DNA from: Streptomyces humicola
GTDB lineage: Bacteria; Actinomycetota; Actinomycetes; Streptomycetales; Streptomycetaceae
Assembly: GCF_024436035.1 (NCBI RefSeq)
Contig: NZ_JANFNG010000037.1
Coordinates: 1 to 57,363 of the forward strand
Length of the DNA stretch: 57,363 bases
Direction of reading: 5' to 3'
The position numbers and the translations under genes were made by a program. Positions within the stretch are counted from its first letter, which is position 1. Each line of letters begins with the position of its first letter. The notes below the pieces were generated by a model that saw nothing but the letters and a program-made list of their open reading frames with translations, did no database searches and was not told where the DNA came from. Shown piece by piece: positions 1 through 57,363 of this stretch.

Positions 1-124
1 CTCCGGGCTTTCCCTTCGATGTTTCCGACTCTATCAGATTTCTCCGGCCGGAATTTCCCGCCCCAGCGCTCTGCGCACGGGTCTCCGCGGCACTCGTCGA
101 GGCGGTTGTGACAACGTACTTGAG

Positions 125-155
125 CCGGGTGCCGGATGCAAATCCTGGCACCCGG
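125..155 (-). terminator. Intrinsic terminator after rnj
   Basis: A perfect 9-bp stem (CCGGGTGCC / GGCACCCGG) is extended by GGAT/ATCC across a one-base bulge and closes on a 4-base loop. It lies 15 bases past the RNase J stop codon. There is no clear U-tract, which is common for Streptomyces terminators. Bases 1-124 hold no gene I can support. Confidence 0.7.
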
Positions 156-170
156 CCCGGTGACGAACCG

Positions 171-1856
171 TCAGACCTCCACGACCACCGGGAGGATCAT
201 CGGTCGGCGACGGTAGGTGTCGGAGACCCACTTGCCCACGACCCTGCGGATGAGCTGCTGAACCTGGTGAGGTTCGGAGACCCCGTCCTGCGCAGACCTG
301 AGCAGGGCCTCCTCGATCTTCGCGGCGACGGGGGCGAACGCTGAGTCCTCGATGCCCGAGCCGCGGGCGTTAATGTTCGGGCCGCCGATGACCTTGCCCG
401 TCGTGCTGTCCACCACGACGAAGACGGAGACGATGCCCTCTTCGCCCAGGATCCGCCGGTCCTTCAGCGAGGTCTCGGTGACATCACCGACCGACAGGCC
501 GTCCACGTAGACATACCCCGCCTGGATCTTGCCGGCGATCTTCGCCATACCGTCGACGAGGTCGACGACGACCCCGTCCTCCGCGATGACCGTGCGCTCC
601 CGCGGGACGCCTGTCAGGATGCCCAGGTCGGCGTTGGCCCTCAGGTGGCGCCATTCCCCGTGTACGGGCATCAGGTTGCGCGGCTTGCAGAGGTTGTAGA
701 AGTACAGCAGTTCGCCGGCCGAGGCGTGGCCGGAGACGTGCACTCGGGCGTTGCCCTTGTGGACAACGTTGGCGCCCCATCGCGTGAGACCGTTGATGAC
801 CCGGTACACGGCGTTCTCGTTGCCCGGGATGAGCGACGAGGCGAGGATGACGGTGTCCCCCTCGACGATGCGGATCTGGTGGTCGCGGTTGGCCATGCGC
901 GACAGTGCGGCCATGGGCTCGCCCTGCGAGCCCGTGCAGATCAGGACGATCTCCTCGTCCGGCAGGTCGTCCAGCGTCTTGACGTCGACGACCAGCCCTC
1001 CGGGAACCCGCAGATAGCCGAGGTCGCGGGCGATGCCCATGTTCCGGACCATGGAACGGCCGACGAACGCGACCCGCCGCCCGTATTCGTACGCGGCGTC
1101 AAGCACCTGCTGGATGCGGTGCACATGGCTGGCGAAGCTGGCGACGATGATGCGCCGCTCGGCCTTGGCGAAGACCTGGCGCAACACCGGCGAGATGTCC
1201 CGCTCGTGCGGGATGAACCCGGGCACCTCGGCATTGGTGGAGTCCGAGAGCAGCAGGTCGATGCCTTCCTCGCCGAGCCGGGCGAATGCGGGCAGGTCGG
1301 TGAGGCGGCCGTCGAGCGGCAGCTGGTCCATCTTGAAGTCACCGGTGTGCACCACCATGCCGGCCGGGGTGCGGATCGCCACGGCGAGTGCATCCGGGAT
1401 CGAGTGGTTGACCGCAATGAATTCGCAGTCGAAGGGACCGATGCGCTCCCGCCGCCCTTCCTCCACCTCCAGGGTGTAGGGGCGGATGCGGTGCTCCTGG
1501 AGCTTGGCCTCGATCAGGGCCAGGGTCAGCTTGGAGCCGATCAGCGGGATGTCCTCCTTCTCGCGGAGCAGGAAGGGGACGCCTCCGATGTGGTCCTCGT
1601 GGCCATGGGTGAGGACGATGCCCTCGATGTCGTCAAGCCGGTCACGGATCGAGGTGAAGTCCGGCAGGATCAGGTCGATTCCGGGCTGCTCCTCCTCGGG
1701 GAAGAGCACCCCGCAGTCGACGATCAGCAGCCGGCCGCCGTACTCGAAGACCGTCATGTTGCGGCCGATCTCCCCGAGGCCGCCGAGCGGGGTGACGCGC
1801 AGGCCTCCCTCGGGGAGCGCAGGCGGAGCTGCGAGATCAGGATGCGGATGGCTCAA
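171..1856 (-). CDS. rnj: Ribonuclease J
   Basis: RNase J is an endo- and 5'-3' exoribonuclease of the metallo-beta-lactamase/beta-CASP family, acting in mRNA turnover and rRNA maturation. The 561-residue product has the zinc-binding HGHEDH motif at residues 83-88, the beta-CASP region in the middle and the RNase J C-terminal domain ending RRRPMILPVVVEV. The length is normal for the family. I chose the TTG at 1856 because a GGTAGGGAGAG ribosome binding site sits just upstream and translation from there gives the usual start (SHPHPDL). Longer in-frame starts add only unconserved sequence. It lies downstream of dapA in the same direction, but a 204-base gap suggests its own promoter. Confidence 0.95.
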   Translation of the reverse strand: MSHPHPDLAAPPALPEGGLRVTPLGGLGEIGRNMTVFEYGGRLLIVDCGVLFPEEEQPGIDLILPDFTSIRDRLDDIEGIVLTHGHEDHIGGVPFLLREKEDIPLIGSKLTLALIEAKLQEHRIRPYTLEVEEGRRERIGPFDCEFIAVNHSIPDALAVAIRTPAGMVVHTGDFKMDQLPLDGRLTDLPAFARLGEEGIDLLLSDSTNAEVPGFIPHERDISPVLRQVFAKAERRIIVASFASHVHRIQQVLDAAYEYGRRVAFVGRSMVRNMGIARDLGYLRVPGGLVVDVKTLDDLPDEEIVLICTGSQGEPMAALSRMANRDHQIRIVEGDTVILASSLIPGNENAVYRVINGLTRWGANVVHKGNARVHVSGHASAGELLYFYNLCKPRNLMPVHGEWRHLRANADLGILTGVPRERTVIAEDGVVVDLVDGMAKIAGKIQAGYVYVDGLSVGDVTETSLKDRRILGEEGIVSVFVVVDSTTGKVIGGPNINARGSGIEDSAFAPVAAKIEEALLRSAQDGVSEPHQVQQLIRRVVGKWVSDTYRRRPMILPVVVEV

Positions 1857-2060
1857 AAGTCTCTCCCTACCACTCGCGCCATACCTCCTGGGCCTTCCAT
1901 GCGGGACCCCGTGGGTCCGGCATGGGGGGCCGCTTGGAGACATGGCGCGAGCGAATCGTGCTGGTTCTTGGTCCGGTGTTCATTCGTCGATGTTCAGTTG
2001 TGAAGTCTGTGCGGCCGCTTTGTGCCCAGCGTCCGGAGCTCGGCCCGCAGCGGTCCGTTG

Positions 2061-2960
2061 TCAGAGCTGTACCCCGCCGGCGGCGAGATCCTTCTTCAGC
2101 TGCTCGGTCTCGTCCTCGGACAGCTCGACAAGCGGCAGGCGCAGGGGCCCGCCGGGCAGTCCCTTCAGGCCGAGTGCGGCCTTGGTGGTGATCACGCCCT
2201 GGGTGCGGAACATGCCGGTGTAGACGGGCAGCAGGTGCTGGTGGATCTCGGTGGCCTTGGTGACATCGCCGTTCAGGTAGGCCTCCAGCAGCGCGCGCAG
2301 CTCCGGCGCGACCAGGTGGCCCACGACGGAGACGAAACCCACCGCCCCCACTGACAGCAGCGGCAGGTTGAGCATGTCGTCGCCCGAGTACCAGGCAAGG
2401 CCGGAGCGGGCGATGGCCCAGCTGGCGCGGCCCAGGTCGCCCTTGGCGTCCTTGTTCGCGACGATCAGCGGATGCTCGGCGAGCCGCACGATGGTCTCGG
2501 TCTGGATCGGCACACCACTGCGGCCAGGGATGTCGTAGAGCATCACCGGCAGGCCGGTGGCGTCCGCGATCGCCGTGAAGTGCCGCAGCAGCCCCTCCTG
2601 GGTCGGCTTGCTGTAGTACGGCGTGACCGTCAGCAGACCGTGTGCGCCCGCTCGCTCGGCCTGCCGGGCCAGGTGGATGCTGTGCCGGGTGTCGTTGGTG
2701 CCGACGCCGGCGACCACGAAGGCCCGGTCACCGACCGCCTCCAGTACCGCCCGCACCAGCTGCTCTTTCTCCGCGTCGCTGGTGGTCGGTGACTCGCCGG
2801 TGGTGCCGTTGACGACCAGGCCGTCGTTGCCGGCATCCACCAGATGGGTGGCGAGACGCTGCGCGCCGTCGATGTCGAGAGCGCCGTCCGCTGTGAACGG
2901 CGTGACCATTGCGGTCAGCACCCTTCCGAAGGGGGTCTGCGGTGTGGAGGTCGGTGCCAT
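2061..2960 (-). CDS. dapA: 4-hydroxy-tetrahydrodipicolinate synthase
   Basis: DapA condenses pyruvate with aspartate semialdehyde, the committed step of the diaminopimelate/lysine pathway, in the cytoplasm. The 299-residue protein shows the TIM-barrel signatures GTTGES (residues 52-57), the YYSKP tyrosine region (115-119) and the Schiff-base lysine K170 in the ANKDAKG motif. The chosen ATG gives the standard N-terminus (MAPTSTPQTPFGRVL); the ribosome binding site (GGTCCC) is weak. An in-frame extension upstream lacks conservation and would run through a hairpin. dapB, the next pathway enzyme, is about 2.5 kb away in the same direction. Confidence 0.95.
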   Translation of the reverse strand: MAPTSTPQTPFGRVLTAMVTPFTADGALDIDGAQRLATHLVDAGNDGLVVNGTTGESPTTSDAEKEQLVRAVLEAVGDRAFVVAGVGTNDTRHSIHLARQAERAGAHGLLTVTPYYSKPTQEGLLRHFTAIADATGLPVMLYDIPGRSGVPIQTETIVRLAEHPLIVANKDAKGDLGRASWAIARSGLAWYSGDDMLNLPLLSVGAVGFVSVVGHLVAPELRALLEAYLNGDVTKATEIHQHLLPVYTGMFRTQGVITTKAALGLKGLPGGPLRLPLVELSEDETEQLKKDLAAGGVQL

Positions 2961-3020
2961 GGGACCAACGCTACTCGTAGGGTCCACCGGGGTGCTCTCT
3001 CGGGGACCTGACAGGAGGAC

Positions 3021-3058
3021 CCCGGCGCCGCCTGCTCGGGGGTCCAGACGGCGCCGGG
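3021..3058 (-). terminator. Hairpin between thyX and dapA
   Basis: A perfect 10-bp stem (CCCGGCGCCG / CGGCGCCGGG) with an 18-base loop lies 90 bases past the thyX stop and about 60 bases before the dapA start. It could terminate thyX transcripts or be part of the dapA leader; the sequence does not decide between them. Confidence 0.5.
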
Positions 3059-3148
3059 ATCCATTTCTGCAGCGTAGATGAACCTCACTAATGCCCGCAA
3101 TTGGGACACCTTGAACACAGGTTCGGAGGGACCGGGGCTCCGGGAGAA

Positions 3149-3886
3149 CTACGGGGCAACGCGGCCGTTGGCGTTGTACGCGGCGTAGGTGAGCGGCATG
3201 AGAGCCGCCCACTCGGCTTCCATCCTCTCGGCCACCATGGCGATCTCGCGCTGCGGGAACGACGGCGTCCTCGCCCGCTCGTCCTGGGTGCGCAGCGACA
3301 GGAAGTGCATGAGTGACCGAGCGTTGCACGTCGCATACATGCTGGAGAACAGGCCCACGGGGAGCGTCGCCCGCGCGACCTCACGGGCCACCCCGGCCTC
3401 CAGCATCTCGCGGTAGGCCTCGTAGGACTGGCGGTACGACGCCTCCATGGCCTCGGCGACCGTCTTGTGCTGTTCGGGAGTCCCGTGGACGAACTCGTAC
3501 TTCCCGGGGCGCCCCTGCTGCACCAGCTTGCGGTCCTCGCCAGGGATGTAGAAGACCGGCTGCAGCTCTCGATAGCGGCCGGACTCCTCGTTGTACGACC
3601 ATCCGACCCTGTGCCGCATGAATTCACGGAAGACGAAGATCGGGGCGCTGACGAAGAAGGTCATCGAGTTGTGCTCGAAGGGGCTGCCGTGCCGGTCGCG
3701 CATCAGGAAGTTGATCAGACCCGTCGACCGCTCCGGATCCTTGGTGATCTCCTCCAGGGACTGCTCCCCGGCCGTGGACACGCGGGCGGCCCACAGCACG
3801 TCCGAGTCCGAGGCGCTGTGCTTGATCAGCTCGACCGTGACGTCGTCGCGGAACTGGACGGCGGGCTCGGTAGGGGTGTCGGTCAC
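3149..3886 (-). CDS. thyX: Flavin-dependent thymidylate synthase
   Basis: ThyX makes dTMP from dUMP using methylene-tetrahydrofolate, FAD and NADPH. The 245-residue product carries the family signature RHR-x7-S at residues 91-102, and conserved ThyX sequence runs throughout (FREFM before the motif, RTPSFPQREIA near the end). Length is normal. It is divergent from the small gene at 4053, with 166 bases between them. It sits next to dapA, a neighbourhood I recall from other Streptomyces. Confidence 0.96.
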   Translation of the reverse strand: MTDTPTEPAVQFRDDVTVELIKHSASDSDVLWAARVSTAGEQSLEEITKDPERSTGLINFLMRDRHGSPFEHNSMTFFVSAPIFVFREFMRHRVGWSYNEESGRYRELQPVFYIPGEDRKLVQQGRPGKYEFVHGTPEQHKTVAEAMEASYRQSYEAYREMLEAGVAREVARATLPVGLFSSMYATCNARSLMHFLSLRTQDERARTPSFPQREIAMVAERMEAEWAALMPLTYAAYNANGRVAP

Positions 3887-4052
3887 CTGATGTCCTCCCT
3901 GTCTGCGCTTGCAGCGACCAGCCTATGCGGTGGCACTGACAACCATGGGAAGCCGCCCAATACGGGCCCCCGGCGGCTAAATCGGTCAACTCGCCTGCTA
4001 ACTTGGGTGAAAATCACCACACCGGCATGCCGGACGGAAGGAGTACTGAGGG

Positions 4053-4301
4053 GTGACGTCCATGTTCCGCCGGGGAGAGTCGGTGCCGTTCGCCTTCGTC
4101 GCTGAGGCCGACCGATTCCGGAGCAACGTCACACCTCCTCCACGGGAACGGCCGGGCAAGGCCCAGGTGGCAGCGCGGGTGCTCGCCGTGCTCACCGTCG
4201 TCGCCGGTCTCGTCGGCGCCGTCGTGCTCGGGACCCCGGCGCTGGAGCAGCGGCCGGCGGACGTCCCGCACCAGCAGGCGGAGAGCGCACAGCACGGCTG
4301 A
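4053..4301 (+). CDS. Small single-pass membrane protein, unknown function
   Basis: An 82-residue protein. It has a charged N-terminal half (residues 1-38), one hydrophobic segment at about 40-62 (ARVLAVLTVVAGLVGAVVLG) and a short polar tail. The GTG start has a good GGAAGGAG ribosome binding site upstream; an alternative ATG lies three codons in. It is divergently transcribed from thyX. I do not recognise a functional family; its position beside thyX and its codon use suggest a real gene. Confidence 0.65.
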   Translation: MTSMFRRGESVPFAFVAEADRFRSNVTPPPRERPGKAQVAARVLAVLTVVAGLVGAVVLGTPALEQRPADVPHQQAESAQHG

Positions 4302-4433
4302 GGCGTTGCGCCTGATGTCCTGCGCGACGCCTCACGTCTCGGCACCGCAAGGCACCGCTGATAGCCTCACCCGTCACAGAACCGCCACATGTGTGAGCTC
4401 CGGTGAGCTCCGACGGAGAGGGACGTCGACGCC

Positions 4434-5030
4434 GTGCCCCTGCCTTTCCTCGCCGACAACGCCGACAACGCCGACCACGCCGGACGCGACGAACACCGAC
4501 CCGACACCCATGCCCACACCCACAGCCACGCCCGCGGGCGCTATGCCGTTGACGAGCCGTGGCAGCGGCCGTACCGGCCGGGGCCGTGCCGGGTGGCGGG
4601 AGCCGCGATGCTGCTCGTACTCGCCTCGTATCTGCTCATCGCCGCGCTGATCGACGCGGCGGCCGGGAGCACGTCGGGGGCGGGTGCGCTGCTGGTGGCG
4701 GCTGTGCTCGTGGTCGCCTGGGCGCTGCGGTCGCTGCGCGTGGGGATCTGGGTGAGCGGCCGCGGGCTGCGGCGTACGGGGCTGTTCCGCACCGTCACGG
4801 TGGAGTGGCGGCGGGTCGGGCGGGTGCGCACGGCGCAGCAGCCGGTCCGATGGCTCGCGCTGCCGCGGACGGTGCAGGGCCAGGCGCTGGTGATCGAGCG
4901 GGTGGACGGCAGGGAACTACCCGCCCTCCTCACCGATCACAACGCCGACTTCCTGGGCCGCGCGGAGAGCTTCGACGTCGCCGCCGACGCGATAGAGGGC
5001 TGGGCGGACGCCCTCGGCGGCAGGCGGTGA
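4434..5030 (+). CDS. Membrane protein with PH-like (bPH) domain
   Basis: A 198-residue protein. The N-terminus is Asp/His-rich (DNADNADH, then HAHTHSHA). A pair of transmembrane segments follows at about residues 55-100, then a soluble domain beginning VGIWVSGRGLRRTGLFRTVTVEW. That pattern matches small bacterial PH-like membrane proteins (PF10756 type). The GTG start has GGAGAGGG upstream. The histidine-rich stretch could bind metal, which is inference. It converges on the TPR-like gene with 7 bases between stops. Confidence 0.75.
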   Translation: MPLPFLADNADNADHAGRDEHRPDTHAHTHSHARGRYAVDEPWQRPYRPGPCRVAGAAMLLVLASYLLIAALIDAAAGSTSGAGALLVAAVLVVAWALRSLRVGIWVSGRGLRRTGLFRTVTVEWRRVGRVRTAQQPVRWLALPRTVQGQALVIERVDGRELPALLTDHNADFLGRAESFDVAADAIEGWADALGGRR

Positions 5031-5037
5031 GCAGGGT

Positions 5038-5502
5038 CTAGGTGTGCATCTGGGCCCGCACCGGCCTGCCGTCGTGGAGGGCGATGGCGCGCTGCATCGC
5101 CTTGCGGGCACGCGGGGTGTCGCGGGCGTCGTAGTACGCGATGGCGAGCCGGAACCAGGCGCGCCAGTCGTCGGGCGTGGCTTCCGCCTCTGCCTTGCGC
5201 TTGGCGAACACGGCGTCGGCGGAGTCCCGGTCGATGCGGCCGCTCGGGGTGCGTACCAACTCATCGACGGGCAGGCCGCCCTCGGCTTCGAGCTCCTTGG
5301 CGAGGCGGTCCGCGCTGCGCGCGAACTGCGTGGTCTGCCAGAGGAACCAGGCTCCGATGAGCGGCAGGATGAGCACAGCGACGCCGAAGGCGATGGTGAC
5401 CGGGGTGCCGTGCTCGATGAGCATCACGCCCCGGCTGCCGGCCAGGACGAAGTAGACGACCAGGACGGCGGCCGTGACGAAATACGTGATCTTCGCGCGC
5501 AC
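5038..5502 (-). CDS. Membrane protein with short TPR-like C-terminus
   Basis: A 154-residue protein with two hydrophobic segments (about residues 5-22 and 30-52) and a helical C-terminal part. The motif WRAWFRLAIAYYDARDTPRARKAM matches one tetratricopeptide-like repeat (given here only as a pattern around residues 110-140). The GTG start follows GAGG and lies 17 bases after the dapB stop, so it is probably co-transcribed with dapB. Function is not known; a scaffold or assembly role is only a guess. Confidence 0.7.
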   Translation of the reverse strand: MRAKITYFVTAAVLVVYFVLAGSRGVMLIEHGTPVTIAFGVAVLILPLIGAWFLWQTTQFARSADRLAKELEAEGGLPVDELVRTPSGRIDRDSADAVFAKRKAEAEATPDDWRAWFRLAIAYYDARDTPRARKAMQRAIALHDGRPVRAQMHT

Positions 5503-5519
5503 GGTGATCGGCCTCGATC

Positions 5520-6353
<834 letters not shown>

Positions 6354-6360
<7 letters not shown>

Positions 6361-7748
6361 ACCGCTTCTTCGAGGCGGGGCTCCTGTCGCCGGCCGATCG
6401 GGCCGATCGCGGCGAGTGACGGACGCTGCGACAGCACATCACGGGCCACCGCGCGGACGTCGTCCGGGGTGACGGAGGCGATGCGCCCCAGCAGGTCGTC
6501 GACCGATATCTGCTCGCCCCAGCACAGCTCACTCTTGCCGATACGGTTCATCAGCGCACCGGTGTCCTCGAGCCCCAGCACGGTCGATCCGGAGAGCTGG
6601 CCGACGGCTCGCCGCAGTTCCTCGTCGCTCAGTCCGTTCTCGGCGACGTCGTGGAGCTCGTCGCGGCAGATCTTGAGCACCTCGCCGAGGTGGCCGGGGG
6701 CGCACCCCGCGTACACGCCGAACAGGCCGCAGTCCGCGAAGGACGAGGTGTACGAGTAGACCGAGTAGGCCAGGCCGCGCTTCTCGCGCACCTCCTGGAA
6801 GAGGCGTGAGCTCATGCCGCCGCCGAGCGCAGTGTTGAGCACGCTGAGCGCCCAGCGCCGGTCGTCGGTGCGCGACATGCCGGGCATGCCGAGCACCACG
6901 TGTGCCTGCTCGGTGCGCCGGTCGAGCACCTCGATGCGGCCGGCGCTGCGCAGGGTGCGGGTGCCGGAGCGCGTGGGGGCGGGTGCGGCGTCGGTGTCGT
7001 CGCCGAGCATGCCCGCCTGCTCGAAGGCGCGGCGGACCTGGCGTACGACCTTGGTGTGGTCGACGTTTCCGGCGGCGGTGACGAGCAGGTGGGTGGGGTC
7101 GTAGTGCTTCTTGTAGAAGCGGGCGAGCTGCGGCTGGGTGAGGGCGTTGATGGTCTCGACGGTGCCGAGGACAGGGCGGCCGAGGGGGGTCGGGCCGAGC
7201 ACCGCAGTGTCGAACAGCTCGTGCACCAGGTCGCTCGGGTCGTCGTCGGCCATCGCGATCTCTTCGAGGACGACGCCGCGTTCGGCCTCGACGTCCGCAG
7301 GGTCGATGAGGGAGCCGGTCAGCATGTCGCTGATGACGTCGATGGCGAGCGGCAGGTCGGAGTCGAGCACGCGTGCGTAGTAGCACGTGTACTCCTTGGC
7401 GGTGAAGGCGTTCATGTCGCCGCCGACCGCGTCGATGGCGGAGGAGATCTCCAGTGCGCTGCGCCGTGCGGTGCCCTTGAAGAGCAGGTGCTCCAGGTAG
7501 TGCGTGGCTCCGTTGAGAACCGGGGTCTCGTCGCGGGAGCCCACGTGGGCCCAGATGCCGAAGGTCACCGAGCGCAGGCTCGGCATCGTCTCGGTGATCA
7601 CTCTCAGGCCGCCGGGCAGCACGGTCTTGCGGATCGTGCCGGCGCCGCCGGCGCCCTTGATCAGCGTTCTGGTGAGGGCCTTGGTACGGGGGACGGCCCG
7701 CCCCTCCGAAGAAGTGCGGGCCGTCTTCCGGTGCGTACGGGACGTCAC
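6354..7748 (-). CDS. M16-family zinc metalloprotease
   Basis: A 464-residue mitochondrial-processing-peptidase-like protease. The inverted zinc motif HxxEH is at residues 83-87 (HYLEH), with the second glutamate site in [11 protein letters not shown]. The C-terminal M16 half contains [21 protein letters not shown]. It overlaps the pnp stop by 4 bases (ATGA), so it is translationally coupled to pnp, an arrangement usual in Streptomyces. The natural substrate is unknown. The stop codon falls inside the 17-bp repeat. Confidence 0.93.
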
Positions 7749-10003
7749 TTCGAGGTCTCTGCCTCGGTCTCGTCAGCCGCAGCAGCGGTGTCGGCCTTGT
7801 CGGCCTTGTCGCCGCCCTCGGCCTCCTCTTCGATGACGGGGATGAGCGAGAGCTTGCCGCGCTGGTCGATCTCGGCGATCTCGACCTGGACCTTGGCGCC
7901 GACCTTGAGCACGTCCTCGACGTTCTCCACGCGCTTGCCGCCGGCGAGCTTGCGGATCTGCGAGATGTGCAGCAGGCCGTCCTTGCCCGGCATGAGCGAG
8001 ACGAACGCGCCGAAGGTGGTGGTCTTGACTACCGTGCCCAGGTAGCGCTCGCCGACCTCGGGCATCGTCGGGTTGGCGATGCCGTTGATGGTGGCGCGCG
8101 CGGCCTCGGCGGCCGCGCCCTCGGCGGCGCCGATCAGCACGGTGCCGTCGTCCTCGATGGCGATCTCGGCGCCGGTGTCCTCCTGGATCTGGTTGATCAT
8201 CTTGCCCTTGGGGCCGATGACCTCGCCGATCTTGTCGACCGGGATCTTGATGGAGATGATCCGCGGGGCGTGCGGGGACATCTCGTCCGGCACGTCGATG
8301 GCCTCGCTCATCACGTCGAGGATGTGGAGCCGGGCGTCACGGGCCTGCTTCAGCGCGGCGGCGAGCACGGAGGCGGGGATGCCGTCGAGCTTGGTGTCGA
8401 GCTGGAGCGCGGTCACGAAGTTGCGGGTGCCCGCGACCTTGAAGTCCATGTCGCCGAACGCGTCCTCGGCACCGAGGATGTCGGTGAGCGTGACGTAGTG
8501 CGTCTGGCCGTCGATCTCCTGGGAGATCAGGCCCATGGCGATGCCCGCGACCGGGGCCTTGAGCGGCACACCGGCGTTCATCAGCGACATCGTCGAGGCA
8601 CAGACCGAGCCCATCGACGTAGAACCGTTGGAGCCGATCGCCTCGGAGACCTGGCGGATCGCGTACGGGAACTCCTCGCGCGTGGGCAGCACCGGGATGA
8701 GCGCCCGCTCGGCCAGCGCCCCGTGGCCGATCTCGCGGCGCTTGGGGGAGCCGACACGGCCGGTCTCACCGGTGGAGTACGGCGGGAAGTTGTAGTTGTG
8801 CATGTAGCGCTTGCGCGTCTCGGGCGAGAGCGTGTCCAGCTGCTGCTCCATGCGCAGCATGTTCAGCGTGGTGACGCCGAGGATCTGGGTCTCGCCGCGC
8901 TCGAAGAGTGCGGAGCCGTGGACCCGCGGGACGACCTCGACCTCGGCGGAGAGGGTGCGGATGTCGGTGACACCGCGGCCGTCGATGCGGACCTTGTCCT
9001 TGATGACGCGCTCGCGGACCAGCTTCTTGGTCAGCGCGCGGTATGCGGCCGAGATCTCCTTCTCGCGCCCTTCGAACTGCGGGAGCAGCTTCTCGGCGGC
9101 GACGCTCTTGACGCGGTCGAGCTCGTTCTCGCGCTCCTGCTTGCCCGCGATGGTCAGCGCCTGGGCGAGCTCGTCGCGTACCGCCTCGGTGAGCGCTTCC
9201 AGGACGTCGTCCTGGAAGTCCAGGTAGACCGGGAACTCGCCGGTCGGCTTGGCGGCCTTGGCGGCGAGGTCGGACTGGGCCTTGCACAGGGCCTTGATGA
9301 AGGGCTTGGAGGCTTCGAGGCCGGCGGCCACGATCTCCTCGGTGGGCGCCTCGGCGCCGCCCTCGACGAGCTTGATGGTCTTTTCGGTGGCCTCGGCCTC
9401 GACCATCATGATCGCCACATCACCGTCCTCGAGGACACGGCCTGCGACGACCATGTCGAACACGGCCTCCTCGAGCTCGCTGTGGGTCGGGAACGCCACC
9501 CACTGGCCGCGGATCAGCGCGACGCGCACGCCGCCGATCGGACCGGAGAACGGCAGGCCCGCGAGCTGCGTCGAGGCGGAGGCGGCGTTGATGGCGACCA
9601 CGTCATAGAGGTGGTCGGGGTTGAGTGCCATGACGGTGGCGACGACCTGGATCTCGTTGCGCAGGCCCTTGGCGAAGGACGGGCGCAGCGGGCGGTCGAT
9701 GAGCCGGCAGGTGAGGATCGCGTCCTCGGAGGGCCGGCCCTCGCGGCGGAAGAACGAGCCGGGGATGCGTCCGGCCGCGTACATCCGCTCCTCGACGTCC
9801 ACCGTCAGCGGGAAGAAGTCGAGCTGGTCCTTGGGGTGCTTCGAGGCAGTGGTGGCCGACAGGACCATGGTCTCGTCGTCCAGGTAGGCCACGGCGGAGC
9901 CGGCGGCCTGGCGGGCCAGGCGGCCCGTCTCGAAGCGGATGGTACGGCTGCCGAAGGAACCGTTGTCGATCACGGCTTCGGCGTAGTGGGTCTCGTTCTC
10001 CAC
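7745..10003 (-). CDS. pnp: Polyribonucleotide nucleotidyltransferase (PNPase)
   Basis: PNPase is a phosphorolytic 3'-5' exoribonuclease; in Streptomyces it also polymerises RNA 3' tails. The 752-residue protein has two RNase PH-like cores (conserved [21 protein letters not shown], and the catalytic [10 protein letters not shown]), then a KH domain ([13 protein letters not shown]) and an S1 domain ([13 protein letters not shown]). It ends in an acidic Ala/Glu/Asp tail. I chose the GTG at 10003 because GAGGAG lies 9 bases upstream and the start matches other Streptomyces PNPases ([10 protein letters not shown]). An ATG at 10024 would add 7 residues. Confidence 0.95.
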
Positions 10004-10302
10004 CAGGAATATCTCCTCGTCCATGCCACCGGCTCTGCCGGTGGCCTGCTGCGGTGGAGCGCCGCCTGCCGAACTGGGCGGGCCCGGCCGGGCCGGTCTT
10101 CGATCGAAGCCACCGGGGTACCGCGGATCGCGCTTCCCGGGGGCCACTACCGAGGACCGGCGCCTATGGCGCCTACGGCGCCGACTCGGCGGTCGGCGGG
10201 CGCTCCATCATCTGAGCGTTGTGCTTGGTGCTTGTGAAGTTGTGTCGCTGCCAGACTACAAAGGTTGCGGGCCGGCGACGATCGCGAAGGGCAAGTACGG
10301 CA
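10004..10302 (-). promoter_or_regulatory. rpsO-pnp intergenic leader region
   Basis: About 300 noncoding bases precede pnp. They contain a 9-bp-period GGCGCCTAT/GGCGCCTAC/GGCGCC run at 10159-10182 and a Gly-rich out-of-frame extension of pnp. In S. coelicolor pnp is known to be transcribed both by readthrough from rpsO and from its own intergenic promoters; I cannot point to a promoter box with confidence here. Confidence 0.45.
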
Positions 10303-10337
10303 AAGGGAGCGGCTCCCTCAGTGGGAACCGCTCCCTT
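10303..10337 (-). ncRNA. rpsO-pnp intergenic hairpin (likely RNase III site / attenuator)
   Basis: A 15-bp stem with one G-U pair encloses the loop ACTGA, read on the minus strand (outer arms AAGGGAGCGG and CCGCTCCCTT). It begins about 10 bases past the rpsO stop. The rpsO-pnp intergenic hairpin is a known RNase III cleavage site and partial terminator in enterobacteria and Streptomyces; this one matches in position and strength. Confidence 0.8.
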
Positions 10338-10346
10338 CACGGCGTC

Positions 10347-10634
10347 TTACTTGGCGCCCGCGGCGCCGCGGCGGATGCCGAGCTCGTCCACGAGAGCGCG
10401 GAAGCGCTGGATGTCCTTCTTGGCCAGGTACTGCAGCATGCGGCGGCGCTGGCCGACCAGGATCAGCAGACCACGGCGGGAGTGGTGGTCGTGCTTGTGG
10501 CTCTTCAGGTGCTCGGTCAGGCCAGTGATGCGGTGCGTGAGCAGCGCGACCTGGACCTCGGGGGAGCCGGTGTCGCCCGGCTTCGTGCCGTACTTCTCAA
10601 TGATCTGCTTCTTTGCGGCGGCGTCGATCGACAC
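10347..10634 (-). CDS. rpsO: 30S ribosomal protein S15
   Basis: S15 is a primary binder of 16S rRNA in the platform of the 30S subunit. The 95-residue sequence is typical, with [14 protein letters not shown], the [11 protein letters not shown] loop and [12 protein letters not shown]. The GTG start follows AAGGAG. It forms the conserved rpsO-pnp unit. Upstream are a small hairpin and three short direct repeats that may control it. Confidence 0.98.
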
Positions 10635-10667
10635 GCTGGCTCCTTGGGGGATTCTCGCCCGCGAGCG

Positions 10668-10689
10668 CCCCTGGTCTTCTTCTCAGGGG
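10668..10689 (-). promoter_or_regulatory. Small hairpin in the rpsO leader
   Basis: CCCCTG pairs with CAGGGG around a 10-base loop, about 35 bases upstream of the rpsO GTG. S15 represses its own translation through leader RNA in several bacterial phyla, so this is a candidate control element; the assignment is inference from position. Confidence 0.3.
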
Positions 10690-10730
10690 GTCTTCCGTTA
10701 CTCGGGAGGCGGGGCCGCGTGCTGCGTGGT

Positions 10731-10770
10731 TGCCACGTGGACGTGATGTGCCACATGGATGCCACACGGA
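10731..10770. repeat. Three direct repeats TGCCACRYGGA upstream of rpsO
   Basis: Copies at 10731 (TGCCACGTGGA), 10749 (TGCCACATGGA) and 10760 (TGCCACACGGA). The last two abut and the first is offset by 7 bases. They lie between the eccD remnant and rpsO, where the rpsO promoter should be. Confidence 0.6.
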
Positions 10771-10805
10771 TGCAGACACTCGGCCGTCACCCAGGGTACC
10801 AGCCG

Positions 10806-11312
10806 TCAGCCGGAGGTCAGCGCGCGGGCGGCGGCGTAGACGCCGAGGGCTCCGAGACGGAGCGGGACCGGGCAGAGCAGTACGGCTGCCTCGGCCACCT
10901 CCAAGGCACGGGACCACGGCGGCGTGACGTTCCTTCCGGGAAGCATCACCGCGACGGTGGTGAGCAGCGCGGCTCCCGTGGTGAGCGCGGCGGCCAGCCA
11001 GACGGTACCGGCTCCGCCGGGGGCTACCGACCGAGGGCGCCGCCGGACAGCAGCAGGCAGAGGGACACAGTCCCGGCGCCGAGCAGACAGGCGATCTGCG
11101 CGGTGTGCGGGAAGAGGCGGGCGCGCAGCACGGCGGCCGCCGCCGTGGCGAGGGCGAGCCATCGCTCCCAGCCGGAGCGCGAAAAGCCGGGCAACGACCG
11201 TGCAGCATCCGCCGACGAGCCCGGGCAGCAGCTCGTGGGCGCGGCGTGGCCTGGCGGCGGTGCGGGCCTCTCTGACGGGGAGCGGGGCCGCGCGGCGGCC
11301 GGTGGTCTTCAC
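10806..11312 (-). pseudogene. eccD: eccD remnant (type VII secretion membrane channel), frameshifted
   Basis: EccD is the multi-pass membrane channel subunit of actinobacterial ESX/type VII secretion. Here only its C-terminal half is readable, and it is split over two minus-strand frames. First comes a RAHELLPGLVGG segment near 11190-11250. A second frame carries WERWLALATAAAAVLRARLF to a stop at 11024-11026. The first frame then resumes with LTTVAVMLPGR, PPWSRALEVAE and LGALGVYAAARALTSG, stopping at 10806. Together these fit the last four or so membrane segments of EccD. The N-terminal ubiquitin-like and early membrane parts are gone. Two frameshifts make a functional product unlikely. The family match is from motif memory. 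Confidence 0.75.
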
Positions 11313-11353
11313 CGCCGGCCGGGTGCCGGGGTAGGCGCCGGGGTCGGATCAGG

Positions 11354-11596
11354 TCAGGTCAGGTCGAACTCGCCGTCCCGGGCGCCGAGGACGAATGCGC
11401 GCCACTCGGCTTCGGTGTAGCGCAGCACCGTGCCGGGGTCGGCGGAGTTGCGCATGGCCACCGCGCCGCCGGGCAGGTGGGCGATCTCGACGCGCTCCTC
11501 GGAGGTGTCGCCTGGGGCGCTCAGCCACTCGACGTCGGAGATGTCGAGGGCGTAGAGCTCCGCCTTCTCGTCTGCCTTCTCACGGGCGTCTGCCAT
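11354..11596 (-). CDS. bldB: BldB-like DUF397 developmental regulator
   Basis: An 80-residue protein of the DUF397 family. Motifs DISDVEW, VEIAHLPGGAVAMRNS, VLRYTEAEWRAFVLGARDGEFDL are very close to what I recall of S. coelicolor BldB, which is required for aerial growth and antibiotic production. The ATG at 11596 has an AAGGGA site; an in-frame start at 11650 would give 98 residues, the length reported for BldB. It lies upstream of the eccD remnant, matching the bldB position near the esx genes in S. coelicolor. Many DUF397 paralogues exist in Streptomyces, so the assignment rests on sequence plus position. Confidence 0.75.
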   Translation of the reverse strand: MADAREKADEKAELYALDISDVEWLSAPGDTSEERVEIAHLPGGAVAMRNSADPGTVLRYTEAEWRAFVLGARDGEFDLT

Positions 11597-11818
11597 GGGT
11601 CCACGTCCCTTCGTCACGGCGGCCGCGGGCCACCGGCCCGCCAGGATCACCGTACCGCCCGTGGCCGCCCGATCAGGTCACTCGTATGGAGGATGCGGCG
11701 CCTCGCGGGCGGTGGCCGGGATGCGTCCCCCGAGTGGGCTGCACCCGTTGACGGTGCACCAGATGCGGGTTACTCAGGCCTTGAGGGTGTGCGCCCGTTC
11801 CCCGTCGAAGGGATTGTC

Positions 11819-13417
11819 GTGAGACGACGGCTGTCGCGTTGTGCGGTCTCGATGGTGCTCATCCTCGGAGCCGCGACGGGGGCGGGCACGGCCGCCGCTT
11901 CCGCTTCTTCGCCCGTACCCGCCTCCGTGGCCGCCTCGGCGAGACCGCTGGGTGACGTGGTGCCCGCTCCGGCGTCCGTACGGCCGGACGGCGCCGCGTA
12001 CACGATCGGATCCCGCACTCGGATCCACGCGCCGTCGCGCTCCGCCGTGGGCGTGGCCGACTACCTCGCCCGTCTGCTGCGGCCGTCGACCGGATACGCC
12101 CTGCCGGTCTCCCGGCGGTCCGGGCGCGGCGGGATCGCCCTGCGGCTCGACGGCCCGCAGTGGCTGGGCAGCGAGGGCTATCAGCTTCAGGTACGCGGCA
12201 GCGGCATTGTCGTCCGAGCGCACGCGGCCGCCGGGCTCTTCCACGGGGTGCAGACGCTGCGGCAGTTGCTGCCCGCCTCGGTCGAGCGCAGGACGCGGCA
12301 GCCCGGGCCGTGGACGGTCGCGGGCGGCACGATCACCGACACACCGCGCTACGGCTACCGCGGTGCGATGCTCGATGTGGCACGGCACTTCTTCACCGTC
12401 GCCCAAGTCGAGCGCTATATCGACGAGATAGCGCTGTACAAGATCAACCGGCTGCACCTGCACCTATCGGACGACCAGGGGTGGCGAATAGCGATCGACT
12501 CCTGGCCGCGTCTTGCGCGGTACGGCGGCTCCACGGAGGTGGGCGGCGGCCCCGGCGGGTACTACAGCAAGGCACAGTACGAACAGATCGTGCGGTATGC
12601 GGCGAGCCGCTACATCACCGTCGTCCCGGAGGTCGACATGCCGGCGCACACCAACGCGGCACTGGCCTCGTACGCCGAGTTGAACTGCGACGGCAAGGCG
12701 CCTCCGCTCTACACCGGGACCAACGTCGGGTTCAGCTCGCTGTGCGTGCGGAAGGCCGTCACGTACGCGTTCGTCAGCGATGTGCTGCGGGAGGTCGCGG
12801 CGCTCACGCCCGGGCCGTATCTGCACATCGGCGGTGACGAGGCCCATTCGACGAGCGCGGCGGACTACGCGGCGTTCATGGATCGCGTACAGCCGCTCGT
12901 CGGCAGGTACGGCAAGACGGTGGTGGCCTGGCACGAGATCACCGACGCGAACCCGGTGCCGGGGGCGATCGCGCAGTACTGGGGGACGACCGGGAACGAG
13001 GCGAGCGTCATCGCCGCCGCGAGGGCCGGGACGCGGTTGGTCATGTCACCGGCCAATCACGCTTATCTGGACATGAAGTACAACCCGTCGACGAAGCTCG
13101 GGCTGAGCTGGGCCGGGTACACGGAGGTGAAGGACGCCTACGACTGGGATCCCGCGACCTTCCTGTCCGGCGCGCCCGCTTCCGCCGTCATCGGTGTGGA
13201 GGCGCCGCTGTGGTCGGAGACGGTCGTGACCGGCGACGACATCGACTACATGGCGTTCCCGCGGCTGCCCGCCATCGCGGAGCTCGGCTGGTCGCCCGCC
13301 GCGACACACGACTGGGAAGGGTTCAGCGAACGGCTGGCGGCGCAGGGGCCGCGCTGGGACGCGATGGGCATCGACTACTACCACTCGCCGCAGGTGCCGT
13401 GGCCCGCCGCTGGATAG
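11819..13417 (+). CDS. Secreted GH20 beta-N-acetylhexosaminidase
   Basis: GH20 enzymes remove terminal GlcNAc/GalNAc from chitin oligomers, glycans or muropeptides by substrate-assisted catalysis. The 532-residue product has a signal peptide (RRRLSR then a hydrophobic stretch, cleavage near residue 30 after an Ala-rich AxA), a GH20b domain, then the barrel (HLHLSDDQGWR). The catalytic pair D340-E341 is in HIGGDEAH. The GTG start follows GAAGGG. It is divergent from bldB and lies between two type VII secretion remnants, with opposite orientation to them. A role in chitin use or wall turnover is likely; the exact substrate is unknown. Confidence 0.9.
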   Translation: MRRRLSRCAVSMVLILGAATGAGTAAASASSPVPASVAASARPLGDVVPAPASVRPDGAAYTIGSRTRIHAPSRSAVGVADYLARLLRPSTGYALPVSRRSGRGGIALRLDGPQWLGSEGYQLQVRGSGIVVRAHAAAGLFHGVQTLRQLLPASVERRTRQPGPWTVAGGTITDTPRYGYRGAMLDVARHFFTVAQVERYIDEIALYKINRLHLHLSDDQGWRIAIDSWPRLARYGGSTEVGGGPGGYYSKAQYEQIVRYAASRYITVVPEVDMPAHTNAALASYAELNCDGKAPPLYTGTNVGFSSLCVRKAVTYAFVSDVLREVAALTPGPYLHIGGDEAHSTSAADYAAFMDRVQPLVGRYGKTVVAWHEITDANPVPGAIAQYWGTTGNEASVIAAARAGTRLVMSPANHAYLDMKYNPSTKLGLSWAGYTEVKDAYDWDPATFLSGAPASAVIGVEAPLWSETVVTGDDIDYMAFPRLPAIAELGWSPAATHDWEGFSERLAAQGPRWDAMGIDYYHSPQVPWPAAG

Positions 13418-13446
13418 AGTTCCGGCCATGTCGGGGATTCGCCGCG

Positions 13447-13671
13447 TACGGCGGCCCCTCGCACAAGCCGAGGATCGAAGTCGGCCCGACAACGCCCTGG
13501 AACCACAACGGCATCCAGCGCTACACGGCAACCGCCCATGTCACCGTCACCTACTGGCCGAGCTCATGCGTCCCGCCCTCCGCTGTCGTGCACAGCATCG
13601 CCCAGCGGCTGAAGGACGGAACCGTGCACGAGTGGGTGATCCATGCGGACCAGCGGGTTCGGGGGCACTGA
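13447..13671 (+). pseudogene. Coding-like fragment of unknown origin
   Basis: One plus-strand frame from about 13447 to a TGA at 13669-13671 has strong G/C at third positions and a protein-like composition (PWNHNGIQRYTATAHVTVTY, then VHSIAQRLKDGTVHEWVIH). No start codon with a ribosome binding site opens it, and it begins just after the hexosaminidase stop. I do not recognise the family. It is probably the 3' part of a lost gene. Confidence 0.4.
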
Positions 13672-13739
13672 CGGAGGCTCAGATCGAGAAGATTACGAGC
13701 ACAGTCCGGCCGTCCCGCAGCTGACCGCCTCGCCGCCGT

Positions 13740-13841
13740 TCACCGGCGGCTCCTCCCGTCCCGTACGGCGACGGCCCCGCCCACGACCACGGCGAGCAGG
13801 ACGGCCGCGCCGACGACGCTGCGACCACGCGTCGGAAACGG
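13740..13841 (-). pseudogene. Membrane-anchor tail resembling MycP (mycosin) C-terminus
   Basis: The frame one base off the eccB remnant reads FPTRGRS, then a 17-residue hydrophobic helix (VVGAAVLLAVVVGGAVAV), then RDGRSRR and TGA. A single C-terminal helix with a basic tail is how the type VII secretion subtilase MycP ends. Alternatively a one-base frameshift split a single gene. No start codon or protease domain is present. Confidence 0.45.
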
Positions 13842-14049
13842 GGACGGGCTGCGCATGGCCGTAGCCGAGGCGGAACTGCGCGTCGTCGGTTCCGGCCGAG
13901 GCGGGAAGGGCGTATCGCAGGCCGGTGTCGGTGACGAGGCCGATCTGCCCGTCGGCGGTGTCGCGGTACGCGGGCGGCAGACCGCGCCGCGGCGCCGACG
14001 GTCGGCGACGCCGCACGTAGAGCACCTGGCCGTCGTGGAGCCGGCCGCG
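13825..14049 (-). pseudogene. eccB: eccB C-terminal remnant (type VII secretion)
   Basis: EccB is a membrane-anchored periplasmic ATPase-like core subunit of ESX secretion. A minus-strand frame carries DGQVLYV at 14014-14034, then GQIGLVTDTGLRYALP and FRLGYGHAQPVPVSDAW ending at 13825. These match the EccB C-terminal pattern VTDTGxRYxL...LGY...PVPxxW. The frame then runs into Arg-rich noise. The N-terminal membrane anchor and most of the protein are missing and no start is plausible. Assignment rests on recalled motifs. Confidence 0.7.
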
Positions 14050-14404
14050 CGGAAGCCGCCCGGCGTTGTCGGACCGGCCCTCTACTGTGCCGGTAGGCGA
14101 TGAGGATGTGCCGCCCGGGTGCGGTGCGCGGATGTCGGGCAGGGGGCGGGCCTGACATACCAGGGGCATGCACGATTAGGCTGTACTTCGGAGCGGCAGG
14201 AGGACAGCAAGGGTGTTCCGACCGGGCTCCGCGGGCCCCGTGAACGAGGGGATTCGGGGCCGGCCGGGCGGACTGCCGCGGCACAGGGGGAGGTTTCTCC
14301 GGTATGCACGGCATGCGCCGTACGGGCCGTATCCGCGCCCTAGATGCCGTACGCCCGTGTATGACCTCGCCGTTCGCGAGCATGACAGCAATCCAGGAGG
14401 CACA
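14050..14404. other. Noncoding stretch before the EspI-like gene
   Basis: About 355 bases with no gene I can support. It should hold the promoter of the EspI-like ATPase gene and possibly further decayed type VII secretion sequence on the minus strand. Confidence 0.5.
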
Positions 14405-16768
14405 GTGAGCAGCGATCGGGACGACAACCGCTTCGGCGGCGACGGGGCGCGGTCGCGCGAAGCCGATTACACCGGCGAGTTCACCATCGACTACACGCCG
14501 CCCGCCTGGTACATGACGAACGGGGAGGACGGCTCCGAGCCGGAGCCCAAGCAGCCTGTGGCGCCGGATGCCAGGGAGGAGCCGGCGGCATCGGCGGCGT
14601 CGGGCGGGAGTTCATGGTCGGCGCCGCCGGCGCCGAGCTCCGGCAGTGGTCCGAGCTTCCCCGCCTTCAAGCCCAACTCCGGTGAGGAGAGGCCGGAGTC
14701 GTCGTCATCTGAGGCGGCGTCATCGGACAATTCGGGCGACGATCTGCCAGGAGCTGTGCAGAGCGAATCCACCATGCGCTTCTCCGCGATCTCCCTGAAG
14801 AACACCAAGGCGCCGCAAACCAGTTCAGAACCGGCGGATGACGACACCTCCGGCAGCGGCGGCACCAAGGCGCCCCAAACCTTCGCCTCCACCGAGCGTT
14901 TCTCCGCGATCTCGCTGAAGCAGAACAAGGAGCCCCTCGAGGAGAAGCCCAAGGCCGCCGCCCCCGCTGCCCCGACCGCTCCGACGACGCCCACGCCTCC
15001 TCCCCCGCCGACTGCGCACGAGGAGCGCAAGCCCGAGCCCGCGCCGGCGACGGAGCCGCGCGACCCGGCACCGGCCCCTCAGGCACCGCCGCAGCAGCCT
15101 CCGCATCCGCAGCACGCTGCCGCGGCGCCTCCCGCCGGACCGCCGACGCCGCCCAACCCTACGGGCGCACCGGGCGCACCCGCCGCCGCCCAGCCCTGGG
15201 CATCGCAGGGCCCGAACTCGGCCTGGTCCCCGCAGCATCCGCAGCCTCCGCAGCAGCCCGTGCCGCCGCTTCCGCCGCAGTACCAGGCGGCGCAGCCGCC
15301 CACGCCGCAGGCACCCCAGCCGCCCGCGTACGGATACCCGCAGCCGCCCGCACCCGGGCCCAACTCGCCCTCCGTGCCGCTGCCGCCGCCGAGCCCGACA
15401 CAGCAGCCGCCCACCGCGTACGGCTACCCGCAGCCGCAGCCTCAACCACAGCCTCACCAGCAGCAGCCTCCGCAGCAGCAGGCCGGGCGGGCGGCGCCTA
15501 CCGCGGACCCCCGCGCCGCCGGCTGGCCGACCGTCCCGCCAGAGCAGCGCCAGCACGGCCCGGGCGGCGCGCCCCTCGGCTACACGGCAGCGGTGGAGCT
15601 GTCGTCCGACCGTCTGCTGCGCAATCAGCCCAAGCCCAGGAAGCCCGGCAGCAACCTCCCCGGCGCCGGCCGGTTCAAGCTCGGTGGCAAGGCCGCCGAG
15701 GCCGAGCGCCAGCGCAAGCTGGAGCTGATCCGCACCCCGGTGATGTCCTGCTACCGGATCGCGGTGATCAGCCTGAAGGGCGGCGTCGGCAAGACCACGA
15801 CGACCACCGCACTCGGTGCCACCCTCGCATCCGAGCGCCAGGACAAGATCCTGGCGATCGACGCCAACCCGGACGCGGGCACGCTCGGACGCCGCGTCCG
15901 CCGCGAGACGGGGGCCACCATCCGCGACCTCGTCCACCAGCTGCCGTTCCTCAACAGCTACATGGACATCCGCCGTTTCACCTCACAGGCGCCCTCGGGC
16001 CTGGAGATCATCGCCAACGACGTGGACCCGGCCGTGTCGACCACGTTCGGCGACGAGGACTACCGGCGGGTCATCGAAGTCGTCGGCCGTCAGTACCCGA
16101 TCGTCCTCACCGACTCAGGCACCGGTCTGCTCTACAGCGCCATGCGCGGCGTGCTCGACCTCGCCGATCAGCTGATCATCATCTCGACGCCGTCCGTCGA
16201 CGGTGCGAGCAGTGCGAGCACCACGCTCGACTGGCTCTCGGCCCACGGCTACGCGGACCTGGTCGCGCGCAGCCTCACCGTGATCTCCGGGGTCCGCGAG
16301 ACCGGAAAGATGATCAAGGTGGACGACATCGTCGCGCACTTCCAGACGCGCTGCCGCGGCGTGATCGTGGTCCCGTTCGACGAGCACCTGGCGGCCGGCG
16401 CCGAGGTCGACCTGGACATGATGCGGCCGAAGACACGCGAGGCGTATTTCAACCTCGCCGCGATGATCGCGGAGGACATCGTGCGCACCCAGCAGGGCGG
16501 TGGCCAGGGCATGTGGGGGCAGCCCGACGGCAATGCACCGCAGCCGCAGATGGGCCAGCCGATGCCCGGCCAGCCCATGCCGGGTCAGCCCATGCCGCAG
16601 CACCCGTACTACCCTGCCGGGCCCGGCCCGCAGGGCGGTCCGCCGCCTCAGCAGCCCCAGGCGCAGTATCCGCAGCAGCCGGGCGGGCCACAGGGATGGC
16701 CGCAGCAGCAGCCCCAGCAGCAACCGCAGCCGGGGTACGGCTACCCCCCGCCACCTCCGCAGCAGTGA
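14405..16768 (+). CDS. Pro/Gln-rich ParA/MinD-type ATPase, EspI-like
   Basis: A 787-residue protein. Residues 1-440 are low-complexity, rich in Pro, Gln, Ala and Ser. Residues 446-700 form a ParA/MinD ATPase with a deviant Walker A (LKGGVGKTT, 457-465; signature lysine K458, catalytic lysine K463). The tail has GQPMP repeats and Gln/Pro runs. Two copies of RFSAISLK sit 40 residues apart, starting near residues 125 and 165. The GTG start follows CCAGGAGG. Mycobacterial EspI (Rv3876), encoded in the ESX-1 locus, has the same plan, and in Streptomyces this gene lies beside the type VII secretion genes. Here those genes are decayed but this frame is intact. It may act as a polarity or secretion regulator; that is inference. 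Confidence 0.8.
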
Positions 16769-16785
16769 GCATTCACGGCTGACGC

Positions 16786-16821
16786 GGAAGGGCCCGGTCG
16801 ATCGATCGCCCGGGCTCTTCC
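16786..16821. terminator. Bidirectional terminator between the EspI-like gene and ribF
   Basis: A 12-bp stem (GGAAGGGCCCGG / CCGGGCTCTTCC, one G-U pair) surrounds a 12-base loop that is itself partly self-complementary (CGATCGATCG). It lies between the two convergent stop codons, so it can serve both strands. Confidence 0.8.
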
Positions 16822-16841
16822 CGCTTCCCGCATAACGCGCG

Positions 16842-17789
16842 TCACCCGTCGACGAGTTCGCGTGCGCGCTTCACATCGACGGCCATCCGCTCGAGCAGCG
16901 CATCGATCGAGTCGAACTTCTCCTGCCCGCGCAGGAAGGCGTAGAAGTCGACGGCGACGTGCAGGCCGTAGAGGTCGAGACCGACGCGGTCGATCGCGTA
17001 CGCCTCCACCGTGCGGTTGGTGCCGTCGAACGTCGGGTTGGTGCCGACCGAGATCGCCGCGGGCATCGACTCCCCCTCGACGACGAGCCAGCCCGCGTAG
17101 ACGCCGTCGGCGGGGATCGCCGAGTGCGGCAGCGTCTCCACGTTGGCCGTCGGGTATCCCAGCTCGCGGCCGCGCTGCGCACCCCGTACGACCACGCCCT
17201 CGACCCGGTGCGGACGGCCGAGTACCTCGGCCGCGCCCGCGACGTCCCCCTCGGCGACCAGTCGTCGCGTCAGCGAGGACGAGAACGGCTCGCCGCCGCC
17301 CGCCTCCCCCGCGACGAACAGATCGACAACGTCGACCTCGAAGTCGTACTTGAGCCCGAGAGCCGACAGATATTCCACGTCGCCGGCCGCCTTGTGCCCG
17401 AACCGGAAGTTCGGGCCTTCCACCACCACCTTGGCGCCGAGCGCCTCGACGAGCACCGTACGGACGAAGTCGCCGGGCGACAGCTGGGAGAAATCGGTGG
17501 TGAAGGGCAGGATCAGCAGGGCGTCCACGCCCAGCTCCGCCATGAGCTCGGCACGCCGGTGGTGTGCGGCGAGCAGCGGCGGGTGGCTGCCAGGCCGGAC
17601 GACCTCGCTGGGGTGCGGGTCGAAGGTGACGACCACCGACGGAATCCCCAGCTCCCGGGCGTGTGTGACCGCATGGCCGATGATCAGCTGATGCCCGCGG
17701 TGCACACCGTCGTAGGAACCGATGGTGACGACGCTGCGCCCCTGCGCCCAATCCTCGGGAACGTCCTCCAAGCCCCGCCAGCGCTGCAC
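16842..17789 (-). CDS. ribF: Bifunctional riboflavin kinase / FAD synthetase
   Basis: RibF phosphorylates riboflavin to FMN and adenylates FMN to FAD. The 315-residue protein has the N-terminal nucleotidyltransferase signatures GSYDGVHRGH and TFDPHP, and C-terminal kinase signatures GYPTANVE, SVGTNPTFDG and FLRGQEKFDS. The GTG at 17789 is chosen because GAGGAG lies 8 bases upstream and it gives the normal length. The Phe of the usual GxFDGVHxGH motif is Tyr here, a mild variation. It lies downstream of the large NTPase gene with a 113-base gap. Confidence 0.95.
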   Translation of the reverse strand: MQRWRGLEDVPEDWAQGRSVVTIGSYDGVHRGHQLIIGHAVTHARELGIPSVVVTFDPHPSEVVRPGSHPPLLAAHHRRAELMAELGVDALLILPFTTDFSQLSPGDFVRTVLVEALGAKVVVEGPNFRFGHKAAGDVEYLSALGLKYDFEVDVVDLFVAGEAGGGEPFSSSLTRRLVAEGDVAGAAEVLGRPHRVEGVVVRGAQRGRELGYPTANVETLPHSAIPADGVYAGWLVVEGESMPAAISVGTNPTFDGTNRTVEAYAIDRVGLDLYGLHVAVDFYAFLRGQEKFDSIDALLERMAVDVKRARELVDG

Positions 17790-17902
17790 CGTGACCGCTC
17801 CTCGCCCGAACGAACTGTGTCGTGCCGATGTGATGACGGTCCAAGACTGCCATGCCGTGGCGCGCCCGACGGAATCGGGCGCCCCGGCCGGCCGCACGGA
17901 GC

Positions 17903-20900
17903 CTAGGACGGGAGCGGCAGCCGCTCGCACATGTGGCGGGCGCTCGGGCCGACCACGGCATCCCATTCGGTGCAGGCCAGCCAGTCGCGGACATGCGCCG
18001 CAAACGACGGCGAGGCGCTGGCGAGCTGCACCAGGCGGCGGTCGAAGTACGCCGCGCCCTCCGCGGTGCGGCCCAGCAGCAGGCCGACGCGGTGGACCAG
18101 CTCCCTGGTCTGCACCGCCGGTCGGCCCAGGCACCCCTCGGCGGCCTGCTGCAGCAGCGCTTCGAGAACGGCCGGATCCCGCTCCCGCTCCAGCAGCACA
18201 TCGAGCAGCTCCTGCCGCAGCGGGCGCGAGACGGCGCCGCCGGGCGCTGCGAGGACGGGAGCGATCGCACGGCGCATCTCGGGACGGCCCTCCCGCAGCA
18301 GCCCGACCGCGAGCGGAAAGACGACGGCACGCCCGGCGGGCCCTTGTTCGAGGCGGCGCTCCAGGTAGTCGGCGACGTGGCGGGCGCCCTCGGGACGGTG
18401 GTCCGCGTACGAGCGGACGCAGGCGGCTGCGCGTCGCGCCAGCGCAGGGGTGGTCTGCGCCGCGAGCTCGGCGAGGATCTCCGCATCCGCGACCCCGCCC
18501 GGTTCGCGCAGCCGCGCCTGGAAGGCGGCGAACACCGGCTCCGGATGGGTGGGCAGCGCCACGCCGATCGCGCTCGCGGGAACATAGCGGTCACCGGAGA
18601 CGAAACGGGCGAGCGCCGCGCCCAGATGACGGTTGCGGGTCACCGGGTCCCGCACCAGGAGGGCGAGCGCGGCGCCGTGCAGTGAGCAGTCGGAGGCGCG
18701 GCCCAGCAGCGCGAGCGCGGCGTAGCGCAGCAGCTCGCGGTCGGGCTCGGAGCATACGTGTGCGGCCGCCCGCAGCCCGTACGTCGCGGCCGCGACGCGG
18801 CGTTCCGGGCGGTCGTCGTGGGCCCAGCGGTCGACGGCGCGGCACACCGCCGAGGGCTCGTCCTTCGCCAGCGCGGCGAGCAGGCGGTCCGCACGAGGGT
18901 GAGCGGTGTCGACGAGCGCCTCGGTGAGGGCGTCGATGTCGTGGTGGCGGTGGGTGTGCAGGAGGATGTGCACGGCAGCGGCGACGGTGCGTCCTGTGCC
19001 CGGCACCGGCCGGTCGTCGTCGAACCAGCGGCAGATGACGGGCAGCGCGGCCTCGGCATCGGCGCAGAGCAGCTGCCCCGCCGCGGCGAGGAAGCTCCCT
19101 CCGTCCGCCATGCCTTCAGCCGTGTCGTCCACCGTGCCGCGCCGCCCGTCGGCCGGAAGCATCAGACGGATCAGTTCAAGCCGACCGGCGACGGGAAGCG
19201 GCAGCCGCCGCCAGAACCACGGCCCGAACTCACCGAGCCCGTCGAGGGCGGTGGTGAACCCTCCGTGCCGGCCGGCCCGCGCGGTGATGCGTCCGGCGAG
19301 GCGACGCAGAACGCCCCGGTACGGCTCGGCGTCCGGGACCCGCAGCAGCACCTCCCCGAGCAGGTGCGCCGCCCACCAGACGGCGTCCTTGCAGCGCGCC
19401 GCATCGCCGGCGCCAACGGCTGCCGCCGTGTCGAGCGCGTCCACCAGGGCGTCCAGCCTGCGGGCGAGGTGGTCCGGGCCGTCGCGCCGCCCGGCCAGCA
19501 GCAGCGACTGGACGACGGGTCCGATGCGGTGGCGCGGCACGGGCAGCACATGCGGCGCGTCGGTGGGGGCGACCGACGGAGCGGGCGGTGGGGGCGGTGC
19601 GCCGCCGTCGCACGTGCCGGGCCGCACCGTCGTCACCGGGTGCGAGGGCAGCCGTACGACGGCCTCCCTGCGGCTCGTGACGGACGCGAACCAGCGGTGC
19701 ACGAGGGCGTGCAGCGCCGCCTCCAGGTCGATATGGGAGCCCTGCAGCCAGTCGGCGAACTCCTCGTGGGCGAACCGGTATCCGGCCCCTGCGGGGACGA
19801 GCAGCCCCTCGGTGAGCACGGCGGAGGCCCAGCCGGTGCGCCAGGGGAAGATCTCCTCGAACGCCTCCCGGTCCAACTCGCCCTGTCCCGGGCCGAGGCA
19901 GCGGCGCGCGGCCTCGTGCACCTGCCCCGCCACCCGGGCCGCCATCCGCCGCACGTCGTGCGGCCCGTACGACTCCCCGGCGGACTCGCCGAGCCGCACC
20001 GCCATCCGCAGACAGACCAGGTCCAGGTGGGCCGAGAAGACCGCTTCCCGGGTCGGGGCGCCCTCGACGTCGGGGGCCGCTGCGCGCACTTCTGAGAGCA
20101 GCCGCAGCGTGAGCGGGTGCGCGGCGTCGGCCGGGGCGATCCGTCCGGCCTCGATGCCGTACAGCTGCCTGGCCCGCTCGGCCTGCCGCGGCCGCAAGTC
20201 CCCGAGGCGTACGCAGTCGGGCAGGGCTCGCGCCGGGGCGCCGGGCGGCGCGGTGGGACCGGACCAGTGCGGACGGTAGAGCAGACCGGGCGGGAAGAGG
20301 GCACCGGCCTGCTCCCAGTGCTCGGGCCGGCATGCCACGACGAGCCGCACGCCCGCCGCGCGCAGCCAACTCGTCGTGCCGGATGTCCAGTCGGGCAGTG
20401 CATGCGCCAGCACGGGCGGCATCTCCTCGGGCGCGTCGAGGAGTACGAGCAGCGGGCGCCCTGCCGCGCGCGCCAGATGTGCGACGGCGTCAGGGGTGGC
20501 TTCGGCAGCCTCACCCACCTCGCCCGCCCGCCCGTCGCCCACCTCCGTCCTCAACGGAGGCGCTGCGCGCCCCTGAGCTGATCGCGATGCATCCACGATG
20601 CGGCCGGCGGCGCGCAGCGACCGCTCGACGGCCTCCTTCAACCCACCGTCACCCGGCCGCAGTTCGGCACCGCGCAGCCATACGGTGGGCGCGGGACGGG
20701 AGCCGCGGGCGCGCCGCGCGGCGAGCGCGCCGAGCTCGGTCGTCCGTCCGCAGCCGGGGTCGCCGACGAGCCCGAGGACGAGCGGACCGTCGTCCGCTGC
20801 TTCCAGGAAGCGGCGCAGTTCGGCTTCGACGCCCGGCCTGCGGACCGGTTCACGCCATTCGCGCGGGAGCCCGGCGGCGGCCGAGCCGACCGAGGTCGCG

Positions 20901-21532
20901 GTGAGCTGCAGCGCACCCGCGAGGTTCAGATGCGGGCCGTAGGCGGGCACGGTCGCGGCGTTGCGCGCCACGAGCTCCGCGAGCGGGCCGTCGGTGCGCA
21001 GCGGGACGGCGAACGCGGCCGCGCTGCGGGAGGCGTGCAGCGCGGTGGCGACAACGCCGAGCACCGCTCCCGTGTGCGCGTCGATCAGCGGGGTTCCGGA
21101 GGGGGGAGCCTCCGGCGCGCCCGTGGTGAGGGCGTACGCCTCCTCCAGCAGGTGGTAGCGGTCGGTGGCGGTGTATGTGGCGGCGACGACACCGGTGACG
21201 GCCGCATCGGCCCGGGTCGGGCCCGGCAGCCGGACGCGGCCCTCGGGGTCGGAAGGGCCGTGGCAGGCGATGGGCAGCGCAGGAACGGTGAGCCCTTCGG
21301 TCGCCACCACGGCCAGGCCCTCCTCGGGGTACGGGGTGATGGCATCGGGGCCGACGAGGCAGGTCTGCTCGCCGTGCGCGTGAAGCACCAGCCTCGCCAG
21401 GCCGTCGACGGCTTCGTGGCTGGTCAGCAGGGTGCCGTCGGTATCGGCGATGAAGCCCGTGCCGCGCGGCCGCCCGGCCAGGTCGCAGATCCGCACCAAT
21501 GCGTCATCCGCATCGGCCCCCCGTACCGCCAT
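17903..21532 (-). CDS. Predicted trypsin-like / STAND-type NTPase / helical-repeat protein
   Basis: A 1,209-residue protein. Residues 1-190 look like a trypsin-type serine protease fold: His39 in TSHEAV and Ser145 in PPSGTPL fit the active site, but the expected Asp position reads EEGLAVV, so the triad may be incomplete. An NTPase core follows with Walker A GDPGCGRTT (257-265; Arg263 replaces the usual Lys) and Walker B LLVLLD (361-366), then CRPEHW. The region after about 740 is a long array of alpha-helical, HEAT-like repeats rich in Ala, Arg and Leu. This three-part plan resembles predicted STAND conflict proteins of multicellular bacteria. The ATG at 21532 has GGAGAGG upstream. The function is unknown; the position between truB and ribF could be conserved. 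Confidence 0.7.
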   Translation of the reverse strand: MAVRGADADDALVRICDLAGRPRGTGFIADTDGTLLTSHEAVDGLARLVLHAHGEQTCLVGPDAITPYPEEGLAVVATEGLTVPALPIACHGPSDPEGRVRLPGPTRADAAVTGVVAATYTATDRYHLLEEAYALTTGAPEAPPSGTPLIDAHTGAVLGVVATALHASRSAAAFAVPLRTDGPLAELVARNAATVPAYGPHLNLAGALQLTATSVGSAAAGLPREWREPVRRPGVEAELRRFLEAADDGPLVLGLVGDPGCGRTTELGALAARRARGSRPAPTVWLRGAELRPGDGGLKEAVERSLRAAGRIVDASRSAQGRAAPPLRTEVGDGRAGEVGEAAEATPDAVAHLARAAGRPLLVLLDAPEEMPPVLAHALPDWTSGTTSWLRAAGVRLVVACRPEHWEQAGALFPPGLLYRPHWSGPTAPPGAPARALPDCVRLGDLRPRQAERARQLYGIEAGRIAPADAAHPLTLRLLSEVRAAAPDVEGAPTREAVFSAHLDLVCLRMAVRLGESAGESYGPHDVRRMAARVAGQVHEAARRCLGPGQGELDREAFEEIFPWRTGWASAVLTEGLLVPAGAGYRFAHEEFADWLQGSHIDLEAALHALVHRWFASVTSRREAVVRLPSHPVTTVRPGTCDGGAPPPPPAPSVAPTDAPHVLPVPRHRIGPVVQSLLLAGRRDGPDHLARRLDALVDALDTAAAVGAGDAARCKDAVWWAAHLLGEVLLRVPDAEPYRGVLRRLAGRITARAGRHGGFTTALDGLGEFGPWFWRRLPLPVAGRLELIRLMLPADGRRGTVDDTAEGMADGGSFLAAAGQLLCADAEAALPVICRWFDDDRPVPGTGRTVAAAVHILLHTHRHHDIDALTEALVDTAHPRADRLLAALAKDEPSAVCRAVDRWAHDDRPERRVAAATYGLRAAAHVCSEPDRELLRYAALALLGRASDCSLHGAALALLVRDPVTRNRHLGAALARFVSGDRYVPASAIGVALPTHPEPVFAAFQARLREPGGVADAEILAELAAQTTPALARRAAACVRSYADHRPEGARHVADYLERRLEQGPAGRAVVFPLAVGLLREGRPEMRRAIAPVLAAPGGAVSRPLRQELLDVLLERERDPAVLEALLQQAAEGCLGRPAVQTRELVHRVGLLLGRTAEGAAYFDRRLVQLASASPSFAAHVRDWLACTEWDAVVGPSARHMCERLPLPS

Positions 21533-21599
21533 GTTCGAACCTCTCCGCCGAAACCACTGAAAACAGAAAAAGTCCACTTCAGTGCAGTTCGACGGTAGG

Positions 21600-21615
21600 T
21601 GTCGGTAGATCGACA
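21600..21615. promoter_or_regulatory. Inverted repeat TGTCG-N6-CGACA upstream of the STAND-like gene
   Basis: A perfect 5-bp inverted repeat lies 68-83 bases before the start codon, next to an unusually A/T-rich patch (about 21550-21580) within the 178-base gap after truB. It is a possible operator; no known box was recognised. Confidence 0.3.
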
Positions 21616-21710
21616 CAACAGAGCCCGAGGCGAAAGCGCCCCCTTGCACCCCCGCGATTCACTCCGCGCGCCTGCCCATTGGGGTGAATTCGGGCCACGG
21701 AAGGGATGGG

Positions 21711-22610
21711 TCAGGCGAATCCGGCGAGGATCCTCGTCTCGCCGCGACACTCCTCGACGAGGGCGATGAAGCGGTCCTCGGGCCCGAAGACCGCGATGGG
21801 TCCGGCGCTCCCGAGCCCCGGAGCCTTCAGCCGTACACCGTTGGCGAGGAGCCGGGCCTGCTCGGCGTCGACGTCCCAGCGCGTGAACGCCGCGCTCGCC
21901 GCCTCGCCGATCGGCATCACGTCCAGCGACTCCTCGAGCTGTTCGAGGGTGTGGGCATCCTCGACGCGGTACGGCCCGACACGGGTGCGGCGCAGCGCGG
22001 TCAGATGGCCGCCGGTGCCGAGATCGGCGCCGAGGTCACGGGCGAGCGCGCGGATGTAGGTGCCAGATGAGCAGTCGACGGTGACGTCGACGTCGAGCAG
22101 CTCGATCCCGTCCTGCTCGGCCCGGCGCACGTCGTGGACGACGAACGACGACACCGTCACCGGCCGGGCCGCCAGCTCGAACTCCTCGCCCGCCCGGACC
22201 AGTCGGTGCGAGCGCTGCCCGTCCACCTTGATCGCACTCACCTTGGACGGCACCTGGAGGATGTCGCCGGTGAGCTTGGCGATCGCGGCGTCCAGCGCCT
22301 CGCGGGTGATGTGCCCCGCCGGTGCCGTCGCCGTCACCTCGCCCTCGGCGTCGTCGGTGACGGTCGACTGGCCCAGCCGGATCGTGGCCTCGTACGTCTT
22401 CGCCGTCAGCGCGAGGTGGCCGAGCAGGCGGGTCGCCTTCTCGACGCCGATGACGAGCACGCCGGTGGCCATCGGGTCGAGCGTGCCGGCGTGGCCGACC
22501 CGCCGGGTGCCGGCGAGGCGGCGCAGCCGCGAGACGACGTTGTGCGAGGTGAGCCCGGCGGGCTTGTCGACGATGACGAGGCCGTCGGGGCCCGTTCCTT
22601 TGCGCCTCAT
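21711..22610 (-). CDS. truB: tRNA pseudouridine(55) synthase
   Basis: TruB converts U55 in the T-loop of tRNAs to pseudouridine. The 299-residue protein has the catalytic Asp45 in [11 protein letters not shown], the KTYEA strand, and the [14 protein letters not shown] motif. It overlaps rbfA by 4 bases (ATGA), so the two are translationally coupled. Length is normal. Confidence 0.97.
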
Positions 22611-23065
22611 GCTTCCCCGGACTCGTCGGAACCCTCGGCCTCCTCGTCGAGCGGCTTGCGGTACGGGTCCGCGTCGCCCGCGTAGCCCTTCCCGGCCGCC
22701 GACTCGCGGACCTGCTGGTCGGCGGCGCGCGCCTTGGCGAGCAGGTCGTCGATGGTGCGGGCGTTGTCCGGGACCGCGTCGAGCACGAAGGTCAGCGTCG
22801 GGGTGAAGCGCACCCCGGTCTGCCGTCCGACCTCGGAGCGGAGGACGCCCTTGGCGCTCTCCAGCGCCGCGGCGGACGCCGTCCGCTCCTCCTCGGAGCC
22901 GAAGACCGTGTAGAAGACGGTCGCCTCCCGGAGGTCACCGGTGACCCGGGTGTCCGTGATCGTCACATAGCCGAGCCGCGGATCCTTGATCCGCCGCTGC
23001 AGCGTCTCCGCGACCACGACCCGGATGCGGTCCGCCAGCTTGCGCGCCCGCGCGGTGTCGGTCAT
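22607..23065 (-). CDS. rbfA: 30S ribosome-binding factor A
   Basis: RbfA helps 16S rRNA 5'-end processing and late 30S assembly, and matters in the cold. The 152-residue protein has the KH-like core with the [24 protein letters not shown] start and [21 protein letters not shown]. The C-terminal 30 residues are acidic, as usual in actinobacteria. It sits between the DUF503 gene (18 bases away) and truB (4-base overlap). Confidence 0.96.
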
Positions 23066-23083
23066 GCGTCATCTTCTCTCTGT

Positions 23084-23383
23084 CTAGTCTTCGTCTCCGT
23101 GGATCCGCTGCCGCGCCGACAGCAGGTCCACTTCGGGGCGTGCGGCCATCCAGCGCTCGCACTGCCCCAGTACGTCTGTGATGTGCGGGATATCCCCGGA
23201 CACCACCGCGATGCCGATCTCGGCTCTGCGGTAGAGGTCATGGCCGCCGACCTCGGCCACGCTGACGCCGTAGCGGCGCTGCAGCTCGGCCACGATGGGC
23301 CGGACGACGGATCGCTTCTCTTTCAGCGAGCGGACGTCGCCGAGAAGCAGGTCAAAGGACAACGTCCCTACATACATGGGCAT
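23084..23383 (-). CDS. DUF503 (YlxP-like) family protein
   Basis: A 99-residue protein of the DUF503 family (B. subtilis YlxP), commonly found beside infB and rbfA and thought to help translation or ribosome work. Motifs DLLLGDVRSLKEKRSVVRP and VAEVGGHDLYRRAEIGIAVVS are visible. The start may be this ATG or the Met two codons later; the ribosome binding site is poor. Confidence 0.9.
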   Translation of the reverse strand: MPMYVGTLSFDLLLGDVRSLKEKRSVVRPIVAELQRRYGVSVAEVGGHDLYRRAEIGIAVVSGDIPHITDVLGQCERWMAARPEVDLLSARQRIHGDED

Positions 23384-23570
23384 CAGGTGTCAAGCCGACC
23401 CGTCAAGGCATGGTGTCAACGGTACATTCGATGTCAACCGGGCTGGTTCCAACCCGGCTGGTGCTGATCGCGCAAGACTCGATCGTTCGCTCAACGGCCG
23501 AGCAGCGTGAGCTAGGAATCTCCCTGCTTCAGCTGGGAGAGGGTTCAAAACAGTAGCGGCCACGACCGGA

Positions 23571-23604
23571 GCCGGTCGACGGAATTTCACTTCCGCCGAC
23601 CGGC
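23571..23604 (-). terminator. Terminator after infB
   Basis: GCCGGTCG pairs with CGACCGGC, then one mismatch, then CGGAA with TTCCG, around the loop TTTCAC. It lies 24 bases past the infB stop, so infB transcription probably ends here and DUF503-rbfA-truB are expressed from a promoter within the 244-base gap. Confidence 0.7.
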
Positions 23605-23627
23605 CCCGACCGCCGTTGCCGTGCAGG

Positions 23628-26600
23628 TCAGCCGCGCGGCTTCTCGCGCATCTCGTAGGTGGCGATGATGTCGTCGACCTTGATGTCGTTGTAGTTGCCG
23701 AGGTTGATACCGCCCTCGAAACCTTCACGGATCTCGGTGACGTCGTCCTTGAAGCGGCGCAGGCCCTCGATGGTGAGGTTCTCCGCGATGACCTTGCCGT
23801 CGCGGATGAGGCGGGCCTTGGTGTTGCGCCGGACCTCGCCGGAGCGGATGAGCACACCGGCGATGTTGCCGAGCTTGGACGAGCGGAAGACCTCGCGGAT
23901 CTCCGCGGTGCCCAGCTCGACCTCCTCGTACTCCGGCTTGAGCATGCCCTTCAGGGCCGCCTCGATCTCCTCGATCACCTGGTAGATGACCGAGTAGTAC
24001 CGGACGTCGACACCCTCGCGCTCGGCCAGCGACGTGGCGCGGCCCTCGGCCCGCACGTTGAAGCCGATGACGATGGCGTCGGAGCCCGCCGCCAGGTTGA
24101 TGTCGTGCTCGGTGACCGCACCCACACCGCGGTGCAGGATGCGCAGGTCGACCTCGTCGCCGACGTCCAGCTGCATGAGCGAGGACTCCAGGGCCTCGAC
24201 CGAACCGGACGCGTCGCCCTTGAGGATGAGGTTGAGCTGCTGCACCTGACCGGCCTTGAGCGCCTCGTCCAGGTTCTCCAGGGAGAACCGGACGCCCTTG
24301 CGGGCGAACGCCGCGTTCCGCTCACGGGCGGCACGCTTCTCGGCGATCTGGCGGGCGGTGCGGTCCTCGTCGACGACGAGGAAGTTGTCGCCCGCGCCCG
24401 GCACATTGGTCAGGCCGAGCACCAGCACCGGCGCCGAAGGACCGGCCTCCTCCACGTTGGTGCCGCTGTCGTCGAGCATCGCCCGGACACGGCCGTACGC
24501 GTCGCCGACCACCATCGTGTCGCCGACCCGCAGCGTGCCGCGCTGGACGAGCACGGTGGCCACGGCGCCGCGGCCGCGGTCGAGGTGCGCCTCGATCGCG
24601 ATGCCCTGCGCGTCCTGCTCGGGGTTGGCACGCAGGTCGAGCGAGGCGTCCGCGGTGAGGACCACTGCCTCCAGCAGACCGTCGATGTTGATGCCCTGCT
24701 TGGCGGAGATGTCGACGAACATCGTGTCGCCGCCGTACTCCTCGGCCACCAGGCCGTACTCGGTCAGCTGACCGCGCACCTTGGTCGGGTCGGCACCCTC
24801 GACGTCGATCTTGTTGACCGCGACGACGATCGGCACGTCGGCCGCCTTGGCGTGGTTGAGCGCCTCGACGGTCTGCGGCATCACGCCGTCGTTCGCCGCG
24901 ACCACGAGGATCGCGATGTCGGTCGACTTCGCACCGCGGGCACGCATGGCGGTGAACGCCTCGTGACCCGGGGTGTCGATGAAGGTGATCTTCCGGTCCT
25001 CGCCGTTGACCTCGGTCGTCACCTGGTACGCACCGATGTGCTGGGTGATGCCGCCGGCCTCGCCCGCGACCACGTTGGTCTTGCGGATCGCGTCGAGCAG
25101 GCGGGTCTTGCCGTGGTCGACGTGGCCCATGACGGTGACCACCGGCGGGCGCGCGACGAGCGCTTCCTCGCCGCCCTCGTCCTCGCCGAACTCGATGTCG
25201 AAGGACTCGAGAAGCTCGCGGTCCTCCTCCTCCGGGCTGACGATCTCGACGACGTAGTTCATCTCCTGCGCGAGGAGTTGCAGCGTCTCGTCGGAGACGG
25301 ACTGGGTCGCGGTGACCATCTCACCCAGATTCAGCATGACCTGGACGAGCGACGCCGGGTTGGCGTTGATCTTCTCCGCGAAATCGGTGAGCGAGGCACC
25401 GCGGGAGAGCCGGACGATCTGGCCGTTGCCGCGCGGCAGCAGCACGCCGCCGACGGACGGGGCCTGCATGGCCTCGTACTCCTGGCGACGCTGACGCTTG
25501 GACTTGCGGCCACGCGCCGGGCGACCGCCCGGACCACGGCCGAAGGCACCCTGCGTACCGCCACGGCCACCTGGGCCGCCGGGACGACCGCCGAAGCCGG
25601 GACGACCGCCGCCGCCACCGCCGAAGCCACCGCCACCGCCGCCGCCACCCGGACCACCGGGCCGGCCGGCGAAGCCGGTGCCGGGACGACCGCCGCCGCC
25701 TCCGGGACGTCCGGCGAAGCCGCCGCCGCCGCCACCCGGACGACCGCCGCCGCCACCCGGACCACGGCCGCCGCCACCCGGGCCACGGCCGCCGCCCGGG
25801 CCACCGCCCGGACGCGGACCGGCAGCCGGACGCTGCGGCATCATGCCCGGGTTCGGACGCGGGCCGCCGCCGCCCTGCGGGCGCGGCATACCGCCCGGCG
25901 TCGGGCGGGGTCCGCCCGGACCGGCCTGGCCGCCGGGGCGGGGAGCGCCGCCGGGACGCGGGCCGCCTCCGGGACCGCCGGGGCCGCCGGGGCGCGGCGC
26001 GCCGGGACGCGCACCGCCCGGAGCCTGCGGACGCGGCATGCCGGTGCTGCCGGACGAGGTGAACGGGTTGTTGCCGGGACGCGGACCGGCCGGACGCGGG
26101 GCAGCCGGACGGGCGCCGCCGCCGGAGCGGGGCGCACGCTCGCCGCCGCGGGCACCGCCGTCACGCGGGCCGGGAGCCGGACGCTGCGACGGGCGCGGGC
26201 CGGGGGCCGCGGGACGCGGACCCGACGGCGCGGCCGGGGACGGCGCGGCACCGGCGGAGGCGGGAGGAGACGAGAACTCTGCCGCGGGCGCGGGCTGCGC
26301 CGGAGCGGGCTTGGGGCCCGGACGCGGGCCGGGGGCCGCGGGACGCGGCGCAGGGGTGGGCGTGGGGGTGGAGGTCGGCGCGGAAGCGGCTGGCTTCGGC
26401 GCGGGGGAGCCCGCCGGCTTGGGCGCGGCGGGACGGGCCGTGGCACCCGGAGCGGGCGACGGCTTGGACGGCGCCTGCTTGCGCGGCGCGGACGGCTTGG
26501 CAGCCGTGGAACCGGCGGCGCCGCCGTTCCCCTGCTGCAGCGCGTCGGTCAACTTGCGAACAACCGGCGCCTCGATCGTCGAGGACGCCGAACGGACGAA

Positions 26601-26687
26601 TTCGCCAAGTTCTTGGAGCTTGGCCATGACGACCTTGCTCTCAACTCCGAACTCCTTGGCGAGTTCGTATACCCGGACCTTAGCCAC
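23628..26687 (-). CDS. infB: Translation initiation factor IF-2
   Basis: IF-2 is the GTPase that brings fMet-tRNA to the 30S subunit and joins the subunits. The 1,019-residue protein starts with the IF2N helix domain ([19 protein letters not shown]). A very long low-complexity Gly/Pro/Arg region follows (about residues 75-395, with Gly runs), then a second IF2N domain. The GTP-binding domain has G1 GHVDHGKT (K527), [10 protein letters not shown] and NKID. Domains II-IV follow. The GTG start has AAGGAG upstream. The Gly-rich linker is typical of Streptomyces IF-2 but long. Confidence 0.97.
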
Positions 26688-26742
26688 TTCGCTCCTTCTG
26701 GTCCGGGGTTGGTCGTCCGCCGGACCGTCGCTACTTCATGGG

Positions 26743-26775
26743 CGTACTCATCGCGTACTCATCGAGTGCTCATCG
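26743..26775. repeat. Three tandem 11-bp units in the infB leader
   Basis: CGTACTCATCG twice, then AGTGCTCATCG, in perfect tandem within the 132-base gap between ylxR and infB. On the coding (minus) strand each unit contains GATGAG. The role is unknown; slipped-strand expansion or a leader element are both possible. Confidence 0.7.
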
Positions 26776-26819
26776 CAATCTCGACCTACTTCCGACTCGC
26801 GAGGTACCTGACCGCACGG

Positions 26820-27191
26820 TCACCCGTGCCGTTCTCTGATCTCTTCTTCGTTTACCGGTGGTACTGCTGGTGGTGCTGGTACTGCTGGTGGTGCTGGTAC
26901 TGCTTCCTGTGCTGTGCGCTCCGCCTGCTCGACGCACTGCCGTAGCCTCTCCGTCCCGAGCGGCCCCCGGCTCCGATAGGCCCGGGAGAACGCCCGGCGG
27001 CGGACCGCCAGGTCGTAACACGCCATGTCGGGGTGCAGATACGCACCCCGGCCGGGCAGCGTACCGCGCGGATCGGCGACGCATTCGTCCCCGACCACCG
27101 CGATACGCAGCAGATCGTCCTTCGCCGTCCGCTGCCGACAGCCCACGCAAGTGCGCTCTGGGCATGCTCGTGCCCGCGTCCGGCCAGACAC
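26820..27191 (-). CDS. ylxR: YlxR family (DUF448) RNA-binding protein
   Basis: A 123-residue protein with the DUF448 signature ERTCVGCRQR near residue 12 and the GRGAYLHPDMACYDLAVRRRAF core. YlxR is usually encoded between nusA and infB and is a predicted RNA-binding protein. The C-terminus carries a short tandem PAPPAV repeat made by an 18-bp DNA repeat. The GTG start follows GGGAGGT. It is part of the rimP-nusA-ylxR-infB operon. Confidence 0.93.
   Translation of the reverse strand: MSGRTRARACPERTCVGCRQRTAKDDLLRIAVVGDECVADPRGTLPGRGAYLHPDMACYDLAVRRRAFSRAYRSRGPLGTERLRQCVEQAERTAQEAVPAPPAVPAPPAVPPVNEEEIRERHG
26858..26910. repeat. 18-bp tandem repeat inside ylxR
   Basis: About 2.5 copies of an 18-bp unit (GTACTGCTGGTGGTGCTG on the plus strand) encode the PAPPAV repeats near the YlxR C-terminus. 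The unit length is a multiple of 3, so copy changes keep the frame. Confidence 0.75.
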
Positions 27192-27273
27192 TGCTTAAGT
27201 CTACCTCCCCGCGCCAACCTCACCCCTTCGGGTTGGTTTGCGCTCGGCTGTTCGTTGCCCCATTCCCAGGGGA

Positions 27274-28287
27274 TTACTCCTGCAAGTGACCGCGGTTCGC
27301 GCTCTCCGCGTCCGGCTCGGTGTCGGGCCGGATGTCGATGCGCCAGCCGGTGAGGCGGGCCGCCAGACGCGCGTTCTGACCTTCCTTGCCGATCGCCAGT
27401 GACAGCTGGTAGTCGGGCACGGTCACCCGGGCCGAGCGCGCAGCGAGGTCCACCACCTCGACCTTGCTCACCCGTGCGGGTGACAAGGCGTTGGCGACCA
27501 TCTGCGCGGGATCCTCGGACCAGTCGACGATGTCGATCTTCTCGCCGTTCAGCTCCGCCATCACCGCGCGCACCCGGGCCCCCATCGGGCCGATGCAGGC
27601 GCCCTTGGCGTTGAGCCCCTGGCGCGTCGACCGCACCGCGATCTTGGTGCGATGCCCGGCCTCGCGCGCCACCGACTCGATCACCACCGAGCCGTCCGCA
27701 ATCTCCGGGACCTCCAGCGCGAAGAGCTTCTTCACCAGGTTGGGATGGGTACGCGACAACGTCACCGACGGCCCGCGCACCCCCTTCACCACCCGGACGA
27801 CATATGCACGCAACCGTGTGCCGTGCTTGTACTCCTCGCCCGGCACCTGCTCCTGCGGCGGCAGGATGGCTTCGAGCTTGCCGATGTCAACGAGGATGTT
27901 GCGGGGGTCATTCCCCTGCTGCACCACGCCCGCGACGATGTCTCCCTCGCGGCCCGCGTACTCGCCGAAGGTGATCTCCTCCTCGGCGTCGCGCAGCCGC
28001 TGCAGGATGACCTGTTTGGCGGTGGTGGCGGCGATCCGGCCGAAGCCGGAAGGCGTGTCGTCGAACTCCCGGGGCGTCTCGCCCTCCGGGACCTCGTCGG
28101 GCTCCTCCTTCGCCCATACCGTCACATGGCCGGTGTCGCGGTTCAGCTCGACCCGCGCGTTGCGGTGGCTGCCCGGCTCCCGGTGGTATGCGATGAGGAG
28201 GGCCGACTCGATCGCCTCGACCAGCAGGTCGAACGAGATCTCCTTCTCGCGCACCAGACCCCGCAGGGCACTCATGTCGATGTCCAC
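27274..28287 (-). CDS. nusA: Transcription termination/antitermination protein NusA
   Basis: NusA binds RNA polymerase and modulates pausing, termination and antitermination. The 337-residue protein has the N-terminal polymerase-binding domain, an S1 domain (about 130-200) and two KH domains ([38 protein letters not shown]). The short C-terminus lacking acidic repeats is normal for actinobacteria. The GTG start lies 2 bases after the rimP stop with GGAGGCG inside rimP, so the two are coupled. Confidence 0.97.
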
Positions 28288-28289
28288 GG

Positions 28290-28844
28290 CTACGCCTCCT
28301 CAGTGCTCTCGTCGATGTCAGCGGAGGCCGGTTCCGCGTCGTCGTCCTGGGTGATCCCATCGTCCTTGGATTTACGGCTGAATTCGACCTCGACCCGTGC
28401 CCGGGTGATCTCGTCGAACGCGAGACGGCGGGAGGTGGGCTTGCGGCCCTTGACGCCCGGCACCTCGACGTCGAGGCCCTTGTCGTCCACTCCGGTGATA
28501 CGCGCGATCAGCTCGCCGCCGTCGGCCAGCTGGGCCTTGATCAGGCGGCCGGTGTTGCGTGCGAAGTGCCGGGGCTGGGTGAGCGGCCGGTCGGTGCCCG
28601 GGGAGGTGACCTCCAGGACGTACGGGGTGCCGCCCATCGCGTCGGACTCGTCGAGCACCGCGGAGATCTCGCGGCTCAGCTCCGCGACCGCGTCAAGCTG
28701 CACACCGGTGTCGGAATCCACCACGACACGCAGCATCCGCCGCTTGCCCGCCGGGGTCACGGCGATCTCTTCCAGATCGAGTCCAGCGGCGACCGCGAGC
28801 GGCTCCAGCAATCCTCGCAGCCTGTCGGTCTGGGTGGTGCTCAT
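28290..28844 (-). CDS. rimP: Ribosome maturation factor RimP
   Basis: RimP is needed for 30S subunit maturation. The 184-residue protein has the two-domain RimP pattern, with [24 protein letters not shown] and [14 protein letters not shown]. The ATG at 28844 follows GAGGAG; longer in-frame starts run into the divergent lipoprotein gene and are unlikely. The C-terminus is acidic, as in other Streptomyces. It is the first gene of the nusA-infB operon. Confidence 0.96.
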
Positions 28845-29060
28845 CCGGGTGACTCCTCGGCCGCGTGTGCTGTTGTCGGATCGTCGCGTGTCGTGGCAAA
28901 GCCTATCGGTTCCGGCAGCTGACCGACGATTCGGCGGATGGAGCCGGGCGAACGTCGGGTCGACACCGTCCCCGCAGGTCCGCGCGGTAGGGTCCCCCAC
29001 ACCGGTGGTGCGGAACCGCCGGTTCACCTTCGTCGTCAGGAAGAGGCCGGGAAGAAGAAC

Positions 29061-29591
29061 GTGGCGCCAGGGACGACACCGCGGGCCCCCTCCGGGCCGC
29101 GCAGACGAGCCGTACTCGCCGGTGGACTCGCGTTGCCGTTCGCGGCCGGCGCGCTCGCGGGCTGCGGAGGCCCGCTTTCGGCGCAGGACGCGGCCGAGGA
29201 CGATCCCGGCCTGGCCTTGAGCGCACAGGCCGTACGGGACAGCTCGGCGCTGCTGGCACGCTACGACGCCACCGCCGCGGCGCACCCGCCGCTCGCCGCC
29301 CGGCTCAGGCCGCTGCGCGCCCAAGTGGCCCAGCACATCGAGGCGTTCACGGTTCCCGGCCTGTCCACGGGCTCACCGCGCCCTTCGGCGTCCGCGTCGG
29401 CGCGTGCGGCAGCCGGCCAGGTGCCTGCGGACCAGGGCCAGGCGCTGTCCGCACTCGCCGCGGCGGAACGGCGGCTCGCCGACGCCCGGACCACCGCCCT
29501 GCAGGACGCACCGCCCGAACTCGCCCGCCTCCTCGCCTCGGTGGCCGCCGCCGGGGCGTGCCATGTGCTGCTGCTCCAGGGCGGTGCGTGA
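29061..29591 (+). CDS. Exported lipoprotein, unknown function
   Basis: A 176-residue protein with a Tat-like/lipoprotein signal: twin arginine (PRRRAVLAGG), hydrophobic stretch, then lipobox LAGC at about residue 36. The mature part is Ala/Arg/Leu-rich and helical. The GTG at 29061 has a purine-rich site upstream (GGAAGAGG, rather far). It is divergent from rimP and 34 bases upstream of the DUF4439 gene, so they are probably one operon. Family not recognised. Confidence 0.75.
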   Translation: MAPGTTPRAPSGPRRRAVLAGGLALPFAAGALAGCGGPLSAQDAAEDDPGLALSAQAVRDSSALLARYDATAAAHPPLAARLRPLRAQVAQHIEAFTVPGLSTGSPRPSASASARAAAGQVPADQGQALSALAAAERRLADARTTALQDAPPELARLLASVAAAGACHVLLLQGGA

Positions 29592-29625
29592 TCCCCGCAC
29601 TCCCCGACCTCTTCAGGAGGCCCGC

Positions 29626-30123
29626 ATGACCTCGCCGCCGGCCACGTCGTCTCCGGCAGGCCCCGGCAGCCCCGCAAGCGCCCTCGCGGCGGCGCAGGCG
29701 GCGCTCGCCGCGGAGGACGCCGCCGTCTACGGCTACGGGGTCGTCGGCGCCCGGGTCGGTGCCGGCAGGCGCTCCGACGCGCAGGCCGCCTATGACGCGC
29801 ACCGCGCGCAGCGCGACGCGCTCAGCCGAACCGTCCACGGGCTCGGCGGCGAGCCGGTGGCCGCCGACCCCGCCTACGCGCTTCCCTTCCCCGTGCCGGA
29901 CCAGGACGCCGCGGCACGGCTCGCCGCGTACATCGAGGACCGGATCGCCGGGGCCTACGCGGACCTGGTGCGGGCCGCCCACGGCGGCCTGCGCCGGGAC
30001 GCGGCGGCCGCGTTGCGCGGCGCAGCGGTGCGCGCTGTGCAGTGGCGCGGCAGCGGCGTAGCCTTCCCGGGGTTGATCGAACGGGCGCCCGGCGCCTCGC
30101 CGGCCGCCTCTGCCACCCGCTGA
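29626..30123 (+). CDS. DUF4439 ferritin-like domain protein
   Basis: A 165-residue helical protein. The pattern ALAAEDAAVYGYGVVGARVG near residues 25-45 and AYDAHRAQRDAL match the ferritin-like DUF4439 family as I recall it. No signal peptide. The ATG has a perfect AGGAGG site. It lies between the lipoprotein and the APH-type kinase genes, all on the plus strand. Function unknown. Confidence 0.8.
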   Translation: MTSPPATSSPAGPGSPASALAAAQAALAAEDAAVYGYGVVGARVGAGRRSDAQAAYDAHRAQRDALSRTVHGLGGEPVAADPAYALPFPVPDQDAAARLAAYIEDRIAGAYADLVRAAHGGLRRDAAAALRGAAVRAVQWRGSGVAFPGLIERAPGASPAASATR

Positions 30124-30157
30124 CCGGCCACCGACCCGTTGGAGGGATCCGCCGCCC

Positions 30158-31102
30158 ATGGCCCCGGACCGTGACATCATCCGCGGCCACGTACCGCTGG
30201 AGCCGCCCGAACGGCTGCTGCGCACCGTCGGCGCGTGGGAGGGCGAGGCCGGCCGCGACTGGCTCAAGGCCCTGCCGGGGCTCGTCGAGGAGTACCTGGC
30301 CCGCTGGGAGTTGACGCCCGAGCGGGTGCAGCACCCCGGCGGGCACATCAGCATGGTGGTGCTGGTGCGGCAGGCCGACGGGACACCGGCTGCCCTGAAA
30401 GTCGGCATGGTGACCTCGCAGACGCGCGAGGAGCACGCGGCCCTGGCCCACTGGAGCGGGCTCGGGGCGGTGCGGCTGCTGCGGGACGACCCGGCCGGCA
30501 GCGCGATGCTGCTGGAGCGGCTCCACGCCGACGTCAGCCTGCGTTCACTGCCCGACGCCAAGGCGATGCTGGAGGCGTGCGGGGTGCTGCGGCGGCTGTG
30601 GGTGGCGCCTGCCGAGGGCCACCCCTTCGCCTCGGTCGCCGACCACACGTGCAGGCTTGCGGAGCATCTGCGGGAGCGGCGGGAGCAGCCCTGGGCCGCC
30701 GATGCGCGGCCGCTCGCCGACGAGGCGCTGGCCGCGCTCGAACGGCTGACGGAATCGGCGCCCGCCGCGCCGGTGCTGCTGCACGGCGACTTCCACCACG
30801 GCAACGTACTGGCCGGGGACCGGATGCCGTGGCTGGCGATCGACCCCAAGCCGCTGGTGGGCGACCCGGGGTTCGACCTGGCCTGGCTGGCGCAGGACCG
30901 CCTGGACACGCTGGTGGCGATGCCGGCCCCGCAGGCGGCGGCACGGCGCCGTATCGCCACGCTCGCGGACGCGCTCGACGTGGACCGTGACCGGCTGCGT
31001 GACTGGACGCTCTTCCGCGCGGTGGAGGCGGGCCTGTGGTCGCTGTCGGTCGGCGACCGGGAGGACGGCGAACTCGCCCTGGAGTTCGCCGCCTGGTTGT
31101 GA
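30158..31102 (+). CDS. Aminoglycoside/hydroxyurea phosphotransferase family (APH(6)-like)
   Basis: A 314-residue kinase of the family containing streptomycin 6-phosphotransferase. The catalytic loop HGDFHHGN (Asp211 in the middle) and the metal-binding IDPKPLVGDPGFD are intact, and the N-terminal lobe has AALKVGM. It could phosphorylate an aminoglycoside-like compound, but many chromosomal members have unknown substrates. No resistance or biosynthetic cluster is nearby. It converges on proS with a 10-base gap. Confidence 0.85.
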   Translation: MAPDRDIIRGHVPLEPPERLLRTVGAWEGEAGRDWLKALPGLVEEYLARWELTPERVQHPGGHISMVVLVRQADGTPAALKVGMVTSQTREEHAALAHWSGLGAVRLLRDDPAGSAMLLERLHADVSLRSLPDAKAMLEACGVLRRLWVAPAEGHPFASVADHTCRLAEHLRERREQPWAADARPLADEALAALERLTESAPAAPVLLHGDFHHGNVLAGDRMPWLAIDPKPLVGDPGFDLAWLAQDRLDTLVAMPAPQAAARRRIATLADALDVDRDRLRDWTLFRAVEAGLWSLSVGDREDGELALEFAAWL

Positions 31103-31112
31103 CGCGTCAGCG

Positions 31113-32801
31113 TCAGGCGCTGAGGCGCGCCAACGCCGTCTCCACGGTGACCTCTTCGCGTTCGCCGGTGCGCCGGTCCTTCAGCTCGACGATGCCCTCG
31201 GCGGCCCGGCGCCCCACGACCAGGATCGTCGGCACCCCGATCAGCTCGGCGTCGGTGAACTTCACGCCCGGCGAGACGCCCGCCCGGTCGTCGACGAGCA
31301 CCCGCACCCCGGCCGCCTCCAGCTTGCCGGCGACGTCGAGGGCCAGGTCGGTCTGGGCCGCCTTGCCGGCCGCGACCACGTGCACATCGGCCGGGGCTAC
31401 CTCGCGCGGCCAGCACAGCCCCTGGTCGTCCGCGGTCTGCTCGGCGAGCGCCGCGACCGCGCGGGAGATGCCGATGCCGTAGGAGCCCATTGTCACGCGG
31501 ACCGGCTTGCCCTCTTTGCCGAGCACGTCGAGCTCGAAGGCGTCGGTGTACTTGCGACCGAGCTGGAAGATGTGGCCGATCTCGATGGCCCGGCCGATCT
31601 CCAGACCCGCACCGCACCTCGGGCACGGGTCGCCCGGTTCGACGACCACGACGTCGAGGTACTGGTCGACCTCGAAGTCCCGTCCGCACACCACGTTGCG
31701 GGCGTGCCGCCCGGGCTTGTTGGCGCCTGTGATCCACGCCGTGCCGGGGGCGATCCGCGGGTCGGCGAGGTAGCGGAAGGTACGGCCGTGCTGCGGGCCG
31801 ATGTAGCCGCGGACCAGGTCGGGGCGGCCTTCGAAGTCCTCGGCGGTGACCAGTTCGACGGTGGCGGGCGCGAGGTGTTCGGCGAGCTTGCCGAGGTCGA
31901 CCTCGCGGTCGCCGGGCACGCCGACCGCGGTGATCTCGCCGTCGACCTTCACCAGCAGGTTCTTCAGCGTCGCGGAGGCGGGCACACCGAGATGGGCGGC
32001 GAGGGTCTCGATGGTGGGGGTGTCGGGGGTGTCCAGCTCCTCCGCCGGGCCGTGCCCGGTCCCGCCGGCCGGCGGTACGACGACGGTCACCGCCTCAGTG
32101 TTGGCCGCGTAGTCACAGGCCGGGCAGTCGACGAAGGTGTCCTCGCCGGCGGCTGCGGGCGCGAGGAACTCCTCCGAGGCCGAGCCGCCCATGGCACCCG
32201 ACACGGCGGAGACGATCCGGTAGTCGAAGCCGAGCCGGTTGAAGATCTTGACATAGGCCTCGCGGTGCAGCCGGTACGCCTCGGCGAGCCCGTCGTCGTC
32301 CACGTCGAAGGAGTAGGAGTCCTTCATCTGGAACTCACGGCCGCGCAGCACGCCCGAGCGCGGCCGGGCCTCGTCCCGGTACTTCGTCTGGATCTGGTAG
32401 AGGATCACCGGCAGGTCCTTGTAGGACGTGGCCTGGTCCTTCACCACGTGGGTGAAGATCTCCTCGTGGGTGGGGCCGAGCACGTAGTCGGCGCCCTTGC
32501 GGTCCTTCAGCCGGAAGAGCAGGTCACCGTACTCGTCCGCGCGGCCCGTCGCCTCGTACGGCTCGCGGGGCAGCAGCGCGGGCAGCAGCACCTCCTGGCC
32601 GCCGATGGCGTTCATCTCCTCGCGCACCACCCGGGTGACGTTCTCCAGCACGCGCTTGCCGAGCGGCAGCCAGGTCCACACGCCCGCCGTGGAACGGCGG
32701 ACGTACCCGGCCCGGACCAGCAGCTTGTGGCTGGCGGTCTCGGCATCGGCCGGGGCGTCGCGCAGTGTCTTGAGGAGCATTCGGGACATGCGCTGGACCA
32801 T
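31113..32801 (-). CDS. proS: Prolyl-tRNA synthetase
   Basis: ProRS charges tRNA-Pro. The 562-residue bacterial-type enzyme has class II motif 2 ([21 protein letters not shown], pattern only) and motif 3 ([11 protein letters not shown]), with an inserted YbaK-like editing domain in between. The ATG at 32801 follows GGAGAT; an in-frame GTG/ATG upstream would add 8 residues with no conservation. Its position in the proS-ispG-rseP-dxr region is standard for Streptomyces. Confidence 0.96.
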
Positions 32802-32850
32802 GGGGGATCTCCGTACTGGTGACATCGGATGCCGCCGAGGATACCGAGGC

Positions 32851-33396
32851 TCAGATGCCGCGCGGGCGCGGCAGCGGCAGCGGGGCGCCCATCACCGTGT
32901 ACGGCGTGGGTGCGCTCGGGAAGTGGACCGGGTGGGCGAGGTCCTGGTAACCCAGCGAGCGGTAGAAGCGGCGGGCCGAGGATTCCAGGTCGAGCGCGGA
33001 GAGGATGGTGCGCGGCTCGTCGGCGGTGTCGGTGATCACGGTGATGAGCCGGCGCCCGATTCCCTTGCCCTGGTAGGCGGGGAGCACGTGCAGCTCGACG
33101 ATGACGAAGGACGAGTCGAGCCAGTGGTCGTTGCCGGTGCGACGCAGATACGGTTCGACCACCGTCGACCACCAGTGCGCGCGGTCGTTGGGCATGCCGT
33201 AGACGAAGCCGACGAGCCGGCCCTCCTGGGTGGTGGCGCCGAAGGCGCGCACTCCGGGCAACTTGCAGTGCCGGAGCACGATCTGGCGGCGGACCGCGAT
33301 CTCGTCGTCGGTCAGGCCGAAGGCCAGCGCCTGTACGGCGAGCGCCTCGTCGACCCGTCGCACGAGATCGAGCGGCTCGACCACCACGTCATCCAT
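32851..33396 (-). CDS. GNAT-family N-acetyltransferase
   Basis: A 181-residue acetyltransferase with the acetyl-CoA loop QGKGIGRRL (about residue 117) and ELHVLPAYQ before it; LGYQDL near the end fits the GNAT tail. The substrate is unknown. It lies 49 bases upstream of proS and 29 bases downstream of a second GNAT gene, all in one direction. Confidence 0.88.
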
Positions 33397-33425
33397 GCGG
33401 GGAGCGTACTGGGCGGAGGCCTGCC

Positions 33426-34271
33426 TCAGAACAGCACGCTCATGAAGGCACCGACTTCGGTGAACCCCACGCGCCGGTACGAGGCGCGGGCGGCGGTGTT
33501 GAAGTCGTTGACGTACAGGCTGACGACGGGGGCGAAGTCGCGCAGCGCGTAGCCGAGCACCGCGGCCATGCCCGTCTCGGACAGTCCGCGGCCCCGGAAT
33601 TCGGGGGCCACCCAGACGCCCTGGATCTGGCAGGCGTGCGGGGTGACGGCCCCGATCTCCGCCTTGAAGACGACGCGGCCGTCCTCGATGCGTGCGAACG
33701 ACCGGCCGGAGGTGACCAGTTCGGCGACACGCGCCTGGTAGAGCAGGCCGCCGTCCCCGGCGAGCGGCGAGACGCCGACTTCCTCGGTGAACATGGCGAC
33801 GCAGGCCGGCATGATCACGTCCATCTCGTCACGGCGGACACGCCGCACCAGGGGGTCGGGCGGGACGTCCGCGGGCAGGGAACGGGTGACCATGAGCGGC
33901 TGGTGAGGGCGGATCTCGCGGGCCGGCCCCCAGGAGGGTTCGAGCAGCGACCACAGTTCGCCTGTGGCCGCGGCCGGGCCGACGATGGACGAGCACCGGC
34001 GCCCGCCGCGCCGGGCCCGGTCGGCGAAGCCGCGGACGGCGGCGGAGGTCGCGCAGATGGGGACGAGGTTGGCGCCCGCATAGCAGAGCGACACCAGTTG
34101 TCCGCCCGCGTACCAGCCCCACATCTCGCCGCCGAGCCGCCAGGGGTCGAGTCCGGCTATGCGGACGCGGGCGGCGACGAAGGCGTTGGCGACGGGTTCA
34201 CGGTCGAGGAGGGCGAGAGCGGCGTCGAGCTCACCGGGGTCGAGGACCTTGGTGGTCGTCGTCGTCAACAC
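33426..34271 (-). CDS. DUF4081-GNAT N-acetyltransferase
   Basis: A 281-residue protein with an N-terminal DUF4081-like half (residues 1-130) and a C-terminal GNAT half with GVWVAPEFRGRGLS and YVNDFNTAARASYRRVGF. This two-part architecture is widespread in actinobacteria next to ispG. The GTG start follows GGTGAGG; a TTG lies one codon inside. Substrate unknown. The 259 bases upstream, towards ispG, hold nothing I can identify. Confidence 0.88.
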   Translation of the reverse strand: MLTTTTTKVLDPGELDAALALLDREPVANAFVAARVRIAGLDPWRLGGEMWGWYAGGQLVSLCYAGANLVPICATSAAVRGFADRARRGGRRCSSIVGPAAATGELWSLLEPSWGPAREIRPHQPLMVTRSLPADVPPDPLVRRVRRDEMDVIMPACVAMFTEEVGVSPLAGDGGLLYQARVAELVTSGRSFARIEDGRVVFKAEIGAVTPHACQIQGVWVAPEFRGRGLSETGMAAVLGYALRDFAPVVSLYVNDFNTAARASYRRVGFTEVGAFMSVLF

Positions 34272-34530
34272 GTGGGCGCCTCACCGGTACGGGCCCCCAA
34301 GGGCTGTCGGGCTGGGATCTCCGCACTGTACCTCGCGCTTCGCGCATCGTGCGCGACTCCGCCGCGAGCGCGGTCCGGCGGCGGCCACAGCCACGGGCCG
34401 CGCGAACCGCCACGGCCCACGGCCGGGGTGGCGCCGGCCGAGGCGGGACGGAGCGAGCGTAAGAGCACGGAAAGGATCAGGGTTCCGACGGTGCACCCCC
34501 GGCCGGGGAGGCCGGCACGTGCGGCGCGCG

Positions 34531-35685
34531 TCAGGAGACGGTGACGGCGGGCTCGCCGGAGGCGACGCCGTCCGCCTCCATCTGCTCGGCGATCTTCATC
34601 GCCTCCTCGATGAGCGTCTCGACGATCTTCGACTCCGGGACGGTCTTGATGACCTCGCCCTTGACGAAGATCTGCCCCTTCCCGTTGCCGGAGGCGACGC
34701 CGAGGTCCGCCTCGCGCGCCTCGCCGGGGCCGTTGACGACACAGCCCATCACCGCGACACGCAGCGGGACCTCCATGCCTTCCAGTCCCGCGGTCACCTC
34801 GTCGGCGAGCTTGTAGACGTCGACCTGCGCACGGCCGCAGGACGGGCAGGAGACGATCTCCAGGCGGCGTTCGCGCAGCCCCAGCGACTCCAGGATCTGG
34901 ATGCCGACCTTGACCTCCTCGGCCGGAGGTGCGGACAGCGATACGCGGATGGTGTCGCCGATCCCCTCGCTCAGCAGCGCGCCGAAGGCCACGGCCGACT
35001 TGATCGTGCCCTGGAATGCCGGGCCCGCCTCGGTCACGCCCAGGTGCAGCGGGTAGTCGCACTTCTGCGCCAGCAGCCGGTAGGCGTTGACCATCACGAC
35101 CGGGTCGTTGTGCTTCACCGAGATCTTGATGTCCCGGAAGCCATGCTCCTCGAACAGGGAGCACTCCCACAGCGCCGACTCCACCAGCGCCTCGGGAGTG
35201 GCCTTGCCGTACTTCTCCAGCAGCCGCCGGTCGAGCGACCCGGCGTTCACGCCGATCCGGATCGGCACCCCGGCCGCGGAGGCCGCCTTGGCGATCTCCT
35301 TGACCTTGTCGTCGAACTGGCGGATGTTCCCGGGGTTCACCCGGACGGCGGCGCACCCGGCGTCGATCGCCTGGAAGACGTACTTCGGCTGGAAGTGGAT
35401 GTCCGCGATGACCGGAATCTGCGACTTGCGGGCGATGGTCGCCAGGGCGTCGGCGTCATCCTGCGAGGGGCACGCCACCCGCACGATCTGGCAGCCCGAC
35501 GCCGTCAGCTCGGCGATCTGCTGCAGCGTCGCACCGACGTCCGCGGTCACCGTCGTCGTCATCGACTGCACCGACACCGGCGCGTCACCGCCCACCGCGA
35601 CCGACCCGACCTGGATCTTGCGACTCCTGCGGCGGTCTGCGAGCTTCAGCGGAACGGACGGCATGCCGAGCGAGATCGCGGTCAT
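34531..35685 (-). CDS. ispG: (E)-4-hydroxy-3-methylbut-2-enyl-diphosphate synthase
   Basis: IspG (GcpE) is a 4Fe-4S enzyme that converts MEcPP to HMBPP, the second-last step of the MEP isoprenoid pathway. The 384-residue protein has the cluster cysteines in SCPSCGRAQ and [10 protein letters not shown], and the barrel motif VRVNPGNI. The ATG at 35685 has a weak GGGGAT site; a longer start 19 codons up looks unconserved. dxr, an earlier step in the same pathway, is about 1.5 kb away. Confidence 0.96.
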
Positions 35686-35852
35686 GTGCTGTGCATCCCC
35701 AAGGTCTGGATGGTGTGGACCGGAGTCCGTGCATCGTGCCACGAGCCCCGGCTTACGAGATTACGGCACCGCATATGTGGCAGGCACACCAACCGTCACA
35801 CCGACACACTCCGGACACCCGGAGGGAGTGGCGGGTTCGACGGCCGTCCATG

Positions 35853-37163
35853 TCATGTGATCTTGACGGGGTTGACCACGTCCGCGATCAGCACGAGCAC
35901 GGTGAACGACAGGAACAGTCCGGCGACGACGTACGCGACGGGCATCATCTTCGCCACGTCGAACGGACCGGGGTCGGGACGGCGGAAGACACGCGCGAGA
36001 TTGCGCTTCAACGCCTCCCACAGCGCGCCCGCGATGTGCCCGCCGTCGAGCGGCAGCAGCGGAAGCATGTTGAACAGGAAGAGCGACAGGTTGAACCCCG
36101 CGACCAGCATGAGCATCGTCGCAACCCGCTGCTCCGGAGGGATGTTGAGCGAGAAGACCTCGCCGCCGACGCGGGCCGCTCCGACCACGCCCATCGGCGA
36201 GTCCGGCTGGCGCGGCGCGCCGTCGAAGGCCGACCGCCACAGGCCGGGGACGCGCTCGGGCAGATCGACGAGGGACCGGGTGGCCGTGCTCACCATGCCG
36301 CCCATGCGGTTCAGGGAGTCGTCGAACGACTGCTTGACAATGCCCTGGGCGGGGGTGAATCCGAGGAAGCCTGCGGTGACGTACTGCCCCTCGACGTAGT
36401 TGCCGTACCCGTCCGTCTTGGCGACCTGATTCTTTATCAGATCGGCGTGGAGCTCCAGGCTCCGGCCGCCGCGCTCGACGGTGATGGTGGCCGCTCCCGT
36501 GGTGGCGCGGATGTCGCCCTGCAGTTGGGACCAGGAGGTGATGGGCCGCCCGTCGAAGGCGGTGATCCGGTCGCCCGCCTTCAGCCCCGCCGTCTTCGCC
36601 GGGGAGGCCGGGTCGTGGGCCGCGCACGTCGTCTTGCCCGCGCTCGCCGCGGACTGGGAGATCACACAGTCCGAGACGCTGCTGACGGTCGTGGTCTGGG
36701 AGTTGATGCCGAAGCCCATCAGTACCGCGAGGAAGAGGGCGACCGCGAGGACCAGGTTCATGAACGGGCCGGCGAACATCACGATGACGCGCTTCCACGG
36801 CTTGCGCGTGTAGAACAGCCGCGTCTCGTCTCCGGGCTGAAGCTCTTCGAACGCCGCCGAGCGGGCGTCCTCGATCATGCCGCGCCACGGGCTGGTCGAA
36901 CGTGCCGTGATCTTCCCGTCGTCGCCGGGCGGGAACATCCCGATCATGCGGATGTAGCCGCCGAGCGGGATGGCCTTGATCCCGTACTCGGTGTCGCCGT
37001 TCTTCCGCGACCAGATGGTGGGCCCGAAGCCGACCATGTACTGGGGCACACGGATGCCGAAGAGCTTTGCGGTCGACAGGTGGCCCAGCTCGTGCCAGGC
37101 GATGGAGATGAGCAGGCCGACGGCGAAGACGACTACCCCCAGCACCGTCATGAGTGTCGTCAT
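35853..37163 (-). CDS. rseP: Site-2 protease RseP/RIP metalloprotease
   Basis: An intramembrane zinc protease of the S2P family that cleaves membrane-bound anti-sigma factors and remnants. The 436-residue protein has HELGH at residues 24-28 in the first helix, a PDZ domain in the middle ([14 protein letters not shown]) and the LDGGH motif in the third helix region. GGAGG precedes the ATG. The start overlaps the dxr stop by 4 bases (ATGA), so the two are coupled. Confidence 0.95.
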
Positions 37164-38449
37164 ACGCGCGCCTCCGCTGTCGCCTGTGCGGCAAGTTCCC
37201 GGGCACGCCTTCGTGCCCACGTCTCCGCTTCGAGGACGTCCGCCAGGGTCAGCGAAGTTCCCGAGGCCGGCGCGGTGTGCCCCCCAGCACTGTGTTCCTC
37301 GACGACGGCGGCGACGGTGTCCACGATCCCGGTGAACGCCAGCCGGCCGGCGAGGAACGCATCGACGCACTCTTCGTTGGCCGCGTTGAACACCGCGGGA
37401 GCGGTGCCCCCGAGGCTACCCACGTGGCGCGCCAGAGTCACCGACGGGAAGGCTTCCTCGTCGAGCGGGAAGAACTCCCACTCCATCGCCTTCGACCAGT
37501 CGAAGGCGGCCGCCGCGTCCGGCACCCGCTCCGGCCAGCCAAGGCCCAGCGCGATCGGCATGCGCATGTCCGGCGGACTGGCCTGCGCCAGCGTCGAACC
37601 GTCGGTGAACTCCACCATCGAATGAATGTAGGACTGCGGGTGGACGACGACCTCGATCCGCTCGAACGGGATGTCGTAGAGCAGATGCGCCTCGATCACC
37701 TCCAGGCCCTTGTTGACCAGCGTCGCCGAGTTGATCGTGATCACCGGGCCCATGTCCCACGTGGGGTGGGCGAGGGCGTCACTGGGGGTGACACCGGCGA
37801 GCTCCGCCCTCGTACGGCCGCGGAAGGGCCCGCCGGACGCGGTCACGATGAGCTTGCGCACCTCCGACCGCGCGCCGCCCATCAGTGCCTGGAAGAGCGC
37901 GGAGTGCTCGGAGTCGACGGGCACGATCTGGCCGGGCCGGGCGATCGCCTTGACCAGTGGACCGCCGACGATCAGCGACTCCTTGTTGGCCAGGATCAGC
38001 ACCCGGCCGGCCTCCAGCGCGGCGAGCGTGGGGGCGAGCCCGATCGACCCGGTGATCCCGTTGAGCACGGAGTGGCACTCGAAGCGGGCGAGCTGTGTCG
38101 CGGCGTCGGGCCCCGCCAGGATCTCCGGCAGCGGCCGCGGCCCGTACTGCGCGGCCAGGGCCTCGCGCAGCACGGGCACGGCCGTCTGGTCGGCCACGCC
38201 CACCGCCCGGACGCCGAGGCGGTGCGCCTGCTCGGCGAGCAGGTGCACACGGCCGCCCGCCGCGGACAGCGCGACCACCCGGAACCGCTCGGGGTTGCGC
38301 AGCACCACGTCGATGGCCTGGGTGCCGATCGATCCGGTGGACCCCAGGATCACGATGTCCCGGGGCCCGGTGTGCGTCCCGGCATCAGCCGGATGGCCCG
38401 GATAGCGGAGATGAGGGTCGGCGAGCGGGTCGGCGAGGGAGTCCGTCAT
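37160..38449 (-). CDS. dxr: 1-deoxy-D-xylulose-5-phosphate reductoisomerase
   Basis: Dxr makes MEP from DXP with NADPH, the first committed step of the MEP pathway. The 429-residue protein has the NADPH motif GSTGSIGTQ (about residue 36), [18 protein letters not shown] and the SGGPFRG loop. It is translationally coupled to rseP. It starts about 60 bases after the acyl-CoA dehydrogenase stop, in the same direction. Confidence 0.97.
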
Positions 38450-38509
38450 CCCTCCATTGTGTCCGTAACCGGTGACGGCGATGACGCGGGTGCACTCGGC
38501 GGAGCGGCG

Positions 38510-40453
38510 TCAGCGGATCGGGCGGTGGACGTTGTCGGCCCTGGCGGGGCCCGGGGTGGCGTCCGCGATCCAGGGTCCGTCGCCGCTCGGGTCGACGATG
38601 CCTTCCTCCAGCCAGGTGTAGGCGCCGTCGAGCACCCCCTTGACCACCTTGCGGTCGGGGTCGTCGGTGTTGGCCCACAGCCGGGCGAAGAGCTCCTCGA
38701 CACGGAGGCGGGACTGACGGCAGAAGGCGTCGGCGAGCTGGTAGGCCTCGCGGCCGTTCTCGCCGCGCGAGCGCAGCATTTCCGCCCGTACGCATGACGC
38801 GCTCATCGCGAACAGCTCCGCGCCGATGTCGACGATCCGGCCGAGGAACCCCTGCTTGGTCTCCATCCGGCCCTGCCAGCGCGACATCGCGTAGAAGGTG
38901 GAGCGGGCGAGCTTGCGTGCGTTGCGCTCGACGTAGCGCAGATGGACGGCGAGGTCGGGGTGGCCGGAGGGGTGGAACTCCCCGTAGGAGGTGGGAAGCT
39001 GGCCGGGTCCCGCGACGAGTTTGGGGAGCCAGCGGGCGTAGAAGCCGCCGGCCTTGGCGCCCGCCCTCGCCTTGTCCGGCAGGGACTTGTCGGGGTCGAT
39101 GAGGTCGCCGGCGACCGACAGGTGGGCGTCCACCGCCTCGCGGGCGATCAGCAGGTGCATGATCTCCGTCGATCCCTCGAAGATCCGGTTGATCCGCAGG
39201 TCGCGCAGGATCTGCTCGGCCGGCACCGCGCGCTCGCCGCGAGCCGCGAGCGACGCCGCGGTCTCGAAGCCGCGCCCGCCGCGGATCTGGACCAGCTCGT
39301 CGGCCATCAGCCAGGCCATCTCGCTGCCGTAGAGCTTGGCGAGCGCGGCCTCGATACGGATGTCGTTGCGGTCCTCGTCGGCCATCTGGCTGGACAGGTC
39401 GAGCACCGCTTCCAGGGCGAAGGTGGTCGCCGCGATGAACGCGATCTTCGAGCCGACTGCCTCGTGCTTGGCGATGGGCTTGCCCCACTGCTCGCGGGCG
39501 GCCGACCACTCCCGGGCAATCTTCAGACACCATTTGCCCGCGCCCACGCACATCGCGGGAAGCGAGAGGCGTCCGGTGTTGAGGGTGGTCAGGGCGATCT
39601 TTAGGCCGGCGCCCTCGGGGCCGATGCGGTTGGCGGCGGGGACGCGCACCTGGTGGAAGCGGGTGACGCCGTTCTCGATGCCGCGCAGGCCCATGAACGC
39701 ATTGCGGTTCTCGACGGTGATGCCGGGGCTGTCGGCCTCCACGACGAAGGCGGTGATTCCGCCCTTGTGGCCCTCCGACCGGGGGACCCGGGCCATGACG
39801 ACGAGCAGGTCGGCGACGACGCCGTTGGTCGTCCACAGCTTGACGCCGTCGAGGACGTACTCCGAGCCGTCCTCCGACGGCACGGCCGCGGTGGCGAGCC
39901 GCGCCGGGTCGGAGCCGACGTCCGGTTCGGTGAGGAGGAACGCGGAGATGTCGGTGCGGGCGCAGCGCGGCAGGAAGGCGTCCTTCTGTTCCTGGGTGCC
40001 GAAGAGCTTCAGCGGCTGCGGTACGCCGATCGATTGGTGGGCGGAGAGCAGGGCGCCGATCGAGGGGTTGGCGGAGCCCGCGAGCTGCAGCGCCTTGTTG
40101 TAGTACACCTGGGTGAGGCCGAGGCCGCCGTACTTGGTGTCGATCTTCATCCCGAAGGCGCCGAGGTCCTTCAGGCCGTTGATGACCTCGTCGGGGATGC
40201 GCGCCTCGCGCTCGATGCGCGCGCCGTCGACCTCGGCGTCGAGGAAGTCCCGCAGCTTGGCGAGGAACGCCTCACCGCGCTGGACGTCGTCGGGTGCGCC
40301 CGAGGGATGGGGATGGATCAGGTCCAGCCGGAACCTGCCGAGGAACAACTCCTTGGCGAAGCTCGGCTTGCGCCAGCCCTGCTCACGCGCCGCCTCGGCT
40401 ACCGCGCGCGCCTCGCGCTCGGAGACCTTGTGTGGAGCGGATGGTGCGGTCAT
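38510..40453 (-). CDS. Acyl-CoA dehydrogenase family protein, VLCAD-like
   Basis: A 647-residue flavoprotein, longer than ordinary acyl-CoA dehydrogenases (about 380). Residues 30-440 form the dehydrogenase domain: LTEPDVGSDP and LWTTNG bind FAD, and RIFEGSTEIM has the catalytic-region Glu. A helical C-terminal extension of about 200 residues follows, as in very-long-chain types. It likely oxidises fatty acyl-CoAs at the alpha-beta bond; chain length is unknown. Confidence 0.92.
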   Translation of the reverse strand: MTAPSAPHKVSEREARAVAEAAREQGWRKPSFAKELFLGRFRLDLIHPHPSGAPDDVQRGEAFLAKLRDFLDAEVDGARIEREARIPDEVINGLKDLGAFGMKIDTKYGGLGLTQVYYNKALQLAGSANPSIGALLSAHQSIGVPQPLKLFGTQEQKDAFLPRCARTDISAFLLTEPDVGSDPARLATAAVPSEDGSEYVLDGVKLWTTNGVVADLLVVMARVPRSEGHKGGITAFVVEADSPGITVENRNAFMGLRGIENGVTRFHQVRVPAANRIGPEGAGLKIALTTLNTGRLSLPAMCVGAGKWCLKIAREWSAAREQWGKPIAKHEAVGSKIAFIAATTFALEAVLDLSSQMADEDRNDIRIEAALAKLYGSEMAWLMADELVQIRGGRGFETAASLAARGERAVPAEQILRDLRINRIFEGSTEIMHLLIAREAVDAHLSVAGDLIDPDKSLPDKARAGAKAGGFYARWLPKLVAGPGQLPTSYGEFHPSGHPDLAVHLRYVERNARKLARSTFYAMSRWQGRMETKQGFLGRIVDIGAELFAMSASCVRAEMLRSRGENGREAYQLADAFCRQSRLRVEELFARLWANTDDPDRKVVKGVLDGAYTWLEEGIVDPSGDGPWIADATPGPARADNVHRPIR

Positions 40454-40570
40454 GGTTCCACCTCGCCGCCTGATCCGATCGAGTGATATTACTCACACGT
40501 ACCGTGCCATTCTGCACGCGCTTCGTGGCAATAGCCAAGTGGTAGGCGTGCGACGAACCCGCGGGAAGGC

Positions 40571-40605
40571 GGAGGAGGGCGCTCCCGCACAGAGCGCCCT
40601 CCTCC
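40571..40605 (-). terminator. Terminator after the succinate-semialdehyde-type dehydrogenase gene
   Basis: A perfect 13-bp stem (GGAGGAGGGCGCT / AGCGCCCTCCTCC) with a 9-base loop lies 23 bases past the aldehyde dehydrogenase stop and before the acyl-CoA dehydrogenase gene. This separates the two transcription units. Confidence 0.85.
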
Positions 40606-40627
40606 TCGGTGGATGGTTCCGAGGGCC

Positions 40628-42085
40628 TTACAGGTCGAGGCCGGTCAGGACGAGGACCCGCTCGTAGGTGTAGTCGTCCATCGCGTAGGCCACGCCTTCG
40701 CGGCCGACGCCGGAGGCCTTCACGCCGCCGTACGGCATCTGGTCGGCGCGGTACGAGGGTGCGTCACCGATGATCACGCCGCCGACTTCGAGCTCCCGGT
40801 GGGCGCGGAAGGCGGTCTTCAGGTCGTGGGTGAACACGCCCGCCTGCAGGCCGAACTTGGAATCGTTGACGGCGGCGAACGCCTCGTCCGTGCCGTTGGC
40901 CTTGTGCAGGCTGAGCACCGGTCCGAAGACCTCGGCGGTGGCCAGGATCGCGTCGTCCGGCAGGTCGGCGATGACGGTGGGGGCATACGAGGCGCCGTCG
41001 CGCGCCCCGCCGGTGACGAGCTTGGCGCCCTTGGCGACGGCGTCGTCGACCCAGGACTCGACGCGCTTGGCGGCGTCCTCGCTGACCAGCGGGCCTACGT
41101 CGGTGGCGTCGTCGGACGGGTCGCCGGTGACCTGGGCCTTGACCTTGGCGACGACCTTCTCGACCAGCCGGTCGTAGACGGAAGCGTCGGCGATCACCCG
41201 CTGCACCGAGATGCAGGACTGGCCGGCCTGGTAGTTGGCGAAGGTCGCGATGCGGGTGGCGGCCCACTCCAGGTCGGCGTCGGAGGAGTAGTCGGCGAGC
41301 ACCACGGCGGCGGCGTTGCCGCCGAGCTCCAAGGTGGTGTGCTTGTGGGGCACGGACTGCTGGATCGCGAAGCCGACGGTGTCGGAGCCGGTGAAGGAGA
41401 TGACCGGCAGCCGCTCGTCCTGGACGAGGGCGGGCATCCGGTCGTTGGGGACCGTCAGAACGCTCCAGGAGCCGGCCGGAAGGTCGGTCTCGGCGAGCAG
41501 TTCGCCGAGCAGCAGCGCCGACAGCGGGGTCGCGGGCGCCGGCTTGAGGATGATGGGCGCGCCGACGGCGATGGCCGGGGCCACCTTGTGGGCGACCAGG
41601 TTCAGCGGGAAGTTGAACGGCGCGATGCCGAGGACCACGCCGCGCGGGAAGCGGCGGGTGACGGCGAGCCTGCCGACGCCGCCGGCGTCGGTGTCGAGAC
41701 GCTGGGCGTCGCCGCCGTTGAAGCGGCGGGCCTCCTCGGCGGCCCAGCGGAAGACGGAGACGGCGCGGCCGACCTCGCCGCGCGCCCACTTGATGGGCTT
41801 GCCGTTCTCGGCGGTGATGAGCCGGGCTATCTCCTCGCTGCGCTCGGCGAGCCGCTTGGAGACGTGGTCGAGAGCGGCGGCGCGCACGTGCGCGGGGCTC
41901 GCCGCGAACCCGGCCTGCACCGCGGTGGCGGCCGAGACCGCCTCCTCCACCTGGGCCTCGGTGGGCACGCTCACCGTGGCGACGACGGTGCCGTCCCACG
42001 GGTGGGTGACCTCGAAGGTGTCCTCGCCGGTGGCCTGCCGGCCGGCCAGCCAGAACGCCTTGGCAGCTGTGCGGGTGGAAGTCAC
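40628..42085 (-). CDS. NAD(P)-dependent aldehyde dehydrogenase
   Basis: A 485-residue ALDH superfamily enzyme. Visible signatures are the catalytic Cys291 in YQAGQSCISV, the general-base Glu in TLELGGNA, and the cofactor motif FTGSDTVG. The cofactor and substrate motifs do not fix the aldehyde. Its neighbour, a PucR regulator upstream in the same direction, and the GABA genes nearby suggest a semialdehyde from amine or GABA breakdown. The GTG start follows GGCGGAGA. Confidence 0.9.
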   Translation of the reverse strand: MTSTRTAAKAFWLAGRQATGEDTFEVTHPWDGTVVATVSVPTEAQVEEAVSAATAVQAGFAASPAHVRAAALDHVSKRLAERSEEIARLITAENGKPIKWARGEVGRAVSVFRWAAEEARRFNGGDAQRLDTDAGGVGRLAVTRRFPRGVVLGIAPFNFPLNLVAHKVAPAIAVGAPIILKPAPATPLSALLLGELLAETDLPAGSWSVLTVPNDRMPALVQDERLPVISFTGSDTVGFAIQQSVPHKHTTLELGGNAAAVVLADYSSDADLEWAATRIATFANYQAGQSCISVQRVIADASVYDRLVEKVVAKVKAQVTGDPSDDATDVGPLVSEDAAKRVESWVDDAVAKGAKLVTGGARDGASYAPTVIADLPDDAILATAEVFGPVLSLHKANGTDEAFAAVNDSKFGLQAGVFTHDLKTAFRAHRELEVGGVIIGDAPSYRADQMPYGGVKASGVGREGVAYAMDDYTYERVLVLTGLDL

Positions 42086-42235
42086 AGCGGATCTCCGCCT
42101 TTCCCGTGGTGGTCCTCGATCGGTCGATGCGTGCTAACACGGTAGGGGCGGGGGCGGCGCGACGGGTTTGTCCATCGCGGAGTACGCAAGCCGCGGCGCT
42201 CGCCGATTCGTCGGACGCCGGGCCCGGGTCAGCCG

Positions 42236-43783
42236 TCAGACATCGGCCTTGAGCGCGAGCCAGAGCTCCATGCGGACGTCCGGATCGTCCAGAGAGCGGC
42301 CGAGGATCTCCTCGACGCGGCGCATCCGGTAGCGCAGCGTATGGCGGTGCACTCCCAGGTCGGCAGCGGCCGCATCCCACTGGCCGTGGCGGGAGAGCCA
42401 CGCCTGCAGCGACGCGACGAGATCGCCGCGGGAGGTTGCGTCGTGCTCGCGCAGCGGACGCAGCAGACCCTCGGCGAAGGCGCGGACGGCGTCGTCGCCC
42501 AGCAGCGGCAGAACCGATCCTGCACTGACCTCGTCGTGTTCGACGAGGCTGCGGCCGCGGCGTTGCGCGACGACCAGCGCCCGTTCGGCCTCGCGGGCCG
42601 CCACCGGGACCTGGTCCACCTCCACCGCCGCCGACAGGCCAGTGGCGAGCGCCTCGTCGGCCCCCAGGTGTTCGAGACAGGCCCGCAGCACCGCTCCCCC
42701 GTCGGCGGCGAGCACGGTGAGCCGCTGCCCCTCGTGGGCGAGGAGCACGGGCTCGGCCGCACGCGCGGAGGCGGCCTCGGCGTGCTCGGCGAGCAGCGCG
42801 ACGGGCTCCGGCTGGGCTGCGGAGGACTTGGAACCGCGCGCGGGCTCGGCGATGAGGATGCGCGCCGGACGGTCGAGCAGGGTGCCGTAGAGCCGGCCGG
42901 CCGCGGTGCGGGCGTGCCCGGCCTCGCCCTCCAGCAGCATGCGCAGCAGGGCGGCACCGAAGCGGCGTTCGGCCTCCTGCAGGGTGCGGGACTGCTCCAG
43001 GGAGAGCGTGAGCAGGGCAACGGCCGCCTGGACGACGTACCGGCCGGACGGGTCGAGCCGCTCCCCCGTGCCGACGGCGAGGAAGCCGCGCGGGCGGCGC
43101 CCGGTGCCGAGCGACTGGATCTCGACCCGGTCGTCGGTCCCGCCGGGGCCGGTGACGGCCGCGCTCACCGGCGCGGGCCGCTCCCGCAGCCGTTCGATCT
43201 CGCCGGTGAGCCGCGCGGCCCGGCGCTCCGCCCATTCGGGTGCCGCCGCGACCACGTCGCCCGAGGCGTCGTACAGCGCCGCCCACCCGTCCAGATGCGC
43301 GGCGAGCCGAGCGAGGAGCGCGCTCGTGCCGTCCTTGGCGAGCGCGGCGCGGGTGAGCTCGCGCTGCGCCTCCAGGCTCGTGGTCACCGCCTTGTACTGG
43401 TCCGCGGCGATGGCGGCGGAGACCGCCTTGCTGATGGCGATGAACGGGGTGGGCCGTGGCACCCGGAGCAGCGGCAGGCCGTGCTCCTCGGCCGCGGTGA
43501 CGAGCGGCCCGGGCACGGTGTCGTGGCCGAGGCCGACGCCGAACCCCAGGCCGACAACCCCGGCGTCCGCCAGCCGGTGGACGTAGGCGCTCAGCTCCTT
43601 CTCCCCGGTGCTCAGGTTGAGCCCCGTGGTCAGCACCAGCTCTCCGCCTTCGAGGTAGGGCGTCGGGTCGTCCAGTTCGCTGGTGTGCACCCAGCGCACC
43701 GCGGCGTCGAGCCGGTCGCCTCCGGCGAGGACGGTGAGCCCCAGCGCGGAGGTGCGCACGAGGGAGGCGAGGGTGGGTGGCAT
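42236..43783 (-). CDS. PucR-family transcriptional regulator
   Basis: A 515-residue regulator. An N-terminal PucR sensor domain (VRWVHTSELDDPTPYLEGGE) is followed by a GGDEF-like middle and a C-terminal PucR-type helix-turn-helix (HGQWDAAAADLGVHRHTLRYRMRR). It lies upstream of the aldehyde dehydrogenase gene in the same direction and probably controls it. PucR proteins in Streptomyces regulate polyamine or purine use (for example EpuRI). The chosen ATG at 43783 starts the conserved domain; its ribosome binding site is weak. Confidence 0.92.
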   Translation of the reverse strand: MPPTLASLVRTSALGLTVLAGGDRLDAAVRWVHTSELDDPTPYLEGGELVLTTGLNLSTGEKELSAYVHRLADAGVVGLGFGVGLGHDTVPGPLVTAAEEHGLPLLRVPRPTPFIAISKAVSAAIAADQYKAVTTSLEAQRELTRAALAKDGTSALLARLAAHLDGWAALYDASGDVVAAAPEWAERRAARLTGEIERLRERPAPVSAAVTGPGGTDDRVEIQSLGTGRRPRGFLAVGTGERLDPSGRYVVQAAVALLTLSLEQSRTLQEAERRFGAALLRMLLEGEAGHARTAAGRLYGTLLDRPARILIAEPARGSKSSAAQPEPVALLAEHAEAASARAAEPVLLAHEGQRLTVLAADGGAVLRACLEHLGADEALATGLSAAVEVDQVPVAAREAERALVVAQRRGRSLVEHDEVSAGSVLPLLGDDAVRAFAEGLLRPLREHDATSRGDLVASLQAWLSRHGQWDAAAADLGVHRHTLRYRMRRVEEILGRSLDDPDVRMELWLALKADV

Positions 43784-43842
43784 AGCGCTTTGATTCTGCC
43801 TCACGTGCCAGGTCCGCCGCGCGAACATGTCACGCGGCGGGA

Positions 43843-45951
43843 TCAGCCGCGCAGGTCGACGAGGACCGGCGGGGCGTGCTCGCCGTCCACCGTGGTGAAG
43901 GAGACCACCGCGTGACCGGGCGGCACCGAGTGGGCGAGATCGGAGGCGGACCAGCGCTCGCGCTCGACCGTGCGCACGGTCACCGACTCCGTCGTGGCCG
44001 CCTCACCGGTGAACAGCCGGCGGATACCGCGCAGCGTGCGCCGCAGGATGCCGCCGGACAGGTCGGGTGCGCGGGTGACGTCGCTCTCCTCCACCCAGGT
44101 GGTGCCCCACGCCTCCGCGAACCGCTTGCCGTCCCACGTCGTCACCCCGGACAGCGCGATCCGGCAGCCCGTCGCGCCGAGCAGCGCACTGCGCAGCGTC
44201 TCGGGGACCTCGTCGAGGCTGCGCAGGGCGAGCAGGGCGCCCGCCCCCGCCGTGCGCAGCCGCTGCAGGCCGCGCACGGCCTCCGCGGTGACGGTGTGCG
44301 CGGCGTCGTCCAGGACGAGGAAGGCGAACAGGGAGCGGTCGGTGCGTGCGGTGGCGGCGGCCGTGAACTGGGCGAGTACGAGCCGGGTCAGCAGCCGGGA
44401 GGCCTCGGCGTGTCCGCGCCCTGGCAGGTCGATGCGGACCCGCAGCGGGTGTTCGAGCGAGCGCAGGGCGAAGGGCCGGGTCCGCCCGGTGACGTCGAAG
44501 AAGCCCGCGAAGGCGGGACGGTCGAGCAGCGCGATCCGGTCGGCGAGCAGCGTGCCGATGTCGCCGGGGCGCTCGGCCTGCCGCTCGCGGGCGGCGAGTT
44601 CGCGCGCCCAGGCGTGTTCGTCCGCCTCGTCGAGCGCCTCCCGGAGCGCGGCGAGAGCGGCGGGGCGGGCGTCGAGGAGTTCTCGCAGTTCGGAGACGGC
44701 AGGGAAGCGTCCGTGAACCGCCCGGTAGGGGCCGAGCAGCTGGCCGAGCGCCGTGGCGGCCCGACGCGGATCGGCCTCGGGGCCATCGAAGCCGTCGAGC
44801 AGGGCGGCGGCGAGGATCGCCGCCGCCTCGTCGGGGTCGGATGTGCCGCCGTAGAGGTCGAGGTCGTGGGCGGAGTTCGGGTCGCCGAGGGCGATCACCA
44901 CGTCGAACGCGTCGGCGGGCCCGAAGTCGGCGCCCGTCGCGCCGACGGCGATCACGGCAGCGGTCCCCGCGAGCGCCTGCAGGCACAGCGACTCGACGAC
45001 CGGGCGGACCAAGTGCCGGGTCTTGCCGGATCCCGGCGGTCCGACGGCGACCGCCGAGGTGCCGAGCAGCGCCGGATCGAGTGCGATGCCCGCGCCGCGG
45101 TAGGCGTAGGGGTTCCTCCGGCTGCTCGCGGCGGACCCGATGCGCACCTGGGCCGTGAACAGGTCGTGCCGTGCCGCCCGCGCCGGCAGATCGCGCGCGC
45201 CCGAGGGGTGGATGCAGGCGGCCGCGCCCTGGCGCAGTACCGCGTCGCAGTAGGCGTCGAGCCGGGACGGGTCGGCCTGCACCGAATGCCAGGCGCGGTG
45301 CAGCCGGACGTAGTCCACGTCGTTCATGCGGCCGGACCGGGCCTCGGCGGCGAGCCGTTCGGCGACGGCCGGCTGTCCTGCGGCGCGCAGCTGGGGCCAG
45401 CCGACGGGGTCGTGCTGCGGGTCGGGCTCGGCTGCCGATGCCGTCGCGGCGGCAGCGGCAGCCGGACGGCGCAGCGGCGCAACGACGTAGCGGCGCAGCA
45501 CTTCGCGCCAGTGGCCGGTCCGGCCGAAGATCCAGACGATGGCCAGCGCAGTGACGGCGTACATGGAGTAGCTGAAGAGGGCGGCCCGGTACTCGTTGCC
45601 GCCGCCGAGCCACCACGACTCGGGCACGATCACGGCGATCAGATTGAGCGGGGCGTCCCACAGCAGCGACCAGACGAGCATCGCGCCGAGCAGAGACAGC
45701 ACGGCGCCGCCGACGAGGCGGCGGTCGGGGATCCGGTCCGGCTGCTCCGGTGGCCGCGGCACATGCCCGTACGCGTAGATTCCGGGCGCTTCCGCGATGC
45801 GCGGGGTGCGCAGCCAGGTGACCAGGGAAGGCGCGGGCGGCCCCGGCGGCATGGGCGGTGCGCAGGGCGGGGACTGCCGCGGAACGGGCGGCCTCGCCGC
45901 TTCGGTGTCGCGGTAGCCGTCGCGGTAGCCGTGCGTGCCTTCGACGTCCAT
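43843..45951 (-). CDS. Membrane-anchored TraD/FtsK-like P-loop ATPase
   Basis: A 702-residue protein. A Pro-rich cytoplasmic N-terminus is followed by two membrane segments (about residues 80-100 and 124-143) and an ATPase domain with Walker A GPPGSGKT (304-311) and a Walker B-like LVLDDAAH near 548. This resembles the coupling-protein/FtsK family of DNA or substrate translocases. No other conjugation genes are in the window. The ATG has GAGGGA upstream. It is divergent from gabT. The function is unknown. Confidence 0.75.
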   Translation of the reverse strand: MDVEGTHGYRDGYRDTEAARPPVPRQSPPCAPPMPPGPPAPSLVTWLRTPRIAEAPGIYAYGHVPRPPEQPDRIPDRRLVGGAVLSLLGAMLVWSLLWDAPLNLIAVIVPESWWLGGGNEYRAALFSYSMYAVTALAIVWIFGRTGHWREVLRRYVVAPLRRPAAAAAATASAAEPDPQHDPVGWPQLRAAGQPAVAERLAAEARSGRMNDVDYVRLHRAWHSVQADPSRLDAYCDAVLRQGAAACIHPSGARDLPARAARHDLFTAQVRIGSAASSRRNPYAYRGAGIALDPALLGTSAVAVGPPGSGKTRHLVRPVVESLCLQALAGTAAVIAVGATGADFGPADAFDVVIALGDPNSAHDLDLYGGTSDPDEAAAILAAALLDGFDGPEADPRRAATALGQLLGPYRAVHGRFPAVSELRELLDARPAALAALREALDEADEHAWARELAARERQAERPGDIGTLLADRIALLDRPAFAGFFDVTGRTRPFALRSLEHPLRVRIDLPGRGHAEASRLLTRLVLAQFTAAATARTDRSLFAFLVLDDAAHTVTAEAVRGLQRLRTAGAGALLALRSLDEVPETLRSALLGATGCRIALSGVTTWDGKRFAEAWGTTWVEESDVTRAPDLSGGILRRTLRGIRRLFTGEAATTESVTVRTVERERWSASDLAHSVPPGHAVVSFTTVDGEHAPPVLVDLRG

Positions 45952-46124
45952 GAATCGTTGTCCCTCGCCCCTGACCGGCCTACGCTCGACCAGCAATCTA
46001 TCCGTACTGTCCGCCGCGTCGAAGAGATGACAGGCCACTGCTCCCTATCGGCGTATGCGGGTGCGCTCGCGGCGGGCTTAGCCTGCCGGGAAAGACGTGC
46101 CCTCATGATGCTTAAGGAAGCCCC

Positions 46125-47474
46125 ATGACCGAACTGTCCGGCGGCCCGGCGCTGGCCCAGCAGCGCCGACTCGTCACCTCGATCCCCGGTCCGAAGTCCC
46201 AGGAGCTGCTGGCCCGCAAGAGCGCGGCGGTCGCGGCGGGCGTGGGCGTGACCCTTCCGGTGTTCGTGACCCGGGCGGGCGGCGGCGTGCTGGAGGACGC
46301 CGACGGCAACTCGCTGATCGACTTCGGCTCCGGCATCGCGGTGACGAGCGTGGGCAACAGCGCCGAGGCCGTGGTGCGGCGGGCGACCGAGCAGCTCGCG
46401 TCGTTCACCCACACCTGTTTCATGGTGACGCCGTACGAGGGGTACGTGGAGGTCGCCGAGCAGCTGAACGAACTCACCCCGGGCGACCACGAGAAGCGCA
46501 CCGCGCTGTTCAACTCGGGCGCCGAGGCGGTGGAGAACGCCGTGAAGATCGCCCGCGCCTACACCAAGCGCCAGGCGGTCGTCGTCTTCGACCACGGCTA
46601 CCACGGCCGCACCAACCTGACGATGGCGCTCACCGCCAAGAACATGCCGTACAAGCACGGGTTCGGCCCGTTCGCGCCCGAGGTCTACCGGGTGCCGCTC
46701 GCCTATCCGTACCGCTGGCTCACCGGCCCGGAGAACTGTGCCGCGGAGGCAGCCGCCCAGGCGATCGACCAGATCAGCAAGCAGGTCGGCGCCGAGAACG
46801 TCGCGGCGATCGTGATCGAGCCGATCCAGGGCGAGGGCGGCTTCATCGAGCCGGCCAAGGGTTTCCTGCCGCGGATCGCCGAGTTCGCGAAGGCCAACGG
46901 CATCGTCTTCGTCGCGGACGAGATCCAGACCGGTTTCTGCCGCACCGGCCAGTGGTTCGCATGCGAGGACGAGGGCATCGTCCCGGACCTCATCACCACG
47001 GCGAAGGGCATCGCGGGCGGTCTGCCGCTCGCTGCCGTGACCGGCCGCGCGGAGATCATGGACGCGGCGCACGCGGGCGGCCTCGGCGGCACCTACGGCG
47101 GCAACCCGGTGGCGTGCGCGGCGGCGCTCGGGTCCATCGAGACCATGCGGGAGCTGGATCTCAACGCCAAGGCGAAGCGCATCGAAGAAATCATGAAGGG
47201 CCGCCTCACCGCTCTGGCGGAGAAGTACGACGTCATTGGTGACGTCCGCGGTCGTGGAGCCATGATCGCGATCGAGCTGGTGAAGTCCGGCTCGAAGGAC
47301 CCGAACCCGGAGACGACCGCCGCCGTCGCCAAGGCGTGCCACGCGGCGGGGCTTGTGGTCCTGACCTGTGGCACGTACGGGAACGTGCTGCGTTTCCTGC
47401 CGCCGCTGGTCATCGGCGAGGAGCTGCTGCGCGAGGGCCTCGACATCATCGAGGGCGCGTTCGCCGGTCTGTGA
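46125..47474 (+). CDS. gabT: 4-aminobutyrate aminotransferase
   Basis: GabT transfers the amino group of GABA to 2-oxoglutarate, giving succinate semialdehyde and glutamate. The 449-residue class III PLP enzyme has FNSGAEAVENAVKIAR, the DEIQTGF motif and the PLP lysine K294 in TTAKGIAGG. The ATG follows AAGGAAG. Aldehyde dehydrogenases nearby can oxidise its product. Confidence 0.93.
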   Translation: MTELSGGPALAQQRRLVTSIPGPKSQELLARKSAAVAAGVGVTLPVFVTRAGGGVLEDADGNSLIDFGSGIAVTSVGNSAEAVVRRATEQLASFTHTCFMVTPYEGYVEVAEQLNELTPGDHEKRTALFNSGAEAVENAVKIARAYTKRQAVVVFDHGYHGRTNLTMALTAKNMPYKHGFGPFAPEVYRVPLAYPYRWLTGPENCAAEAAAQAIDQISKQVGAENVAAIVIEPIQGEGGFIEPAKGFLPRIAEFAKANGIVFVADEIQTGFCRTGQWFACEDEGIVPDLITTAKGIAGGLPLAAVTGRAEIMDAAHAGGLGGTYGGNPVACAAALGSIETMRELDLNAKAKRIEEIMKGRLTALAEKYDVIGDVRGRGAMIAIELVKSGSKDPNPETTAAVAKACHAAGLVVLTCGTYGNVLRFLPPLVIGEELLREGLDIIEGAFAGL

Positions 47475-47582
47475 CGGCCAGTTTGTGACGGTCCGTGACG
47501 CGGTGAAGAACCTGTGCGGGGCTGGGGAGATTCGGTTCGCCGTACTCCCCGGCGACCGCCGTGTGACCTACCGTGGTCGCAG

Positions 47583-48431
47583 ATGAAGGAACCACCCCGC
47601 TCGCGGGAGACTGCGAGCGACACCCTGCCGGCGACCCCCCATCGCCGGTTGTGCAGTGCCCTCGCGCGCAACACCGCCGGAGCCGAAGGCCCTGGCAATC
47701 CTCGTCGATCGGTCGGCCGCCCGTCCCAAACCCCCCGGGGCGAGCGGTGCGGCGATCGTCACGGCCGCCTCGGGACTCTCCCCCCTGTCCCGGGGCGGCC
47801 AACTGCTTTCCTGGTGACGGTCGTCGGGGCATGCGCGCTGCTTCTCGCGCTCCTCACCTGGCAAGTGGCCGTCCATGGCCCGCTGTTCCACTCGGACACG
47901 GGCGTCGACTCCGCCGTGCTGCAGGCCGCCGCGCGGTATCGATTCCTCACCCCCGCCGCCCAGTTCCTCGCCGATCTCGGCGACATCCAGGTCGCGGTGC
48001 CGGCGCTCGCCGCCGCCCTGGGGTACGCCGCCTGGTACCGCCGGCGCGCGGGGCATGCCCGCTGGTGGCTGCCGTCGGCCTGCTGTGCGCTGGTCATGGC
48101 GCTGGTGGGACCGGTGATCGTGCCGTTGAAGGATCTGGTCTCCCGCCCGGCCCCCGGCAGCACCGTGCTCCTCGGCCACTCCGGCTACTTCCCGTCGGGG
48201 CATGCGTCGACGGCGGCGATGGCCTGCGGGCTCGCCCTGCTGGCCACCCTGCCGCTGCTGCGGAGCACGTCAGCACGGCGGCTGCTGGTGGCTGCCGCCG
48301 TGCTGCTCAATGGTGCGGTGGGCGCCGGCCTCGTCTGGCGCGGCTACCACTGGCCGCTCGACGTGGCGGCCGCCTGGTGCCTCAGCGGTGTGCTGCTGGG
48401 TCTCACCCGTTGGTGGGGAAGCCCAGGTTGA
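47583..48431 (+). CDS. PAP2-superfamily phosphatase, membrane
   Basis: A 282-residue membrane protein. The phosphatase motifs are KDLVSRPAPG, SGHAST and RGYHWPLD, the last lacking part of the usual SRx5HxxxD pattern but keeping His and Asp. About five or six hydrophobic segments are seen. It may dephosphorylate lipid phosphates. The start is uncertain: the ATG at 47583 has no clear ribosome binding site and the first 75 residues are unconserved-looking. The 3' end overlaps the convergent mmsA gene by 29 bases. Confidence 0.8.
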   Translation: MKEPPRSRETASDTLPATPHRRLCSALARNTAGAEGPGNPRRSVGRPSQTPRGERCGDRHGRLGTLPPVPGRPTAFLVTVVGACALLLALLTWQVAVHGPLFHSDTGVDSAVLQAAARYRFLTPAAQFLADLGDIQVAVPALAAALGYAAWYRRRAGHARWWLPSACCALVMALVGPVIVPLKDLVSRPAPGSTVLLGHSGYFPSGHASTAAMACGLALLATLPLLRSTSARRLLVAAAVLLNGAVGAGLVWRGYHWPLDVAAAWCLSGVLLGLTRWWGSPG

Positions 48432-49908
48432 TGCCGCCGTGGCTGGGGTCGAGCCAGCGCTGGGTGACGGCCTTGCCCCGGGTGAAGAAGTGGACGCCGT
48501 CGGCGCCGTAGGCGTGGGTGTCGCCGAAGAGGCTGCTCTTCCAGCCGCCGAAGCTGTAGTAGGCGACCGGTACGGGGATCGGTACGTTGATGCCGACCAT
48601 GCCGACCTCCACCTCGTGCTGGAAGCGCCGGGCCGCGCCGCCGTCGTTGGTGAACACGGCGGTGCCGTTGCCGTACGGATTGGCGTTGATCAGTTCGAGC
48701 CCCTCGTCGTACGTGGTGACCCGAACCACCGAGAGCACCGGGCCGAAGATCTCGTCGTTGTAGACGGACATCCCGGGCTTGACGTGGTCGAAGAGGGTCG
48801 GGCCGAGCCAGAAGCCGTCCGAGGTGTCCTCGCCGGAGATCGGGTGGCTGCGGCCGTCGACGGTGAGCGTCGCGCCGTCCGCGATCCCCGCGTCGAGGTA
48901 GGAGGTCACCTTGTCCCGGTGAGCGCCGGTGACCAGCGGGCCCATCTCGGAGTCGGCGTTGCAGCCGGGGCCGACGGTGAGGGTGGCCATCCGCTGCTTG
49001 ATCTTCTCGACCAGTTCGTCGCCGATCGGGTCGACGGCGACGAGCACCGAGACCGCCATGCAACGCTCGCCCGCGGCGCCGAACCCGGCGTTGACGGCGG
49101 CGTCGGCGGCGAGGTCGAGGTCGGCGTCGGGCAGCACCAGCATGTGGTTCTTGGCGCCGCCGAGCGCCTGGACCCGCTTGCCGTAGCGGGTGCCGGTCTC
49201 GTAGACGTAGCGCGCGATCGGCGTCGAGCCGACGAAGCTGACAGCCTTGATGTCAGGGTGCTCCAGCAGCCGGTCGACGGCAGTCTTGTCACCGTGCACG
49301 ACGTTGAAGACGCCGTCCGGCAGCCCTGCCTGCTTCCACAGCCCGGCAAGGAAGTTGGCCGCCGACGGGTCCTTCTCGGACGGCTTGACGACCACCGTGT
49401 TGCCTGCGGCGATGGCGATGGGGAAGAACCACATCGGCACCATCGCCGGGAAGTTGAACGGCGAGATGATCGCGACGGGACCGAGTGGCTGGCGGATCGA
49501 GTACACGTCGATGCCGGTGGACGCCTGCTCGGTGAAGCCGCCCTTGAGCAGCTGCGGGATACCGCATGCGTACTCGACGACCTCCAGGCCGCGGGCGATC
49601 TCGCCCAGGGCGTCGGAGTGCACCTTGCCGTGCTCGGAGACGATGATCGACGCCAGCTCGTCCCGGTGGGAGTTGAGCAGCTCGCGGAAGGCGAAGAGCA
49701 CCTGGGTGCGCTTGGCCACCGACACGTCGCGCCAGCCGTGGAACGCCTCGACCGCCGCTCCGACCGCCTGGTCGACCTCGGCGATCCCGGCGAAGTCCAC
49801 CTGCCCGGCGACCCTGCCGGTGGCCGGGTCGCAGACATCGCCCCGGCGCTCGGCGGTTCCGGACCATGGCCGGCCGGCGATCCAGTGCGTGATGTGCTTG
49901 CTGGTCAC
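48403..49908 (-). CDS. mmsA: CoA-acylating methylmalonate-semialdehyde dehydrogenase
   Basis: MmsA oxidises methylmalonate semialdehyde to propionyl-CoA (and malonate semialdehyde to acetyl-CoA) in valine, thymine and inositol breakdown. The 501-residue protein has the catalytic Cys283 in AAGERCMAVS, VVHGDKTAVD and FVGSTPIA. The GTG start has GAGGAAG. It is typical in length and ends YSFGGWKSSLFGD near the C-terminus. Confidence 0.92.
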   Translation of the reverse strand: MTSKHITHWIAGRPWSGTAERRGDVCDPATGRVAGQVDFAGIAEVDQAVGAAVEAFHGWRDVSVAKRTQVLFAFRELLNSHRDELASIIVSEHGKVHSDALGEIARGLEVVEYACGIPQLLKGGFTEQASTGIDVYSIRQPLGPVAIISPFNFPAMVPMWFFPIAIAAGNTVVVKPSEKDPSAANFLAGLWKQAGLPDGVFNVVHGDKTAVDRLLEHPDIKAVSFVGSTPIARYVYETGTRYGKRVQALGGAKNHMLVLPDADLDLAADAAVNAGFGAAGERCMAVSVLVAVDPIGDELVEKIKQRMATLTVGPGCNADSEMGPLVTGAHRDKVTSYLDAGIADGATLTVDGRSHPISGEDTSDGFWLGPTLFDHVKPGMSVYNDEIFGPVLSVVRVTTYDEGLELINANPYGNGTAVFTNDGGAARRFQHEVEVGMVGINVPIPVPVAYYSFGGWKSSLFGDTHAYGADGVHFFTRGKAVTQRWLDPSHGGINLGFPTNG

Positions 49909-50026
49909 GGCAGACTTCCTCTCTTAGAGCCTGCCTCCAGTGTTGTGAGCTCCGGCGGGAGGCGACAAGCACCACAGTGTCGGTGTTGCGTCCTGATGCT
50001 TTACATCATGTCGCGCGGCCTGCCCG

Positions 50027-50476
50027 TCATGCGCCCGTCATCCGGGCGGCCGCCTCGTGCATGGCCAGTTCGAGCACGGCCGGGTCGGTGAGCCGCCCCG
50101 AGCCGTCCGGCGGCACGAGCCACCGCACACCTCCCGTCACCCGTCCCGGGTACGGGACGACGATCCACGTCCCGCGGCCCGCGCCGCGCACCCCCGTACC
50201 CAGCCAGCGGCTCACCGTGCCGCAGGGCACGAAGAACCCGGTCCGGGCGTCGCCGAAGTCGGCGAGCACCGGGCCCGGTCGGTCCAGCAGGCGGGTAAGC
50301 ACATCGAGCGTCGGGTAGCCCAGATCGCCGCCGAGGATCAGTACGTCCCACGCCCTGCCCGCGGGAAGCAGCGCCACCCCCAGCGGGTTGCGCTCCCATT
50401 CCCACCGGCAGGCCTCCGGGTCCGGCGCCACGGACACCAGCCATTCCACCGCAGATTTCGCCCCCGCGCTGACCAT
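50027..50476 (-). CDS. Conserved hypothetical protein
   Basis: A 149-residue protein rich in Gly, Pro and Trp with WDVLILGGDLGYPTLDVL and GTWIVVPYPGRVTGGVRWLVPP. It resembles small actinobacterial proteins distantly related to the bifunctional primase/polymerase N-terminal fold, but the match is weak and no catalytic residues are evident to me. The ATG follows GGAGGGG. It lies between mmsA and the FAD oxidoreductase. Confidence 0.6.
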   Translation of the reverse strand: MVSAGAKSAVEWLVSVAPDPEACRWEWERNPLGVALLPAGRAWDVLILGGDLGYPTLDVLTRLLDRPGPVLADFGDARTGFFVPCGTVSRWLGTGVRGAGRGTWIVVPYPGRVTGGVRWLVPPDGSGRLTDPAVLELAMHEAAARMTGA

Positions 50477-50580
50477 CTCTCACCCCTCCGCGTCGCTCTT
50501 CCGCGTCGCTGCGCGTTCGTCGCTGTCACAGGGGAGAGCGCGTCGCGGCGGAATCCTTACGCGAGTCGGGGAAAGAGTTC

Positions 50581-52026
50581 TCAGCTGTCGAAGCCGAGGC
50601 CGACCCGGTCCATGGTGCGCAGCCACAGATTGCGGCGTCCGCCGTTGCGGTCGGCCCGTGCGAGGGATCTGCGGGTCAGCTCGATCCCGGCCCAGGCGAA
50701 CGGCTCGGGCGGGAACGGCAGCGGCTTGGTGCGGACCATCTCCAGTGCGGTGCGCTCGGTGCGTTCGCCCGCCAACAGGTCGAGCATCACCTCGGCGCCG
50801 AAGCGGGTGGCCCCGACGCCGAGGCCGGTGAACCCGGCGGCGTAGGCGACGCGGCCGCCGTGCGCGGTGCCGAAGAACGCCGAGAACCGGGAGCAGGTGT
50901 CGATCGCGCCGCCCCACGCATGGGTGAAGCGCACCCCTTCCAACTGCGGGAAGTAGTCGAAGAACTGGGCCGCGAGCTTGCGGAAGGTCTCCGGGCGCTG
51001 GTCGTGCTCCGCGGCGACGCGCCCGCCGAACGGATAGATCGCGTCGTATCCGCCCCACAGGATCCGGTTGTCGGCGGAGAGCCGGAAGTAGTGGAACTGG
51101 TTGGCCGAATCGCCGAGCCCCTGGCGGTTCTTCCAGCCGATCGACGCCATCTGCGCCTCGGTCAGCGGCTCGGTCATCAGCGCGTAGTCGTACACGGGGA
51201 CGACGTACGGGCGCACCCGCCTGACCAGCGACGGGAAGACATTGGTGCCGAGCGCGACATGGCGTGCGAAGACGCGGCCGTACGGCGTGCGGACGGCCAT
51301 CCCGCCGCCGTGGACGGCCAGCGCGGTCGCCCGGGTGTGCTCGTGGATCCGCACGCCCAGCTCCCGGCAGGCGCGTTTCAGCCCCCAGGCGAGCTTCGCC
51401 GGATGCAGCATGGCGACACCGTCGCGGTCCCACAGCCCTCCGAGGAAGGCCGGCGAGTCGACCTCGGCGCGCATCGCGTCGCGGTCGAGCAACTCGGATG
51501 CGCCGCGGAGGCGTTCGGCCTCACGCGCCATTTCCTGCAGGTCGTCGAGCTGGTAGGGCTCGGTGGCCACATCGATCTCACCGGTGCGCTCGAAGTCGCA
51601 GTCGATCGCGTACCGCTCGACGGCCGCCTGGATCGCGTCGAGATTGCGGGCGCCGAGCTCTTCGAGGGTGGCGAGCTCTCCGGGCCAGCGGGCCAAGCCG
51701 TTGCCGAGGCCGTGGGTGAGGGATGCGGCGCAGAAACCGCCGTTGCGGCCGGAGGCGGCCCAGGCGATCTCGTTGCCCTCGATCAGCACGACATCGCGCG
51801 CCCGGTCGCGTTCCTTGGCGATCAGGGCCGTCCACAGCCCCGAGTAGCCACCGCCGACCACGAGCAGATCGCAGTGTTCGTCGCCGACGAGCGCGGGCAG
51901 CGGGCGAGGCCGTGCCGGGTCGTCGAGCCAGTACGGCGTCGGCTGCGCGTCGGCGAGCGACGTCGGACAGGGCGCGGAGCGCCTTCGATTGAGTGTGGTC
52001 GGCGAGGTGCCGGCTGGGTCCGCCAT
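50581..52026 (-). CDS. FAD-dependent amine oxidoreductase (DAO/PuuB-like)
   Basis: A 481-residue protein of the D-amino-acid-oxidase family with the FAD-binding VVGGGYSGLW near residue 55 and GFTGLGVGATRFGAE towards the end. Similar enzymes oxidise gamma-glutamylputrescine (PuuB) or related amines. The ATG at 52026 has a GAGGG site 8 bases up; an upstream GTG at 52035 overlaps the stop of the preceding aldehyde dehydrogenase gene. The pair is very likely one operon. Confidence 0.88.
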   Translation of the reverse strand: MADPAGTSPTTLNRRRSAPCPTSLADAQPTPYWLDDPARPRPLPALVGDEHCDLLVVGGGYSGLWTALIAKERDRARDVVLIEGNEIAWAASGRNGGFCAASLTHGLGNGLARWPGELATLEELGARNLDAIQAAVERYAIDCDFERTGEIDVATEPYQLDDLQEMAREAERLRGASELLDRDAMRAEVDSPAFLGGLWDRDGVAMLHPAKLAWGLKRACRELGVRIHEHTRATALAVHGGGMAVRTPYGRVFARHVALGTNVFPSLVRRVRPYVVPVYDYALMTEPLTEAQMASIGWKNRQGLGDSANQFHYFRLSADNRILWGGYDAIYPFGGRVAAEHDQRPETFRKLAAQFFDYFPQLEGVRFTHAWGGAIDTCSRFSAFFGTAHGGRVAYAAGFTGLGVGATRFGAEVMLDLLAGERTERTALEMVRTKPLPFPPEPFAWAGIELTRRSLARADRNGGRRNLWLRTMDRVGLGFDS

Positions 52027-52031
52027 GGCTG

Positions 52032-53564
52032 TCACCCTCGGTCTCCGAAGATCGTGCGGTGCCAGTCCTTGCGGGCGACCGCGGTGTTGTCGTACATCAC
52101 ATGCTTGACCTGGGTGTACTCGTCGAACGAGTAGGCCGACATGTCCTTGCCGAAGCCGGAGGCCTTGCAGCCGCCGTGCGGCATCTCGCTGATGATCGGG
52201 ATGTGGTCATTGACCCAGACACAGCCGGCCTTGATCTCCCGCGTGGCGCGGCCCGCCCGGAAGACGTCGCGGGTCCAGGCCGATGCCGCGAGGCCGTACG
52301 GGGTGTCGTTGGCGAGCCGCAGCGCCTCGTCGTCGGTGTCGAAGGGCAGCACGACCAGGACCGGGCCGAAGATCTCGCCCTGGACGATCTCGCTGTGCTG
52401 AGGCGCGTCGGTGATCAGCGTGGGGCGGTAGTAGGCACCCGTGGCAAGGCCGCCTCCGGGCGCCTCGCCGCCGGTGACGACGCGCGCCCCGTCACCGCGG
52501 GCACGGTCGACGAAGCCGGCGACGCGGTCGCGCTGCACCTGCGAGATGAGCGGTCCGAGGTCGGTGTGCGGGTCGAAGGGGTCACCGAGCCGCACCGCCG
52601 CGAAGAGGTCGGCGACTGCGGCCACGAAGGTCTCGTACAGCGGCCGTTGGACGTAGGCGCGGGTCGCCGCGGTGCAGTCCTGGCCGGTGTTGATGAGCGC
52701 GCCGGCGACGGCGCCGTGTGCGGCGGCCTCCACGTCGGCGTCGTCGAAGACCACGAACGGTGCCTTGCCGCCGAGTTCGAGGTGCAGCCGCTTCACGGTA
52801 CGGGTGGCGATCTCGGCGACGCGCCTGCCGACCGCCGTCGACCCGGTGAAGGAGGTCATCGCCACCGACGGGTGGCCCACCAGGTGCTCGCCGGCGTCGG
52901 GTCCGGCACCGGTGACGACGTTGACGACACCGGGCGGGATCCCGGCGTCCGTCGCGGCCTGCGCAAACATCAGCGAGGTGAGCGGGGTGAGTTCGGCGGG
53001 CTTGAGCACGATCGCGTTCCCGGCGGCGATGGCTGGAAGCACCTTCCACGCGGCCATCTGGAGCGGGTAGTTCCACGGCGCGATGGAGCCGACGACGCCG
53101 ACCGGCTCGCGTCGTACGTATGAGGTGTGGTCGCCGGAGTACTCCCCCGCGGCGACACCCTGCAGGTGGCGGGCGGCTCCGGCGAAGAAGGCGGTGTTGT
53201 CGACCGATCCGGGAACGTCGAACTCGGTGGTGAGCTTGACGGGTTTGCCGCACTGCAGTGATTCGGCGAGGGCGAGCTCCTGCGCCCGTTCGGCGAGCAG
53301 CGCCGCGAAGCGGTGCATGGCGTCGGAGCGCTCGCCGGGCGTCGCCGAGCCCCACTGCGGCTGGGCCTCCTCCGCGGCCGCGACCGCGGCGTCGACATCC
53401 TGCGCACCGGCGAGCTCGTAGCGGAGCACGGCCTCACCGGTCGCCGGGTCGACGACGTCGTGGCTACGCCCCGAGCACCCGGGCCGCAGTGCGCCCGCGA
53501 TGTACTGGGCCCCTCCGCCGAACCGCTCCGCGATCTTCAGCGCGGTCTCACGGCTGTGGTCCAT
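52032..53564 (-). CDS. Aldehyde dehydrogenase, gamma-aminobutyraldehyde type
   Basis: A 510-residue ALDH. Catalytic Cys297 is in NTGQDCTAAT, with LELGGKAPF and FTGSTAVG. Sequence resembles betaine/gamma-aminobutyraldehyde dehydrogenases. Next to an FAD amine oxidase it most likely oxidises the aldehyde from polyamine breakdown to GABA (or gamma-glutamyl-GABA), which GabT could use. The ATG at 53564 follows GGGAGA. It is divergent from a PucR regulator, with an inverted repeat in between. Confidence 0.88.
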   Translation of the reverse strand: MDHSRETALKIAERFGGGAQYIAGALRPGCSGRSHDVVDPATGEAVLRYELAGAQDVDAAVAAAEEAQPQWGSATPGERSDAMHRFAALLAERAQELALAESLQCGKPVKLTTEFDVPGSVDNTAFFAGAARHLQGVAAGEYSGDHTSYVRREPVGVVGSIAPWNYPLQMAAWKVLPAIAAGNAIVLKPAELTPLTSLMFAQAATDAGIPPGVVNVVTGAGPDAGEHLVGHPSVAMTSFTGSTAVGRRVAEIATRTVKRLHLELGGKAPFVVFDDADVEAAAHGAVAGALINTGQDCTAATRAYVQRPLYETFVAAVADLFAAVRLGDPFDPHTDLGPLISQVQRDRVAGFVDRARGDGARVVTGGEAPGGGLATGAYYRPTLITDAPQHSEIVQGEIFGPVLVVLPFDTDDEALRLANDTPYGLAASAWTRDVFRAGRATREIKAGCVWVNDHIPIISEMPHGGCKASGFGKDMSAYSFDEYTQVKHVMYDNTAVARKDWHRTIFGDRG

Positions 53565-53611
53565 CAGCTCTCCCTTTTGCGGACGATCCTGGCAGAGTAG
53601 CCTGGCCGGAA

Positions 53612-53658
53612 CAAGCGATTCCGTTGCGCAGCTCACTCCACACGACGGAATCTGTTCT
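53612..53658. promoter_or_regulatory. Inverted repeat between aldehyde dehydrogenase and PucR gene
   Basis: GATTCCGT at 53617 and its exact complement ACGGAATC at 53645 are 28 bp apart (centre to centre), so both lie on the same helix face within about 2.7 turns. GAACA/TGTTC flank them, though with an extra AGC on one side. The element lies in the 227-base divergent gap. It is a good candidate operator for the adjacent PucR. Confidence 0.5.
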
Positions 53659-53791
53659 CAGCTCTCCCCAGCTGTACCCAGCTTTCAAGGGACGATGCCG
53701 GAGCGCCTCAAGGCCCCGCAACTGACACATCGCATGCGCTCCCAGCGGCGTCCTTACACTGTGGAGGCAGGCTCCGACCGGGAGGTCACCC

Positions 53792-55423
53792 GTGTTCCCC
53801 ACCGTCGCCCAGGTCCTGGAGCTCGACGTCCTGCGCCGCGGCAATCCCAGTGTCGTCGCGGGGGCGGCGGGCCTGCACCACCCGGTCCGCTGGGTGCACA
53901 TCAGCGAACTCGCCGACATCGCGGGCATGCTGCACGGCGGCGAACTCGTGCTCACCACCGGTGTCATGCTCCCATCCGACAAGGAACCGCTCGCCCGGTA
54001 CATCGACGACCTCGCCGACGTCGGCGCCGCCGGTCTCGTCGTAGAGCTCGGGCGGCGCTACGCGGACGAGGTGCCCCGCGCGCTGGTCAAGGCCGCGGAG
54101 CGGCGCCGGCTGCCGCTGGTCGCGCTCCGCACCGAGGTGCGGTTCGTGGCCGTCACGGAGGCGGTGCACGCGCACGTCGTGGACGCGCAGCTGACCGAGT
54201 TGCGCGCCTCCGAGGCGGTCCATCAGACCTTCAACGAGCTGTCGGTCGAGGGCGCCGAGCCGGGCGAGGTGGTACGCGAGGTGGCCCGGATGGCCGGGGT
54301 GCCGGTGGTGCTGGAGAACCTCTCGCACCAGGTGCTCGCCTTCGACGCGGCCGGCGAGGACCCGCAGGCGCTGCTCGACGGCTGGGAGCGACGCTCGCGC
54401 GGGGTGCACCCCGCCGCTCGTACCGGTTACGACCCGCGCAGCGGCTGGCTGGTCACCGCGGTGGGAGCGCGCGGCCGGGACTGGGGGCGTCTGGTGCTCG
54501 TGGGCGAGCCGGCCCGGGAGCCCGCGCCGCGCCTGTCCGTCGTCCTCGAGCGGGGCGCCTCCACGCTCGCCCTCAACCGGCTGCTCGAACGCGACCGGGA
54601 GTCCCTGGAGCGGCAGACGCACCGCACCCTGATCAGCGGGATCCTCACCCATGCCCTGACCGTCTCCGACGTGGCGTTGCGTGCGCGGGCGCTCGGTGTG
54701 CCACTGGAGGGCCGCCGGCTGGTCGGGGTGGTGCTGCGGCTGCGCGGCGGGCCGTCGTCCGCGGCGCTCGAAGCCCAGGCGCGGCTGCGGGACTTCACCG
54801 AGAAGGCGGCGCTCGCGGTGCGGGAGCGGGGGCTGACCGCGCTCATCGGCGGCCTCGACGACGACGGGGTGGGCATCCTCATATCGCTCGGCGCGTCGGA
54901 TGACGAACACGCGGCGCTCGAAGGGTTCGCTGCCGCCCTCGACCGGCTCGCGGATACGTCCCGCACGCCGGATCCCGGGTTCCTGATGGCGGCGGGCTCC
55001 TCCGTCGGCTCACTGCGCGACGCCCGCCGTACGCTGCTCGAAGCCGCCCAGGTCGCGGACGCCGCCGACCGCACCACCGCGCGCACCGCGGGAACCTATT
55101 ACCGCCTCCCGGACGTCCGCCTGCGCGGCCTGCTCCACCTGCTGCGCGACGACGCACGTCTGCAGACCTACGTGGAGCGGGAGTTGGGCCCGCTGCTGGC
55201 CCATGACGCCGAGAACGGCACGGACCTGGTCCGCATCCTCGGCGTCTACCTGGCCAGCGGCCGCAACAAGTCGGCGGCGGCCGACGCCGCCCACATGTCA
55301 CGGCCGTCCTTCTACGACCGCCTCCACAAGGTCGAGCGGGTCCTCGGCACCGACCTCGACCAAGTGGAGTCGTGCCTGTCGCTGCACGTGGCGCTGCTAG
55401 CGCTTGAGGCTGTCCGGCGGTGA
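53792..55423 (+). CDS. PucR-family transcriptional regulator, divergent from aldehyde dehydrogenase
   Basis: A 543-residue regulator with an N-terminal PucR domain (VRWVHISELADIAGMLHGGE) and a C-terminal helix-turn-helix (GRNKSAAADAAHMSRPSFYDRL). The GTG start has GGGAGG. Its position next to amine/aldehyde oxidation genes resembles EpuRI-type polyamine-use regulators in Streptomyces; the identity is inference. It overlaps the convergent TrmB gene by 27 bases. Confidence 0.9.
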   Translation: MFPTVAQVLELDVLRRGNPSVVAGAAGLHHPVRWVHISELADIAGMLHGGELVLTTGVMLPSDKEPLARYIDDLADVGAAGLVVELGRRYADEVPRALVKAAERRRLPLVALRTEVRFVAVTEAVHAHVVDAQLTELRASEAVHQTFNELSVEGAEPGEVVREVARMAGVPVVLENLSHQVLAFDAAGEDPQALLDGWERRSRGVHPAARTGYDPRSGWLVTAVGARGRDWGRLVLVGEPAREPAPRLSVVLERGASTLALNRLLERDRESLERQTHRTLISGILTHALTVSDVALRARALGVPLEGRRLVGVVLRLRGGPSSAALEAQARLRDFTEKAALAVRERGLTALIGGLDDDGVGILISLGASDDEHAALEGFAAALDRLADTSRTPDPGFLMAAGSSVGSLRDARRTLLEAAQVADAADRTTARTAGTYYRLPDVRLRGLLHLLRDDARLQTYVERELGPLLAHDAENGTDLVRILGVYLASGRNKSAAADAAHMSRPSFYDRLHKVERVLGTDLDQVESCLSLHVALLALEAVRR

Positions 55424-56212
55424 GGCGTTGTCCCAGACCGAGAGGAAGGCCAGCCGCAGGCAGGCGGCGAGCGCCGGGTGCTCGATGTAGAGACAGGTGG
55501 TGGCGCCGGTGCCGGCCACCGGGTCGGGCATGTCGAACAGGGCCAGTGAGGCATCGGCTATCACCAGCTTGATCGGCAGCTCCTCGGTGAAGCGCGTCTC
55601 CTCCCCCGCCCTGCCGAAGCGCTCCACCGCCTCCCTGATCTCCGGGACGTCGAGGGCCTCGTAGGTGTAAATCGAGCGAAACGTGCCGCCCGAGCGGCTG
55701 AGGCGGCGCGCAGCCTTCAGGCCCGCAGTGTTGTCCGCGGGGGTGACGAAGGGCGGCTTGCTGAAGCTGAGCAGCTCGTGGCCGGCCTGCTCCTGGATGT
55801 CCGCGAACCGCTCGGAGATCGCCTTGGGGTCGCGCAGCACCTCGATGTAGTCGAGCGGGTCGGAGTGGGACCGCCCGTCGGACCACAGCGGCAGCAGCGC
55901 CGCGGTGAGGGTGGTGGAGACGCGCTCCATGCGTTCGAGCGCCTCGCGCTGCTCGGACATCAGCCGGGTGAGCGCGAGCTCGGGGTCGACCGCCGAGAAG
56001 GTGGCGACCCTGCCTGGGTGGGCGGTGGCGAGCCGACGGCGTACGAGGGCGTCCAGGACGTCATAGATACGCTGACGCGGCACGTCGGCCTCACGTGCCA
56101 CCTGGGCAGCCGTGTACGACTCGCGCCTGATCAGGGCGAGGTAGACGCGCGCTTCGTACCGTGCCAGCCCCAGCGAGACGAGATGGCTGACAGGCTCTTC
56201 CTCCGGATCCAT
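55397..56212 (-). CDS. TrmB-family transcriptional regulator
   Basis: A 271-residue regulator with an N-terminal winged helix of the TrmB type (ARYEARVYLALIRRESYTAAQVAREADVPRQRIYDVLDAL, pattern only, residues 17-56) and a C-terminal ligand-binding region. TrmB proteins sense sugars in archaea; the ligand here is unknown. It is divergent from the S53 peptidase gene. The ribosome binding site is poor. Confidence 0.85.
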   Translation of the reverse strand: MDPEEEPVSHLVSLGLARYEARVYLALIRRESYTAAQVAREADVPRQRIYDVLDALVRRRLATAHPGRVATFSAVDPELALTRLMSEQREALERMERVSTTLTAALLPLWSDGRSHSDPLDYIEVLRDPKAISERFADIQEQAGHELLSFSKPPFVTPADNTAGLKAARRLSRSGGTFRSIYTYEALDVPEIREAVERFGRAGEETRFTEELPIKLVIADASLALFDMPDPVAGTGATTCLYIEHPALAACLRLAFLSVWDNASPPDSLKR

Positions 56213-56322
56213 GGCAGGACACCGTATACGGCTCGGGCGAAAAGGTGGACCCGGCTCAGGCCAAGGATTTGCTTATTCCTGGTTGTTTCTTGTTAACGGC
56301 TTCGCTACTTTCTTCGCCAGTA

Positions 56323-56343
56323 GCCACCACTGATCGGGGTGGC
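56323..56343. promoter_or_regulatory. Small hairpin in the TrmB/S53 divergent region
   Basis: GCCACC pairs with GGTGGC around a 9-base loop, in the more A/T-rich 269-base gap between the two divergent genes. The role is unknown. Confidence 0.25.
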
Positions 56344-56394
56344 AACAAAAGATCTCCCGTTCTGGGCACGTAAACCGCACCGTACGCACATCAC

Positions 56395-56404
56395 GCAACG
56401 TTGC
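56395..56404. promoter_or_regulatory. Palindrome GCAACGTTGC upstream of the S53 gene
   Basis: A perfect 10-bp palindrome about 80 bases before the TTG start of the secreted peptidase. It could be an operator for the adjacent TrmB regulator or for the peptidase promoter; no known box was recognised. Confidence 0.3.
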
Positions 56405-56481
56405 ACTTCTCCGCACATGTCATTCCTTGTCATGCGCAGATCCAGTCTTGCCTGCGCATCCCCACACAGGAGGGCAGTACA

Positions 56482-57363
56482 TTGCGCTCAAGATCCCAAC
56501 GTTCCCGAAGAGAACCGGGCGGCAGACGAAGACTCTCGGTGGCCGCTGCGCTGTCCACCGTGGCGCTCGTCTCGGGTGGCCTGCTCGCGGCGACTCCGTC
56601 CGCCGCCTCCCCCGCATCCGGCTCGTCCGCCTCGTCGGCCCACGTCAAGCACCTGTGCGCGCAGCCGACCGAGCCGGGCCGGATGGCCTGCCTCGCCGAG
56701 GCGCGCACCGACATCGTCCAGCACATGAGCCTCAGCCCGAACGCGACACCCTCCGGCTACGGCCCCTCCGACCTGCAGAGCGCCTACAACCTCCCGTCGT
56801 CCACGGCCGGTTCGGGGCAGACGGTGGCCATCGTCGACGCCCAGGACGACCCCAACGCCGAGTCGGACCTCGGGGCGTACCGCTCCCAGTACGGCCTGCC
56901 GGCCTGCACCACCGCCAACGGCTGCTTCCGCAAGGTCGACCAGAACGGCGGCACCAACTACCCCTCGGCCGACTCCGGTTGGGCCGGTGAGATCTCGCTC
57001 GACCTCGACATGGTCAGCGCCGTCTGCCCGCAGTGCCACATCCTGCTCGTCGAGGCCAGCTCCGCGAACATGTCCGACCTGGGCACGGCCGTCAACGAGG
57101 CCGTCTCGCTCGGCGCGAAGTACGTCTCCAACTCCTACGGAGGCTCCGAGGACTCGACCGACACCACCTCGGACAGCCAGTACTTCAACCACCCCGGCGT
57201 CGCCATCACCGTGAGCGCGGGTGACGGCGGTTACGGCGCGGAGTACCCGGCGGCGTCCCAGTACGTCACCGCGGTCGGCGGCACCTCGCTCAGCCGCGCG
57301 AGCAACTCCCGCGGCTGGAGCGAGAGCGTCTGGAACACCTCCAGCACCGAAGGCACCGGCTCC
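56482..57363 (+). CDS. Secreted S53 (sedolisin) peptidase, 3' end beyond the window
   Basis: The first 294 residues of an exported serine-carboxyl peptidase. The TTG start has a strong AGGAGGG site 6 bases upstream. The signal peptide has a basic N-region (RSQRSRREPGGRRR), a hydrophobic core and an Ala-rich cleavage site near residue 45. The mature part has the ExxxD pair of the sedolisin catalytic centre (E170 and D174 in GEISLDLDM) and the SAGDGG motif that supplies the oxyanion Asp. The catalytic Ser (SGTS) would lie past the window. The short pro-region suggests a bacterial kumamolisin-like subgroup with a reduced propeptide. The gene is easily missed because it begins with TTG. Confidence 0.88.
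   Translation, partial: MRSRSQRSRREPGGRRRLSVAAALSTVALVSGGLLAATPSAASPASGSSASSAHVKHLCAQPTEPGRMACLAEARTDIVQHMSLSPNATPSGYGPSDLQSAYNLPSSTAGSGQTVAIVDAQDDPNAESDLGAYRSQYGLPACTTANGCFRKVDQNGGTNYPSADSGWAGEISLDLDMVSAVCPQCHILLVEASSANMSDLGTAVNEAVSLGAKYVSNSYGGSEDSTDTTSDSQYFNHPGVAITVSAGDGGYGAEYPAASQYVTAVGGTSLSRASNSRGWSESVWNTSSTEGTGS

Follow-up and report, generated by a model that had tools for sequence, protein, structure and literature searches.

We have analyzed a 57,363-nt stretch of Streptomyces humicola DNA (contig NZ_JANFNG010000037.1 of assembly GCF_024436035.1), referred to here as the window, and find in it a decayed type VII (ESX) locus at the site where relatives carry ESX. Between rpsO (10347..10634, minus strand) and ribF (16842..17804, minus strand; the listed ORF extends to 18134) lie 3' stubs of four genes (eccD, ORF-X, mycP and eccB), together with intact genes for a GH20 family enzyme, a bldB-type protein and a ParA/MinD-like ATPase. 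This interval is what we take to be the position of the ESX locus in S. coelicolor. In our preferred reading, to which we assign a probability of roughly 0.9, the ESX locus was lost piecemeal in this lineage, and the ATPase, which has an upstream element of its own, was kept for a need other than ESX.

Where the locus is intact (genomes G006 and G017, and in part G013 and G016), the order is pnp(-), rpsO(-), eccD(-), eccC(+) ... esx(-), GH20(+), ORF-X(+), mycP(-), eccB(-), eccE(+), ORF236(+), ATPase(+), ribF(-). The stubs and intact genes of the window follow the same order and strands, with the exception of bldB, which bears out the placement of the locus at the ESX position in a preliminary description of this DNA. 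In the sister genome (G001), whose rpsO product is 95% identical over 87 residues to that of the window, EccD (E-value 6.6e-80) and EccC are encoded at the same place. The sister contig ends inside eccC, and this genome was scored as ESX-bearing on EccD and EccC only. The preliminary description had listed an eccD remnant at 10806-11312, an eccB remnant at 13825-14049 and a possible mycP tail at 13740-13841, with bldB and the ATPase gene intact; all of these hold, both frames being open, but the inventory missed a fourth stub (ORF-X) and the GH20 gene, which is also open.

The eccD pseudogene retains the 3' third only (10815..11288, minus strand) and is interrupted by no fewer than two frame changes and by one stop codon in frame. 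The ORF at 10806-11312 (minus strand) matches Pfam PF19053 (E-value 2e-16; 60.3 bits, cut-off 30). In a whole-genome search the stub appeared as segments at 10818-11018, 11015-11185 and 11175-11288, corresponding to profile positions 273-339, 219-275 and 179-216; the segments alternate between two frames, and one TAG lies inside 11015-11185. At the DNA level the stub is about 70% identical to the intact eccD of the sister, with many indels, and the protein identity is 55% to the sister EccD and 58% to that of G006. This divergence is greater than the flanking genes suggest for members of one genus, so the history of the locus may include exchange. A search within the genus covered two genomes. 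Megablast of the window against plasmids returned 3 records, with a best coverage of 13%.

The ORF-X remnant (13435..13659, plus strand) is the C-terminal part of a gene for a 380-aa Pro-rich membrane-type protein. It matches residues 284-358 of the G006 protein, encoded there between GH20 and mycP, with 61% identity and an E-value of 4e-22. The genome-wide Pfam search for EccB overlooks the eccB stub (PF05108 scores 17.2 bits at the locus, under its cut-off of 27) and gave no match in any control genome, so local, trimmed C-terminal profiles were built for EccB (from nine intact relatives) and MycP (from nine relatives). An HMM from untrimmed MycP and EccB ORFs was dropped, as it gave spurious low-complexity MycP matches. 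The EccB profile scores 35.2 bits at 13819-13962 (minus strand), where the best of 300 dinucleotide shuffles reaches 7.1, and a weaker similarity can be followed by eye to about 14040. The mycosin protease is represented at the locus by a 24-residue C-terminal membrane tail alone (13743..13814, minus strand), which scores 14.1 bits with the C-terminal profile, compared to 8.9 for the best of 300 shuffles and 6.7 for the best match in the rest of the window; with the full-length MycP profile it stays below 12 bits. Beyond the eccB stub, a conserved element of the divergent eccB/eccE intergenic region is retained at 14064..14095, as aligned to the corresponding regions of G006, G016 and G017. 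The junctions between these remnants require at least four separate deletions, so the erosion was probably stepwise.

No credible match to eccC, eccE or esx was found at the locus with an EccC query and profile, two Esx queries and EccE, in agreement with the absence of eccC, esxA/esxB and eccE described before, and ORF236 left no credible trace there. Three single-sequence matches were judged to be due to chance: EccB at 11659-11859 (E-value 0.022, on the wrong strand and with stops), EccD at 14197-14286 (E-value 0.15) and EccC over bldB (E-value 0.99). The search of the whole genome for an intact ESX system, proposed in the preliminary description, found no EccB, EccD or canonical EccC above cut-off elsewhere: the EccB model had no match, EccD exceeded its cut-off only at the locus stubs, and the best of 10 matches to TIGR03925 (EccC), none of them at the locus, scored 199.7 bits (contig C44) against a cut-off of 346.55. 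A genome-wide WXG100 search gave three matches, each on a contig other than that of the locus and one of them above cut-off. PF08817 (YukD) had no match, a negative to which we give no weight.

The intact GH20 gene (11819..13417, plus strand, with a chosen start codon; the listed ORF begins at 11477) encodes a beta-N-acetylhexosaminidase with both the catalytic (PF00728, E-value 9.5e-87) and the N-terminal (PF02838, E-value 1.8e-26) GH20 domains. It occupies the same place in the ESX loci of G006, G013, G016 and G017 and is an old resident of the ESX locus. The bldB-type gene (11354..11650, minus strand) encodes a DUF397 protein (PF04149, 44.4 bits, cut-off 24) and is inverted relative to other loci. 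Among the best 80 of 253 ATPase matches, bldB and the ATPase gene lie on the same strand in all 40 named loci holding both; in the window they lie on opposite strands. bldB did not turn up in the ESX loci retrieved for G006, G013, G016 and G017 (those of G013 and G016 being partial), nor was there a match at E <= 1e-17 anywhere in these four genomes. The sister contig stops inside eccC, and the absence of bldB there proves nothing. The window protein is drawn inside the Streptomyces BldB set, with at most 90% identity over 70 columns, but a tree placing it outside the set is not rejected (p-AU 0.342). Given this grouping and the relatives' ESX loci without bldB, the gene may have been gained horizontally. 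A developmental role of BldB, whose canonical gene is SCO5723, has already been published (PMC10294661), in a paper that does not use the terms 'type VII' and 'ESX'. Since the gene is inverted, was unseen in the ESX loci of four relatives and has a published developmental role, it is weak evidence for a survivor with a secretion-independent job and does not qualify as a gene that has persisted at its original position.

The ATPase gene (14405..16768, plus strand, with a chosen start codon; the listed ORF begins at 14213) belongs to the SCO5717 family of ParA/MinD-like ATPases and encodes a long Pro-rich N-terminal part. The protein matches NF041021 with 47.2 bits (cut-off 35) and AAA_31 and CbiA above their cut-offs, and both the conserved N-terminal motif and the P-loop are present. 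A growth-regulating function for NF041021 is taken from the family name only. The EspI-type ATPase of mycobacterial ESX-1 is ParA/MinD-like, has a Pro-rich N-terminal part and adjoins an ESX locus. Unlike it, the SCO5717 family is also found in genomes without an EccB-type ESX system: the ATPase was present in all 24 genomes searched, including the 18 without an EccB match. EccC exceeds its cut-off in 8 of these 18, so that this subset is not free of type VII genes; in the sister, one copy belongs to the locus itself, on a contig that breaks off there, and in the other seven genomes EccC lies elsewhere. The many relatives in which ESX is likewise missing beside an intact ATPase gene suggest an independent task for the ATPase. 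The preliminary description had drawn such a conclusion for the surviving genes in general; it is likely for the ATPase, given its presence in 18/18 EccB-less genomes and its low pN/pS, but weakly backed for bldB. The task would be a non-ESX one, probably a function in positioning or growth of the ParA/MinD-like kind. A conserved element upstream of the gene (14172..14200, plus strand), aligned to G006, G013, G016 and more weakly G017, is a candidate promoter from which the ATPase could be expressed alone.

It is conceivable, although improbable, that the ATPase was kept to serve another type VII-like pair. On contig C76 of S. humicola a long FtsK-like ORF (1595 codons) stands beside a WXG100 gene, and, among the matches listed, 19 further genomes out of 23 have an FtsK-like frame of more than 1,470 codons. 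However, C76 is not the contig that carries the ATPase gene, and in genome G185 the ATPase is preserved at 90% identity despite no EccB, no WXG100 match, no EccD above cut-off and a best EccC E-value of 7.9e-11; bldB is kept there as well.

Selection on the ATPase bears on a second and still less probable alternative, that the gene is a bystander beside ribF, undecayed so far and without independent selection. The gene does adjoin ribF, and some of the losses look recent, with short branches between lost and kept lineages, but its pN/pS is as low in lost as in kept lineages. For the ATPase domain it is 0.018-0.082 in five lost/kept pairs and 0.052-0.117 in four kept/kept pairs, and it is 0.017-0.058 in the three pairs in which neither species has ESX at the locus. 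Between the window and the sister it is 0.08 over 285 codons. One pair (L036/L064) was dropped, its ratio of 1.72 resembling an unaligned indel. The presence of the ATPase in every EccB-less genome also speaks against a bystander.

The same edge is seen in many relatives, as scored in a set of loci whose named members are the best 80 of 253 ATPase matches (the ATPase was the query and is thus present by construction; 13 of the 80, including L069 of S. alfalfae, were unscorable). The upstream neighbours of the ATPase gene, eccE and ORF236, are each at least 60% covered in 40 of 41 named loci with EccB. None of the 39 loci scored without EccB reaches this coverage, and in all of them the two genes are missing or stubs. 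ESX-less loci with an edge right before the ATPase gene recur in Streptomyces and related genera, most of them probably through loss. On a tree of 66 rows, ESX state changes 14 times, at least 12 of these changes being forced by well-supported branches. (Of 85 candidates, 19 were dropped for too little ribF sequence. G013 is outside the candidates; L139, L140, L144 and L147, duplicates of named loci, were left out beforehand, as was L145, a suspected duplicate whose duplication was not borne out.) Parsimony counts do not distinguish loss from gain, and this leaves a slim chance that the short rpsO-ATPase-ribF arrangement is ancestral, that ESX was inserted repeatedly by horizontal transfer, and that the window records an insertion that failed or stayed partial. 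Of the 26 named loci that lack EccB among the best 80 of 253 matches, just 3 have recognisable stubs, the other 23 being stub-free at the threshold used; full-length profiles at 12 bits miss even the window's own MycP tail and would miss equally short stubs elsewhere. Against repeated insertion, the stubs keep the order and strands that the intact locus shows in several genera of relatives, the sister carries both eccD and eccC, and the EccB model has matches in 182 of 200 genomes of the family, which represent 16 of its 17 genera, albeit in some cases outside this locus. Least credible is an assembly error that dropped the ESX genes or placed them elsewhere, a doubt raised in the preliminary description: the assembly is split into 78 contigs, but it is listed as 100% complete, and the shared gene order and strands, the eccD and eccC of the sister, the lack of EccB, EccD or EccC above cut-off elsewhere, and the frame changes and stop within the stubs, neither of which contig loss can make, all indicate decay.

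Piecemeal loss of ESX with retention of the ATPase can be set beside published accounts. The window holds the same gene families as the ESX/type VII locus of S. coelicolor (PMC8401907); the ATPase family is named after SCO5717. The window differs in that its machine genes are stubs or absent, its bldB has the opposite orientation, and its locus included GH20 and ORF-X. Streptomyces sp. KE1 has been reported to be without an ESX system, like S. humicola, but the section on it records only that this single strain of a selected set lacks ESX, with no stubs, locus edge or surviving neighbours (PMC8401907). A literature search found no paper using the term SCO5717 and, by titles and the openings of abstracts, no account of repeated ESX loss in Streptomyces, from which we do not claim its absence from print.

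Taken alone, the window is an ordinary case of pseudogenes, and its interest lies in the repeated pattern. Finding this ATPase or bldB in a genome should not be read as a sign of ESX. Close relatives that carry the same ATPase but differ in ESX at the locus, for instance S. rishiriensis (NBRC 13407, without ESX there) and S. humidus (L085/L094), would allow the ATPase to be studied apart from secretion. We lean, by a little, towards a broader picture taken as a whole: in the Streptomycetaceae the ATPase would be an old and conserved protein of cell biology that stands outside the secretion machine; ESX loci would be gained and lost beside it, breaking repeatedly between ORF236 and its gene, and the EspI-like ATPases of other ESX loci may be members of the same class that were recruited as a partner.

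The S. humicola genome (G000; 7.07 Mb in 78 contigs, completeness listed as 100%) contributes the whole of its contig C30 as the window. The gene order here is pnp (-), rpsO (-), an eccD stub (-), bldB (-), a GH20 gene (+), an ORF-X stub (+), mycP and eccB stubs (both -), an intact SCO5717-family ParA/MinD-like ATPase gene (14405-16768, +) and ribF (-). The eroded ESX locus reported in the preliminary description is real, and its eccD, eccB and possible mycP remnants are all confirmed. The eccD stub (10815-11288, -) corresponds to the last third of EccD and matches the Pfam EccD family with an E value of 2e-16; a whole-genome profile search for EccD recovered three pieces, alternating between two frames, with one stop. 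The genus sample consisted of one further genome, the sister G001; the stub shows about 70% DNA identity to its intact eccD, and one alignment of the two has fifteen internal gaps. The surrounding genes are 90-95% identical to those of G001, with zero gaps in rpsO, ribF and the ATPase domain and gaps of 3, 3, 12, 5 and 1 bases in pnp. The eccB remnant (13819-13962, -) is a C-terminal stretch scoring 35.2 bits against a maximum of 7.1 among 300 shuffles, and the mycP remnant (13743-13814, -) is a membrane tail scoring 14.1 bits against 8.9 (n=300). Only four bases separate these stubs; intact mycP and eccB of the relative G006 together span about 2.7 kb, so deletion has taken the extreme end of eccB and the greater part of mycP. 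A fourth stub (13435-13659, +), new in this analysis, preserves the C-terminal portion of a proline-rich protein of 380 aa (ORF-X; E value 4e-22), whose gene in G006 sits between GH20 and mycP. A Pfam search of the ORF-X protein gave zero matches.

The complete locus is found in G006 and G017, in the order rpsO, eccD, eccC, esx-type genes, GH20, ORF-X, mycP, eccB, eccE, ORF236, ATPase, ribF; G013 and G016 have the same order within the parts fetched. Pfam matches in G006 confirm EccB, EccE, a subtilase and two WXG100 proteins. Since the GH20 gene of the window is 73-77% identical to those of all four relatives, it would most simply be a resident of the ESX locus that outlived the rest, rather than a later insert. 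G001 is the nearest genome to the window on the tree (SH-aLRT 100%). There EccD and EccC adjoin rpsO, and the contigs break within eccC and a short way into the ATPase gene, leaving any eccB out of view. Two short elements are also conserved. The first, 32 bases at 14064-14095, aligns with the interval between eccB and eccE in G006, G016 and G017. The second, at 14172-14200, has its counterpart upstream of the ATPase gene in G006, G013 and G016, with a weaker match in G017. Intact loci have eccE, ORF236 and the ATPase gene all in the same direction; we infer the second element to be a candidate promoter region of the ATPase gene's own.

Beside ribF, a gene for a 1248-aa protein (17903-21649, -) is skipped by the G001 contig alignment and thus looks like an insertion; it is possibly defence-related. 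Its trypsin-like domain scores slightly under the Pfam cut-off, and PADLOC gives a weak match to OloA (E value 0.0039). A 124-base stretch at 23435-23557 is 85% identical to one in the rpsO-pnp interval of G001 (contig C24), a different place from that in the window, and possibly represents one terminus of a small mobile element. Rfam identifies an Actino-pnp RNA where pnp begins (10092-10161, -) and the sRNA family Scr5676 at 47581-47713 (+). Elsewhere in G000, on contig C76 (about 72,800-77,900; 6777-11857 of fetched locus L216), a 1595-codon FtsK-like ORF adjoins a WXG100 gene, and a comparable pair is found on contig C114 of G001.

EccB was found in 182 of 200 family genomes, and the ATPase is kept in all 18 where it was not. 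EccC exceeds the cut-off in eight of the 18, with one copy at the locus in G001 and elsewhere in the other seven; in nine, neither EccC nor EccD reaches it, and G000 has EccD over it as stubs only. The ATPase was also used to fetch 80 named loci: EccB lies upstream in 41, another 26 show rpsO nearby with no EccB, and 13 were unscorable. Stubs of at least 12 bits occur in three of the 26, L057 (EccC), L073 and L085 (both EccD), the last with pieces of EccE and ORF236 as well; 39 reversed control segments yielded no stub match. Both eccE and ORF236 are covered to at least 60% in 40 of the 41 loci with EccB, in 0/26 without it and in 0/13 further EccB-less loci (from genomes picked for EccB absence, four of the 13 duplicating named loci). 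On a quick tree of the ATPase domain and ribF, two genes that both lie at the locus itself, ESX state changes 14 times, of which supported branches force at least 12, with the direction (loss or gain) not polarised. L069 (Streptomyces alfalfae) has EccC, EccE, ORF236, Esx-type matches, bldB, a partial EccD where the flank ends, and no EccB match; it is possibly a half-lost locus.

The preliminary description read the intact genes as survivors with secretion-independent jobs. For bldB, the frame is indeed open and DUF397-positive, with Streptomyces BldB proteins as closest relatives; its value as a survivor is small. The gene lies on the strand opposite to the ATPase gene, the two sharing a strand in 40/40 named loci that have both, and the ESX loci fetched from G006, G013, G016 and G017 showed no bldB. 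It may have been gained, or kept and inverted. Its position varies among intact loci (L020-L095 and other genomes): it may follow eccC, fall between esx and mycP, or lie in the stretch from eccB to the ATPase gene. According to one account, bldB occurs in all streptomycetes and nowhere else (PMC4255298); a later one extends its range to further Actinobacteria and connects BldB with its paralogues and with regulators of the WhiJ type (PMC10294661). Given this distribution and these links, persistence of bldB adds little, and it is poor evidence for secretion-independent survival. L080, a record under the name Kitasatospora aureofaciens, forms a pair with Streptomyces violaceorubidus in the BldB tree, shares its locus structure and may be mislabelled.

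For the ATPase the reading is likely, and the stronger case comes from the family-wide data rather than from the window. Besides its retention throughout the EccB-less genomes, it is kept at 90% identity, with a bldB at 66%, in G185, which has no EccB or WXG100 match, EccD below the cut-off and a best EccC match of 7.9e-11; the WXG100 result alone is not decisive, since absence of the WXG motif has been reported for the Esx proteins of S. scabies (PMC8401907). The pN/pS of the ATPase domain is equally low between loci that lost and kept ESX (0.018-0.082, five pairs), among those that kept it (0.052-0.117, four pairs after one of five was dropped) and among those that lost it (0.017-0.058, three pairs). 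Within the literature collection searched, no paper contains the term SCO5717. NCBIfam names the family growth-regulating, and membership of the ParA/MinD-like group allows the guess that the ATPase may have a positioning role, a job that would be independent of secretion.
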